A stretch of 64,000 nt of DNA. Source: Spisula solida (taxonomy: Eukaryota; Mollusca; Bivalvia; Venerida; Mactridae). Positions within the stretch are counted from its first letter, which is position 1, and the number at the start of each line of letters is the position of its first letter. The DNA lies in the NCBI GenBank assembly GCA_947247005.1, contig OX365954.1, positions 3,178,001-3,242,000 of the forward strand, written 5' to 3'. Below the pieces are notes generated by a model. The model saw only the letters and a list, made by a program, of their open reading frames with translations. It had not been told where the DNA came from and made no database searches. Both the position numbers and the translations under genes were made by a program. This document shows positions 1 through 64,000 of this stretch, one piece after another.

Positions 1-1889
1 ATGCCAAGGCCGATTTGGCCTAAAATCGACCTTGGCCTAGATATTATGCCCATAAGCATTGTCAGCAAGTTTTAAGATGATCGCATGAAAACTGTTAGCG
101 TAAGAGTACAGACAAAGCCAATTTCATACTTATTTGGTAATTAAAGGACCATAACCCAATAAGGCCTATGTCGATTTGGCCTATAATCAAACTTGGCCTA
201 GATATTATGCCCATAAGCATTGTTAGCAAGTTTGAAGATGATCAGATGAAAACTGTTAGCGTAAGAGTACAGACAAGGCCAAATTCATACTTATTTGGTT
301 ATTAAAGGACCATAACCCAATAAGCCCTAGTCCGATTTGGCCTATAATCAGACTTGGCCTAGATATTATGCCCATACGCATTGTCACCAAGTTTGAAGAT
401 GATCAGATGAAAACTGTTTGCACTAAAGAACAGACAAGGTAAATTTCACATTTATTTTGGTAATTATAGGACCATAACCCAATAAGGCCTAGGCCGATTT
501 GGCCTCAAATCGAACTCGGCCTGGATATTATGTCCATAAGCATTGTCAGCAAGTTTGAAGATGATCGCATGAAAACTGTTAGCGTAAGAGTACAGACAAA
601 GCCAATTTCATACTTATTTGGTAATTAAAGGACCATAACCCAATAAGCCCTAGGCCGATTTGGCCTATAATCAAACTTGGCCTAGATATTATGCCCATAC
701 CCATTGTCACCAAGTTTGAAGATGATCAAATGAAAACTGTTTGCACTAAAGAACAGACAAGGTAAATTTCACATTTATTTTGGTAATTATATGACCATAA
801 CCCAATAATGCCTAGGCCGATTTGGCCTAAAATCGACCTTGGCCTAGATATTATGCCCATAAGCATTGTCAGCAAGTTTTAAGATGATCGCATGAAAACT
901 GTTAGCGTAAGAGTACAGACAAAGCCAATTTCATACTTATTTGGTAATAAAAGGACCATAACCCAATAAGGCCTATGTCGATTTGGCCTATAATCAAACT
1001 TGGCCTAGATATTATGCCCATAAGCATTGTTAGCAAGTTTGAAGATGATCAGATGAAAACTGTTAGCGTAAGAGTACAGACAAGGCCAAATTCATACTTA
1101 TTTGGTTATTAAAGGACCATAACCCAATAAGCCCTAGGCCGATTTGGCCTATAATCAGACTTGGCCTAGATATTATGCCCATACGCATTGTCACCAAGTT
1201 TGAAGATGATCAGATGAAAACTGTTTGCACTAAAGAACAGACAAGGTAAATTTCACATTTATTTTGGTAATTATAGGACCATAACCCAATAAGGCCTAGG
1301 CCGATTTGGCCTCAAATCGAACTCGGCCTGGATATTATGCCCATAAGCATTGTCAGCAAATTTGAAGATGATCGCATGAAAACTGTTAGCGTAAGAGTAC
1401 AGACAAAGCCAATTTCATACTTATTTGGTAATTAAAGGACCATAACCCAATAAGGCCTAGGTCGATTTGGCCTATAATCAATCTTGGCCTAGATATTATG
1501 CCGATAAGCATTGTTAGCAAGTTTGAAGATGATCAGATGAAAACTGTTAGCGTAAGAGTACAGACAAGGCCAAATTCATACTTATTTGGTTATTAAAGGA
1601 CCATAACCCAATAAGGCCTAGGCCTATTTGGCCTATAATCGAACTTGGCCTTGATATTATGCCTATAAGCATTGTCAGCAAGTTTGAAGATGATCGGAAG
1701 AAAACTGTTAGCGTAAGAGTACAGACAAGGCCAATTTCATACTTATTTGGTTATTAAAGGACCATAACCCAATAAGGCCTAGGCCGATTTGGCCTATAAT
1801 CGAACTTGGCCTAGATATTATGTCCATAAGCATTGTCAGCAAGTTTGAAGATGATCGGATGAAAACTGTTTGCGCTAGAGTACAGACAA
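1..1889. repeat. 161-bp satellite array, ~11.7 units, partial 5-unit higher-order repeat
   Basis: The motif 'gatttggcc' recurs at 12, 173, 334, 496, 657, 819, 980, 1141, 1303, 1464, 1625 and 1786, so the period is 161-162 bp. Units 1-4 match units 6-9 better than their neighbours: shared private variants include 'gttttaagatgatcgc' in units 1 and 6 and 'ctcaaatcgaactcgg' in units 4 and 9. This gives an 807-bp higher-order period. Unit 10 onward breaks the register. The array abuts a GC-rich hairpin tail, so it is probably the tandem core of a pearl/Helitron-like element whose 5' end lies left of the window. Confidence 0.95.
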
Positions 1890-1975
1890 ATTACTGGACG
1901 CCGCCGCCCGCCCACACGCCCGCACGCCCGCCAAGGGTGTTCACATAATACGTCCCGTTTTCAACGGGCGTATAA
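1890..1975 (+). mobile_element. 3' tail of pearl-like element: CCCGC-rich tract and terminal hairpin
   Basis: The satellite stops and is followed by a C/G-rich tract built from 'cccgc' and 'acgcccg'. A hairpin then pairs 'cgtcccgtt' with 'aacgggcg' around a 3-nt loop at 1951-1970, followed by 'tataaaaa'. Tandem core, short GC-rich tract and closing hairpin before TATA is the order seen in the other pearl-like elements of this window. Confidence 0.7.
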
Positions 1976-2294
1976 AAAGGGTAGAGGTAAAAACCGGACG
2001 TTGACTGAATCGGTGCTTACCTTGGTCAGAATCAACCAACAGTGACATTAGCGGAACAATATCAGATATTGCAGAGTTGGTTACGGTACAAAACAATAGA
2101 TATTGACTGGACAATTCAATATGCATAAAATAAGAGTATAATATAAAGTAAGGGAAAATAATTGATCAACAGTGTTCAAAACCTTAATGAGATAAGACAC
2201 GCATGAAGGTGACTTTGTACGTCATTTCTGAGCTGCCCCGCGATTCATAACCATACCCTGTTACCAGACGCTGTATTTACGTTATTTATGATTA
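1976..2294. other. unassigned spacer
   Basis: No convincing coding frame, RNA gene or repeat was recognised between the satellite tail and the mariner terminal repeat. Confidence 0.5.
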
Positions 2295-2533
2295 CGAGGG
2301 TTGTCCCAGTAAATCGTAGACTTTGCTTATTAACAAAAAAGTATTTAACGCTTTAGCCTTAAATTTTTACAGACATTAAATAAATATGTTATGAATGTGT
2401 ATACATAATTTCATCAAAATACATTTAACAATTAAAAAAATATTAACATTATAACAACATATGGTACGTATTTGCGGCGCACACCGACGTAACGTCAGTA
2501 ATGTAATTACTTCATTGCACGGATCAGTTTATT

Positions 2534-2702
2534 CTACTCCCCGTTGTGAGCGATACACTAATGATGTCTTTTAACCCACTTTTGATACACCTCCTTAAAC
2601 CATTCACAGTTTAATGAGCCATTGAACTTTTGTATCGCACACATGATTTCTGCTCGATCTTAAAAACGCAAACCCCGTAAATACGCCTTGAACTTCGCTA
2701 TC
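2534..2702 (-). pseudogene. mariner transposase C-terminal remnant
   Basis: Read on the minus strand, one frame gives a run including NGSLNCEWFKEVYQKWVKRH, a stop, then CIAHNGE. This fits the end of mariner transposases, where a W-x5-F/Y-x-x-W-x-x-R segment precedes C-I-x-x-x-G-E-Y/D. Stops occur after 'LRGLRF', after 'KRHH' and after 'NGE', so it is decayed. It lies in the correct order and strand with the N-terminal fragment at 7741-8013 and inside the same terminal repeats, which supports one split gene. The family call is from motif recall, not an alignment. Confidence 0.65.
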
Positions 2703-3515
2703 TATGACGTTCTGTACAGTCTTAACATTCCCTAGATCTTTAAATTGATATGTTGACCAATGTCACGAAGGTGAAGGTCATTACAAGGTGAAAGTTCAAG
2801 ACAATTATTCCAGTCACATTTTTATGTTGTTAAAAGTGCAATAGCTTTGGGGTTTTTTGCTTCAGCGAGGAGTATTTCCTCCAATCATGTGTTGATTTTG
2901 TTTATTTATGTAGGCAGATGTTTGAAGTTTAATACTAGAGAGGGTGGATAGCTGAAATAAAGTCAGTTACCATGGAAACCAAGATGGCGGCCAATATTAC
3001 AGCTCATAACTAGTCCAAATTTCATAGTCCGGGCCGAAACCCCGAAAAATTGATCTAACCCTTTCATTGTTTTTTCTTTAATGATTTCAGTAGACAAGAC
3101 CGTTAAAATGGAATTTCTGACGGGTGCCATTTTGTCACCACTGAGAATTTTGAGAAAAATTCGGTAAAACGTTCCAAAATATAAACGAAACTGCGAATTT
3201 CTGGAATCGGTGATCTACAATGTCATTTTCAATCATATTTTGTAATAAATCACACTAAAATGTAATTATCAAGTTTCAGTTGAAGACTGTAAAATTTTAG
3301 TGTCTTGTATTTATGGAAAAGGAGTTATTTTTGGGGTTAAAACATTAAAAACTGCACATAAAAATGCGAATTTTTGGAATAAGTCGTCTATAACGTCATT
3401 GACCATTTAATTTGATAAATAATCGCTGTGATAGTTTCATAGTGACTTGCGATTAAGATATTAAGCATCTTAAGCTAGATATTTTTTGGGTAAAACATCG
3501 AAAATTGTAGTTTTT

Positions 3516-6294
3516 GGAATCGGTAGACTATGCTCAATGACATCGATCATTTTATTTGGTGATTTAATATGTCAATGTAAATGGTATAAACTATAAATAA
3601 CCCTGCAGTTTAGATATCAAACATCCTAAGAGTTTGTGCAAAATGAGACTATTTGGGATATAACTAAAAATATATACATGTTTTGAGTTGGTTAAAGCAA
3701 TAACAGTACCAGGCAGAAGTTTGTATCATAAACAACTTGGAATACACCTTGTATACCAGGTAGTGTATTGTCACCCTTATATTCATGTAGAACCAGGAAT
3801 ACCTTCCATATCAGTGTTAGGTACCATAAAGAGTACAATATCGCTCTCCCATGCAGTGTTTAATATCTTAATAGTCTGGAATAACAATAGCAGTCCCTAT
3901 AAAACAAGGGATAACTCAGTCAGGTAGAATCAGAACGTCCCCATAGATCCAGGCATATCTGTTTCCAGCAGTACAGTATAAGGTTACCCATACGGTCACA
4001 TCCCTGGCATTATTGTAGGCAACGGCTATTTATAGAATTGTTTGTCTTGTCGAGTACTAGTGGGTTATACATAGCAATGGCACTACCCTAGGATGTACAC
4101 CCACAGAGCAACAACGAGTAGTTGCAAACTGTGTTGGGTACCATATAAAGCCAGGAATGGCTGTTTCAGGCCACGCATGTGACAAAATGGAGCAATGAAT
4201 AGTTACTCCATTACTTGTTTGATACACTTTAGATTTAAAGATGGCTGAATCCAGCAGTATTATGTATTAAGTGAATTCAGGAATGATTCTGTCAGGCATT
4301 TATTAACAAGGGAAGACTTTAAAAGTAATTTAGAATCAATCACCGTTTACAGCAGCATTAGGGTACCAATGTATGTCATACATAGCTTACAGTGATTGCT
4401 CGCCTATAGAGCTAAGCAAGGATATGTTACATATATTACATAGAACAAGAAGGGCAGTCAGGACTGTGCATTGTTGAGTACCATATAAAGTCAGTTTTTG
4501 ATATCTATCTAAAGCCTATGTTTCACTGAACATGTTTTTTCTCGGCGATGTACTCTCGATGGACATTAATGAGCTTCGCGAGGCAACTGAACCGGTTTCT
4601 CGTGGTCTAGGTGTAGCATTGGGGAAGTCATGGGACAATTTGTGATATCGGGAGGGTTCGTGATCAATCTTGAGAAATCGGGATATCTTCTCGACGTTAT
4701 GCGTCTGTCCCACTGCCTGGGGCATGTACTCCTGATGGTAATTTGGTGCTTCGAAAGGCGTCGGGAACATGTTCCCTGATGTCTCAGGGAAGCTCCCCAC
4801 TTAAGTGTCAGGAACCTTAGACAACATTTTGGTGTCTCATTCGAGGTCTCGAGAGTTATTTCCCGAATGTTCGCTAATACTTATCGGGGATGATTCGTGT
4901 GGTACCAGTAGGCATCATGAGAACTTGATTGATTGAACACATTGGTCCTACTGCCAAGGGAAAGTACTCCCGAAATTAATCGGGAGTTTGGGGCGTCGGA
5001 GAAAGGTTGAATGTGCAAAATCACCGGCGGCCATCACGAGAAACTATATGTAATTCTTCCTCGTGGATGAGGAATTCCTCAGTGGGACATAGGCTTTATC
5101 GAGCAATATAAATTATAGCGAAAAATGCATGTGCCAGAAAGTGTCAGGTGGCAAATGAGGTTCAGTGAATATTTTATTAGTTCGATTTTGAAGCAGATTC
5201 TTAATAATAATATTTAATCTCACTCAGGGCCAAATACTTGGTGTTTCCGTCACTCCAAGGGTATGAGAGAGAAACTAGTAAGGGGCTTACTAGTTGCATT
5301 TTGATTCGTTTTTGGTATGACCCGGTCTGGCAGATCGAACCAGGTTCACTCCGCACTCGAAGCGGCCGCTCAACCGCTAGACCATCGAGGTATGACTGTT
5401 CTAAGCAGTACATAGTATCTATAGCGCATGGAACGACTGTGTTATGCATTGCTAGGTATTATATAAAGCCAGGAATAGGAAAGACAATTTTAGGTACCAC
5501 AATCGGTGTCGAAATTGCTGTGTCTGGCAGTGAAAGGTATGTACTCATAGGACATTGAATGGTTGGTCTCATTGGTAGTGTTCGTACCATACAGGGCCTA
5601 GCAAGTTTGTTCTCAGGGGTTGAACACGTACATTTGCAGTACAACATTTCTGTGTCCCAAATAGCATGCACATTTATAGTGTTCCGAGTACCCGGGTAGT
5701 CGATCGGAAGAATGACCGAGTAACCGAGTACCGATTTTAGTACTCGTTGTCATCTCTAGTTCCACTAGCTTCTGAATCACATGGAATCCCAATTACTCAA
5801 AGGCCACATATGTGATGCCTGTATTTGGTTCTAATAGGTACTTTATATCGCTGGCTTATAATTAGATGATCGTATGTACAAAATCAATATTCGGAGAAAA
5901 CATGACAAAACTGTCAGAAAATTACTCTTTACTTTGGGAAAAACAAGCTTTTTGAACTTTTCGTGAAAATAGGCTCATAAGAAGCGCATTGAGATGCAGA
6001 TGTCAAATGTGCATGATTCTTATAAGGTCGGCCTCCTAATTCTAAGCCAGCGATATGATCAAAATATAAGACCGGAATGGCTTTATGTTTATATTCAAAA
6101 CGCCACACTTTATTTAGTGATGTTGACCCCCAATATATCGCATTTAGCTCAACGCATGGTATTAGATAAAGGATAACTTGAACTACTGATGCTATGGCAA
6201 TATTTTAGTCTTACAGTAATTACTACCAAGTAAAATTATTTATGAGAGTGTAGTAGATCGATTCACAAAAAAAGCTAACCTTTCATTTCAATTT
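3516..6294. repeat. core of the foldback element: degenerate dispersed repeats, no gene
   Basis: Near 4130-4165, 4478-4495, 5455-5475 and 5585-5600 the sequence returns to variants of 'gtaccatataaagccagg' followed by unrelated spacer, suggesting a long-period decayed tandem repeat. The block 5870-6070 is an inverted diverged relative of 57815-58030. Open frames here are short and look like chance. Confidence 0.45.
5319..5390 (-). other. tRNA-like sequence (SINE head or tRNA pseudogene)
   Basis: On the minus strand 'tggtctagcggttgagcg' resembles a pol III A box and D arm, and 'ggttcgatctg' resembles a B box, spaced as in tRNA within about 72 nt. The acceptor ends do not pair well, so it is not a functional tRNA. 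A tRNA-derived SINE head is the likeliest reading. Confidence 0.6.
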
Positions 6295-7546
6295 TGAATG
6301 TTTTATCCTAAAATAACAGATACCCCGAACATATCACATTTTTTTACCATAGCCTAGCTGAAGATGTTTGATATCTTAATCGCAAGTCACTATGAAGCTA
6401 TCACAGTGATTATTTATCAAATTAAATGGCTAATGACGTTATAGACTACTTATTCCGAAAATTCACACTTTTAGATGCAGTTTTTAATGTTTTAACCCAA
6501 AAATAACCCCTTTTGCATAAATACACAACACTAAAAATTTACAGTCTTCAACTGAAACTTAATAATTACATTTTAGTGTGATTTATTACGAAGTATGATG
6601 GAAAACGGCATTACAGTTCACTGATTCCAGAAATTCGCAATTTCGTTTATATTTTGGAACGTTTTACCCCAATTTTCTTAAAATTCTCAATGGTGACAAA
6701 ATGTCACCCATCAGAAATTCCATTGCAACGGTCTTGTCTACTGAAATTATTAAAGAAAAAACAATGAAAGGTTAGATCAATTTTGTGGATTTTCGGCCAG
6801 GACTATGAAATTTGGACTGGTTATGAGCTGTAATATTGGCCGCCATCTTGGTTTCCATGGTAACTGACTTTATTTCAGCTATTCACCATCTCTAGTATTA
6901 AACTACAAACACCTGCTTACATAAATAAACAAAAAAACACATGATTTGAGGAAATACTCATCGCTGAAGCAAAAGAAACCAAAGCTATTGCACTTTTAAC
7001 AACATAAAAATGTGACTGGAACAATTGTCTTGAACTTTCACCTTGTAATGACCTTCACCTTCGTGACATTGGTCAACATATCAAATCGAATGCTGAGCCA
7101 GGTATCATTGTGTAATAAGGTTGCACAGATGAAGTAGTATGTATGCACATTTTGCTATTTTACACTTGGTGAAGCAAATGCAATGCATACAGTTTTGTCA
7201 TGATTATCAAAATATATGGACAATTTCAATTGGGGTGGGGTTACGAAATTCCTCCTTATTTCATTATTATTCGCCATGTCAACACGAAATAAATTTTATT
7301 GTAAGTGCAACTGATAACAGGCGATGTTGAAATAAATTAATGAAGTATATGGACAAAATTGCGCATATGAATGATAACTATTTGGGTATAAACACATTTT
7401 TTACCCATTTTTAGGTCTTTTGACCTCTAAATGACTTTGACCTTGACATTAAATGACCTTGACCCACATATCATTTCTGAGCTCTATACCGGTACTTTAA
7501 ATATTACGCATAATAAAATTGATATGTGTTTGTACATACTAGTTAG

Positions 7547-7690
7547 AAAGGTTAGATTAAGACGGAGTGTGTACTAAAAAATTGGCGGGAAGTTTTGACG
7601 CCATCATGGTTTCCATGGTAACCTACAGGATCTCAGCTGTCCACCCTCGCTAAAATTAAACTTCAAGCATCCCTCTACACGAATAAACTG
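7547..7690. repeat. third, diverged copy of the foldback arm
   Basis: The order 'aaaggttagat', 'gccatcatggtttccatggt', 'agctgtccaccctcgct' and 'taaacttcaa' follows the right arm at 6767-6905 in the same orientation but much diverged. It lies between the foldback element and the mariner N-terminal fragment. Confidence 0.6.
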
Positions 7691-7740
7691 AGAAACGCTC
7701 TGGACCTTTTTTTCACACTAAAAACTCTAGATGCTAGACT

Positions 7741-8013
7741 ATATGGCGTTCTTCCTCGAGGCAATGTATCAGTCCATCCATCACTAAACCTGCCATGCCA
7801 CTTGTACACAAGTGCCCTAGACTCACCACGATATCTCTCAGTACTTTTAAGCTTCTTGAAAGTGTCTATTGGTGTCATTTCCGTCTGTACACAAAACTCA
7901 ATAGCCGTTCTGCGGGCCTTGCTCTCCCCTAACGTCGCCATTTTGAGCATATTTCGAATTTCAGTGATGAATTTCAAAAGTGCGTGGTTCGCGTGCAAAT
8001 GACGTTTATTCAT
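7741..8013 (-). pseudogene. mariner transposase N-terminal fragment (HTH)
   Basis: The minus-strand frame from the ATG at 8011-8013 contains RRTAIEFCVQTEMTPIDTFK, then a short stretch, then ALVYKWHGRFSDG. This fits the first helix-turn-helix of mariner transposases (HTH_48-type), which reads FC-x-x-x-x-x-T-P-x-x-T/A-x-x-x-L-K and closes with V-F/Y-x-W-H-x-R-F-x-D/S-G. The frame runs into non-homologous sequence before 7741 and stops at 7675. The catalytic D-D-D region is absent, replaced by the insertion. It would bind the terminal repeat at 8300-8330, 290 bp upstream. Confidence 0.75.
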
Positions 8014-8330
8014 CGAAATTTGACGTGATAATAACGTACAAAAAAGCAGACGTGAAATATACGCGCCAAATTAAAAAACAAATTCAAAATAGCATGTTAA
8101 CTACATCGACATTCAATAAATAACGGCACGTTTAACGGGTTGCGCCGCCCACGCTTACATGGGGTGCGACAATCACTGATTATATAAGTTAAGTACATAT
8201 AATTTTAATTTTCATGCATGATTTTTATAAAAATATAATTAATCAAGGTAATTGTCAAATATAATATGGTTATGTGACGTCAAATAAAAATATTATCAAC
8301 AAAGTCTACGATTTACTGGGGCAACCCTCG

Positions 8331-8826
8331 TATATCCAAATGAAATTTGGTAAACTTGTGAAATAAGTACCAATATTACATGGTGCTGAGATTTGTAACT
8401 GTAAGTATAAAGGTTTTTAAAACAGAGCAAAAGTCCACGTAATTCTGGATCACCCCTCGTACCTGAACAAAATTACTATTAAGATTTCACATATAATTTT
8501 CCAGTGATTATGCCCGTTGTTCATGAACAGTCTGTCAGATGATCAACAACTTCAAAACTCCACCAGAGACATTAAAATCAATTATAATACATGATATAAA
8601 ACAATATTTTCAGGGAGAAGGACCTCCTGAACACCCTTCCGTACCAACCCACTTAACTTAGACATTAATGCTTTAACAACAGCTTCCAATTTATAAGGAT
8701 TTTAAAAATACTTTATTTATATCTGAAGTAGGGTGTCAACCAATGTATCATTCCAGTGAAATAGTTATGAAATCAAAACAGGAATTTTAGAGAAAAACAC
8801 TTTTTAAAGTTTTGCATACATATAAC
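8331..8826. other. unassigned spacer with a solo mariner-type terminal repeat
   Basis: Nothing coding is seen. At 8434-8460 the sequence 'aattctggatcacccctcg' followed by TA resembles the right end of the mariner-like element at 30636-31650 ('gcgatcacccctcg'-TA). No matching left end was found nearby. Confidence 0.45.
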
Positions 8827-9262
8827 TGAGCCAGTCTCCAGGAAAACTGCTATTTTGAAAAAAATATTGATTTTGAGATTTCCCGTATCCTTACAGGACC
8901 ATGTTAATGAAACAAAATGCAAATGAAATTTTGTAAATATGGTATCTTGAGTTTTAAGAAGGTTACAGCTGTTTTTGTACAGTCCCTATTTGGTGCATTT
9001 TGTGTGAGGTCGCAAACGTCATTGAAACGTTAGTCAACGTTACTGCAATGATAATTTCATAATTACATCATTTGATCAATTCTTGACGTAAACTGTTAAA
9101 AATAGCATCATGTTTTAGAATTATGTTTTAATTTGTTCAAATATACATCAAAATCAAAATGGTTTGGATTCCGAGAAAGGCTAATACTGCTTTATACAAC
9201 AAACTACTATTTTTTCTCAATCAGAGTACTTTTCCGGAATTGATCACCATAGCAATGAGGTA

Positions 9263-9962
9263 CAGTCTAACTTGTATTAAGCGACCACCATTGGGAAGGT
9301 CTGAAAACGGTCGCTTAACGGAATGGTCGTTTAACACAAGTGTTAGAAACAATGAGTGTAATTATTAACGAATTTCCGATTTAAGGCTGTCCGAATACCA
9401 TTCAACTTCAATTGATAAACATTAGTGTGTAAATAAGTTTTATGATGATTCTATATTTGTATACATTGTCATAATAAACATTTTAATTGATCATTTATAT
9501 AAATTTACTCATAAATGACATTTAATTTAAGTCAGCTTTGCTTGCACTGTCGACGAACAAAACGGAAAAGATCGTGTTTTTACCCCAATCCAAATGGACA
9601 GTGACAACAAGCTGAATGCAGAAAATGATGTAACAATTAATCTGTAATAATGTGTGTAATCAGATTAAAAAGCATCTGTATGACATGCCCTACGGACACA
9701 ATGGAGATTATCAAGGCTGTTAATTGGGGTCCGATTAACAATAGACTAACTCTGAAGTGTGAACAAACAATGCTTCATGACGAGGTACAATGTAATTAAC
9801 AAACTGTCAATTATAGTGCTTAAATAGTGGTCATTGGTCGCGTTAGACAAAAGTCGCTTAATACAATAGGAAAATAGAACAAAAACGATCGGGAGGAATT
9901 TAAACCGGTCGTTAAAGACAAAGGTCGCTTAATACGCGTGGTCGCTAGTACAAGTTAGACTG
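9263..9962. mobile_element. 700-bp TA-flanked inverted-repeat element
   Basis: It begins 'cagtctaacttgtattaagc' with 'gaccac' following and ends with the inverse ('gtggtcgctagtacaag', then 'ttagactg'). TA lies outside both ends (9261-9262 and 9963-9964). Subterminal 'ggtcgcttaa' repeats occur at both sides. It has no coding capacity, so it is a non-autonomous element. Confidence 0.75.
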
Positions 9963-10003
9963 TATGTGATTTTGATATAATTCATAAGAAATTTAAAGCT
10001 AAG

Positions 10004-11032
10004 ATATAGTATGTAGGGTGTCCCAGAATAGCGTATAATTCTTGCTTTATTTAGTCCAGCATGATGGCACAGCTTGAAATTTGGCATGTGCATTTCTACA
10101 ACTATTCCACATATATTTGAGGCATTTCTTTTATATCAGCATATGTTACATATGATAAATAGAAGAATTTATTACCCATGGTAACGGTATGTGCGTCAGC
10201 AGAAACAATGAATTCAAATATTTAATTGCAATAATACTTAAGTACTATTTGCCACATCCAGACAAAAGTATATAAGCGTAATTGACATGTTTTGGCTAGT
10301 TGCTGTGTGAAGTTTCATGGTAATGACGTCGTGTATGGGGAATTTATGACGTAATATAACAACGTTGTTAAGATCAGAGTAGAAAACAATACGTCGTCAG
10401 AACAACGTTTTCGAGCGATCGTGGTTTTCTAAGCATTGCACTATACCGTGAGTAGCGTAGTATAACACCAGGACAGAAGATTAATGAGGTGGAATCAACT
10501 GCACAATACAGCAGCGTTATTAGGTAGCTGTTTTTAATTGGTACAGTCGCTTTGTTTGACACAGTAGGACAGGGGAACGAAGTAGAGCAGACCGACCGAG
10601 CTGAGTAAAACCTTACTTCAGATTGTTTCCAACACAATCCGCACAAATCGTCAACTCAAGTTGTCAATTTTAAAAAGCTGTTTATGGAATTATGATAGTA
10701 TGTAAAGAAATAAATTCTCAAATGGTTCATTTCAACATCGGCATATAATATTAAAAGTGTGTAGCTCACGAAGGGAAGTACTTTGGCGAACTGTGATAGC
10801 ATGACGTCGTAGGCGAGTGTTGACGTTGCCGTTCTCTGGCGCGCCCTACTTCACATGGCATTCGTAAAATGTACACAATTTGTAGTTTTTTAGATAATAT
10901 GTAATGAAATTTTGCTAGTTTGTCAAGAAATAAATTCTCTAGAGGTTTATTACAATTTCGACATACAATACTTGATAGTTGCCATGATATACCGTGATTA
11001 TACACTATTCTGGGACAACCCACATACTATAT
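10004..11032. mobile_element. ~1.0-kb mariner/IS630-like inverted-repeat element
   Basis: The left end 'tagggtgtcccagaatagcg' and the right end (inverse 'gggttgtcccagaatagtg') match, and the similarity continues outward through 'atatagtatgt' on both sides, making the exact border and TA duplication ambiguous. No frame could be matched confidently to a transposase, though the length would suit a decayed one. Confidence 0.65.
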
Positions 11033-11159
11033 TGGTAAATTACTTAAAGTAGAATCAATAGATATTTATTTTTTCTCATTTTAGAGCTTTATATAAACAT
11101 TGTTACATAATAGTAATTACATAATGTCAAAATAGCAGGTTTTCCTGGAGACTGGCTCA

Positions 11160-12107
11160 ATTATATAAGCCATACAGAAAGATAAGTTCCGCCCTAGCCG
11201 CCATGTTGTTTATCAACTAGAAACTTGGAAATCTGCAGAGAGTCACAAAAGAGACATTCTAGTGGAATAATTTTGAAATTCAGTAATTTCTGAGAAAAAG
11301 CTTTTCAAAGTTTTCTATATTATGTAGCCAAATTATATAGAAAATAATCTCATCTAATGGTTGTCATGTGCCTTAAGTTATCAACCAAGAAAGTATGAAT
11401 TTAGTACAGAGGAACATTTATGTGAAAAAAAGTCATAGCTTATCAAAGAAATTATGTCAATGGGGCTATCAAGTATAAACATGGGTTTACTTTAAGGGGC
11501 CTCATATTTCCTGAAATTTCTTATAGTAAACAAGCATTTTTCTGCAAGTGGGAATTTGATGTCTGGGTGGAAATAATTAATTCTGCTAGCTTTTTCCGCT
11601 TGTTTGGGATGGTAAAATGAATGAATAAATAACTAAGAATGTCAGGGTATTTGTCTTTCTTGTTATTTCAATTTATGATGCATAAAGCCAACAGCATTCA
11701 ATGTCATTGTTTGGACTTGACACTGCCAATCTTTCGGACGAACCATTTTCAGATATTGAATTTGCATGATGTATGTTCGTTTTCACATATAAACATGTGG
11801 CATAGAATGTTTGTTCTAAAGTTCTTTGAAGTTTTGACACACACTTGGCTGTCTTCTCCAGAATGGTTTCTGTCGGGGATAATTCGATTACATGTAGATC
11901 TGGAATTATACCTTATGTAGAAATTGTTGGGACAATAAGAAAATATTAATGGGAATATATTGTCATGTTGTTGATAAAGTATATAATGAGAAAGGAGTGT
12001 ACCAGACGTGGGACCAGAATCAACACACCTTGGTATACTATAGTCTGGCCAACTGAGCTGGCTGAGCACCTGTCATGAGTCAATCTACACTGTTCTTCAG
12101 ACACCAT
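11160..12107. other. unassigned spacer
   Basis: AT-rich sequence with no gene, RNA or repeat that could be supported. Confidence 0.5.
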
Positions 12108-12226
12108 CAACATGGTCAGCGGCCATGTTTGACCATGTTCAATGACAATGTTTGACCATGTTAGCTGACTGTGGTGCCAATTAACACAGGGCAGTCAACC
12201 ATGTTTAACCATGGTCAAAAATAAAA
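12108..12226. repeat. 'gaccatggtc' palindromic repeat block, left copy
   Basis: Repeated 'caatgtttgaccatgtt' units end in 'ggtgccaattaacacaggg' followed by 'cagtcaaccatg'. The same block recurs directly at 16738-16853 on the other side of the pearl-like element. The 'gaccatggtc' core is a perfect palindrome. Confidence 0.75.
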
Positions 12227-13389
12227 AAAGAAACTGCTTGACACAGTCAGATATGCACAACTTGATTTGGTACTGATCAGTCATGCAAAGTTTTGTTGAA
12301 ATCCAACCATTGGTTGCTAAGAAATAATGCAGACAAAATTTATAAGTGTAAAAAAACAAAGGGCCATAACTACCTTAAAATTGATCCGACCAATGTGTGT
12401 CGACCACATGCAAAAAAAGACTTAGAACTAATCATTGATGCACAGGTTCTTTGAAATTCGTCCATTGGTTACAGAGAAATAGCGTGCACAAAATTTATAA
12501 GTAAAAAAAAAAAAGGGCCATAACTACCTTAAAATTGATTTGATAAACATGGGTCGACAATATGCACAACTAGACTTGGTATTGATCATTCATGCAAAGT
12601 TTCGTCGAAATCTGACAATTGGTAACAGAGAAATAGCGCGGACAAAATTTATAAGTGTAAAAAACAAAGGGCCATAACTCCCTTAAAATTTATCCGACCA
12701 ATGTGTGCCGAGGATATGCACAACTAGACTTGGTACTGATCATTCATGTAAAGTTTCGTTAAAATCCGACCATTGGTAACAAAGAAATAGCGCAGACAAA
12801 ATTAATAGTGTAAAAAAACAAAGGGCCATAACTCCCTTAAAATATATCCGACCAACGTGTGCCAACGATATGCACAACTAGACAGACATGGAGTAATCGA
12901 TTAAAGTAATCATGATGATTAATAATCAATTACTTTTTTCAAGTAATCATCATTAATCAGTAATCATGGATTTTTCTGATTAATGATTAATAATTTAATC
13001 GATTATTGATGAAAAAAAGGCTGTAATCATGATTACTTTACGATTACTTTATGATTACTTTGTGTTTATTTATGAGAATGTTCAGCAGAAAATATGTTTT
13101 CAGTAACAAAAACACAATGCTTGTAACTACCAAAACTAAATAGAATTAAATATATTTTTAGTGAATTATCAGTCAATAATTCATTAGTTATTTAATATTA
13201 ATTAAGTCTATATATACATAACATGTAAAAAAAATGTAAGCATGTACTAAGCTGTAAAAAGGCATTTTGTGCAATAAAATGTTTGTATATTTTTCGAGAA
13301 AGATTTACTTTTGTAATGTGGTTGAATTATTCACCTCGTTCCGTCAAATGTTCATGATGTTATATTATGTTGGTATCGCTATCATTAAA

Positions 13390-13700
13390 CATGTTTACTA
13401 TATGTATGTATATGTATATGTATATGTATGTGTATGTGTATGTGTGTGTATGTGTGTATGTGCGTATGTGTATGTATGTGTATGTATGTGTATGTATGTG
13501 TATGTATGTGTATGTATGTGTATGTATGTGTATGTATGTGTATGTATGTGTATGTATGTGTATGTATGTGTATGTATGTGTATGTATATGTATATATGTG
13601 TGTATATGTATATATATGTATATATATATATATATATGTATGTGTGTATATATGTATGTATGTGTATATATGTGCGTGCGTGCGTATATATATAAATATA
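13390..13700 (+). repeat. TATG/TGTG microsatellite
   Basis: About 300 bp of 'tatgtatgtg' and related tetra- and hexanucleotide repeats grading into (TA)n near 13620. The three overlapping open frames across it are artefacts of a stop-free repeat. Confidence 0.95.
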
Positions 13701-14189
13701 TGTAACCGTTATATTATTTTGTGCACATACATGTTTAATATGTTCTATATATAGGTATTACTTGCATGATAAATATAAAGTAACCAAGTTTAAATGGATA
13801 CACACGCAGTAAAGACTAGAACTAACAAAGAAAGAGTGTATTGTTATTCTCCTCTCTCTTTAGCTTCTTAAATGTTTCTCTATTAACAGAATCATCAAAA
13901 AAACATGTAACATCATATTATATATGTGACTCTCCACAAATAACCACACTTGGTTATAATATAAATAACATACTTATATTTATTGGTAACTAACTCAATG
14001 TTGTTTTTTGTGTACTTGTATTTTCATGTGTGTAGAACCATATTTATGAGCCTCGATAATGTCTTTACTATCCGACCAGGAATACCTGACAGTGACGTCA
14101 CATTGTGTTTACAATTCAATGTTTACTTTATAAATTGTACAAAAATGTGGATTGTCATTTTATTTTTTTACCTGTAATCTCAATATGAC

Positions 14190-14262
14190 ATCGTAGCCGA
14201 GAGGATAACGGCGCAGTATTAGTAGTTGAAAGGTAGTGAGTTCGAACCCCGTCAGCGTAACT
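14190..14262 (+). other. tRNA-like sequence (SINE head)
   Basis: 'tagccgagaggataacggc' resembles an A box with D arm, and 'gagttcgaaccccgtc' carries a good B box about 38 nt later. The ends do not form a tRNA acceptor stem. It is likely a tRNA-derived SINE head carried inside the nested element. Confidence 0.6.
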
Positions 14263-14459
14263 TTTTCCCGCTCGTTACTTTTTGCAATTGAATACAAAGT
14301 GAGTTTGAAAAATGAACTTAGTTAAGAATCTTTGTTATTTCACTAAACTTAAAATGGCTAAATTGAATCTCTTCTTTTTCTTTTCGTTCACTAGATGATT
14401 TTATAGACATTTTGAATATGCATAGTACCATGTTTTGTTAGAGAACTGGCCTAATACAT

Positions 14460-14872
14460 CTGACTTCAGCTCTCTGGGGTTTCTGTCGGGGTTACCTCAC
14501 CCTTAGTTTATGGTGTATACACCTTCCCTGAAAACACAGGGGTAACTTGATAGGGGTTCCAAACCTAGCTATTTATCCATAGTTGGTGACCTGTTCATGG
14601 GCATCAGGACATGTCCACACACCGGTGGGCCTTGAGTACCGCATGTCTAGGGGCAGGACTCCTCCGATACCCTTGTATTCAGCCTGGGATCGCATGGTAC
14701 CCAGTTTTACTACATGGCACTACATAGGGCTTGTCCATGAAGAGGCTATGTACTGGCAGGAGAGGCTTACGCACTCGGCTCCCTTTTCGCACAGGGCTAT
14801 CCAGCGGCAGCAGCTAAAAGCGAGAAGTGACAAGCACACAACACTTAGCATACCACACTAGACACATCACAT
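14460..14872 (+). other. unrecognised GC-richer block with a 92-codon open frame
   Basis: Base composition is clearly higher in G+C than the flanks. An open frame (14583-14861) begins at a GTG codon and includes GRTPPIPLYSAWDRMVPSFT and a QRQQLKAR segment near its end. I recognise no domain. Its place inside two nested transposons suggests a captured or retroelement-derived fragment rather than a host gene. Confidence 0.25.
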
Positions 14873-15691
14873 GAACCTAATTAACACACGCTAAATTGAA
14901 GGGCTAACTAAGAACGCATATTAAATTATTGTAGTGAGTCTTTGAGAAAGCAACGTATGTTCTAAACGTGTTTTAGAGATTATGTGGTTTTTAAGAGCTT
15001 TTACTAATCATAAGACAAAAGAATATTGTCAAATTCGTTATTGTACTCAATCACTAAATATGTGTTCCGTATATTATACAAAAAATACATTCATATAGAT
15101 TGTCTACTACCTGATTTGAACTCGGACCGTCTGTGTGAGAAGCAGCCAACACACCCACAGGACCATGTCTTGTTTGGACTATTAGAATTGATAAGGATTT
15201 ACTTCTATCTAATATAATCATTAATCCGTTGGGGATATACCCTGCTTATTTATAGATTGTTGACAAAATGACGTCACTGTCAAAAATTGTTGGTCGGATA
15301 GTACATTTTGTTAACCTCATTTTTTCATGTAAACATGAAATGAGAGAATAAAAGGTATTTGACTTGACTATATATTACAGATATCACATCATGTTTATAA
15401 CATGACAGTGTGTTAGAAGATTAGGGTCTACACTTAATGCTATTGTTTGACAATTCTCACCTATTTAAATGTACCAAATGTACCCCATTTCATACTCAAA
15501 GCTGCATGTATTCAGCCTGGGGCAAAGGTTTGTAGTGTTAGTTAAAATAAGTGATATGGGTTAAGTGTCACACTATTGTTTAAGAAACACAACTGACAAG
15601 ATCTGAACCTACAGTTTATATTTAATTTATAGTTTATCATGTCCATAAATATGTTTGGAAATAACGATCCTGTAAAGAAATCTCTGTATAT

Positions 15692-15928
15692 TTGATGTCA
15701 GAATGTATTGACATTGACCCCCTACACTACTGGAAGGATAATAGTGAAATATTTCCAACACTCGCAAGCCTGGCAAGAAAATATCTTGTGGTACCTGCCA
15801 CCTCTGCTCCTGTTGAGTGGTTGTTCAGGATTGCAGGAAAGTTTTTTAGGCCAGAAAGATGCAGGCTTCATATAAGTGACAAAACTTTTGAACGCCTGAT
15901 GATGATTAAATGTAATAAGCATATTTGA
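15692..15928 (+). pseudogene. hAT transposase C-terminal dimerisation region
   Basis: The frame contains DPLHYWKDNSEIFPTLASLA, then RKYLVVPATSAPVEWLFRIA, then GKFFRPERCRL and a closing DKTFERLMMIKCN. The L-x-Y/W-W-x-x-N ... P-x-L-x-x-x-A-R-x-x-L ... P-A-T-S-A-P/S-x-E-R-x-F-S-x-A-G pattern is the conserved C-terminal (Dimer_Tnp_hAT) region. Two usually conserved residues differ: R of S-x-E-R is W, and the following V-F-S-x-A-G reads L-F-R-x-A-G. About 80 codons survive of the usual ~600, so the copy is truncated. It lies 320 bp from the right terminal repeat, as expected. Confidence 0.85.
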
Positions 15929-16737
15929 ACTTTATTCATGTAAGAGAACCATTTGTCTCTTGAACAATGCACCCACTAGATGAATATATCTTGTGTGTCT
16001 AATTGATATATCTGTTTAGTATTAGATAGACACATTGTAACTGTTTAATAAACATGTCATTTAACTTTGTTTTGTTCTGTGTTTTTGAAAAGTAATCGTT
16101 AATCATCCGATTACTTCAATTAACGATTAATAATTTAATCGATTAACAACAATTTGTCAGTTAATTGATTATTAATCGATTATCCAAAAATGTCTAAATA
16201 ATCGATTAATAATCGATTACTTTTCAAAGTAATCGACTCCATGTCTGCAACTAGAAGTGGTACTGATCATTCATGTAAAGTTTCGATGAAATCCGACCAA
16301 GGGTTACAGAGAAATAGCACAGACAAAATTTATAAGTGTAAAAATACAAAGGGCCATAACTCCCTTAAAATTCATCCTACCAACGTGTGCCGACGATATG
16401 CACAACTAGATTTGGTACTGATCATTCATGCAAAGTTTCGATGAAATCCAACCAAGGGTTACAGAGAAATAGCGCGGACAAAATTTATAAGTGTAAAAAA
16501 ACAAAGGGCCATAACTCCCTTAAAATTTATCCGACCGGCGTGTGCCGACGATATGCACAACTAGACTTGGTACTGATCAGTCATGCAAAGTTTCTATGAA
16601 ATCCAACCAAGGGTTACAGAGAAATAGCGCGGACAAAATTTGCACGGACCAACCGACCAACAGACCAACCAACTAACCAACCAACCTCAAGCATGACTCC
16701 AATATAGCCCCCATATACTATGTATCTGGGGGTATAA

Positions 16738-16853
16738 TGACAATGTTTGACCATGGTCAGTGACAATGTTTGACCATGGTCACTGATGGACATGGTCGAC
16801 CATGTTAGCTGACCATGGTGCCAATTAACGGAGGGCAGTCAACCATGCTGCAA
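16738..16853. repeat. 'gaccatggtc' palindromic repeat block, right copy
   Basis: Directly repeated relative of 12108-12226, sharing 'ccatgttagctgaccatgg' and 'tgccaattaac'-'gggcagtcaaccatg'. Probably an older repeat into which the pearl-like element inserted. Confidence 0.75.
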
Positions 16854-16947
16854 AATAGATCTGACAAGCGCTTAAAGCTCTTATTAACAGTTTGGTCAAT
16901 TAGTGTTTATACTGAGATCAATAAATATTTCATTATATATTAACTAG

Positions 16948-17113
16948 AGCTGTTGCCATCGGCAGACTAATATACCCCCGCCGGCAAAGGGCCATCCTGC
17001 CAAAACTGTAGGAGGAGTTGCGTCCACAAGAATGCGTCTACGGACAGACTGACTGACAGAAAGACAAGCTGAACCCAGTATACCCCCCTCACAACTCGTT
17101 GTGCGGGGGTATA
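16948..17113 (+). mobile_element. short pearl-like element without tandem core
   Basis: Starts 'aactagagctgttgccatcg', carries 'acggacagactgactgacag', and ends in a hairpin pairing 'acccccctcacaac' with 'gttgtgcgggggt', followed by 'ata'. It has the same 5' domain, short tract and hairpin order as the larger elements, without the repeat core. Confidence 0.75.
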
Positions 17114-17700
17114 AAAATATTACACTAAATTTGTTGCTTCTAATATGGCTATATAGGATTAGACCACCTCTATTAATGATTCCAAGGCTAAATGATTTTG
17201 ACCATTATTCATGATTTACAGGCTAATAACAGCTCTAATAATGCAGTTTTAACCATTATTTATGATTCACAGGTTAAATGAAACTCAAATAATACAAGCT
17301 ATAGTACAGTCAGGGTAAGAATACAGTGATGCAGCGGTCGGGTCCACTATTACAGTGTTAAACTAATTATAAATGTTTAAACAGACAGCCATAATTTCAA
17401 TGCTAAACTAACAAACTATATTCGCACTACCTATTCAGACAATGGTTGTAATCTTCTGTGTACACATAAACGGCTACGTCACTGTCACCAGATCCTAACT
17501 GGATTATACAAATGTTTGTAGGGGGTAAACGCAAAACAGCCAATCAGCAGCACTAGGCAGCCAGTGCTAACAGCATTTTTGTCAAAAAAAGGTTTTCAAT
17601 CTATCAATTACTGGTATATTAGACTGTCCACGATTAATGTACACTTATTTTCCCTAGTCTTGTGAAGTTTATTGAAGGAGATTAACACTATAGTTCAGTG
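17114..17700. other. mostly unassigned; short two-copy repeat
   Basis: Two loose copies of 'gaccattattcatgatt(t)acagg(c/t)taa' occur at about 17198-17275. A 'gccaatcag' CCAAT-type motif lies at 17538. Nothing else is supported. Confidence 0.35.
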
Positions 17701-17716
17701 ACATCTATATGGTCAG

Positions 17717-17750
17717 TATATAAAAGGAAGCCTTTCAAACATCAGACCAT
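17717..17750 (+). promoter_or_regulatory. possible TATA/Inr core promoter
   Basis: 'tatataaaagg' at 17717 is followed 27 nt later by an initiator-like 'tcagacc' (A at 17744). A CCAAT-type motif lies about 180 bp upstream. No ATG-led gene follows closely, so this could drive a non-coding transcript or be chance in AT-rich DNA. Confidence 0.3.
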
Positions 17751-19189
17751 TGTACTTTAGGCAGTGTGTTCATCTGACAGATTGACAATTAATTCTTGAG
17801 ACCTTTAAGCTGCAAGACCGACATTAAATACCTACTAGCACTTGCCTTATTTTTTTAAGGGCATTAACCAGTTTGGGCAAGTAACAGAAATAAGTTGTTT
17901 TACAATGTAAACACTTTAAGAAACTAAGACTAAGTATTTCTTATTGCCTTGACATTACCTGTGAATAATGAACAAATGCTTAAATAACTAACAAGTCTAA
18001 TCATGCTGAAGTCAAGGAATCTACTAGCCCAAAGTTAAATAGAGGTTCTTGCATGAGTGCTCATTTCATACCAGTTTAAAATATTAAACTAGTGTCATAT
18101 CATTGTTATCAACAAGTTTAAAATAACTTGTATGTAATTAGCAAGAATGTAACCTCAGAGAACGCTCATTATCATTCAAAATGAAGATGTACGCTGCATA
18201 GGTTTCCCCCAAAATTTAGCGGTACAATGAGAGGGACGTCTTGGCTATGGCGGTATTATACTGACATCATGGGTCAATCAATGCATGGATTGACCAACGT
18301 AACATCAGGCTAATTTAAATATTTATTGCACACTCTGGGAGTGCCAACGATATTCATGGCATGGCTCTACCGCAGGTTATATGATAAAGGTTACTTTTCA
18401 CCAAGCACCTATGGAAATATTAAACTTTCGTTTAAATTTGAATTATAGATTATTCTTTAAAGCCTTTTTAACACATTTGGGAGAGATACGCGAGACTTTC
18501 AAAAATAACCAGGACTGGGGCACTCACAGGTGCAGTTTTAAATATTATACAAATATTCTTACATAACATTGAATCGGAATTCAATTGTGAAAATTTGATA
18601 TCTGATTTATCGATTTACACTTTCACGTCCGCTCATAAAAATCAATATTGAAACCACAGTAACATGCACCCGGCGCAGTTACCATTGAGGGCGACTACGT
18701 AATAGGGTGTATCTTTAATACTATCATATCGTTAGTTTTCCAGCTTCGTTGTGACATTGCATGTTACACGTTGAACAATGTCTGCAAAATTGACGATATT
18801 TGTATGTTAGGTACTAAAAATAAACTGAAGTTGAACTCCAAGAGTGACGACGTCGTGACGCAAAAGTAACGTCATAAGAACGTATTGAAAAACAGTATGA
18901 CCACCCAGCGCCTTAAATCCTAGGATGGTGTCTTCAGTATGGGCCTTAATATATTTGGTCTGTATTGTGTTATTTGAGTGATTATGACTTATATTGTGTG
19001 AAAAGAGCTTAAATTACTCTTTAAACTATGGATATCCATGTCTACTTCTGTTCTAGATATGTTTAGCCGCTCTTGTGGATCTCAGTAAGCACAAATCCAA
19101 GTAATGCCCCAGATCCTTAAAATGTTTCTAGGGAAAGGCCTGCATGCAGTTTTGTAACAATAATCCTGTTTATTTTTGAACGTCCTGTG
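17751..19189. other. unassigned
   Basis: No gene or strong repeat. An 8-bp-stem palindrome 'ggtcaatcaatgcatggatt' plus 'gacc' lies at 18271-18294. Confidence 0.4.
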
Positions 19190-19312
19190 TATAAGTTGTA
19201 TGACTTTGTTAACAACCCTTTACCACAATTTGTAGCTGTTTAACAGCTATAAAGAATTTAATCTAGAACGTATGTTTACAATTTATGTAAGCGCTTTGAT
19301 AAACACTGTATT
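19190..19312. repeat. decayed half-copy of the palindromic element at 19321
   Basis: 'taccacaatttgtagctg' and 'gtaagcgctttgataaacac' match the right half of the 19321-19566 / 24912-25138 family. Confidence 0.5.
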
Positions 19313-19320
19313 ATATGTAC

Positions 19321-19566
19321 TCCAGGGTACTGTTTTATCAAAGCACTTACGGATATCGTAAACTTACGATCAAATTTAAATTATTTCTAATTTGCTTACA
19401 ATTATTAAGTGTGGTTAATGGAGCTGCAATATTAATAATGATTCAATTAATAAACTTCTACAAACCAGATCTGTCACCAATATCGAAGTTTTTAAGAATA
19501 ATTAAGAAATTAAATTTGAACGTAAGTTTAAGAATTTCGTAAGTGCTTTGATAAAACAGTACCCTG
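19321..19566. mobile_element. ~246-bp palindromic MITE, 'GGGTACTGTTTTATCAAAGC' ends
   Basis: The ends are inverted repeats of about 30 bp: 'agggtactgttttatcaaag' at the left and 'ctttgataaaacagtaccct' at the right, with further subterminal palindromes ('cttacg...cgtaag'). A diverged copy is at 24912-25138. Too short to code. Confidence 0.85.
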
Positions 19567-20498
19567 GTGTCTTATAGAATGTTTAGATCATTTAGCAACA
19601 TCATATTATAAGAATAAAAGTCAATGACAACAAGCAATCTATGGGGCATTACTTCATACCAGATCCCTCATTATCTAGAGATTACTTAAAATCAACACTC
19701 CCTATAGCACCAGTAATCCTTAAGTAGAGTCCCATCTGCCCACCAGTAATAGTTAATGAAAGAAATATAATAGATTTGACATTATTTCATTGAATGTCTG
19801 GCATTACAAGAGCATTTAATATGATACTAACACTAAGTAGCATAGCTGGGCAAAAACCACTTACAGCTAAGATGCTGACTGAGATCTTTAAATATTTTGT
19901 GGAAAGCATATACTTCTGTTTTCCCTCAGACTGGTGTATGTCTCATAATAATCGGTGAAGAAATAGAAAAATTACAGCTATTTTCGTTATCAAGTTGACA
20001 AATTTATTCTTGGTTTTGATGCCTTTTAAGTGACAGTGTCAAGAGTCATGTGGTAATTGCTACATTAAAGTTGAACATAAACTTGTTAAAAATCTTTTGT
20101 CAACTTCATGAACTTTTCGCAAAAGGGAATTAATGTAATATCACTATCAAGAATAAGACACTTAATAGACAGACATGTTGAGGGGCCTGTGGCTCTTATA
20201 AACTGTGATCACTATTGATTGAATTATGCAGAGAAATAATCTAAATATAAAAGCTACTTAATTTGACGGCTTCTAGACAAAACTAAAAGTTTTTTTCCAT
20301 CTAAACATCTGCTGAGTCTTGGGAAGCTGAAAGCATATTATTTAATATAATTCCATAAAATTGTATTTTCAGCTGACGTACGAAATAAAAAGCTTGCTAT
20401 TTTAAGAAGACTTAAAATATGTTTTTTTCTGATGTGATCTTACAGATGGTAATGGAAAGATAGTGAATATGATGTCTGTGTCACTTACAGCTTCCAAA
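19567..20498. other. unassigned
   Basis: AT-rich, probably intronic or intergenic. No gene, RNA or repeat recognised. Confidence 0.4.
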
Positions 20499-20622
20499 TC
20501 ACATTATCACTTTAAAAGCATAAACTTTGTGCAAAATAAAACTTCTATCCAACTTATAACCAAATAATTTAAATAATGCCCAAATTATGAGAATACACAT
20601 AATTATTATTATGCATGTCAGA
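20499..20622 (-). CDS. candidate transmembrane exon of the minus-strand receptor-like gene
   Basis: A plausible acceptor ('ttcctacatatcctttag') on the minus strand opens a frame reading LTCIIIIMCILIIWALFK then LFGYKLDRSFILHKVYAFK. It is a hydrophobic span of about 17 residues followed by basic residues, the pattern of a type I membrane segment with a stop-transfer sequence. The frame meets TGA at 20499-20501, four codons after a weak possible donor (AAA|GTGATA at 20510), and a stronger AGCT|GTAAGT lies just beyond the stop. It could be the membrane exon of the receptor-like gene or a chance hydrophobic frame in AT-rich DNA. A ~260-bp repeat (20690-20950) sits just upstream. Confidence 0.3.
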
Positions 20623-20689
20623 CTAAAGGATATGTAGGAAGGATTAATGTTGTTATAAATGTGGGATTTTATTATCAATGCAATGATAT

Positions 20690-20950
20690 AGTCCAGAGAA
20701 TTTGATACGACTCTCGACCTTCTATTACGCATAATTTAACAGCTGATATATTTTCTATTATTATTATTCTCGGTTGTGTGTTTTCATAACCGGGAAGTAT
20801 CACGAAGACGCTCCAGTTGGAATGCCAACACAAATCTAAAGGACTAATATTGCAAGATTTGCTCGCGGAAATTTATATATTCCACCCAAGAACCTTGTAA
20901 TATATTCATGCATAAAAGTCAGGATCATGTCAAATTCTCTGAGCTATATC
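20690..20950 (-). mobile_element. ~260-bp MITE, 'CAGAGAATTTGAC' ends
   Basis: The ends 'cagagaatttgata' and 'tgtcaaattctctgag' form short inverted repeats. Inside, 'taacagctgatatatttt' and 'ctaaaggactaatattgca' match copies at 35090-35315 and, in the tandem units, 57505-57760, 60116-60371 and 62727-62982. Confidence 0.75.
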
Positions 20951-21545
20951 ATCCAGGAAAATCGTTTGGTTTCATATGAGATCTTAGAACGGACAAAAAA
21001 CGCAAACTCTCGTGTCCTAGCTCTGGTTGTTATAATGGAGAAAAATGACGGACAGGTTTCACTTCATCATTAATTCATATTTCATTAATGAATTTTTATT
21101 TTTGAGAAACATTGTTTTACTCTCGTAAATTGGCAAAAAGTATAGTTTTATTTTTTTTCCACAAAGAGCTAGTACTCAATGAAACAGCATGCATAAAATG
21201 GCATCATGTAGTTTAATTAATAAACAAAATTAGTTCAATTTTATTTCATTTATCTACTTTTTTTCCCAATAAATTGAGAACAATTGCAATATATCTCAGA
21301 AAGTATTGAACAAGAGTGATCAATACAACTAAACATAAAATTATTTAATATGATAATATATTACTATATTACAGGCTTCAAACCAAGTCTTGTAGTATTT
21401 GGTTGAATACCCAGCCACTAATCACCAAAGATTACAGTGGACAAAAAAATATTGATAACTACAAATATTTGCATCTATTTGACATGTATGCCCTCACTTG
21501 CCAAATTGACCATGTCAAGGGCTATAACTGAAATATACATGCTGA
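20951..21545. other. unassigned
   Basis: No supported gene or repeat. Confidence 0.4.
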
Positions 21546-21742
21546 CAAATATCCCTACAAAATCGACTGTAGCTCAAATATTCCTACAAAATTGACTGTA
21601 GCTCAAATATCCCTACAGAATTGACTGTAGCTCAAATATCCCGACAGAATTTACTCTACAAAATTGACTGTAGCTCAAATGTTCCTACAGAATTTACTGT
21701 AGCTCAAATATCCCTACAGAATTTACTGTAGCTCAAATACCT
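21546..21742. repeat. 29-bp minisatellite, ~7 units
   Basis: Units of 'tgtagctcaaatatccctac' plus 'agaattgac' with small variations. Confidence 0.9.
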
Positions 21743-22090
21743 GAGGCAAAAGCAATCATTTCAAGGGCCATAACTCTTCTAATACTAGTCAGATCTGAAG
21801 CAAAATACATAGGTGCTCAACTATTCATGTCGACTAATATTCTTTATAATGAAATTTGACGACACTCGCTGCAGCCAAATACTTTTAGAGTTTATTGTGA
21901 GCAACATAAGCAAAATGTCATCATACCAAGGGCCTAAACTCTGCTCATACTGTTCAAATCTGAAAATATGTGTGTGCACAACGCCATGATGACTTTTTAA
22001 GTTTAATAGGGACGACGAAACATTTTTGGACCTACATTCTTTAATGAGAGTGTTGATGTAGGTTTTTTCTTTGTTCATTCTTATGTTTGA
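21743..22090. repeat. degenerate pearl-like core, ~2 units
   Basis: 'caagggccataactcttcta' and, about 150 bp later, 'ccaagggcctaaactctgct' mark two decayed units of the 'agggccataactc' core type. Confidence 0.55.
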
Positions 22091-22460
22091 ATATTGCGCC
22101 CCATAATTTAAGAGCAAGAGAATGAATGCAAACTAAAAATAACCTTTTAATTATTTCACACCCCATAACCACGTCTGAGGCCATTACAAAGAGACATTCA
22201 TAAAATTACCACTTTTAAAATCATTATTGTTTTTGCCTACATTTTTCAATGATAAACAAGGGAGTTAATAGATTAAGTTTTAGCCTACAACTTTCGCGTG
22301 TTAACCTATAGCAGTGAATAGGAGAAATCATTATGGCAATCCAAAGTTTGAAGATGCATGATAAAAGCATATGCCAGACATTATTTCAGTAGAAACCTAT
22401 ACAGGGTTCACTGATTGCTGCGAATCTCTATGACACTTGTAGGAAAATATAGAGGAGATT

Positions 22461-22601
22461 ATGGATTGCAGCAACACGACATCACTAAATCAGCAAGGTT
22501 CAAATACAGAACCAGACAAAGTTGACATCAAAGATGGCTTCTCAGGGTACATTTATGATTTCTTTCCACATATACTAGTTTTTCTCTCAATGAAGAATTA
22601 G
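22461..22601 (+). CDS. small open frame (46 codons), unrecognised
   Basis: ATG in context 'gagattATGg' opens MDCSNTTSLNQQGSNTEPDK, then VDIKDGFSG and a hydrophobic tail to TAG. A possible donor CAG|GGTACA or CAGG|GTACAT lies at about 22545, after FSG. Amino-acid usage looks protein-like up to that point, so it could be a first coding exon, but nothing identifies it. Confidence 0.2.
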   Translation: MDCSNTTSLNQQGSNTEPDKVDIKDGFSGYIYDFFPHILVFLSMKN

Positions 22602-22680
22602 ATTATACCAAAGGTGCAGCTAATGAAACACATACTTTAGTTGCATTCTTTTAAGTCATGCAATTATATAGATGAAAAGG

Positions 22681-22925
22681 AACCAGTCCTGAAGTTTATA
22701 CTTTCGCTGTTAAAAAGGAACCAGCCCTGAAGTTTATACTTTCGCAGCTGAAACGAACTGGTCCTGAAGTTTACACTTTCACAGTTGAAAAGGAACCAGC
22801 CCTGAAGTTTATACTTTTGCAGTTGAAACAAACTGGTCCTGAAGTTTATACTTTCGCAGTTGAAACAAACTGGACCTGAAGTTTATACTTTCACAGTTGA
22901 AATGGAACCAGCCCTACAGTTTGCA
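22681..22925. repeat. 37-38-bp minisatellite, ~6.5 units
   Basis: 'cctgaagtttatactttcgc' recurs at 22688, 22726, 22763, 22801, 22838, 22875 and (decayed) 22912. Confidence 0.92.
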
Positions 22926-23130
22926 TTCGTATAATAAGTACTAGCACTTTTTCATAACCCACCAACTCCCAGTAGATCATCTAGATATGTCCAATCATCT
23001 AATTAAAGGCTTAATGAACAAGATGCAAGTCTGTTACAGGAGCCATAAGCACACAAGTTCTATTGTTGAACTTCAACTCTTAAAATTTCAAATGACCGTA
23101 ACTTAAATGCTTAGAAATTTTTATTCAAAT

Positions 23131-23150
23131 CCCCCCCCCCCCCCCCCCCC
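23131..23150 (+). repeat. poly-C tract (20 nt)
   Basis: Uninterrupted run of 20 C between 'attcaaat' and 'tgcagaag'. Confidence 0.95.
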
Positions 23151-23628
23151 TGCAGAAGTTAATTCTTTCTAGTGCAGCAAATCCAGATTATTCCAGATTT
23201 GTAGGACCCCAGTGCATGATCTGGTACAAGAGAATTATGCCTCATTAACTCCGCTCCATGCAGTACTCAGTCGGAAATAGCAAAATATCACAGAGATTAT
23301 TCGGCAAAATATCACAGAGATTATTCATCATAAAACAAATTTCTAGAATTAAATTCGAGTTTAACTAATCTAAAGACACTTGTTAGACGAATGAATCTCA
23401 ATTTTAATGACAGACAATGGCAGCATCAGACAGCTAATTTACTTAACTACCTAAGTGGAACATTCTTCTTGCAATCAAACAAACTTCTTGTAGCTAATGA
23501 TAGGCAGGAAGAGCTCATAGTGAGCTAAAACAAAATATCACAAGTATTTTTTATACATGACAAAATGCACAAAAATCAGGCATTATCGGTACTTAAATTA
23601 ATTTATCATTAGGCCTTTTCCACTGGGC

Positions 23629-23743
23629 TGTTTCATGGAGCAGGTTATAGCCTGGTTCCCATTCCCAAGCTCACAGTACTCTTACAATACTACTACTGTA
23701 TTATGGGAGACCGGAACCAGACAATAACCTGCTCCATGAAACA
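23629..23743. mobile_element. 115-bp hairpin element with ~32-bp arms
   Basis: 'tgtttcatggagcaggttat' plus 'agcctggttccc' is mirrored by 'ccggaaccagacaataacct' plus 'gctccatgaaaca'. The inner '(a)g(c/t)ctggttcccattcccaag' resembles the outer repeat of the element at 55948-56909 ('agtctggttcccgatc'). It may be a MITE on its own or part of a larger element at 23612-24410 whose ends read 'ggccttttc'/'gaaaaggcc'. Confidence 0.65.
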
Positions 23744-24415
23744 GACTAAGGACGAATTTATCTGCGACAAACCTGTTTGGGTTTATAATGGACGATTTTA
23801 TGAATTAGACATCTTTTTCAATTTACTTGGCGGTTTTAAACCAGTTTATCAAACCAACCAAACCCATGACCTCTGGAGGTGCTTTGGTCAGCTATGACTA
23901 TCCAAAATTGTTCCAAATCAACAAAATGGTGGAAATCATCCTGAAGCTGGATATTTTTCATTTAAAGCAAACATCCATGAAATAAAAAGCATGTAAAAAT
24001 GAAGACTCTATCTACCTGGACCGGTGCCTTCGGCTGTGAATTTCGCGTCATTTAAAGGCCGATGGGGAGGGGGGACCGTAATAATGGTGATACTGTTTAG
24101 TTTTTACTTATAGGCTGTGTTCAGTTGGCAATTGCAACTAGAAAGGATGTTGAAGGTTGGGATATAGATATACATGATCTTATTGTTTTTGAGAGAATTT
24201 TGTTTTCAGATATGGGGAATTAGGCCAAATTTCGGCCCTGTAATAGTGAAAACAGGATATTTTTGTCCGCCATATTGTAACTGCTAGAGCAAACCTGTTT
24301 ACAGCTAATTTAACTTCAAATTAAAACAAACTGGTTTTAAACCATTTCGAAATCACCAAACTAAAACCAAAACCGGTTTGTTGCCAATAAATTCACCCTA
24401 ATTGAAAAGGCCAAT

Positions 24416-24911
24416 TATTAACATTTTTTACAGTTAGAAAGTTAATTAAGAACAAATAAGTAAATCTACTGATACATCTCAATAGTATCTGGTTAATAGA
24501 GTCACACTGACACCTGATATCAGTATTTCAAACCCCTGAATCAGACATCACCACAATTCAATAAATGCTGCAAATGTAGCACAATAATACATGCAATAAA
24601 CTGATTATTTTTTAGATAAGTTACATAAAACTTTGTACATGTACCATATTCTTGCAATTTCTCGTTCACCATCATACTAAACCTTCACCTGATTCCGAGA
24701 GGACACAAAAATGGGGCAGACTGACAGACTGACAGACAGATGAGTCGATCAATGTATGTCTCTAATCGTTGTATTGAAAAATTCTGCCATGCATTCATAT
24801 TTTTAAATTCCTAAACAAAGGGTTACCTAGAGACACAGAGGAGTGGACATGAAAAGAGGACCAAAACTCCCAACATATGACAACCTTGATCTTCAAAACA
24901 AACTATATCAG
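24416..24911. other. unassigned; short GACAGACTGA tract
   Basis: A 'gcagactgacagactgacag' tract at 24716-24745 is probably a pearl-like tail remnant. The rest shows nothing supported. Confidence 0.4.
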
Positions 24912-25138
24912 GGTATTGTTTTATCAAAGCACTTACGAAAAACTTACACTTACGTTCAAATTTAAATTGTGTATAATGCTTTTACAACCACAAATAGGGG
25001 ACAGATATTGTTTGTAGGAGATTGTTAACTAAATTATTGCTAATATTCAATATCCCTTTACCACAGTTAAAGAATTATAAAGAATTCAAATTTGGACGTA
25101 AATTTAAGATCTCTATAAGTGCTTTGATAAAACAGGAC
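24912..25138. mobile_element. second copy of the palindromic MITE seen at 19321
   Basis: Ends 'agggtattgttttatcaaag' and 'ctttgataaaacaggacct' are diverged forms of the 19321-19566 terminal repeats, with similar subterminal 'cttacgttcaaatttaaatt'. It is inserted in a pearl-like sequence that resumes at 25139. Confidence 0.8.
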
Positions 25139-25413
25139 CTATCAGTCCACATGGTCTAACAATCAGTCTAATGAAGAGGACCAAAACCCTTCTCCCCTCT
25201 AAGTCATCTGATCTTAACCTTCAATCACGCCAGCCAAACTGTGTATTCTGCTCATCAGCCTGATGTTCTGAACAATTTTGCCAAGTAATTTTAAAAAAAT
25301 ATTTTGAACAACACTTTAAGAGACATATTATACAGGAGCGGACACAAAAGGTCGCTGGACGGTATGACAGACAGACAATTAGATCACTAAATATGCCTTC
25401 CTTTGGCGTCATA
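25139..25413 (+). mobile_element. pearl-like element fragment with terminal hairpin
   Basis: Core-like 'aggagcggacacaaaaggtc' is followed by 'gacagacagac' and a short hairpin, 'atgccttcctttggcgtcat', then 'aaaaat'. Confidence 0.55.
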
Positions 25414-25495
25414 AAAATATTGTAAAACTACATAAAACAGAACAAAAATTGCTTTGTAACTGCATTAAGACAAATAAACATTACCTGAATTAAAA

Positions 25496-25595
25496 GAAAC
25501 CTAATAACATTCGGCTTCATTTCCAATACTTGTGACATAAAGAGCTATGTTACCACAAGGTTTTCTGTCCTCCGACAAGTTGGTGCCATCACGCT
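25496..25595 (-). CDS. weak candidate exon of the minus-strand gene
   Basis: On the minus strand an acceptor ('ggcaatttattatcag') precedes QRDGTNLSEDRKPCGNIALY, then VTSIGNEAECY and a TAG stop; a good donor, TTCAG|GTAATG, lies 16 bp past the stop. Starting phase 0 agrees with the phase-0 end of the 35360-35484 exon. The in-frame stop means it would be a terminal exon, a decayed exon or chance. No domain was recognised. Confidence 0.2.
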
Positions 25596-26978
25596 GCTGA
25601 TAATAAATTGCCAATGAAAGGAATTCTAAGAAATGCACTGATTATTAAAATACATGTCTGTTATGCTAAATGTCTCTATATGATAATATTCTGTTTAAAA
25701 AAACGGATCATCATTTTTCCTATCACAAGATCTTGAAGTGTTGGGTATCAGGAGGTTTAGATGATAAAATCAGACCATATTGTCATAAAAAATATTTCCC
25801 TTCTTGGTTACTATAGCAAATGGCGAACTCAAACCCCACTTTGATTGTCCTGGGAATGGTTTACAGCTAAAACTTTCAGCATAATTATAGTAAATAGACT
25901 AAAAGGTCGTATTAGGAAGTTCAAACACTCTGTCATATGACACCATTATACATGTAGTTCAGTCACATACATTTAATGCAAGTAACAGTCCGCTCCATAT
26001 GAATATGATATTCACTCTATATAGTATATGCCACTTTCTCATTCAGTTCCCATCCTTTACGACCTGGTATATAAACTGGCATATAAATTTTAACAAAGAT
26101 CAGCTTAACACAAAATACAACTTAGAATCCACACATATCAAATAAACAAATGTCCATCTTTTTCATAAAATTTCAACATTATAATGATCGGGTAGGACAC
26201 AAACAAGTAATACAAGTCAATACGTTGTCTATATTATATCCACTAATGCATTAAACAAAACTTCTGTTATCACTTAAACTACGACAAAATCAGACATCCG
26301 CAATTTTTTAAATTGATAAGTGATAGTATGATTCAAACACACAACAAACAATCGGTGACCTTAAATATCTATCATGTATAACCAGATAATAGCAGTAAAT
26401 ACTGTCCAGTCAAATAATCTACCCCTCATCTACATTTCATCATCTTCAGTCTATATTCAGACATAACTTTATAAAATACTTTTCTGTCATCTGATACAAA
26501 CACTTCGCAAGATGAACAATTAAGCCACCCTATCCCCATAAAACTGAAATCTGAACTGACTAGAAACAGACAAAGTGTCAGGGTAACTTAAAATAGGGTT
26601 ATTTTACCCTTTATGCTAAAAAAATATCACAATAAATAGTAATATTAAAGAAAGGCATTAAAAGAACAGTGGTGTACGTGTGCACTGGGTAGCAATCCTG
26701 ATACAGGCTGCTTCACAGTTCTGTCAGAGAATTGCACTGTTTTCACATGACACTGACGGAACTGAAAACCGATGTAACGCTCTGACGGAACTTAGGATAC
26801 ATGACATTTGAATTCCGTCCTAGTGTTGCATCTGTTTTTATTCCATTAGAGCCATATGAAAACCGTACAATAGTCTGACAGAACTTAGAGAGGTGATCTA
26901 TCGGAATTACTACTATGCGGTGTGGAAAGGGCATTTCACTTAATTTAATTTCATACAAAGATGACCCTGAACATTATA
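25596..26978. other. unassigned
   Basis: AT-rich. Near 26700-26900 the motif 'gttc(t/c)gtcaga' recurs about five times in both orientations, a short decayed repeat. No gene supported. Confidence 0.4.
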
Positions 26979-27339
26979 ATTAACAAGAGATATTTGAAAA
27001 ACTAAAAATCAATTGGGGTCATCTACTGCTGATGGCCAACCTTTATGTAAAGTTTGAAGATATATACCGAGTCTAACCGTTCTAGAGATACTGAACGGAA
27101 ACCATTTTGGTCTATTTATTCGTGTTAAAGTGTCTTTGTCATTGACCTAACTGACCTCAAAATGGGGTCATCTTCTGCTCATGACCAACCTCCATGGAAA
27201 GTTTGACATCCCTAGTGTCAAGCATTCTTCAAGTTATTGAATGGATACTATTTGTTCTACTGACCAGTAATCTAGTCATTGCCATTTTGCTGACTCTTCA
27301 CTAATATATCCCCATATTCTATTCTGGGGATTCTATAAT
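26979..27339 (+). mobile_element. short pearl-like element
   Basis: Begins 'taacaagagatatttgaaaa', holds two copies of 'aattggggtcatctactgct' / 'aaatggggtcatcttctgct' about 165 bp apart, and ends in 'tccccatattctattctggg' plus 'ga', a hairpin. The 'ggggtcatctgctg' core is a common mollusc repeat type. Confidence 0.65.
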
Positions 27340-28089
27340 CTTCAAATTGCGATCAAATGGTTATATTTTATTAGTACTCATCTGACAAGAGTGTTCTCCT
27401 GTCTTGTAATGGAAGGATGTGTTTAAGTTTTTATTGTAACGTCAACATGAGGAGGACGAAAAAAATGTATGAAATACTCCTGAATATCACTGCACTGTAT
27501 AAATCGATTATTCAGGTCTGTCACTTTTATACAAACATTGCAATATCATAACATTGTAATTTAATTGTTTTAAACATTTCAATAGGAGAAAAGGCAGAGA
27601 AAAACCAATACCTTATTCACTAAGGTAGTTAGCATATTCGTTGTTACACATAATATAAATTATGATAACCCATTAATAAGAGAAATTGCAATGTTTATGT
27701 ACATAATGCTACGTAAACAAGTGACTGATCTGAACAATCGATTAATACACCTAGCTAGTGTACATACACAAACAATTAAATGCAACTGGCCTAATAATAC
27801 ATCAAGCAGAAACCAAAGTAACATGATAACAACAATTTGAAAGGTATGGTCAAAAAGCGTAACTGAGAGTTTGTTTACCATCCATAATCTGCATGTCATT
27901 TGCACTGAGGTATCATATTATGAAAGTGCTCTTTAATATGTTATTTTTTTATTTATGAAATATCTCAAGTCACTTAATGATAGCGTGACTTTCAAGTTTC
28001 CAGTACATTCTGTGTATTAGGCTTAATAACTATGCATAAATAAAAATTGCATGATAGTTATTTTTATCTTTTAAAATCCAGTAAGAAAC
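27340..28089. other. unassigned
   Basis: No gene or repeat could be supported. Confidence 0.4.
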
Positions 28090-28965
28090 ACGACATGCAT
28101 AACTATATAACTTTTGACCTCTAAGTGACCTTGACCTTTAAGCTAGGGATCTAGGTCTTCTGCAAAAAAAATACATTAAAAAAAAACAAAAACAAAAATA
28201 GAAATTGTTTTTTTTTAACGCACCTTCTTGATGTTGTAAACATTTCTACCAAGTATTATAAATATCCAAAAAGAAATGACAAAGTTACAGAGCGGACATT
28301 ATTTTGTGCCTTTCAACCTTTGACCTCCAAGTGTGACCTTGACCTTTGAGCTAGGGACCTAGGTCTTGCGCATGACACACCGTCTTAATGTGGTGAACAT
28401 TAGTACCAAGCCATTTTAAAATCCAGCATGAAACAACAAAGTTACAGAGCGGACACAACTTTCATGACTATATGACCTTTGACCTGTAAGTGTGACCTTT
28501 ACCTTTGAGCTAGGGACCTGGGTCTTGTGCATGACACACCCTCTATATGTGGTGAACATTTGTACCAATTATTATTAACATCCAATAAGAAATGACAAAG
28601 TTACAGAGCGGACACGATTTGTGCCTTTTAACCTTTGACCTCAAATTGTGACCTTGACCTTTGAGCTAGGGACATGGTTCTTGCACATGACACACCGTCT
28701 TGATGTGGTGAACATTTGTACCAATCCATTTTAAAATCCAGCAAGAAACGACAAAGTTACAGTGCGGACACGACTTTCATAACTATATGACCTTTGACCT
28801 ATAAGTGTGACCTTGACCTTTGAGCTAGGGACCTGGGTCTTGGGCATGACACACTGTCTTGATGTAGTGAACTTTTGTACCAATCCATTTTAAAATTCAA
28901 CAAGAAACGACAAAGTTACAGAGCAGGTAGAATTTCGCTTACAGACCAACAGACCGACCGTCCGA
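28090..28965 (+). repeat. 'tgacctttgacct' tandem repeat, ~160 bp, 5 units
   Basis: Units carry 'tgtgaccttgacctttgagc', 'tagggacct', 'gacacaccgtcttgatgtgg' and 'acgacaaagttacagagcgg'. The last unit runs into 'gaccaacagaccgaccgtcc', the short tract typical of pearl-like tails. No closing hairpin is seen. Confidence 0.85.
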
Positions 28966-29053
28966 CAGACATAGTGACTCGAAAATCTGGTCAGTACATT
29001 AAAATCAGAGACCATGACAAGGTTATAAAATGAACAAATGCACTGCCTAAAAT

Positions 29054-29346
29054 ATGCAGAATCTTTTGGCCAAACAAGATCACAAACAAAGAACTCATGA
29101 AATCAAGCAAAGAAGGCTAAGGTGGCTAGGTCAAGCACTGAGAATGGACCAAACTCGATTACCAAAGATTGCGCTTTGTTGGGCAAAGAAAACCTGGGTG
29201 ACCTAAGACGATGTGGTGTAGGACTTTGGTGGCAGAACAAGCAGAGATGGGACAATCCGATTATCTTTGAGAGAAGCACAGAGGTTGCCGAAGACAGAGC
29301 TAAGTGGAGAGGGGACCATTGCAGCCTTATGTCCCACTGCGACTAG
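29054..29346 (+). pseudogene. non-LTR retrotransposon ORF2 C-terminal remnant
   Basis: Three frames in succession give CRIFWPNKITNKELM, then RRLRWLGQALRMDQTRLPKI followed by ALCW, then AEDRAKWRGDHCSLMSHCD. The order R-I-F-W-P-N ... R-R-x-R-W-L-G-H-x-x-R-M-x-x-x-R-x-P-K-x-A-L-x-W ... W-x-x-A-x-D-R-x-x-W is the conserved tail downstream of reverse transcriptase in widespread LINE elements. At least two frameshifts and stops break it. Only the last ~100 codons remain and no 3' tail repeat is obvious. The clade is not assigned. Confidence 0.8.
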
Positions 29347-29349
29347 TAA

Positions 29350-30459
29350 CGGAGAGGAATAAGTAAGTTAGTTAAAGTAAGTAATTGGCGAATGACCTTC
29401 TGCTTTGAAGGAACAAGGACAGTTCATTTACAGGGCTCTAATAGAGTGCTTGTTACCTCACTAATATCAATAATGGTGCATGACAGAGCTCTGATAATTG
29501 ATTTACAGTTAAGCAAAAAACATTGAGACTGTTTCACCTTTAAATCATCTTCACTGAAACTGACTTTAAAATTTAATTAAAAAAACCACAGGAATGCCAT
29601 GTTTGAATACCTCTTGAACTTTGTAATAGTTTTTGTTATGGAACTTTTCATCAGTTCGCTGAACTGAAAAAGCGGATTCTAAGAATCTTTTAAAAATTGA
29701 GATCCCATTGATTGGCATCGCTTTGATTAATTGTCCCCTCTAGTAAAAAAATTATCACACAAACAATTTAATGTAGTTACTTCATGTAATTAGTACTCTA
29801 TCATAATTTGTCTTTTCCTAAAAAAATCACATCAATTTAAAACCGTAACATCTCAATATTAAGCCAAAAGAAATATTGTAATCGATATAAAAATGTGGGA
29901 ATTCTTCAGCATGAGCATTGCAAACTAGATTAGTGACCTTCATTTAAATTATGATATTTTCTTCTAAGAAAAGTCCGCCCTATGTAGTTAACAAGCCTAA
30001 ATGTCACTGACTAGTTTTCCAAGAAATGTCTAGTCTATTTCTAAGAAAGACGTTGCAGATATAGATTACCTGATCTGTGTGTTGGAGATGATTTAAAACT
30101 GAGAAGGCTGTATAACAGAATATAATTATTTCAGCTATGTCAGCAAACTATGTAAACTTGGGGTATCAGGTGACTTTATTACATGCTTTATTGGAGGTGT
30201 CACATTGTGTTTCACCATTTGTTTAAAGTAGCAGGTAGGTCCTTGGTGCTATTGAAAGGTCATAGAATGATGACTATAAGTTGATCCATGGTTAATGTGG
30301 AGTAAAGTGACGAAATCCTCTCTAGAGCAATATGTTATCTCGATCGCTTTGGCGAATAGTTCTCATTATCAATATATTTTCTCTCAGAATGTAGCTCATT
30401 TCCATATAGCCACTTTAGAGCAACAACCTTGTTTCAAAAATATATTTTAGAAAGAAGTA
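29350..30459. other. unassigned
   Basis: AT-rich, probably intronic. No supported gene, RNA or repeat. Confidence 0.4.
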
Positions 30460-32445
30460 CACTAATGTAACAATTTACCATACTACAGCAACAGTTTACT
30501 GTACATCAATGTATCAATTTACCATACTACAGCAACAGTTTACTGTACATCAATGTAACACTTTACCATACTACAGCAACAGTTTACTGTACATCAATGT
30601 AACAATTTACCATACTACAGCAACAGTTTACTGTATGAGGGTTGATCGGGAAGTTCGTGTAATTTTGTTGTGAATCGTGTTGTTTTGCACATAAGGAATA
30701 ATAAATAATATCATAACAATCTTGTATGCATTATCAAACTCTCTTATAAAAATGAGAAAAATATATCAAACAGTTACATAGTTACGACGATTTCTAAACA
30801 TCCACTATGCATAGACGCCACACACTAGAAAACTAAACGACGTCACATAACGTCAAACGACATGTAGGTTCAATGTATGGAGCACTTGTCCCACGTAGTG
30901 ACACGAATATCTGATTTTCCGCATACCTAGCTCTTTCGGACAGATCCCATACATAGTTAAAGGAGATTTCTCGAGCTCGCTTACTATCAGTCTAATAGTT
31001 TTACGTCGGTCTTTTCGAGTGATTCCGCGCACTTTTCACGTACACACGGAATCACTGTCTATGGCAACCTTTCTCTATTGTTGACTTCAATTGACCTTCT
31101 GTGCATTTTGAATCGTCTGTGTTGTATGTTGGTAACTGCCGGGCTATACGCTTTTAAATTTTAATCTTTTCATTGGTTTCAGTCAGTGTTTGTTTCACAT
31201 TTCCATGCAACATTCTGTAAAGCGCCTCAATTCAATGTCACTTCTTTGACGTCATGACGTTGTTTCTGTTTCATTATCAGTATAGTTAAAGACAGTGCTA
31301 ATTTGATAGCGAATGAAGTAAATGACATCATATTCTATGGAAATGACCCCATGACGTTGACGTATGATGAGTTATATTTGCGTGAATTTAAGTCACACAT
31401 TAGACTTTAAAAACGGCATTGTTTCAGGAGAACGAAAGATGAAAAATGTCTTAATTTTGGTGTGCTGCAACCACGTGTAGTAGCGTTGCCAAGGGTACCG
31501 TTAATTGTCGCATAAGTTGGTGGATTTTTATTCCGTTCTATATTTCAACTTCAATCATGTTGATCATCCTGATAGTGAAGTTTCATCAATATTTAACTAA
31601 AAATGAATAATTTATAAGCAAATTACACGAACTTCGCGATCACCCCTCGTACATCAATGTAACAATTTACCATATTACAGCAACAGTTAACTGTACATCA
31701 GTGTAACAATTTACCATATTACAGCAACAGTTTACTGTACACCAATGTAACAATTTACCATATTACAGCAACAGTTTACTGTACATCAGTGTAACAATTT
31801 ACCATATTACAGCAACAGTTTACTGTACATCAATGTAACAATTTACCATACTACAGCAACAGTTTACTGTACACTAATGTATCAATTTACAATACTACAG
31901 CAACAGTTTACTGTACACTAATGTATCAATTTACCGTACTACAGCAACAGTTTACTGAACACTAATGTATCAATTTACCATATTACAGCAACAGTTTACT
32001 GTACATCAATGTAACAATTTACCATATTACAGCAACAGTTTACTGTACATCAATGTATCAATTTACCATATTACAGCAACAGTTTACTGTACACCAATGT
32101 AACAATTTACCATATTACAGCAACAGTTTACTGTACACCAATGTAACAATTTACAATACTACAGCAACAGTTTACTGTACATCAATGTAACAATTTACCA
32201 TACTACAGCAACAGTTAACTGTACATCAATGTAACAATTTACCATACTACAGCAACAGTTTACTGTACATCAATGTAACAATTTACCATACTACAGCAAC
32301 AGTTAACTGTACATCAATGTAACAATTTACCATATTACAGCAACAGTTAACTGTACATCAATGTAACAATTTACCATACTACAGCAACAGTTTACTGTAC
32401 ACCAATGTATCAATTTACTATGCTATGTAAAGCACCAGTTTACTG
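30460..32445. repeat. 44-bp satellite, ~22 units, interrupted by a transposon
   Basis: Unit 'caatgtaacaatttaccata' plus 'ctacagcaacagtttactgtacat' repeats every 44 bp: about 4 units before 30635 and about 18 after 31651. Variants tact/tatt and gtaac/gtatc are interspersed. The array resumes in register across the inserted element at its TA site. Confidence 0.95.
30636..31650. mobile_element. 1,015-bp mariner-like element inserted in the satellite
   Basis: The left end 'tgagggttgatcgggaagtt' plus 'cgtgtaattt' and the inverted right end 'cgaggggtgatcgcgaagtt' plus 'cgtgtaattt' match at 27 of 30 positions. TA is duplicated (30634-30635 and 31651-31652), and deletion of the element restores 'actgtacatcaatg' of the 44-bp unit. 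No open frame above 60 codons lies inside, so it is non-autonomous. Confidence 0.9.
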
Positions 32446-32529
32446 TACATTAAAGGTACAATCTAAATTAAACACAGATTGGCTACTTAAGAAATAAACA
32501 ATGAAAAATTGTAGTATACCGGCTGTAAT

Positions 32530-32637
32530 ACAATCGTTTGGAGTTTTGACGTGTAGGCTTAACCACAAAGGCCGTAGGTCTAAGTGGTAAATGCCCGAGT
32601 GGTTAATGCCAAGCGTCAGAACGACAAACCATTGTAT
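32530..32637. repeat. ~108-bp imperfect palindrome
   Basis: 'tacaatcgtttggagttttg' plus 'acg' is mirrored by 'cgtcagaacgacaaaccatt' plus 'gta'. The loop contains 'atgcccgagtggttaatgcc', similar to a tRNA D-arm/A box. Confidence 0.5.
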
Positions 32638-32862
32638 AACAAAGGTATACTATCGCTTTTGAATATTTTATTTTGATTTTAATATGATCTAAACTCAGTA
32701 TGATATATTAAGCCAGTGATACTTTGCGGGAGTAGTTTGTTTACCTCACTTGTTTACCTGCAGGATGTCATTAAAACGACATGACGTCACTTTCATTGTA
32801 TATCTGACGTTATACAACACTATGTTTGTTCTTTGTCTATATCTACCGTATTACCTCATATT

Positions 32863-32880
32863 ATCGCCCCCGGGGGCGAT
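32863..32880. repeat. perfect 18-bp palindrome
   Basis: 'atcgcccccgggggcgat' equals its own reverse complement and stands out from the AT-rich flanks. Confidence 0.85.
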
Positions 32881-32989
32881 GCATTTTGCGAAAAAATAAA
32901 TCCAGAGACAGTCAGAACTCGTATAAATGCCCCCCACGATCCGCACTACACGACCTCACAACATAACCTAAACGTGTGGCACGCTTCGA

Positions 32990-33298
32990 GTGACGTCATC
33001 TGTGTTAAATTTGATCAATACTGCAGCATTAGGCCAGTTGAAAAAATCTACCCGATTTCGTAGCATGGAGTCTTACGCAACGTCTTTTAAACTGAACATA
33101 ATACAGTTTGCCGAAGAAGTAAGAAACAACAAATTAATTGGCATGCGCCTAATTGGTAGATGTAGGGAGATCAAAGACGGAGCCGACACTGGAAGCCGAC
33201 GTTTGATCTCTGACATCAAACGCGGGAACATTCCGTATTTGATGTCGGTATACACCCGCCCATCAGGCGAATATCAGTCAATCAAGCGTTTTAAATAA
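32990..33298 (+). pseudogene. fragment resembling a pogo/Brinker-type HTH domain
   Basis: Within the frame, the segment from the internal Met reads MESYATSFKLNIIQFAEEVR. This fits the opening of psq/BrkDBD-type helix-turn-helix domains (Y-x-x-x-F-K-L-x-x-I/V-x-F-A-E), common at the N-terminus of pogo/Tigger transposases. The expected continuation (G-N-x-x-A-A-R-x-F-G ... W-R) is missing. Instead it runs NNKLIGMRLIGRCREIKDG and on to TAA. It is probably a decayed transposase start. The hairpin 'gacatcaaa...tttgatgtc' lies at 33211-33245. Confidence 0.35.
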
Positions 33299-33609
33299 CA
33301 AATATGTGAGTATGTGAAATCATTGGTCATGTTAGAATAAATATTAAAAGTAGATTTAAAGCTAAAAGGAATTGTGTTTAAATGCCTTTATACAGACATG
33401 CTTTATAAAACTGCATTCTAAATTTTCTGTAAAAAATAACAAATCTGACTATTATATTACCGGTACTGTTATATAATACTGCTAAGTCTGAACATATGAT
33501 AGAGGATCACAGGCACTTGGGTTTGTGGGTAATAGAGGAAAAGTGACAAAGAATAACAAAGAACAACACTATATGAGGACAGTTATCAGTATCCACTGCC
33601 ACAAGTGTA

Positions 33610-34911
33610 TGAACAAGAGCTGTCCACGAACAGCACGCTCCACTATTCGCAGCTTCATGCTAGGATAGTACAATCATTATATATTCAAAACAAAATGCTT
33701 CATAACAGCAGCATTTCCCTCTGCTCTGTAGAGGGTTGGGCTTCTAAGTAAAAAAAGGGGCATAATTTGGACAAATTATGCAGGACCGTTACCTATTCAT
33801 GTGTAGGTCCCCTTGGTCATGAAGGTAAACAAATAAGCATTTCTTAGTTCAAAAGGGGGTGTTATTTCAACAAAATGCTAAATAGTCATCTTCTCTTGTT
33901 TATGGGTTGGGGTCATGATGGTGAACAAGTATGCAAAGTATCAAAGCAATATGTTAATGCACTTTGAAGACATTAGAGGTTAAAAACCTGTACCTAAACT
34001 TTAACATTTGCATTTTCAAGTCCAACAGGGGGCATAATTTCAACAAAATGCTTGATAGAGTTACCTACCCCTGTGTATGGGTTGGGGTCATGATGGAGAA
34101 CAAGTATGCATAGCAATATGTGAATCCACTTTGAAAATGTTAGAGGTGAAAAAACCTGTACCTAAACTTTAACATGTGCATTTACATGTCCAACAGGGGG
34201 CATGATTTCAACAAAATGCTTGATAGAGTTACCTACCCCTGTGTATGGGTTGGGGTCATGATGGAGAACAAGTATGCATAGCAATATGTGAATCCACTTT
34301 GAAAATGTTAGAGGTGAAAAAACCTGTACCTAAACTTTAACATTTGCATTTACATGTCCAACAGGGGGCATGATTTCAACAAAATGCTTGATAGAGTTAC
34401 CTACCCCTGTGTATGGGTTGGGGTCATGATGGAGAACAAGTATGCATAGCAATATGTGAATCCACTTTGAAAATGTTAGAGGTGAAAAAACCTGTACCTA
34501 AACTTTAACATGTGCATTTACATGTCCAACAGGGGGCATGATTTCAACAAAATGCTTGATAGAGTTACCTACCCCTGTGTATGGGTTGGGGTCATGATGG
34601 AGAACAAGTATGCATAGCAATATGTGAATCCACTTTGAAAATGTTAGAGGTGAAAAAACCTGTACCTAAACTTTAACATTTGCATTTACATGTCCAACAG
34701 GGGGCATGATTTCAACAAAATGCTTGATAGAGTTACCTACCCCTGTGTATGGGTTGGGGTCATGATGGAGAACAAGTATGCATAGCAATATGTGAATCCA
34801 CTTTGAAAATGTTAGAGGTGAAAAAACCTGTACCTAAACTTTAACATTTGCATTTACATGTCCAACAGGGGGCATGATTTCAACAAAATGCTTGATAGAG
34901 TTACCTATGTT
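33610..34911 (+). repeat. 168-bp pearl-like tandem array
   Basis: 'aacagggggcat' occurs at 34024, 34192, 34360, 34528, 34696 and 34864, exactly 168 bp apart; the units are almost identical. Diverged first units run from about 33690. The 5' domain 'acaagagctgtccacgaaca' plus 'gcacgctccactattcg' at 33613 is the usual start of a mollusc pearl-like element. The array stops abruptly at 34911 without a tract or hairpin. Confidence 0.92.
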
Positions 34912-35089
34912 TCAGTCCTTTATACAGATACACTACTTTATATAAGTACATCATACGATTACATTATATACCAAAATAATATTGATGTGGTTTATATTTA
35001 CTTTTGAAATTGCCCAGATATGTCCTATGTTATGGAAGTATATTTATGCGGAATGATGAATTCGTGATGAGTACGAATCGCGAAAATTA

Positions 35090-35315
35090 GCAAAAAATTA
35101 AACTACCCGATTAATACCTGATTTACAGTATATAAATTTCCGCAAGAAAATCGTGCAATATCGGCCCTTTAGATTTGTGTTGTTATTACACATCGAGTGT
35201 CTTTGTGGTACTCCCCGCTTATAAAAACATACAACCAGGGTTATAAATATAGACAAGATATCAGCTGTAAAATTATGCTGATAGAAGGTCAAGGATTGTG
35301 TCAAATTCTCTGGAC
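35090..35315 (+). mobile_element. MITE copy of the 20690 family
   Basis: 'tataaatttccgcaagaaaa', 'cctttagatttgtgttg', 'agatatcagctgtaaaatta' and the end 'gtcaaattctctgg' match the family copies at 20690-20950 (inverse) and 57505-57760. It ends about 45 bp from the exon at 35360. Confidence 0.75.
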
Positions 35316-35359
35316 TATACTTAAATTTATACAAGAAACATGATTCATTATCTACTTAC

Positions 35360-35484
35360 ATATGGGTTCTTAACATCCTTCCACATTGTTCCCGACAGAT
35401 TGGCAAAGAAGCATTCATAACCAGTAACACTGTTCTCAATCATTGAAATAATCAGTAGAAATCCATCTAAGGCCCGGTACGAGG
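35360..35484 (-). CDS. exon of receptor-like gene (fibronectin-III-like, strand C region)
   Basis: Minus-strand exon with a strong acceptor ('gctattcttcttccag') and consensus donor (CCATAT|GTAAGT). It starts with 2 nt finishing a codon and ends in phase 0, 125 nt. Translation includes SYRALDGFLLIISMIENSVT, then GYECFFANLSGTMWKDVKNPY. The pattern 'L-x-G-F-x-[hydrophobic]5 ... C ... L' resembles strands C-C' of the first FN3 domain of IL-17 receptors. Its phase-1 start joins the phase-1 end of the exon at 37987. Its 5' splice boundary is repeated in tandem in the intron just upstream (35461-35676). The host gene identity is inference; the exon itself is well supported by both splice sites and an open frame. 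Confidence 0.65.
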
Positions 35485-35676
35485 CTGGAAGAAGAATAGC
35501 AATTACTATATTATAATCCATCTAAGGCCCGGTGTACGAGGCTGGAAGAAGAATAGCACAGAATATTATAATCCATCTAAGGTCCGGTACAAGGCTGGAA
35601 GAAGAATAGCACAGAATATTATAATCCATCTAAGGCCCGGTACGAGGCTGGAAGAAGAATAGCACATAATATTATA
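35461..35676 (-). repeat. 53-55-bp tandem repeat, 4 units, duplicating a splice acceptor and exon start
   Basis: 'atccatctaaggcccggtac' begins at 35461, 35516, 35571 and 35624. On the minus strand every unit holds 'gctattcttcttccag' followed by 'cctcgtaccgggccttagat' (with small variants), i.e. the acceptor plus first ~25 bases of the 35360-35484 exon, then 'attataatattctgt'. Only the copy nearest the exon is followed by the full exon. Confidence 0.9.
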
Positions 35677-36540
35677 TCATTCAATTAACCCTTTACTCCA
35701 TACATCTCTTATATACATGTATTAAAACAACTTAAAATGTATGCGGGAGATTTAAAAATGCCTCATTAGCCATATAAGCATCAATATTATATACCTATTA
35801 TGTAGCAAGGATTATGATTGGCTTAGACGGCCTGCACAAGGAGTCAATATATTTTCATATTCACCTCCTGAAACATAGGCTGGGGTGAAAATAACATTTC
35901 ATTGTTATGAAGAGACGTCATTTCCTAAGGCATAACGTATCAAACGATGGAATGTCGTCACTTCCCATATAATTTGGTCTCTTAGTATTTATATATACGC
36001 TCTACCTTAGCAGTCATGGCGAAAGGATTTTGGACTCAGTAGGACATTTGGTAAAAAAAATCTAGGAAAAAATTGTCAAAAGGATCGTTTTTAAAACAAT
36101 TTCCTTTTAAGACACTCTCATTCAGCCTTTTAAACTTTATAACATCACAGGCTTTATTCCTTATAATCAAGCAGCGGGTTATAAGACATCTTCTTCAAGG
36201 AAAATGAATTTTACGTAAACAAAATCAGCTCCCCATATTACATGTACCAGTACTTTTCCCTAACTAAAGGTCTTAAATGAAGTTAAGAAAAGAAGACTTC
36301 TCATGAATGCCAACAAGAGCCCCATTTTAGCCATCAGCTGTCACCTTTAGTTTCCGCTAAGTCATTTATCATGCTTTCTTTAAAGCTTTTTTTCAAAACA
36401 AAAATAACTTATAAATTCATTGAATATATGAATTATCAAGGAGATTCACTATTTTCATCCGTGGTATTTCAATTCTGAATGTATTTTCGGTCTGAATATG
36501 TACGGTCCCGATACAGACTAGTCATTCTGCAGAAATAAAA
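35677..36540. other. unassigned, intron-like
   Basis: AT-rich. No supported feature. Confidence 0.4.
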
Positions 36541-36688
36541 ATGGCTGCCGTAGTCGACACGAGTTTCACGCTCGATGGCAACAAATGCATTATTGCTTCA
36601 GTGATGTCGCACTCTTAATTTAACAAGAACAAAGGGCATCGTCAACTCGTTTGATACATTGATAATGTCAAGAAAACAATACTTAATT

Positions 36689-36874
36689 TTACCTCATTTT
36701 AACTGGAGAATGGGTAGAGGCCGTACTGTAACCATGCCGTTCCAGACAATAAACAAAATTTCTGACGACTAATTTGAAGATTTTGGTGACTTTTTGGACT
36801 GACGAACTGCAGAGTTCATCGGCCCGAAATGGACGCTCGTCGGCCATGTGCGATAGTCTGACGGCTTTGGCCAT
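36689..36874 (-). CDS. unrecognised open frame with possible donor
   Basis: Minus-strand ATG opens MAKAVRLSHMADERPFRADE, then LCSSSVQKVTKIFKLVVRNF, to TAA at 36689. AATGAG|GTAAAA at the end is an acceptable donor. It is richer in G+C than its surroundings and could be an alternative first exon. However, splicing it to the 35360-35484 exon would shift the frame into a stop, so it does not belong to that reading. No domain is recognised. Confidence 0.2.
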   Translation of the reverse strand: MAKAVRLSHMADERPFRADELCSSSVQKVTKIFKLVVRNFVYCLERHGYSTASTHSPVKMR

Positions 36875-37157
36875 GACTGCCTAATAGCAAAATAATACAT
36901 GTCTTACATCATGAATTCTCTCTCATACATATACAAAATAACAGCATTATAAGCTAGAATATTTTAATAAGAGTCGTCCGTATTACTATTACATACACAT
37001 TCCTGAAAAGAGACTGAAAGTTACTTTAATTTAAAAAGAGTCATTATATTGCTGTGTATCGGTGCATAATATACCGGGCACATTAAAGAACCAGGCTGTC
37101 TATTGGAAATAACAGCTAGAAGCACTCCTGCAGCGCCGGATATGCCGGCGTCTAATG

Positions 37158-37175
37158 TCTCTCTCTCTCTCTCTT
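37158..37175 (+). repeat. (CT)n microsatellite
   Basis: Short run of alternating ct. Confidence 0.9.
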
Positions 37176-37469
37176 TGGGGGCTTTCTCTCAGTCTGTCCC
37201 TCTGGTCAGATCATGCTGTATCTGCAGTGGTAGAGGATGCACCTGCGCCCTTGTGTGCCACATGAAAATTTCTTCTTTATCAATATGGTATTGCATATAA
37301 ATCTGGTATATCATCAATTATATCATATTTCCTTGACTTATGGTATGGTACAGTTGTTGACTTATGTTTCACAAGATCACTTTTATGCAGGTCAACAAAT
37401 CATCATTATTCGCCTCAACAAAAGTAAATAACAGTATAAAAATGGATTGGATTATTTTCATTAATGTAC

Positions 37470-37521
37470 GGTATGAAGTATCGTATGAAGTATCGTATGA
37501 AGTATCGTATGAAGTATCGTA
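37470..37521 (+). repeat. 12-bp tandem repeat, 4 units
   Basis: 'gtatgaagtatc' is repeated four times. Confidence 0.92.
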
Positions 37522-37562
37522 TTCCAATTATAGGCAGAGCTACACAATAACATTACAATGAA

Positions 37563-37625
37563 ACAAGAGATGTTTGTAAAAAACATGTATGCCTCCATGG
37601 CAGCCCAATAGTCAGAAATGGTAAA
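37563..37625 (+). mobile_element. solo 5' domain of a pearl-like element
   Basis: 'caagagatgtttgtaaaaaa' plus 'catgtatgcctccatggc' resembles the usual 5' start ('aagagatgt...aaacatatatgcc') but no core or tail follows. Confidence 0.4.
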
Positions 37626-37986
37626 GGTCATAGTGACCAGAGCAAGATTTTTCAGTTTTTGTTTTTCTCTAAATAGGAATTGGCATTTTTTGACAGCTAA
37701 AATAAAGAATTCCTTGACTTTTCCCTGATTTTTGCTCAATTTTCAGATTTCTGTGACTAATTTCAATATTCCCTGACCTTGAAAAAATTATGTATTTCGC
37801 CGACTTTTACCTGACTGTGGGAACCCTGACACTGTCATACATGTACCATTTTAATTACTTTGGTGTCACACTGCTGCTTGGGATTGAATCCACAACCAAA
37901 TGTAGTTAATTTAGCCACAAAGCCACCAACTACAAGACTTAACTGAGTAGGCATTTAATGTTATAATTAAATATTGATATACAAAC

Positions 37987-38094
37987 CATCATAGGGAACT
38001 TTCCATGTAAAGTTGGCAACTGATGTTCCATTCACTCGTACTTCTCTACTAGTCAGTGCCTTCGGTTGTCCAGGCCAGGTGTCTATATTAAATT
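37987..38094 (-). CDS. exon of receptor-like gene (fibronectin-III-like, strands A-B)
   Basis: Minus-strand exon of 108 nt between a strong acceptor ('catttcttgttgtttgtttc' plus AG) and a donor GATG|GTTTGT. It begins and ends in phase 1, the symmetric phase typical of extracellular modules. Translation reads FNIDTWPGQPKALTSREVRV, then NGTSVANFTWKVPYD. 'W-P-x-x-P-x-x-L ... V-x-N-F-T-W-x-V-P' suits the A-B strands of an FN3 domain, and the spacing from the upstream Cys/Trp exon resembles IL-17 receptor domain 1. Joined to 35360-35484 it continues without a stop. An N-glycosylation site (NGT) is present. Confidence 0.65.
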
Positions 38095-39122
38095 CTGAAA
38101 CAAACAACAAGAAATGTTAAATTAATATCAAAACAAAGTCACCAGCCCTAGCTGTCATGTCAGCCAGATAACTATGAACAATGTTACAGTGGCCTCTGAA
38201 TACCAACCTCACAATGAATTCATAGGGCTTATCTAAAGGTCCTGACTCTTCCTGCATGCAGTAGTGTGATGACCCTCAGTTCAAACCATTCTTTACAGTT
38301 ATAAATTGTTGTGCGGCGACGGAAGTCGCCGTACTACTGGAATGCCTTTTTTTAAGTGACAATGCACAAATCACAACTTCTTGCACTGAATCACGATGCT
38401 GTCCGAAATATCCCGCGATATGACCACGTTTAGTATATGCGGGCCTATACACGTTGTTTGAAATATGTTGGTTCATGAATGTTCAAAATTTTATACCAGA
38501 GTAAACTCGTACTGGTATCAACTATTTCTTAATATATTGTAATAATGCCTTATTTTTGGATGTTTAAACTATCGTTGATTTGTGTTCTTATAATGTATGA
38601 AGGTTATAAACATATTGCGTGTGCATGTGTGTATGTACATTTAACTGTTATCAAAATGTGGTTACCGAGAACTGAATGGACATAACGCGTGCTTTCAAAT
38701 GATGTTTTCATCAATCAGCTATTAAAATTAATAATAGCATATAAAATAGCATCTATTGGCATCATTTATATGATAAAATACATTAATATTTGATAGATAG
38801 AATGCCTCAGCCGAGCTTTAAAAATAGCGCCCCATCTGATTTCTCTGTGAGATACTTCGGGAGATCGGGGCGGATGTACCATCAGATATCTGTTCATTCT
38901 TTATTCTATCAACAAGGCTTAGTGTCTTCTGACTGAAACTAAATAATTTATAAATTGGCAGAAATGTTCAGCAAGTGTTGTCCTACACATGGCTTAAGTC
39001 TTCATGTCAAAATTATATTATACATATGTATGAAAGTTTGCCCATTCTAATTACAACAAATCATATAGCATTACTTAATCATAGAAACAAATTTCCGCCG
39101 CACAAACATTCAACTTGTAAAC
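38095..39122. other. unassigned intron
   Basis: A small perfect hairpin, 'ggcgacggaagtcgcc', lies at 38315-38330. Nothing else supported. Confidence 0.4.
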
Positions 39123-39266
39123 CATTATTTTTCATAAAGCCTATGGCTTTCACATGTACAATTAGCATTTCAGTCATAGTACTGGAATGAGCGCTTTTTA
39201 AAGACCCGAGAAAAAGTGCAGTGCACCGTATAGTATATATCACGTGTGCACCTGTAATCAATCATA
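39123..39266 (+). repeat. left inverted terminal repeat of the DIRS-like element
   Basis: Starts CATTATTTTTCATAAAGCC. From 39152 to 39266 it is the exact reverse complement of 43729-43843. It contains 'gcgctttttaaag', 'tagtatatatcacgtgtgca' (a TATA-like stretch with an E-box CACGTG), so an inward promoter is possible. Confidence 0.92.
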
Positions 39267-42200
39267 TTTAGTCTAGCGCTTGAATGAGCAAGACGTTCGT
39301 GCGACAATGTCGCGTGGTAATTTTTGGTTTTTGCGGCGAAATTACGACTTTCGTTGGCAGTTTACATTCGAGGAAGGTAATTGCGATGAATGTATTGTAT
39401 TTTTCAATCGTTATGAGTTTTTTATCTTCCGTTATTATCCTTTATTGTTGAACTAAGAAGACTTTTTTGGGAACCGGAAGCTAGTTTGTAAAACAGCTTA
39501 TGTCACGATAATGATTACTTTGGCAGAGTTTTGAGCCGGTTTTGTCCCATGTCTTCTATTTTCATTGCTAGTTTGTGATAGTAAAACATGGTTATTATAA
39601 AAATATGTCCTCTGGACAATTTTATAGACGAATTACGTCTTTGTGCATAGTACGTAGTACATGCTTTTCGGATGTTAAAATTCGGACAAATTTGTTCCGT
39701 TATCCGAGTGAACGCGTCTTAGGACGCCGATTATAATGCAATGACCTAGTCTTTTGATTAGAGGAAATGTTTATTTACATGCCAAAAGTGTTGGCTTTAT
39801 AACATTAGTATGATATTGTCTGTGGTAAGTTTTGAGTTTAACTGACTGTTAGGCAGTTATCAGTTTTAGATGAATTGTGACTGTATATGGGCTCTGTCTA
39901 ACAGAGTTTTGTGAAAAGCCTGAGAGCACATGCTCATTTGATATGAAGGTTACGTTTTTGTACCTTTTATGAGAATATGAGAAATTAGCTTTATTAGCAG
40001 TTACAGAAAGTCACTTTGAGTCTGACACGGTTTATTTGATAATATAACAGTGTGTTATGAGTACATAACCTTAGATGGAGACCATTAGTATATCGGATAT
40101 TTATTCAGAGATTATTACATGGGCAGTGCTTATTTTATATTTAGAAAGGTACTAAGAGTGTTATATTTCATGACAAACTCAGTTTGCGTGTAATTATTTG
40201 ATAGTTGAGAAGAAGTTTCGTGATTAAGTAAGACCTGTTTTGAAGCATAACGTAGAGTTCTTTGACATTTGTCAGGGGAGAACGTGTTTGATGCGTGTTT
40301 ATGCTATTTTTAGAATCCATATGAACAAGCATTTAGGTTGCTTTTTGTCTGCTATGGGTATGATTATATATGAATTTATTAATTTGCATGCTTATGCAAT
40401 CAAGATATATTTTATGTAAATTTAGATTGGTTATCCTATGAGATAAATCAATATTTGGTAGTTTGGATAGTTGCATTGAGTTGGAGTAATTCTAAGTATT
40501 TGAAATCAGGTATAACGTATGGCACTGAGTTATTCTGACCAGAGACTTATGCAGTTTGTCATTTGCTTTTGTGGTGTGTCGTCAATCTATTAGATTTGAC
40601 ATAAGTGTGTATTTGGTTCTTTTTTGAATTAATATATTTTTGGTCATGGAACATGATTTTGGTATTTGAGGGAAGTTATATTTATATGACACTGTTTTTA
40701 AGTGACATGCAGGATGGTTTAGCATGTTTATGATTATAATTATATTTTGATTTCGCTATGAGTCTGTCAAAGGCATCAAATAGTGAGTATTTGGTGTTGA
40801 TTGAATAAGTATTTTGTGAGTTAAAAGGTTTCATTTGAATAGAGATATCAAGTTCATGTTTATGAATTGTCTTTAATGATTACTTTATTTATACGGCAGT
40901 ATTATGATGGCTTATATTTATATATGATACTGAATAACTCAGATGTTTGGTGGAGAATTGGTTACAAGAGGATAGATGTTCATTTTGATGAATTGGTACA
41001 TTTGGATACAGGTTGAACTTATTTAGATGTATCTGCTTTTAGGTATTCATGTCATGAATTTTGGAAATATATGTTGCTGTATTCTTAAATTTAGCCATAT
41101 ATCAATTATACTTATGATATACTTGAAATGAGTGACTCAGTACGAATTACTTATAGACTTATTACCCAATGCTTTTTGCATTCTGAACATTATCACTGTA
41201 GCAACAAGTGTTGTGTATTTATGACCGATGAGAGTACAAATTTTTAGTTGTTTATATTCATTTATTTGTCATGTGATGATAGGATGTTGTCAGTCTTTAG
41301 TATAAAATCTACTATAATCTAGTATTTTTACTATAGTTCCTCTTGAGAAGGGATATATATATATTATGTAACCAGTATCCCTGGATATATGTTTATAAGT
41401 GAGACTGTTTTGGAGTATCATGTATTTATAAATACACTGGATACGTGTAGTTTTACGATGCATAATATTTTAACAGACTTATTTATGCACATCTACATGA
41501 GTAAATCTTTTCAGACCTTATGTCTGAACTTCAGGTTTTGGGTGTACCAAAGAGTATGTTTTGCTGTACTTTCCCAATATAATGGTCCTTTTCTGAGGAT
41601 TTCAGGGTTTTCAGGATTTTAACTTTCACCTATGCTTTAGTGATTATCAACTATAAACTTTACGGAGTGAAGCTGATATTTGAAAATGAGTGATTGATTA
41701 TCAACTATAAACTTTTATTTGAAAATGACTTTTACAGTAAAGTTAAGCAGGATTGTTTAGTCATTGTTCATAGTTGGAAAGGAAGGGTTGAATTTGCATA
41801 CATTTGTACTTCTGTTAAGCAACCTGGGAATTTGAATTAAAAGTTATTTTTTAGAAACCTATTGGTAATAGTTGTAAAATATTAACAACTTGTTTACTGT
41901 CTTAATGTAGTGTTGTTTTTATGGTTGTTTGTTTTATATGTGCTGCTAGTATTAATTAGTTAACATGGATCCAGTTTAGCTTTTTGGAAGCGCTTATATG
42001 TTTGCTTTATTATATATGTTTCTTTGGAAACTCCCTAGCTTATTATACATGTTTATTGGGAAACTAGCTTTTTGTGTCCAGGAACATTTCAAGCATAGAT
42101 AATATTTCATAGTTTCGGCTAATGGTAATGTATATATAGTGGTTGTTACTTTTTTATATGTAATTATATGAGTATTTGAGGTACTTTATTCTTTAAGTTT

Positions 42201-43403
42201 TTATTAAGAGTAATTATAGACGTATCTGTTACATTTGTGTGTTATTGTAATGGATTTTATTTCTTTTCGAAGAAACAGGGTTAGTGTTACCTGAGCGGAA
42301 TTTGGTTTAGATATTGACTTTACTTATTTTAATGAGGAATTTAGGGATAATAATGGCCTTTGTCATTTATTAGTGGTATCTTTTATCATAGTCATTTAAG
42401 ATGGTCATGATACAAATATGGCAGTATTGTGTCTTTGCAGAATGATCTATTTATATATATTATATATGGAAAGTCTGTAACAGTACTATTATTTTCTTAT
42501 ATTCCTATAAAGGTTTTATTTACTTTAGTTTTATTATTTATATTACATATGACATGTATATCATGTTTTAATACGTGATTTCTTTATTGTCAATGAATAG
42601 CACTTTAGCTGCATAGCAGTTTTCTTTACGGACCATATTGTATATTTTTATGATTTAAGAAAGGTTTGATGTCATTTCGTTAAGGATGTATTGGAGTGTT
42701 ATAAGTTTATGATCTTGACATAAACTGGGCTTTGATAGAATTGTATTTGCCGTATACAAAGAGTGGTTATTGCTTGTGTCTTGTATATATGTTAAGAATA
42801 GAATTATAGGTGTTTATGTAATAGTTATTTATTAACCACTTTTTCAATTTGAAAACGATACTCTGATTCACTGATGGTCTGAAGTTGATGAACTATTTAT
42901 TATATCATTTAAATTTAATTTATTATTTTGTTAAAATCTATAAGCTTTAGCTTTTGACAGTTAACAACTGGTTGTTGATTTGCAGGTTTAGAATGTTTAT
43001 TTGAGGATTTCTGTATCGGCATTGTTCTTTTGAACTATCAAAGTGTTATAAGGTTCATTTTTTGTTACTTAATATTTTTAATGGTGTTTGTTTTGTTGAG
43101 GAATCCTTTTTTCAAGTCACCTCATGAGTTCATGTTTAAATTTAATTTGGTATTTTCAAGTTTATATAAAGTATTTTCCTTTGAGATATATTTGAATTTC
43201 AATTATTGACATAATAGAGGTTTTATTACCTGTGGAGAAGTATTCTAACTCTATGATGGTATTAATATATATTGTTCATGTATATATTATTGTTACTCTT
43301 GATTTACAAGGTGTCTAGTCTGTTTTACATTATTGTATTACACTTTTATTTTTAAGAGGGTTTTTGTTTTAATGGCAATATGTTTTGTTGCCCTACTTTG
43401 AAG
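39267..43403 (+). other. body of the DIRS-like element, T+G-rich, non-coding
   Basis: Across about 4.1 kb the plus strand has clearly more T than A and more G than C (for example 29 T, 11 A, 14 G, 6 C in 40561-40620). No frame is longer than 77 codons. The first ~120 bp (39270-39385) is richer in G+C and ends GAGGAAG|GTAATT, which would suit a splice donor of a plus-strand transcript. Confidence 0.6.
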
Positions 43404-43519
43404 ATGCTAATTGTACATGTGAAAGCCATAGGCTTTATGAAAAATAATGTTCCCTCATCCAAGCTTTAGTGCAGGATGAGGGTCATTATTGGAATAAAGC
43501 CGGAGGCTGAGCATGTACA
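43404..43519. repeat. internal complementary region (circle-junction copy)
   Basis: 43404-43449 is the exact reverse complement of 39123-39168, and 43446-43519 the exact reverse complement of 43835-43908. The two meet at a shared AATG (43446-43449). The joined ends make a 110-bp imperfect palindrome with 'cctcatccaagctttagtgc' plus 'aggatgagg' at its centre. Confidence 0.92.
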
Positions 43520-43728
43520 TACCCTCCCTTTGTGTCAGATTATCATTATATTTAAAGTGCATATTTGTATACATACGGTATATTTATTTTATGATGTAAT
43601 GTTATAATTTGTGTTGTGATATTATGTGTATCTTTCAGCCTTTTATGCTTTGCCCTCCCTAGTACATGCTTATCACTTAGATTAGAGATTAGCCTATTGT
43701 TTAGGGCGACAAAACTTTGGCTTTGAAT

Positions 43729-43908
43729 TATGATTGATTACAGGTGCACACGTGATATATACTATACGGTGCACTGCACTTTTTCTCGGGTCTTTAAAAA
43801 GCGCTCATTCCAGTACTATGACTGAAATGCTAATTGTACATGCTCAGCCTCCGGCTTTATTCCAATAATGACCCTCATCCTGCACTAAAGCTTGGATGAG
43901 GGAACATT
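43729..43908 (-). repeat. right inverted terminal repeat of the DIRS-like element, with hairpin extension
   Basis: 43729-43843 mirrors the left repeat exactly. The outer part carries 'accctcatcctgcactaaag' plus 'cttggatgaggg', a hairpin absent from the left end, and finishes GGAACATT. Confidence 0.92.
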
Positions 43909-43911
43909 TTG

Positions 43912-43966
43912 GTCTACTATGAGACAGACTGACAGACACACACAAAGCAATATCCCCCTACTTCGT
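43912..43966 (+). mobile_element. pearl-like tail fragment
   Basis: 'gagacagactgacagacaca' followed by 'tatccccctacttcgttgaa' looks like the short tract and closing part of a pearl-like element. Confidence 0.4.
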
Positions 43967-44150
43967 TGAAGTATTCAAATTCAATTATAGTCTCATCCAT
44001 TCTCACTATAGATAAAACATTGCACTCTGTCAGTAGAATTCAACAGCTTATTACATGTGCAGAGGTTGTGTATAGATTGCAGTCCCAGCTGTGTCTTATA
44101 TTCTCAGAGACAACTGAGGGAGATTTATCAATATAGATACATAATATTAC

Positions 44151-44234
44151 CTTCATCCCAGTTTGTTCCCTTTCCATCCCTTGTACACAAATTGGGAGGA
44201 TTAGGTTTCAGGTTTTTTAGTGGAAAAACGTTAA
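44151..44234 (-). CDS. candidate exon of receptor-like gene, N-terminal to the FN3-like domain
   Basis: Minus-strand frame with donor GATGAAG|GTAATA, ending in phase 1, so G plus AA of the next exon (37987-38094) makes Glu and the frame continues. Translation: NVFPLKNLKPNPPNLCTRDG, then KGTNWDE. One Cys followed by Trp before 'WPGQP' of the next exon recalls IL-17 receptor domain 1. The acceptor chosen (cctgAG, 44235-44236) has a poor pyrimidine tract, and a stop lies just upstream in frame, so the 5' border is uncertain. With this acceptor the exon is 84 nt, phase 1-1. The DIRS-like element occupies the intron that follows. Confidence 0.45.
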
Positions 44235-45136
44235 CTCAGGCACATGTGTTCAATGGTTTGCAAGTACTGCCAACAATAATGGTTCCGTATGGTTGATTAT
44301 GAGCACCTTGCACCTGATGCAAGCAAGACTGAGTTATACAAGTACTTTGATACCAACATTTCAACAGGTATGTCACAGATGTGTTTGACTGAGACGGTCA
44401 TAGTTGCTCAGTTTTAAGTCATTTTTTCTCCAGGTTGATTGGCCAATGACTTTGAGCGCGTTTGTCACAGTTTTACTGTTTTAAGATAGAAGGACAAAAA
44501 ACCGCTTTATCCTAGTTGACACTTGCAATAGCAGCAAATGCCACAATTGCGTCGTAACTTCAGAGCAAAAACACATTCCCCTAGAATATTTCAAATTTAT
44601 TGCTGTAATTTTGTGCTTACAGATCACAACACTGAAATAAATTTTAATTCAAAATTTAGAACAACGAATTCATGAGACCATGAAATATGCTACAAAAAGA
44701 ACAATAAGGTCTTAATGTTAACAGTTTTCTTTATTTTGAAATGTTTTCTGCTTAATAAATCTTCAAGCAATTCTAGTTTTATTTTCATTCCAATCTAATA
44801 TTGGTGATATTCCTAGAATTCTGTGGGAGCGAAATCTGCTGCAGGTTGTAAAATGAGACGTAATAATTCTCCCAGTGCATGGCAGCAATCATAGAAATCA
44901 GAATGTTTTATTTAGTGTTATAGAGAACAAACAACACATCACCACCATAACTATATATCATCTATGTTACTCCTGGTGACTTTATAATCCCTAACATAAA
45001 TATATACAGCAACATAGATGTGTCATGTGGGAATGTTTTATAAAGTGTGAGCACATTGATTTCATTTGAGAATAATATACCATACATTTGTGTGAACAAT
45101 TGTACATATATTTTACCTTTCAGTGTATACCCTATA
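44235..45136. other. unassigned
   Basis: No gene or repeat supported. Confidence 0.4.
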
Positions 45137-45440
45137 TGAGCCAGACTCCAGGGAAACCTGCTATATTGACAAAAATATTGATTTTGAGATTTTCCTTAAT
45201 TCAAAAGAGAAATCTTAATGAACCAAAATGCAAAAGAAATTTGTTAATATCTTGATTTTTAAGGAAGTTATACAGGTGATTTTGTAAAGGCCCAATTTGG
45301 AACATTTTTGTGTGATGTCGCAAATGTCATTCAAACATTATTCTAACATTATTCAAGGGAACTGCAAAACAGGTTTTTATAAATTCAGTATTGATCAATT
45401 CTTGACATAAAGTATCACGTTTTAGAATTATATTGTTGTT
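45137..45440 (+). repeat. solo left end of the 'TGAGCCAGTCTCCAGG' element family
   Basis: 'gagccagactccagggaaac', 'aaaatattgattttgagatt' and 'gtgtgatgtcgcaaatgtca' follow 8828-9130 in order and orientation. Confidence 0.75.
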
Positions 45441-45709
45441 TTTTTCAGCGTTAGCTGTCTAGCTTGATATTCAACCTCGTTTTGACCACATCGAAAACCA
45501 ATGAAATGTTTGTACATAAATTAGGGATCACGAGATACAGGATTTCTGATAGGTGGAAATATGCTATACTCATCACAAAAGATACTGCGAAAAAATTACA
45601 TTTTGTTTAAAATGTCAACGAAACTTACAATAGCTACACACAGAGATCTGTTATTCATGGTTCTCACGATATGAACAGTATTACTTTACTAGCCGTTTGA
45701 CCTTAAAGT

Positions 45710-45728
45710 GACCCGGTGTAACCGGGTC
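45710..45728. repeat. perfect short hairpin
   Basis: 'gacccggtgtaaccgggtc': 8-bp stem, 3-nt loop. Confidence 0.8.
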
Positions 45729-45777
45729 AAGTGATGAGTGAATGTATAAACATAATTCAGCGAAGTTTTATGTAGTA

Positions 45778-45852
45778 GCGAGATTAGCTACATTGGTTAC
45801 GCGTTCGTCTGCTTGACTCGTGTTATGAGCAGAGGGCCTCGGTTTAAAAACT
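45778..45852 (+). other. tRNA-like sequence, decayed (SINE head)
   Basis: 'attagctacattggttacgc' resembles an A box/D arm and 'cctcggtttaaaaactcaga' a decayed B box about 45 nt on. Confidence 0.4.
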
Positions 45853-46823
45853 CAGACGAGTCATATTCTTTTCTGATTTTCCTTTTTCCCATTTTCGTTT
45901 TGTCTATAATTTCTACGCTTATTTAAGGTAAGTCCTGTTTACAGGTTTTTTCAGACATAATGCGTGCTAAATATTAAAATCTGAGTTAAGTTTGGAATCA
46001 TTACCTGCGGGCCTTGAGCGAGCAGGTATATTGGATAGCATAAAGTAAAAAGTCCATGGAGGGGCACGTGACCTGTTCTCGATGGTTTATGATTTCAAAA
46101 AAAAAAGAAAAAAAAAAGATGCATTTTGTAAGAATGTCGTGAACCATACTAATTCCATTATTCCATGCGGATAACATCGGTCTTTGTCGCATTGCAATAG
46201 TTTATTAACCGAAGAAATCAGAACTGTCCGAAATTTCAGTGAGTGCTAGGCAATATTGAGACCATGGATCTAAACAGCAGGTGACTGCAGCTGCATAAGC
46301 ACAGCGCTTCCCAGTGAGCAATGGAGTACATCCCCTAGAGAACACATTGTTCTTGAACGAAAATAGGTTAGTTCTATGGTTAATGTGTCAGGATTACGGA
46401 ATTTCGGGTGTTAACACCTGATCGGTATTTTTTACGCAACTCATAATTTTCTTACGCAAAAAGATGGCTGACATATGTCGGCCCGGGCAAGTCCAAATTC
46501 TTAGAAAGAACTACAAAAGTATCCTCAAAACCCGTCCCTACGATAAAAATGTACACGCAATTCGATTTAAAGAGTATAAAACACCAGTTTAGATCGTTTT
46601 ATCGTTGGATAAATTCTTCGCTTACGTTTCATACTCAACACTTTCGTACCACTTCACACCGTTCGTCCTGAATAATGTACTTCACATTGCTAGGTGATGA
46701 CACAGTGCAGTATGGGTTCGAATCCCACTACAGGTGGTATCAATCTAACTGGCTTCAATGCTATGTAGTATGTACAGTGTGTAGACTGTTCTGGTGCTCG
46801 TTTTATTGAGGTTCTATTATATA
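45853..46823. other. mostly unassigned; isolated B-box-like site
   Basis: 'gggttcgaatcccactac' at 46711-46728 is an excellent pol III B box, but no matching A box precedes it at tRNA spacing. Otherwise nothing supported. Confidence 0.4.
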
Positions 46824-46969
46824 GAGAATAATAGGTTAGTGCCGTGGATGAAAAAGTTTATCTGGCAAGGCGGAGGAATTTATCAGGTGAGCCGTAGACG
46901 AATCCGATAATTTCCGTAGCCGAGCCGATAAACTTTTACTTCATTCACGGCACTAACCTATTATTCTAT
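46824..46969. mobile_element. 146-bp palindromic element, ~38-bp arms
   Basis: 'agaataataggttagtgccg' plus 'tggatgaaaaagtttatc' mirrors 'gataaacttttacttcattc' plus 'acggcactaacctattattct' with few mismatches. Confidence 0.8.
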
Positions 46970-47900
46970 TTATCCAGTCGCTTAATCTGCTCAGTAAGGG
47001 GATCAAACTCGAGACTATATTGTCACTATTTTATTTACAAGCGCGTAACGTCACGTTCGTTCCGTGACGTCATGATAAACAACGACGTCGGACTTCTTGA
47101 TAGACGTCGTGTAGACGAAGGTAAGTCGAAGAAAATAACCGATCAACCACCAGCTCATTTAGAATAGGAAAACCTCACCCTAGGGCACAGAATTGCAACC
47201 GGTGACTCTCATATAAGAAGAAGTCCGTCAGATCACGTGGTAAGGTGACAAATTATCACTAGTCACATGACCAGGTGACCGATTATCGCTAAGTTTATCA
47301 GGCACCCCGTTAACAGGCATATTTTGCCGGAAGTTACTGAATAAAAAATCATACATGTATGCACAACATACCACCAATCATTTGTAAGACCATCTTGGAT
47401 GCATGTACTCCTTTTTTACTGAGTTGGTTTCCATTTTCAGGTTGAACATGGACGTGAGAAATGTAGTCTCAGAATTATAAAGTGATCTTTATTTATGGCT
47501 GATGCTTTAATTGAGGTTTTACTTCACGTGAATAATTTTAATTGGATATTTGATTATTATCGCTATAATTGCCTGATATAACCGCCCATAGAATATAGAC
47601 AACTATACCTATATTATTATTTTTTGAACAATATACACATACATGCATAAATATATAAATTCTAGTTTTATTTGTGTTTTTCAATTCCAACGATATGAAA
47701 TAACGTCCGCATCTTCATTGAAAATAAGTACATTTATCTGCTATATTAAAGCTGTTTATCTTTTTTAAAGATATTTCTTGTTAAAAATATATTTCATACA
47801 GTGACATGTGGTTTAACTGTTTTGAACATAGCTTAAGTTTCAAGGAGATTGACTTACTCTTATATGTACAGTATTTTTGTAACCATGGTAACAAGGATTT
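46970..47900. other. unassigned
   Basis: GC-richer to about 47340 with several 'acgtca' motifs, then AT-rich. No gene supported. Confidence 0.4.
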
Positions 47901-47958
47901 GGTGTCTATACAGATTTGAACCGTTCCAGAAATGGAATGATCTGTCTATACAGATTTG
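47901..47958. repeat. 'tctatacagattt' repeat, related to 53546-53613
   Basis: 'tacagatttgaaccgttcca' and 'gatctgtctatacagatttg' are shared with 53548-53610 in the same order. Confidence 0.6.
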
Positions 47959-48889
47959 GTGTCTGTTTTATGATGTAACATTTGCTATTCATTTTTCATA
48001 ATTATTGTTACATAACCAGTCATGGTTTTATTGCTTGAAATTCAACTATCAAATAATAGGGGATGTAATAGCCATACCAGTATTGAGCGCGAGCACGGAT
48101 TCTACAGAGTTTCGAGTCGGTACCAATGGTTTTAGAAAAAGTTATTTCCGGTTTAAAAAATTGCGGAGCCGAAAGAAGTGAATGGAATAAAATAAGATTG
48201 TTTTTAATCACGAAACCGTTGAGCCCCAAAATGTTCTTTTGTATACTTATTATCTAAAAGATATTCAATCAAATAAACGAACACTCGATGTTGTAAGGGG
48301 AAGTAAACAAAATCCGAGTTGTGAAGGGACGAGTTTTTAGACCGATCCGTTCTACACACTAACTTCCCTTTAGTAAATCAGTTCAAGGTCGTTCCTACAT
48401 AAACATCGTGTGCTACACCTATGAGTTAAATGCTTATGGAATTTCAGACATTAAATAACCAAATGAAAAAATATCACTGCTTAACTATGGATTGATTCAG
48501 GATTGATCGCCAGCCTAGTTGAGCTCTTGAATGTTCTGCAGCGTGAAATTGAAAGATACAGGACTTCGCGAAATCATGTTGCTGATCAATGCACTTTCCT
48601 TGTGTCCTGAGTCAATTTTGTATGCGAGCACAATTGTATAATGTTTGTTGCTGTCTTGTGAGTACGATTAAGACCAGCATCAACCTTTATACGGTGTCGC
48701 TTTGCAATATCTTCGATTTTCCAAGCGGAGATGTATCATGGACTGGACAAAGTCATAGAGAGATCAAGTTGGTTAAAAATTATTCCTGGTCAAAATGAAA
48801 GGCCTTTCATGAATACAATAGGTACGTCTTCAATTTTATTTATTAAGAAAGTTATGACAATTTGCACGCATTGCACAATGAATAATAAT
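47959..48889. other. unassigned
   Basis: No supported gene. Open frames at 48020-48229 (-) and 48589-48798 (+) are short and unrecognised. Confidence 0.35.
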
Positions 48890-49680
48890 GGTTGTGTCAA
48901 TTATTTTCCTTATACGCAGGACAGTCGTGCAATCACTTTTCTTATCCGTATTACGGTCATGCCAATTATTCACCTCCGTATTTCGGTCGTGCCAATTATT
49001 TACGTTATGCGCATGACAGTCACGCCAATTATTTTTCTTATCAGTATTACGTTCATGCCAATTATTCACCTCCGTATTACGGTCGTGCCAATTATTTACG
49101 TTATGCGCATGACAGTCATGCCAATTATTTTTCTTATCCATACGAGTCACAACATTTGTGCCAATTATTTTCCTTATGCGCACAACAATCGTGCCAATTT
49201 TTTTCCTTATGTGCATGATGGTTGTTCAGATTACTTTGCTTATCTGAACACAGTCGTGCCAATTATTCTCCTTATGGCTTGACGGTCGTCCCGATGACTT
49301 TGCTTATCTGAAGGAAGGAAGGTTGAGCCAATTATTTTCCTTATGCGTTTGATGGTCGGCCCGATTACTTGCTTATCTGAATGGCAGCCTGCCTAATATT
49401 TTCCTTAGGTGCTTTACAGTCGTCCTGATGACTTTGCTTATCTGAACGATGGTCGTGCCAATTAGTTTCCTTATAAATGCACTTTACGATCCTCCCAATT
49501 ACTTTGCTTACTTTGCGTACCTATTTTCCTATGCGCTTGATGGTCATGCCAATTATTTTCCTTATCAGATTATTTTCCTTATCTAATTATAATTTTCCTT
49601 ATCTGTATGACAATCTTGCCAATTATTTTCCTGATGAGCAGACGATCGTGCCAATTATATATAAAATATTTAATTATTAT
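48890..49680 (+). repeat. 30/33-bp minisatellite that reads as a Tyr/His/Asp-rich repeat
   Basis: 'gccaattatt' recurs at 48961, 48991, 49024, 49057, 49087 and 49120, spaced 30 or 33 bp, then more loosely to 49670. Because spacings are multiples of three, several frames stay open: one for 183 codons (48731-49282) and another (48892-49218) reading GRANYLRYAHDSHANYFSYP and similar. Consensus of the latter is about 10-11 residues, '(H/D)(D/G)(G/S)(H/R)A(N/D)YFPYP'. It decays with frameshifts after 49220. A second small block of the same repeat lies at 52367-52446. Either a non-coding minisatellite or a relic of a repetitive secreted-protein exon; no signal peptide or splice pair was established. 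Confidence 0.7.
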
Positions 49681-50065
49681 ATCTGCACGATGATGACTAG
49701 ACAGATAAGCTGTCTCCAAGTGGCTGCTTTTAAATTCTGACGATCCAGTCACAGAGACAGAGCCCAAAGTGACCAAAGTGACGGTCAGAGTTTGCGCAGA
49801 GTATCTTTGTGCAACTTTCAGCACTTTTAAAATATATGAAAACGTCTAACCACCATGAAATATATAGCATGTCCACGAAGAATGAACCTTTTTCTCGCGA
49901 TATCCACCAATAATAGCCATAAAATACCCAGTGACATGTTCATCCAACTACTTAAACAATGTCGCACATATGACCTTAATTTCAGCCATTGTTGTTGTCG
50001 TCAATATGTCATTCGCTCATCGAACAATCAGAATACTCGGGCATAGGTGCACTCAATTTCTAACA
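49681..50065. other. unassigned
   Basis: No supported feature. Confidence 0.4.
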
Positions 50066-52032
50066 AGAAGCAGTCAAAGACAGCCATATCCCCCGCCGAA
50101 GGGAAAATAATTGTACCAAATATTATTGAATACAATCATTTTTTTAAAACATAAGTTATGTGAAAGTTTGGTTTCAATCCCAAGAGAAATGTTTGAGATG
50201 CACTAAAGATTTTTTACAATATCTAATTTTATTACATACAAAATAAACATAGTCAACAAGAAGCAGTCACACTACAAGAAAACCAAGTTAAATGCGACCT
50301 TGTTGCCCTTCAGCCCACGGTCAATTGCAAGTGACATCTTCACATAAGCTATATAAACTGCAAGTTTCACAATGATATCTCATTCCTAACAAAAGTTATT
50401 GAGTGAAAAGTTTTTTCTATTTTTAGTAATGGTGACCTTGACCCCCACTTTCAATCCCATGTGACTCTTCACCCAAGCTACCTTCAAAGCTAGCAAGTTA
50501 TCTCAATCCTCACAAAAAATGAGCATAAATGATTTTTTTCTACTTTTAGTAACAATGACCTTGACCCCCACCGGCCCCACTTCCCATTGAAAGTGCTGTC
50601 TTCACACAAACAACCAACACAGCAAGTTTCATTGTGATATCTCATCCCAAACTTAAGTTATCCATCAGAAACAAAAATATGAGCATAAATATTTTTTTCT
50701 ATTTTTAGTAACAGTGACCTTGACCCCTACCGGCCCCATTTCATATTGCAAGTGCCAACTGCACACAAACAACCCACACAGCAAGTTTCATTGTGATATC
50801 TCATCCCAAAGTTATCCATCAGAAACAAATTGTTTTCTCTATAGCTTACACATGTATAAAAAGGGCCATAATTCTGTCTAAAATGGCTGAAATTAAAAAC
50901 CATGACAATATGCGCCATTGCATCTCATGTGGGTACATCTGTGAAGGTTTCATCCAAATTCCATAAGAAATGGAGGAGGAGTTGCACATAGAAGAGTTTA
51001 TCATTGTTTCTATATCCAACAAAGGTACAAAACAAACAAAGGCCATAATTCTGTCAAAAATGGCCGAAATGAAAATCCCTCAGGCTGATGATATACGCTA
51101 GGGCACATCATAACTGTACTTCTGTAAAAGTTTTGACAAAATTCCTTGAGAAATGTAGGAGAAGTTGCACACAGAAGAGTTTAAATGTGAAAAATCAACA
51201 AAGGGCAATTACTCTGTCAAAATAGTCGAATAAACAAATCCTGACAATATGTGCTGGGGGACATCATAGCACTTATTCTGTGAAAGTTTTGTCAAATTCC
51301 CTTAAGAAATGTAGGTGGTGACTTGCACACAGAAGAATTTATAAGTAACAAGACTGCGTTCAATAAACGCTTATGCCCCCTGTGGAACCCTTGTCCATAA
51401 ATAAGTCTAAGTCCAAAATTAGGTCAATGTGAAGGTCAAAAAGGGTCAGGTGATACAGGTGTGTGGAGAGTGTTCATATACAACATCCATGCAAGTTTGG
51501 AAGCTTTGCAGCAAGCCATAATGATGCTAGAAGAAACGGTCAATTTGGGTTAACCAGGACGGACGGACGAACGGACGAACGGACGAACGGACGAACGAAC
51601 GGACGGAAGGACGGACGGACAGGTGCATCACTATATGCCTCCCGATCTATCGATACGGGGGCATAAAAATCAACAAAGGGCAATTACTCTGTCAAAAATG
51701 GTCGAATAAAAAATCCTGACAATATGCGCTGGGGGACATCATAGCACTTATTCTGTGAAAGTTTCGTCAAATTCCCTGAAGAAATGTAGGAGGAGTTGCA
51801 CACAGAAGAATTTATATGTAAAAAACAACAAAGGGCAATAACTCTGTCAAAAATGGTCGAATAAAAAAATCCTGACAATATGCGCTGGGGGACATCATAG
51901 CAATTATTCTGTGAAAGTTTCGTCAAAATCCCTTAAGAAATGTAGGAGGAGTTGCACACAGAAGTTCGGACGGACGGACTGACGGACTGACGCCTACCAT
52001 TACCATATCCCCTTTGCCTTCGGCGGGGGATA
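50066..52032 (+). mobile_element. pearl-like element with three core types, hairpin end and nested element
   Basis: 5' domain 'caagaagcagtcaaagacag' plus 'ccatatcccccgccgaaggg'. First core is 'cagtgaccttgacccc' type (units near 50430, 50555, 50715). The second, with 'caaagggcaattactctgtc' and 'gcgctgggggacatcatagc', has units near 50870, 51040, 51200, 51680 and 51840. A 'cggacggacggactgacgga' tract and hairpin 'tatcccctttgccttcggcg' plus 'ggggata' close it at 52032. The 5' 'cccccgccgaaggg' is complementary to the terminal hairpin. Confidence 0.8.
51348..51665 (+). mobile_element. second pearl-like element nested in the first
   Basis: Starts 'acaagactgcgttcaataaa' and ends with a (ggacggacgaac)n tract (51571-51620) and hairpin 'gcctcccgatctatcgatac' plus 'gggggcata'. 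The interrupted outer core resumes directly with 'aaaatcaacaaagggcaatt'. Confidence 0.8.
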
Positions 52033-52366
52033 ACAAACGGACACGGTAAAAAGTAAAGGCTAATAATGTTGATCAGAGAATTCTGGTCAGTACGGATAGC
52101 AGTCTTTAGACTTGTACTGTTTACATGAGATTTTCGGCTGCAGCGCATGCTAATTTAATGATTGATTTACTGATATTTTGATGGTTTTCGTATTTTTAAA
52201 TTGTATTTAATATAAACAGAGCCGAAAAATGCCAGAATTTTGCGTAAATTTTTTTTTTAACTAAAATTAATTTCCACCATGGTGCAACAGTTTAGGGGAC
52301 TTTTGTGTACGACCCTACCGTTCTGTATTGTAATGCGTCGAAATGGTTTTACTACACTATGGTCGT

Positions 52367-52446
52367 GCCGATTATTTTCCTTATAATGCAAGACGGCCAT
52401 GCCGATTATTTTCCTTATCCACATGACGGTCATGCTAATTATTTTG
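52367..52446 (+). repeat. small second block of the 48890 minisatellite
   Basis: Three units of 'ggtcgtgccgattattttcc' type spaced about 33 bp, reading DGHADYFPYPHDGHANYF in one frame. Confidence 0.8.
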
Positions 52447-52600
52447 GCCTAATCCTTATGAAACCTGGTCACAATGATCATCTCAACAAAATCTAGGTCA
52501 AGCTCGATATTGGATTGTTTGTGGTCAAAAACTAGGTCACAAGGTCAAATCATAGAAAAACCTTATATGGTCACTTGAGATCAATTGGTCAAATGAAGTT
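52447..52600 (+). repeat. 'aggtcacaaggtcaaat' dispersed repeat fragment
   Basis: 'aaaaactaggtcacaaggtc' plus 'aaatcatagaaaaacctta' is a very common mollusc repeat wording; single copy here. Confidence 0.5.
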
Positions 52601-53370
52601 GACTGGAGTTTCCAATGCAAGTAAGCCATATTTCTAGTCTTTCAATATAAATATTGCCAAGCAAACTTTACAGTACAAATTTATTTTGGGTCCCAGGGAA
52701 AATTCAGAAGGCGAAATTATGTATTCTCCTTTATGCTATTTTCTATTTCAAAATCTTATCTCCATTAAAATTCACTTTCAAAATATAATTTCCTTAGTGT
52801 ATCTGCAAATAGTTCTGAGCATTAAATTTATTCAATATCTAACATTACATCCCCTAGTAGGCTTTGTCTTAGTTCATATTATTGCTCAATCTCTGAACAC
52901 ATGTCAATTTTGAGGCCTTAAGTTTAATACCTTGTTTCCTGAGATGTTATTAATTTCCTATCAAGCCATATCTTTCAAACCATGTTGCAAACTTTCTTTT
53001 ATTAATTTTACACCTATTGTTTAATTGTCAAAGATTGAAGTCTGAAAATAATTGTGTTTGACTGTTTTATTATTAAGTGTTAAAAGCCACTTCCTTTGAG
53101 ATCAATTGCTCTAGCTGTCACTGTCTGCAGACTTTGTATATAAGTCAAGGAAATCTTATTAAGAGTAACAAGTAATTTTAGGCGTTAGGAGTTCCTAACT
53201 AGCACATAAGTACGACTAATATGGAGTACCATACAAAATATTAACTTGAGTTCAAGTTTAAAATATAATAAATATTGGATTACCAATTGATAAATAACTT
53301 TGTGAGAACTAATTGTTGTGGCAATATGCATTATTATAAACTTTGTGAATTATACATTTGTTGAGCAACT
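52601..53370. other. unassigned
   Basis: AT-rich, no supported feature. Confidence 0.4.
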
Positions 53371-53678
53371 AAATTAAACATCTAAACATCTACGAAGTTA
53401 GTTATCCATCAACAGTTGGAAATTATATTATAACATCAACGTTTGGAAACCTTGAGCAACATCAGCAGCAGCATCCGTTGAGCGTGGCTAACATTATGCG
53501 CCACCACATAGACATCAACAACACACCACAAACCGCTTCATTATATCTGTACAGATTTGAACCTTTCCAGCGAAGGAATTTGAGATCTGTCTATACAAAT
53601 ATGGTGTCCATACATGAAGGCATTCAAGCATGTATCACTAGAGTATATGCTTGTAATAAATGTACAATTAAATCATAA
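53371..53678 (+). CDS. unrecognised open frame, possible exon
   Basis: Open from a stop at about 53370 to TAA at 53678 (102 codons). It contains SYPSTVGNYIITSTFGNLEQ, then HQQQHPLSVANIMRHHIDIN and NTPQTASLYLYRFEP. The first ATG in frame is internal (ANIM), so it would be an internal exon or part of one. Composition is protein-like, with a Gln/His run. The last third overlaps a dispersed repeat ('tacagatttgaacc', shared with 47901). No domain recognised and splice borders not fixed. Confidence 0.3.
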
Positions 53679-54524
53679 GAAAAATTAAGAATGTGAAATA
53701 TATAGCTACATCATCTTTAATTGTAACCATGGCAACAAAGACTAACAATAAATAACAGCATTTCTATGATCGAGTCTTAAATATGTGATTATAATACCAG
53801 CTTAGTTAACAATGGCTTCTTTCCTCTCTGTCACAGATTGATAGAAGATATACAATTACAAAGTGGACATTTCCCAGTAGGTTTTAATTATATGAAAAAA
53901 ACAAGGAATTATTTTCTATCTCTATGACACACGTCAATAACATGAGCTAGTACTGAAAGTATGGAAGACAGGAATTTTCAGGAACTTCAGGATTTTTTGT
54001 CCAAAAGTTTCGCCTGTTTTCTTCATTTTTCCTTTGTAAATTGTCATTTTTTTAGGATTTCAGGATTTTGGAAACAGTCTACCCATAAACGTTTACCCAT
54101 GAAAATATAAGCACAATACAGCTACACATAGAGTGTAGGACAAAAGCCACTATGTATTGTCCAGCCTCCAGTTATGTTAGAGAGGCATTGAAATCCCAGC
54201 AATGGATATTGAGAAATTATATAAGGATATGCGATATATATCATGTAAGAATAATAAAATATTTCAAATCAAACTTTGAGAACAAACTTTTTTAACACCC
54301 TGTATTATACGCGGCTTCAGAGCATTGGCTCTGATCAACAAAATACATAAATGTGTAATTGACCTTGTCTGTTCTCTAGTGCAAAGAGTTTTCGTCTGAG
54401 TATCTTCAAACTTGGTGACAATGTTCAACTTTTCTAAATACACACCATTGCAATTTCTGTAATGATTTGGCAATTATGGATGTGGTATTGCACAAACAGT
54501 GTATTACCCAATCATTGCCTTAAG
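53679..54524. other. unassigned
   Basis: No supported gene, RNA or repeat. Confidence 0.4.
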
Positions 54525-54801
54525 TACTTGGGGAGATCCAAAAGTAATGTCACTGGTGCTGTAAAATCGTGCATACTGTAAATAATACAACGCAATTTTT
54601 CACGTAGCTACATTAATCTATTTCCAATATAATGACCAAATTTCATGATAATGCAATTATTTGTTATTGAGATCTACGTGTACATAGGAAACCTACTAAC
54701 GGACATCGCCGCAAGCCAATGACGTCAACGACGTCATAATCAAAATTTGATGTTACTTACATCATTCCTTTTCAAAGTATCATCATTGATGTTCTATACT
54801 G

Positions 54802-55558
54802 CATGGGCGTAGGAGCGTCTTCAACATTGGGGGGGCCAAATATTTGGGAAGGGGGGGGGGGGGGGCGAAACAATAATTTTTAGATATGTGGGGGGTCACA
54901 TTAAGTGTTAATAAGCTATGGCGAAAGTTGGTGTTTATATTCACTAAGGTTAGGTGTATTTACTAAGGTGTTTGCTTGTCAAAATACCAGGTAAAAAAAT
55001 GAACCCTGTCATAAACTAGTATAGTAAGTAGGGGGGTTCGGGGGCATGCTCCCCCGGGATTTTTTTTAAAACATTGGACCAATCTGGTGCATTCTGACAT
55101 AATTTTTTGGTAAGATCAATCAAAATTAAGTCCTTATTTTGTAAACATTTTTACAAATTATTGAACAGATGACCGAATTCTAGTGGTTTAGTAAGGGGAT
55201 TTAACATAGCAATATAGCAAAAAGTAGTTTAAAAGCAATATAGGAGTTGGTGCAAACTTTATCTTACAATGTATTTCTGTAGTCCTTGTAGTTCTTGTCA
55301 ACAGTTACGTGATCGGGTGATAACATATTAGCCTACATAGATTAAAATCATTTTGCGAGCGGAGCGAGCACGAAAATTCACATTTTATACCTTTTAACCA
55401 AGGATAAAAGGCAAATTAACTATTACAAGACTATTTTAGGCGGAAAATTATCAATATGTTCTGAATTATTGGGGGGGCCAAACGATATGTTGGCCCCCCT
55501 GTCCTAACATTGGGGGGGGCCTGGCCCCCCCTTGGCCCCCCCTTCTCCTACGCCCATG
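54802..55558. mobile_element. 757-bp 'CATGGGCGTAGGAG' element with 5-bp target duplication
   Basis: Inverted ends 'catgggcgtaggag' and 'ctcctacgcccatg', flanked by TACTG on both sides (54797-54801 and 55559-55563). G-rich and C-rich runs lie just inside the ends (up to 17 G at 54853; 'ggccccccc' near the right). No coding capacity. The superfamily is not assigned; a 5-bp duplication excludes mariner (2) and hAT (8). Confidence 0.85.
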
Positions 55559-55597
55559 TACTGCTATCATGTCTGTTGACACATTTTTTAAACACAT

Positions 55598-55760
55598 TCA
55601 CAAACTAGAGTCTTTATGTAGTGAGGAAAACACATTGTTACGGGCCTGTCTTGTTTCAGGATCATAGAAATACACCCATGTCTCATCAACTGTAATTATA
55701 CGCTGGAAAAATAACGTCATTTTCGTGAGCGGCGACATGACGTCAGTGGTATATTTTGAA
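55598..55760 (-). pseudogene. mariner transposase fragment with DETW motif
   Basis: The minus-strand frame contains LTKMTLFFQRIITVDETWVY followed by FYDPETRQ. 'F-x-x-R-I-I/V-T-x-D-E-T-W-V-x-x-Y/F-x-P-E-T/S-R/K' is the segment around the first catalytic Asp in mariner transposases. About 40 codons survive. The frame then departs from the family and stops at 55598. The second and third catalytic residues are not found. Confidence 0.8.
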
Positions 55761-56273
55761 TGTCTATATAATGTTATTTTAATATTCAAACAATATGACA
55801 CAAGTGATATTAATCAGAATTGAATTACTTTACATTTTGATATAAATTTTATTGACGTACGCCAACAAATAAACTCACCAGCGGAACAGTGACATTACTT
55901 TTGGATCTACCCACGTATTGATAACTATTTCAACAACTACAGAACTGGATTTCATAGTCTGGTTCCCGATCTTTACAATCTACGCAGTAAAGGTCTGGTG
56001 TCATCCAAATAAAATGGCAGCCCCATGGTAAGATTCAAAATGGCGGAAGTAGTGTTGTATATAGTAAAAATATTATTTTTACAAATATATAATGGTGTGT
56101 TGGTGTCGTTTTAACAAAACTTTGTATTTAGATGAAATAAAATGTGATCTTCGTGGGACATAGTTAATATTGGCACGACACCACTGATATGCACTAAAAT
56201 TCGTTGATAAAAATAATGAAAAAACCTTTATAGCAATGCACATACTACATATAAATGACAAATAATATTGTGT

Positions 56274-56346
56274 GCCCGTTTAGCTCAATCGGTTGAGCGT
56301 CTGCCTTGTAAACACGATACTGTTGGTTCGAGCCCTGTATGGTCTG
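56274..56346 (+). other. tRNA-like sequence, Thr(UGU)-like, copy 1
   Basis: 'gcccgtttagctcaatcggt' plus 'tgagcg' gives a good A box and pairing D arm; the anticodon-loop analogue is 'cttgtaa'; 'ggttcgagccc' is close to the B-box consensus. Anticodon and acceptor stems fail to pair, so it is not a functional tRNA. Identical copies at 58885-58957 and 61496-61568. Confidence 0.7.
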
Positions 56347-56499
56347 TGTTTTACCTATATAAAATCTATAGCATTTTAATTTTTTTATGGCCTTCAGTTG
56401 TTTTGCTATATTCCCGTTTTCAAAAACATTTTATTGCAGTGTCATATTTCTTAAAACACAAGTATAAATTCATGGGAAATATTTTTTGGAAAAAAGAAA

Positions 56500-56573
56500 G
56501 CGGTCGATGCGGGATTCGAACCTGTACCATTGTGACTACTAGCCAAACGCTCTACCGATTGAGCTAAGCGGGC
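56500..56573 (-). other. tRNA-like sequence, opposite strand, copy 1
   Basis: Read on the minus strand: 'gcccgcttagctcaatcggt' plus 'agagcg', then 'ggttcgaatcc', exact A- and B-box consensus. The anticodon and acceptor stems are broken. It faces the plus-strand tRNA-like sequence 154 bp away. Identical copies at 59111-59184 and 61722-61795. Confidence 0.7.
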
Positions 56574-57504
56574 AATTGATAAATCAAATATTTATATGCA
56601 CTATATATATGCTGCTACAAAATATTTACATAATTTAATTAACGTTATTTAGTACATATTTGTGGTGTTGTTTTGATGAAACCTGTGAAGTTGGATAGGT
56701 TGTACATTTTTCAAGTGACATACGAAATCTTATCGAAACGACACCAAAAGAACATACATTTTGGGGAGATTATTTAAAAATGCCTATATAAACTTATGTA
56801 CACCCGCCATCTTGTTTTACCAGTAGTAGAATCCATTTTAATTGGATGATGCCGGACCTAATCTAATGGAATGTAAGATTGGGGAACGGGAACCAGACTA
56901 TGGATTTCTTTGCTTGTATGTATTGTAAATAACTTGACACTGGACTCAAAAATTCACGAAGCCATCAATAAAGCATATTCTCTGTCTTGTACAAGTTCTC
57001 ACAAACAAAATATACTGCTGAGCACTACTATTTCCATGCGGTCTCAATTTCATTATTACTACGTAGGTCTCAGCCTCATGCCAAGCCCAGACCTTACATT
57101 TTCAATAGGGTTAAAACCCCGAGACTAAAACACCATCTTGAAGTTTGTTATCTGTTAGAATACGTTATAAGTGACTGTTTCAGAAAATAACGGAGGTTAA
57201 CATGTTTTAATGCAAATTAGGAGCTTAAATGTTTATAATGTTCCGTGATAACATTACAGTAACAGTACGAAAACTATGGCATTTGGAGGTTTCATTATCG
57301 ATTCTTACCTATGTATTATTCTCACGTACCGCCATAAATGATTCTTCAACGGCTCGGTTCGGAAAAAATAAAATAATTTCAAAAAATAAAATGTTTTTCC
57401 TACAGATCAACCCCAATTTTTTTCACCATGTTACTAGAACCACATAATTAATTTGTTTTGGTTTAATTTAAGCCTTGAGTCTGAAATCAAACAAGCAATA
57501 CTAT

Positions 57505-57760
57505 TGTTATAGCTTGGAGAATTTGACATGATCCTGACCTTTATGCATGAATATATTTCAAGGTTCTTGCATTGCATATATAAATTCCTGCGAGCAGATT
57601 GTGCAATTAATCGGTCCTTTAGATTAGTGTTGGTAAAAACTATAACACCTTGAGAATCTTTGTAATAATTCTCGATCATGAAAACATACAATCGGGGTTA
57701 TAAATATAGAGAATATATCAGCTGTCAAATTATGAGAATCGTGTCAAAATTCTCTGTGCT
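57505..57760 (+). mobile_element. MITE copy of the 20690 family (copy 1 of 3)
   Basis: 'ggagaatttgacatgatcct', 'cctttagattagtgttgg', 'agaatatatcagctgtcaaa' and the end 'tcaaaattctctg'. Repeated at 60116-60371 and 62727-62982. Confidence 0.75.
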
Positions 57761-57814
57761 ACATTTCGCTGGCTGAGAATTAGAAGGTAATAAGTACTAC
57801 TTACTACGTTATAA

Positions 57815-58030
57815 GACTCATGTATATTTGAAATATGCATCTCATGGCGCTTCTTATGAGCCTATTTTCATGAAAATCGGAAGTAAAGTAAATTAGTAAA
57901 GAGTAGTTTTCAGACAGTTTTTCTTGTTCTCTCAAAATATTGGTTTTGTACTCCTATATTTATATATATACGACCCTCTTATTCTAAGCCAGCGATTTGT
58001 AAAACAGAGTTATGGTGTTTTGAATATAAA
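57815..58030 (+). repeat. dispersed repeat related inversely to 5870-6070
   Basis: 'gcttcttatgagcctatttt' and 'gtaaagagtagttttcagac' are diverged reverse complements of 'aaaataggctcataagaagc' and the 'tgtcagaaaattactcttta' region. Copies at +2,611 and +5,222. Confidence 0.7.
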
Positions 58031-58223
58031 TGTCACTTTGCCTCTTGGCAAGCCAGTGAGTTATAGTTACACATTTTCATGGGATTTTAAATATCATGTC
58101 TCCATTATAACAATCCTCTTATTCTGTTTGCATGGCCAGACTCACTCACAGTATTTAGTTCATGATGTAATCCAGATCAAAGTATGTTTATTCTTATTCA
58201 AAGAATTTTACTCCAGTTTTTTG

Positions 58224-58400
58224 TGTCGCCTAAAAAGGCGACATAATTAGGTGTTACTTTGGGGTCGGCTGCTGCGGCGGCACAAATTGCTTGTCCGGAG
58301 CATAACTTTGTCACTTTAAGTTCAAATGACTCAAGATTTGGTATGCATGTTTCTTGCAATAAGCCAAAGTGCAGTGCGCAAGAACCATAACTCTCCCTCT
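58224..58400 (+). mobile_element. 5' domain and first core unit of a pearl-like element (copy 1)
   Basis: 'gtcgcctaaaaaggcgac' is a perfect 7-bp-stem hairpin, followed by 'ttggggtcggctgctgcggc' and the core start 'ttgtccggagcataactttg'. It is truncated by the tandem-duplication junction here and at 60835-61011, but continues in the third copy. Confidence 0.7.
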
Positions 58401-58404
58401 CCCT

Positions 58405-61015
58405 TATGACACAAGTGATATTAATCAGAATTGAATTACTTTACATTTTGATATAAATTTTATTGACGTACGCCAACAAATAAACTCACCAGCGGAACAG
58501 TGACATTACTTTTGGATCTACCCACGTATTGATAACTATTTCAACAACTACAGAACTGGATTTCATAGTCTGGTTCCCGATCTTTACAATCTACGCAGTA
58601 AAGGTCTGGTGTCATCCAAATAAAATGGCAGCCCCATGGTAAGATTCAAAATGGCGGAAGTAGTGTTGTATATAGTAAAAATATTATTTTTACAAATATA
58701 TAATGGTGTGTTGGTGTCGTTTTAACAAAACTTTGTATTTAGATGAAATAAAATGTGATCTTCGTGGGACATAGTTAATATTGGCACGACACCACTGATA
58801 TGCACTAAAATTCGTTGATAAAAATAATGAAAAAACCTTTATAGCAATGCACATACTACATATAAATGACAAATAATATTGTGTGCCCGTTTAGCTCAAT
58901 CGGTTGAGCGTCTGCCTTGTAAACACGATACTGTTGGTTCGAGCCCTGTATGGTCTGTGTTTTACCTATATAAAATCTATAGCATTTTAATTTTTTTATG
59001 GCCTTCAGTTGTTTTGCTATATTCCCGTTTTCAAAAACATTTTATTGCAGTGTCATATTTCTTAAAACACAAGTATAAATTCATGGGAAATATTTTTTGG
59101 AAAAAAGAAAGCGGTCGATGCGGGATTCGAACCTGTACCATTGTGACTACTAGCCAAACGCTCTACCGATTGAGCTAAGCGGGCAATTGATAAATCAAAT
59201 ATTTATATGCACTATATATATGCTGCTACAAAATATTTACATAATTTAATTAACGTTATTTAGTACATATTTGTGGTGTTGTTTTGATGAAACCTGTGAA
59301 GTTGGATAGGTTGTACATTTTTCAAGTGACATACGAAATCTTATCGAAACGACACCAAAAGAACATACATTTTGGGGAGATTATTTAAAAATGCCTATAT
59401 AAACTTATGTACACCCGCCATCTTGTTTTACCAGTAGTAGAATCCATTTTAATTGGATGATGCCGGACCTAATCTAATGGAATGTAAGATTGGGGAACGG
59501 GAACCAGACTATGGATTTCTTTGCTTGTATGTATTGTAAATAACTTGACACTGGACTCAAAAATTCACGAAGCCATCAATAAAGCATATTCTCTGTCTTG
59601 TACAAGTTCTCACAAACAAAATATACTGCTGAGCACTACTATTTCCATGCGGTCTCAATTTCATTATTACTACGTAGGTCTCAGCCTCATGCCAAGCCCA
59701 GACCTTACATTTTCAATAGGGTTAAAACCCCGAGACTAAAACACTATCTTGAAGTTTGTTATCTGTTAGAATACGTTATAAGTGACTGTTTCAGAAAATA
59801 ACGGAGGTTAACATGTTTTAATGCAAATTAGGAGCTTAAATGTTTATAATGTTCCGTGATAACATTACAGTAACAGTACGAAAACTATGGCATTTGGAGG
59901 TTTCATTATCGATTCTTACCTATGTATTATTCTCACGTACCGCCATAAATGATTCTTCAACGGCTCGGTTCGGAAAAAATAAAATAATTTCAAAAAATAA
60001 AATGTTTTTCCTACAGATCAACCCCAATTTTTTTCACCATGTTACTAGAACCACATAATTAATTTGTTTTGGTTTAATTTAAGCCTTGAGTCTGAAATCA
60101 AACAAGCAATACTATTGTTATAGCTTGGAGAATTTGACATGATCCTGACCTTTATGCATGAATATATTTCAAGGTTCTTGCATTGCATATATAAATTCCT
60201 GCGAGCAGATTGTGCAATTAATCGGTCCTTTAGATTAGTGTTGGTAAAAACTATAACACCTTGAGAATCTTTGTAATAATTCTCGATCATGAAAACATAC
60301 AATCGGGGTTATAAATATAGAGAATATATCAGCTGTCAAATTATGAGAATCGTGTCAAAATTCTCTGTGCTACATTTCGCTGGCTGAGAATTAGAAGGTA
60401 ATAAGTACTACTTACTACGTTATAAGACTCATGTATATTTGAAATATGCATCTCATGGCGCTTCTTATGAGCCTATTTTCATGAAAATCGGAAGTAAAGT
60501 AAATTAGTAAAGAGTAGTTTTCAGACAGTTTTTCTTGTTCTCTCAAAATATTGGTTTTGTACTCCTATATTTATATATATACGACCCTCTTATTCTAAGC
60601 CAGCGATTTGTAAAACAGAGTTATGGTGTTTTGAATATAAATGTCACTTTGCCTCTTGGCAAGCCAGTGAGTTATAGTTACACATTTTCATGGGATTTTA
60701 AATATCATGTCTCCATTATAACAATCCTCTTATTCTGTTTGCATGGCCAGACTCACTCACAGTATTTAGTTCATGATGTAATCCAGATCAAAGTATGTTT
60801 ATTCTTATTCAAAGAATTTTACTCCAGTTTTTTGTGTCGCCTAAAAAGGCGACATAATTAGGTGTTACTTTGGGGTCGGCTGCTGCGGCGGCACAAATTG
60901 CTTGTCCGGAGCATAACTTTGTCACTTTAAGTTCAAATGACTCAAGATTTGGTATGCATGTTTCTTGCAATAAGCCAAAGTGCAGTGCGCAAGAACCATA
61001 ACTCTCCCTCTCCCT
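58405..61015 (+). repeat. second copy of the 2,611-bp unit
   Basis: Every landmark of copy 1 recurs at +2,611: mariner right terminal repeat (about 58498-58526), inverted-repeat element, both tRNA-like sequences, MITE and pearl-like 5' domain. Confidence 0.95.
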
Positions 61016-63620
61016 TATGACACAAGTGATATTAATCAGAATTGAATTACTTTACATTTTGATATAAATTTTATTGACGTACGCCAACAAATAAACTCAC
61101 CAGCGGAACAGTGACATTACTTTTGGATCTACCCACGTATTGATAACTATTTCAACAACTACAGAACTGGATTTCATAGTCTGGTTCCCGATCTTTACAA
61201 TCTACGCAGTAAAGGTCTGGTGTCATCCAAATAAAATGGCAGCCCCATGGTAAGATTCAAAATGGCGGAAGTAGTGTTGTATATAGTAAAAATATTATTT
61301 TTACAAATATATAATGGTGTGTTGGTGTCGTTTTAACAAAACTTTGTATTTAGATGAAATAAAATGTGATCTTCGTGGGACATAGTTAATATTGGCACGA
61401 CACCACTGATATGCACTAAAATTCGTTGATAAAAATAATGAAAAAACCTTTATAGCAATGCACATACTACATATAAATGACAAATAATATTGTGTGCCCG
61501 TTTAGCTCAATCGGTTGAGCGTCTGCCTTGTAAACACGATACTGTTGGTTCGAGCCCTGTATGGTCTGTGTTTTACCTATATAAAATCTATAGCATTTTA
61601 ATTTTTTTATGGCCTTCAGTTGTTTTGCTATATTCCCGTTTTCAAAAACATTTTATTGCAGTGTCATATTTCTTAAAACACAAGTATAAATTCATGGGAA
61701 ATATTTTTTGGAAAAAAGAAAGCGGTCGATGCGGGATTCGAACCTGTACCATTGTGACTACTAGCCAAACGCTCTACCGATTGAGCTAAGCGGGCAATTG
61801 ATAAATCAAATATTTATATGCACTATATATATGCTGCTACAAAATATTTACATAATTTAATTAACGTTATTTAGTACATATTTGTGGTGTTGTTTTGATG
61901 AAACCTGTGAAGTTGGATAGGTTGTACATTTTTCAAGTGACATACGAAATCTTATCGAAACGACACCAAAAGAACATACATTTTGGGGAGATTATTTAAA
62001 AATGCCTATATAAACTTATGTACACCCGCCATCTTGTTTTACCAGTAGTAGAATCCATTTTAATTGGATGATGCCGGACCTAATCTAATGGAATGTAAGA
62101 TTGGGGAACGGGAACCAGACTATGGATTTCTTTGCTTGTATGTATTGTAAATAACTTGACACTGGACTCAAAAATTCACGAAGCCATCAATAAAGCATAT
62201 TCTCTGTCTTGTACAAGTTCTCACAAACAAAATATACTGCTGAGCACTACTATTTCCATGCGGTCTCAATTTCATTATTACTACGTAGGTCTCAGCCTCA
62301 TGCCAAGCCCAGACCTTACATTTTCAATAGGGTTAAAACCCCGAGACTAAAACACTATCTTGAAGTTTGTTATCTGTTAGAATACGTTATAAGTGACTGT
62401 TTCAGAAAATAACGGAGGTTAACATGTTTTAATGCAAATTAGGAGCTTAAATGTTTATAATGTTCCGTGATAACATTACAGTAACAGTACGAAAACTATG
62501 GCATTTGGAGGTTTCATTATCGATTCTTACCTATGTATTATTCTCACGTACCGCCATAAATGATTCTTCAACGGCTCGGTTCGGAAAAAATAAAATAATT
62601 TCAAAAAATAAAATGTTTTTCCTACAGATCAACCCCAATTTTTTTCACCATGTTACTAGAACCACATAATTAATTTGTTTTGGTTTAATTTAAGCCTTGA
62701 GTCTGAAATCAAACAAGCAATACTATTGTTATAGCTTGGAGAATTTGACATGATCCTGACCTTTATGCATGAATATATTTCAAGGTTCTTGCATTGCATA
62801 TATAAATTCCTGCGAGCAGATTGTGCAATTAATCGGTCCTTTAGATTAGTGTTGGTAAAAACTATAACACCTTGAGAATCTTTGTAATAATTCTCGATCA
62901 TGAAAACATACAATCGGGGTTATAAATATAGAGAATATATCAGCTGTCAAATTATGAGAATCGTGTCAAAATTCTCTGTGCTACATTTCGCTGGCTGAGA
63001 ATTAGAAGGTAATAAGTACTACTTACTACGTTATAAGACTCATGTATATTTGAAATATGCATCTCATGGCGCTTCTTATGAGCCTATTTTCATGAAAATC
63101 GGAAGTAAAGTAAATTAGTAAAGAGTAGTTTTCAGACAGTTTTTCTTGTTCTCTCAAAATATTGGTTTTGTACTCCTATATTTATATATATACGACCCTC
63201 TTATTCTAAGCCAGCGATTTGTAAAACAGAGTTATGGTGTTTTGAATATAAATGTCACTTTGCCTCTTGGCAAGCCAGTGAGTTATAGTTACACATTTTC
63301 ATGGGATTTTAAATATCATGTCTCCATTATAACAATCCTCTTATTCTGTTTGCATGGCCAGACTCACTCACAGTATTTAGTTCATGATGTAATCCAGATC
63401 AAAGTATGTTTATTCTTATTCAAAGAATTTTACTCCAGTTTTTTGTGTCGCCTAAAAAGGCGACATAATTAGGTGTTACTTTGGGGTCGGCTGCTGCGGC
63501 GGCACAAATTGCTTGTCCGGAGCATAACTTTGTCACTTTAAGTTCAAATGACTCAAGATTTGGTATGCATGTTTCTTGCAATAAGCCAAAGTGCAGTGCG
63601 CAAGAACCATAACTCTCCCT
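61016..63620 (+). repeat. third copy of the 2,611-bp unit, continuing into the original right flank
   Basis: Same content at +5,222. Instead of the junction bases it continues after 'aactctccct' into 'tgtgttgttttttaattatt', the uninterrupted pearl-like core, so this copy marks the ancestral right border. Confidence 0.95.
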
Positions 63621-64000
63621 TGTGTTGTTTTTTAATTATTTCCCTTTGATTGATTTTATTAGAGCTTTCTTGTCCAGAGCATAACTTTGTCACCTTACGT
63701 TCAAATGACTCAAGAATTGGTATGCATGTTTCTTGCAATATGCCGAAGTGCGGTGCGCAAGAACCATAACTCTACCTAGCGTCGTTTTTGAATTATTTCC
63801 CTTTGATTGATTTATTAGAGCATTTCATGTCCGGAGCATAACTTTGTCACCTTAAGTTCAAATGACTCAAGATTTGGTATGCATGTTTCTTGCAATAAGC
63901 CAAAGTGCAGTGGACAAGAACCATAACTCTACCTTGTATCGTTTTTGTTTTGTCCAGAGCATCACTTTGTCGTTTTTAGTTCAGATGACTAGAGATATAT
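63446..64000 (+). mobile_element. pearl-like element, 5' domain and ~157-bp core, runs off the window
   Basis: The hairpin 'gtcgcctaaaaaggcgac' opens it. Core units start 'ttgtcc(g/a)gagcataactttg' at 63513, 63670, 63828 and (shortened) 63950, with 'tttggtatgcatgtttcttg' inside each. No tail is visible before the window ends. Confidence 0.85.

Follow-up and report, generated by a model that had tools for sequence, protein, structure and literature searches.

LTR retrotransposons integrate by a DDE integrase and duplicate the target, whereas retrotransposons of the DIRS type use a tyrosine recombinase (YR). The genes of DIRS1-like elements are gag, RT/RNase H and the YR gene, often accompanied by a methyltransferase. 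For five mollusc elements of this kind, Table 3 of Piednoel 2011 (PMC3266345) gives inverted terminal repeats (ITRs) with a divergent part of 30–36 nt and a conserved part of 31–141 nt, a right extension (rE) of 46–49 nt and an internal complementary region (ICR) of 39–46 plus 67–88 nt; four have ATT borders and one has AAT. Derivatives that have lost their genes are described for other retrotransposons, namely SIRE, which derives from the tyrosine-recombinase element VIPER (PMC6681497), and, among LTR retrotransposons, the LARDs and TRIMs named in PMC8498967, presumed users of the enzymes of others; TRIMs are also reported from bivalves (PMC6934838).

We analyzed 64,000 nt of Spisula solida DNA (GCA_947247005.1, contig OX365954.1, positions 3,178,001–3,242,000, forward strand), hereafter the window, in which an element of 4.8 kb spans positions 39124–43908. 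Its parts are as follows.

39124..39152, plus strand: left terminus, diverged from the right; starts with ATT, contains a small AAAGCC/GGCTTT hairpin and is the exact reverse complement of ICR positions
39153..39269, plus strand: left ITR, conserved part, complementary to 43726–43842
39270..43403, plus strand: non-coding core, recognized by its composition and skew and by the lack of a Pfam match or of a tblastn match to DIRS proteins
43404..43519, plus strand: ICR, the reverse complement of the left end followed by that of the right end, overlapping in AAT(G)
43520..43725, plus strand: spacer from the ICR to the right repeat, with 3 informative columns of 206
43726..43842, minus strand: right ITR, conserved part, complementary to the left at 116 of 117 positions
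43843..43870, minus strand: right terminus, diverged from the left; exact to the ICR, its boundary with the extension placed by eye
43871..43908, minus strand: rE, with a CCTCATCC/GGATGAGG hairpin and ATT at its end

The complementarity of the two conserved ITR parts includes an unbroken run of 114 positions. The right end exceeds the left by approximately 38 nt, and the stretch 43843–43908 folds into a hairpin of −14.4 kcal/mol (z −5.1). The 116-nt ICR equals the reverse complement of 39123–39168 joined to that of 43835–43908, with 4 nt in common (AATG), and matches the outer ends of the element at 46 of 46 positions on the left and 74 of 74 on the right; the probability that this match arose by chance is negligible. 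Thus, an earlier sequence-only reading was right in describing terminal repeats identical over about 114 bp, a right repeat made longer by a hairpin and a 116-bp complementary region that joins both ends head to tail. It had also placed the element at 39123..43908, with CATT at both borders. The right limit holds, but the left one shifts to 39124 and the shared border is reduced to ATT, because base 39123 differs among 19 complete copies (C in 13, T in 5, A in 1) and thus belongs to the flank.

This architecture agrees with that given for DIRS1-like elements (PMC3266345), including DIRS-1 of Dictyostelium (PMC5633606), in several respects: ITRs with a conserved part (117 nt) and divergent outer parts, an rE complementary to the right ICR only, an ICR that adjoins the right ITR and consists of two abutting parts complementary to the two ends with a 3-bp overlap (AAT), ATT termini, and an empty site without target duplication. 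The sizes of the termini (approximately 29, 117 and 38 nt, and 46 plus 74 nt for the ICR) and the ATT borders lie in or near the ranges tabulated for the mollusc elements, those of Aplysia and Lottia, the rE being slightly shorter (approximately 38 against 46–49 nt). The difference lies in the interior, where a 4.1-kb non-coding, strand-biased core was found and no genes for gag, RT/RNase H, methyltransferase or YR. In being gene-free the element resembles SIRE, LARDs and TRIMs. However, SIRE corresponds to a short stretch of VIPER, and both VIPER, with split direct repeats, and the LARD and TRIM elements, with LTRs, differ from the ITR/ICR organization seen here.

The 30-nt ICR junction has 120 exact matches in the 932-Mb host genome (100 of these places are listed), as compared to none for the reversed control. 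The same core follows along the stretch adjoining the ICR in 28 of 30 fetched loci, small indels aside, and the other two are truncated. Nineteen of 21 copies examined are complete, with both exact ends and differing flanks. As for the others, L043 lacks its left part, and L045, which reaches both ends, is for the most part only 92–94% identical and does not contain the exact string of the right end. The ICR is matched to the copy's own ends in 18 of the 19 complete copies; in L034 it has two mismatches to the right end. Pairwise divergence between complete copies is 0.27–2.28% (mean 1.41%); the choice of copies by an exact ICR favours young intact ones. Shared variants occur in none of 445 columns of the ends and ICR, as compared to 136 of 4,340 elsewhere (p=3e-6), and the contrast persists without the ICR, which had served to select the copies (0 of 329, p=1e-4). 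Single-copy variants are also rarer in the ends (8 of 329 versus 248 of 4,340, p=0.008), although the identity of the right ends is partly by construction, as these were located by an exact 15-mer. The left terminus has no variable column among the 19 copies. The best reading of these data is that of a young, high-copy, non-autonomous family of the DIRS1-like type.

All 19 complete copies have ATT at both borders, with the right end located by an exact string, in a target that is mostly C/T-ATT-TT, and their flanks diverge at once beyond the same two borders. An empty paralogue of the L032 site was identified in the flank of L033, in which 76 aligned columns are continuous and CATT is present once. 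Of 40 places scored for the joined flanks, 38 continue across the junction; the remaining two are the flanks of the site itself. When 19 sites were compared with the flanks of fetched copies, one gave an empty site at base level; L047 also aligned across the junction, with gaps at that point. Unbroken paralogues of one insertion site hence indicate insertion at the 3-bp core ATT without further target duplication, as had been predicted.

The scan for open reading frames revealed none of at least 80 aa starting inside the element, and no Pfam domain was matched in the six read-through frames of the core (X at stops). Nor did tblastn give a match below E 0.1 between the core and the gag, pol and YR proteins of two coding DIRS elements of the same genome, L074 and L052, whose proteins served as a positive control and found one another at E 1e-12 to 1e-156. 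This bears out the proposed lack of coding capacity. With neither an ORF nor a Pfam match, the element was therefore classified as a gene-free derivative and not as an autonomous member.

Locus L074 is a complete coding DIRS1-like element of 5,641 bp with three open ORFs, comprising an ORF of 457 aa in the gag position, RT (PF00078, E 2.2e-20) and YR (PF00589, E 5e-8). Its ICR is exact to its own ends and its borders are ATT. The window element resembles it at the left end (91% over 47 nt), the ICR (89% over 141 nt) and the right end (88% over 89 nt), and rE-like sequence is present in both L074 and its cousin L073. The inner ITR, leader and core showed no detectable likeness to L074, L073 or L052 by blastn or tblastn. 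An ICR like that of the window element (84–92%) adjoins all seven tested YRs that are 52–100% identical to that of L074, and the right end itself was found beside six of the seven, with none at L079. Neither feature was observed within 1.7 kb below any of 18 other YR representatives. Weak matches of 24–27 nt to the core or spacer in three of these 18 flanks were taken as chance. Among the coding relatives the ICR or right end is 83–95% like that of the window element; the sequence was read as far as RT only in L073, whose ORFs are broken, in L074 and in L052, which is unrelated, whereas L075–L079 are represented by the match to YR and the sequence just below. L052, with a YR located 3 kb from an ICR junction, was considered as a partner and rejected, as it belongs to a different family nested within a copy. 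A search with the ICR of L073 (40 of 328 candidates scored) returned 41 matches including itself, of which one at 99% lies beside a broken YR, 38 at 88% are places of the gene-free family and one is partial (91%). An autonomous copy whose ends and inner ITR are identical was not present among the candidates scored in this search or in the first-look search (40 of 469), nor at the 100 junction places listed of 120. Thus, of the expectations that other copies with the same end structure and autonomous relatives sharing the ends would exist, the former proved correct, L045 reaching both ends with changes, and the latter holds for RT- and YR-bearing relatives with similar ends but not for identical ends, the nearest being 84–95%.

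A once-autonomous DIRS element with decayed or hypermutated genes, whose copies are fossils of autonomous activity, would have ends like those of coding DIRS elements, as observed. The plus strand of the core is also poor in C (0.109) and rich in T (0.418), as C-to-T change would yield. The leader, the first 431 nt of the core, is somewhat more even. Third codon positions of the intact L074 and L052 pol genes have a similar make-up, those of gag less so; the composition of the 3' non-coding stretch of L074 is unlike the core. However, no gene remnant was recognized by Pfam or tblastn, and C>T and G>A changes between copies do not clearly differ, either as singletons (22/477 versus 30/825, p=0.38) or as shared changes (p=0.42). 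The balance of forward and back changes showed no strand difference in singletons (p=0.81). Shared changes, with the minority base treated as new, lean towards the bias (C>T:T>C 3.5, G>A:A>G 1.5) without significance (p=0.11), and these ratios are near what the core composition needs. Three-base periodicity is a weak test for coding remnants, since intact DIRS ORFs in shifting frames also score low over their whole length. The same non-coding core in 28 of 30 loci, and 19 full copies 0.3–2.3% apart, indicate that the gene-free form itself has multiplied, which makes such a decayed origin of the copies very unlikely.

Inverted termini flanked by ATT would look the same if a cut-and-paste transposase that duplicates 3 bp (ATT) had moved a DNA transposon or large MITE. 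This would leave unaccounted for an ICR that joins two unequal ends head to tail around exactly one ATT, its match in 18 of 19 copies and the occurrence of similar ends next to genes for RT and YR, and we regard it as extremely improbable. In host DNA rich in tandem and dispersed repeats, one may also consider that larger blocks recombined or underwent segmental duplication and that the element owes its spread mainly to this and not to its own transposition. This is hardly credible given that the flanks of 19 complete copies differ straight outside the same borders, with ATT in mostly C/T-ATT-TT, and that the L032 site occurs empty elsewhere.

The element is very probably one copy of a high-copy DIRS-type family without recognizable genes, for which coding DIRS1-like elements of this genome, similar in their ends, would supply the RT and YR that reverse-transcribe and integrate it in trans. 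The full termini and ICR, the lack of recognizable genes, the near-identical copies and the presence of coding relatives agree with the earlier proposal of a non-autonomous DIRS-like element. An incomplete sense RNA would be copied into cDNA, and the ICR would act as splint and template, restoring both outer ends and joining them head to tail. The resulting circle, with one ATT at the junction, could then recombine at ATT in a mostly C/T-ATT-TT target. The needs in cis would be the termini and the ICR, leaving the 4.1-kb core to drift.

If the family moves in trans, it represents a natural deletion experiment: DIRS transposition would require in cis no more than approximately 150–180 bp per end and the 116-nt ICR, and DIRS1-type tyrosine-recombinase retrotransposons would, like LTR elements, have gene-free parasites. 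The element would also be a ready reporter for testing the ICR circle model. In the papers searched, a set without Repbase records, supplementary files or most subscription titles, we found no description of a DIRS1-like element that lacks coding sequence yet keeps its ICR intact. Scanning viral contigs for two patterns of the ends gave no matches.

A more speculative and rather unlikely reading is that the core is no inert filler but specifies a 4-kb non-coding RNA shaped by selection or by a single-stranded stage, and that the family is a satellite of the whole DIRS clade. Such an RNA would be long, C-poor and nearly free of sense poly(A) signals, with ends that are widely accepted. The satellite might out-compete coding elements for their enzymes, a suggestion based on the 120 exact junctions of the gene-free family as compared to three places with an unbroken YR at least 98% identical to that of L074. 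The window copy has a single AATAAA in the sense direction, at 43493 inside the ICR, which was dropped as a candidate RNA end since such an RNA would lose the spacer; a second AATAAA is present in 6 of the 19 copies.

The end structure proposed for the gene-free element in the sequence-only reading is present in the window. Between the inverted terminal repeats (ITRs, 39153-39269 and 43726-43842), 116 of 117 positions match, and the sole mismatch is at 39267. The internal complementary region (ICR, 43404-43519) is the exact reverse complement of 39123-39168 followed by that of 43835-43908, with a 4-nt overlap, confirming the head-to-tail arrangement. Folded as single-stranded DNA, the ICR was far better than its shuffles (z -8.7), and the right terminus (43843-43908) also exceeded shuffles (z -5.1). 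The base preceding ATTATTTTTCATA varied among 19 complete copies from the genome (C in 13, T in 5 and A in 1), and the element start was therefore placed at 39124. Thus, the ATT part of the CATT borders suggested earlier stands, while the leading C, at the variable position 39123, was dropped and the left border moved by one base.

The search of the genome (932 Mb, 36 contigs) gave 120 exact matches (58 + 62) to the junction 30-mer, which spans the joined ends of the ICR, and none to the reversed pattern used as the control; 100 of the 120 places are among the matches listed. Among 30 loci, each covering about 3 kb with an exact ICR inside, 28 shared a common core over the length compared, apart from small indels, and the other 2 were truncated. 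The full-copy set consisted of 20 loci of about 7 kb and the window copy. Both exact ends were identified in 19 of these 21, which bears out the expectation of other copies with the same ends. Both ends were also reached at L045, yet this copy was 92–94% identical over most of its length and is an older copy, and the left part was absent from L043. The 19 complete copies differed pairwise by 1.41% on average (range 0.27–2.28%). We conclude that the gene-free element is a young, large family.

The ICR matched the copy's own ends in 18 of the 19 copies, L034 having two mismatches. No shared variants were observed in the 445 columns of the ends and ICR, as compared to 136 in 4340 other columns (p=3e-6). 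The ICR was left out of a second test because the copies had been chosen on it, and the result was similar (0/329 versus 136/4340, p=1e-4). Single-copy variants were also fewer in the end columns (8/329 versus 248/4340 elsewhere, p=0.008). In three of the 19 copies (L032, L037 and L042), a unit of about 112 bp near element positions 566-677 was seemingly duplicated, which perhaps marks a sub-lineage. Locus L028 (G000:C2:47565878-47566118) contained two ICR/right-end pieces in tandem, suggestive of one copy inserting into another's end or recombining with it.

No ORF of 80 aa started within the core of the window copy (39270-43403), and no Pfam match was obtained at E 1 in its six frames, with X at stops. 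The longest ATG ORF per complete copy was 64–116 aa in the 19 copies. Searches of the core against the proteins of two intact DIRS elements from the same genome gave nothing below E 0.1; between the two elements, the same proteins are mutually detectable (E 1e-12 to 1e-156).

In a family search, 124 matches to the tyrosine recombinase (YR) domain were obtained in the genome, and the 1.7 kb below the YR was compared for 20 representatives. An ICR and a right end like those of the gene-free element were present at L069 and L070 (ICR 92% over 104 nt and 90% over 114 nt, respectively), and neither was seen in this stretch at the other 18, at least four of which (L054, L055, L063 and L066) carried their own inverted repeat resembling an ICR. 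In the L069 element (L073), the YR is open, and reverse transcriptase (RT) is represented by pieces in ORFs that are broken. The L070 element, extended to full length as L074, measures 5641 bp and is DIRS1-like and complete.

Features of the coding element L074
ORF in the gag position: 457 aa
RT ORF: 686 aa; RVT_1 at E 2.2e-20, weak match to PCIF1_WW
YR ORF: 351 aa; E 5e-8
Termini: exact ICR; 143-bp ITR at 99.3%

With the L074 YR as query, 11 full-length matches were obtained at 50–100% identity and the next full-length ones at 38% or less, with shorter matches falling between the two groups. Five more of the nearer matches, 52–60% identical to the L074 YR, were examined. All five had an ICR like that of the gene-free element (84–88%), and four had a similar right end (83–95%), which was not seen at L079. 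Based on both surveys, the ICR likeness tracks related YRs (7/7 tested versus 0/18 others). Thus, the genome contains relatives with RT and YR and similar ends, as the proposed need for enzymes in trans had implied. A coding partner with ends identical to those of the gene-free element was not found among the candidates scored in this genome; of the ICRs next to an open YR, the closest (L069) was 92% identical. At L052 (G000:C15:9977500-9985500), a gene-free copy contains, nested at an AATT site, an intact coding DIRS that belongs to a different family and has RT, YR and its own ICR. Four YR matches spaced 4.8 kb at G000:C5:9076723-9092136 look as if members of one DIRS family were arrayed head to tail.

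The + strand of the core is C-poor and T-rich (A 0.28, C 0.11, G 0.19, T 0.42), and its GC skew is 0.27; in the flanking sequence, 255 overlapping windows of equal length gave no value above 0.14. Over the whole element, AATAAA occurs once in the sense orientation, within the ICR, versus 26 times on the other strand. Single-copy changes between copies showed no strand bias (p=0.38), and shared changes leaned towards that of the core, not significantly (p=0.11). Third codon positions of DIRS pol resembled the core (A 0.33–0.34, C 0.11, G 0.17–0.19, T 0.37–0.39), those of gag less so (C 0.16–0.18), and the 3' non-coding part of L074 was unlike it (C 0.157, G 0.165).

ATT was present at both borders in all 19 complete copies, the right end being located by exact string, preceded by C or T in 18 and followed by TT in 16. 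The circle junction as read from the ICR carries one ATT. In the DIRS model, as outlined in passages of PMC3266345, conservative recombination of an ATT in the circle with an ATT in the target leaves ATT at both borders, which is thus the predicted outcome. The L032 insertion sits within a dispersed repeat, and its joined flanks matched the right flank of L033 at 86.8% over 76 columns, unbroken at the junction and with a single CATT; for the other 18 of the 19 sites, the flanks of the examined copies gave no match of this kind. Genome-wide, 40 places were scored of 1650 first-look candidates, and 38 were continuous across the junction at 77–82% identity, the remaining 2 being the site's own flanks. 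The L032 paralogues and the L033 flank are consistent with the anticipated empty sites without duplication. Tandem arrays with units of about 155–168 bp are numerous in the window (3-1890, 28221-28924, 33850-34907 and others), and the L047 copy is located in a related array. Repeats of about 160 bp in this genome may resemble the tandem repeats of bivalve molluscs.

Malicki et al. (NAR, 2020) reportedly found the ICR to be essential and the cDNA to be single-stranded. For DIRS-1, passages of PMC5633606 describe a sense RNA without part of both repeats, an ICR proposed as the template for the ends that this RNA lacks, and the observation of circles in one mutant. We infer by analogy the steps beyond the DNA anatomy: the RNA of the gene-free element would span ITR to ITR, the RT of a partner element would copy it into cDNA, the cDNA ends would be repaired and closed on the ICR, and the partner's YR would integrate the circle at ATT.

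DIRS1-like elements with such termini are already known, molluscs included, according to passages of PMC3266345. SIRE of VIPER, as described in part of PMC6681497, is an earlier YR retrotransposon derivative that, like the element studied here, has no genes. "Non-autonomous DIRS" and "nonautonomous DIRS" did not occur in the DIRS literature searched, and further phrases gave one paper, with one phrase in another sense. The combination seen in this genome, a high-copy DIRS1-like family that has no genes but an intact ICR and is accompanied by coding relatives and empty sites, is a new form of such derivatives as far as these searches show.

Elsewhere in the window, a 2611-bp unit is present in three tandem copies with identical ORFs (56268-63472), and the - strand of every copy gives a weak tRNA-like match.
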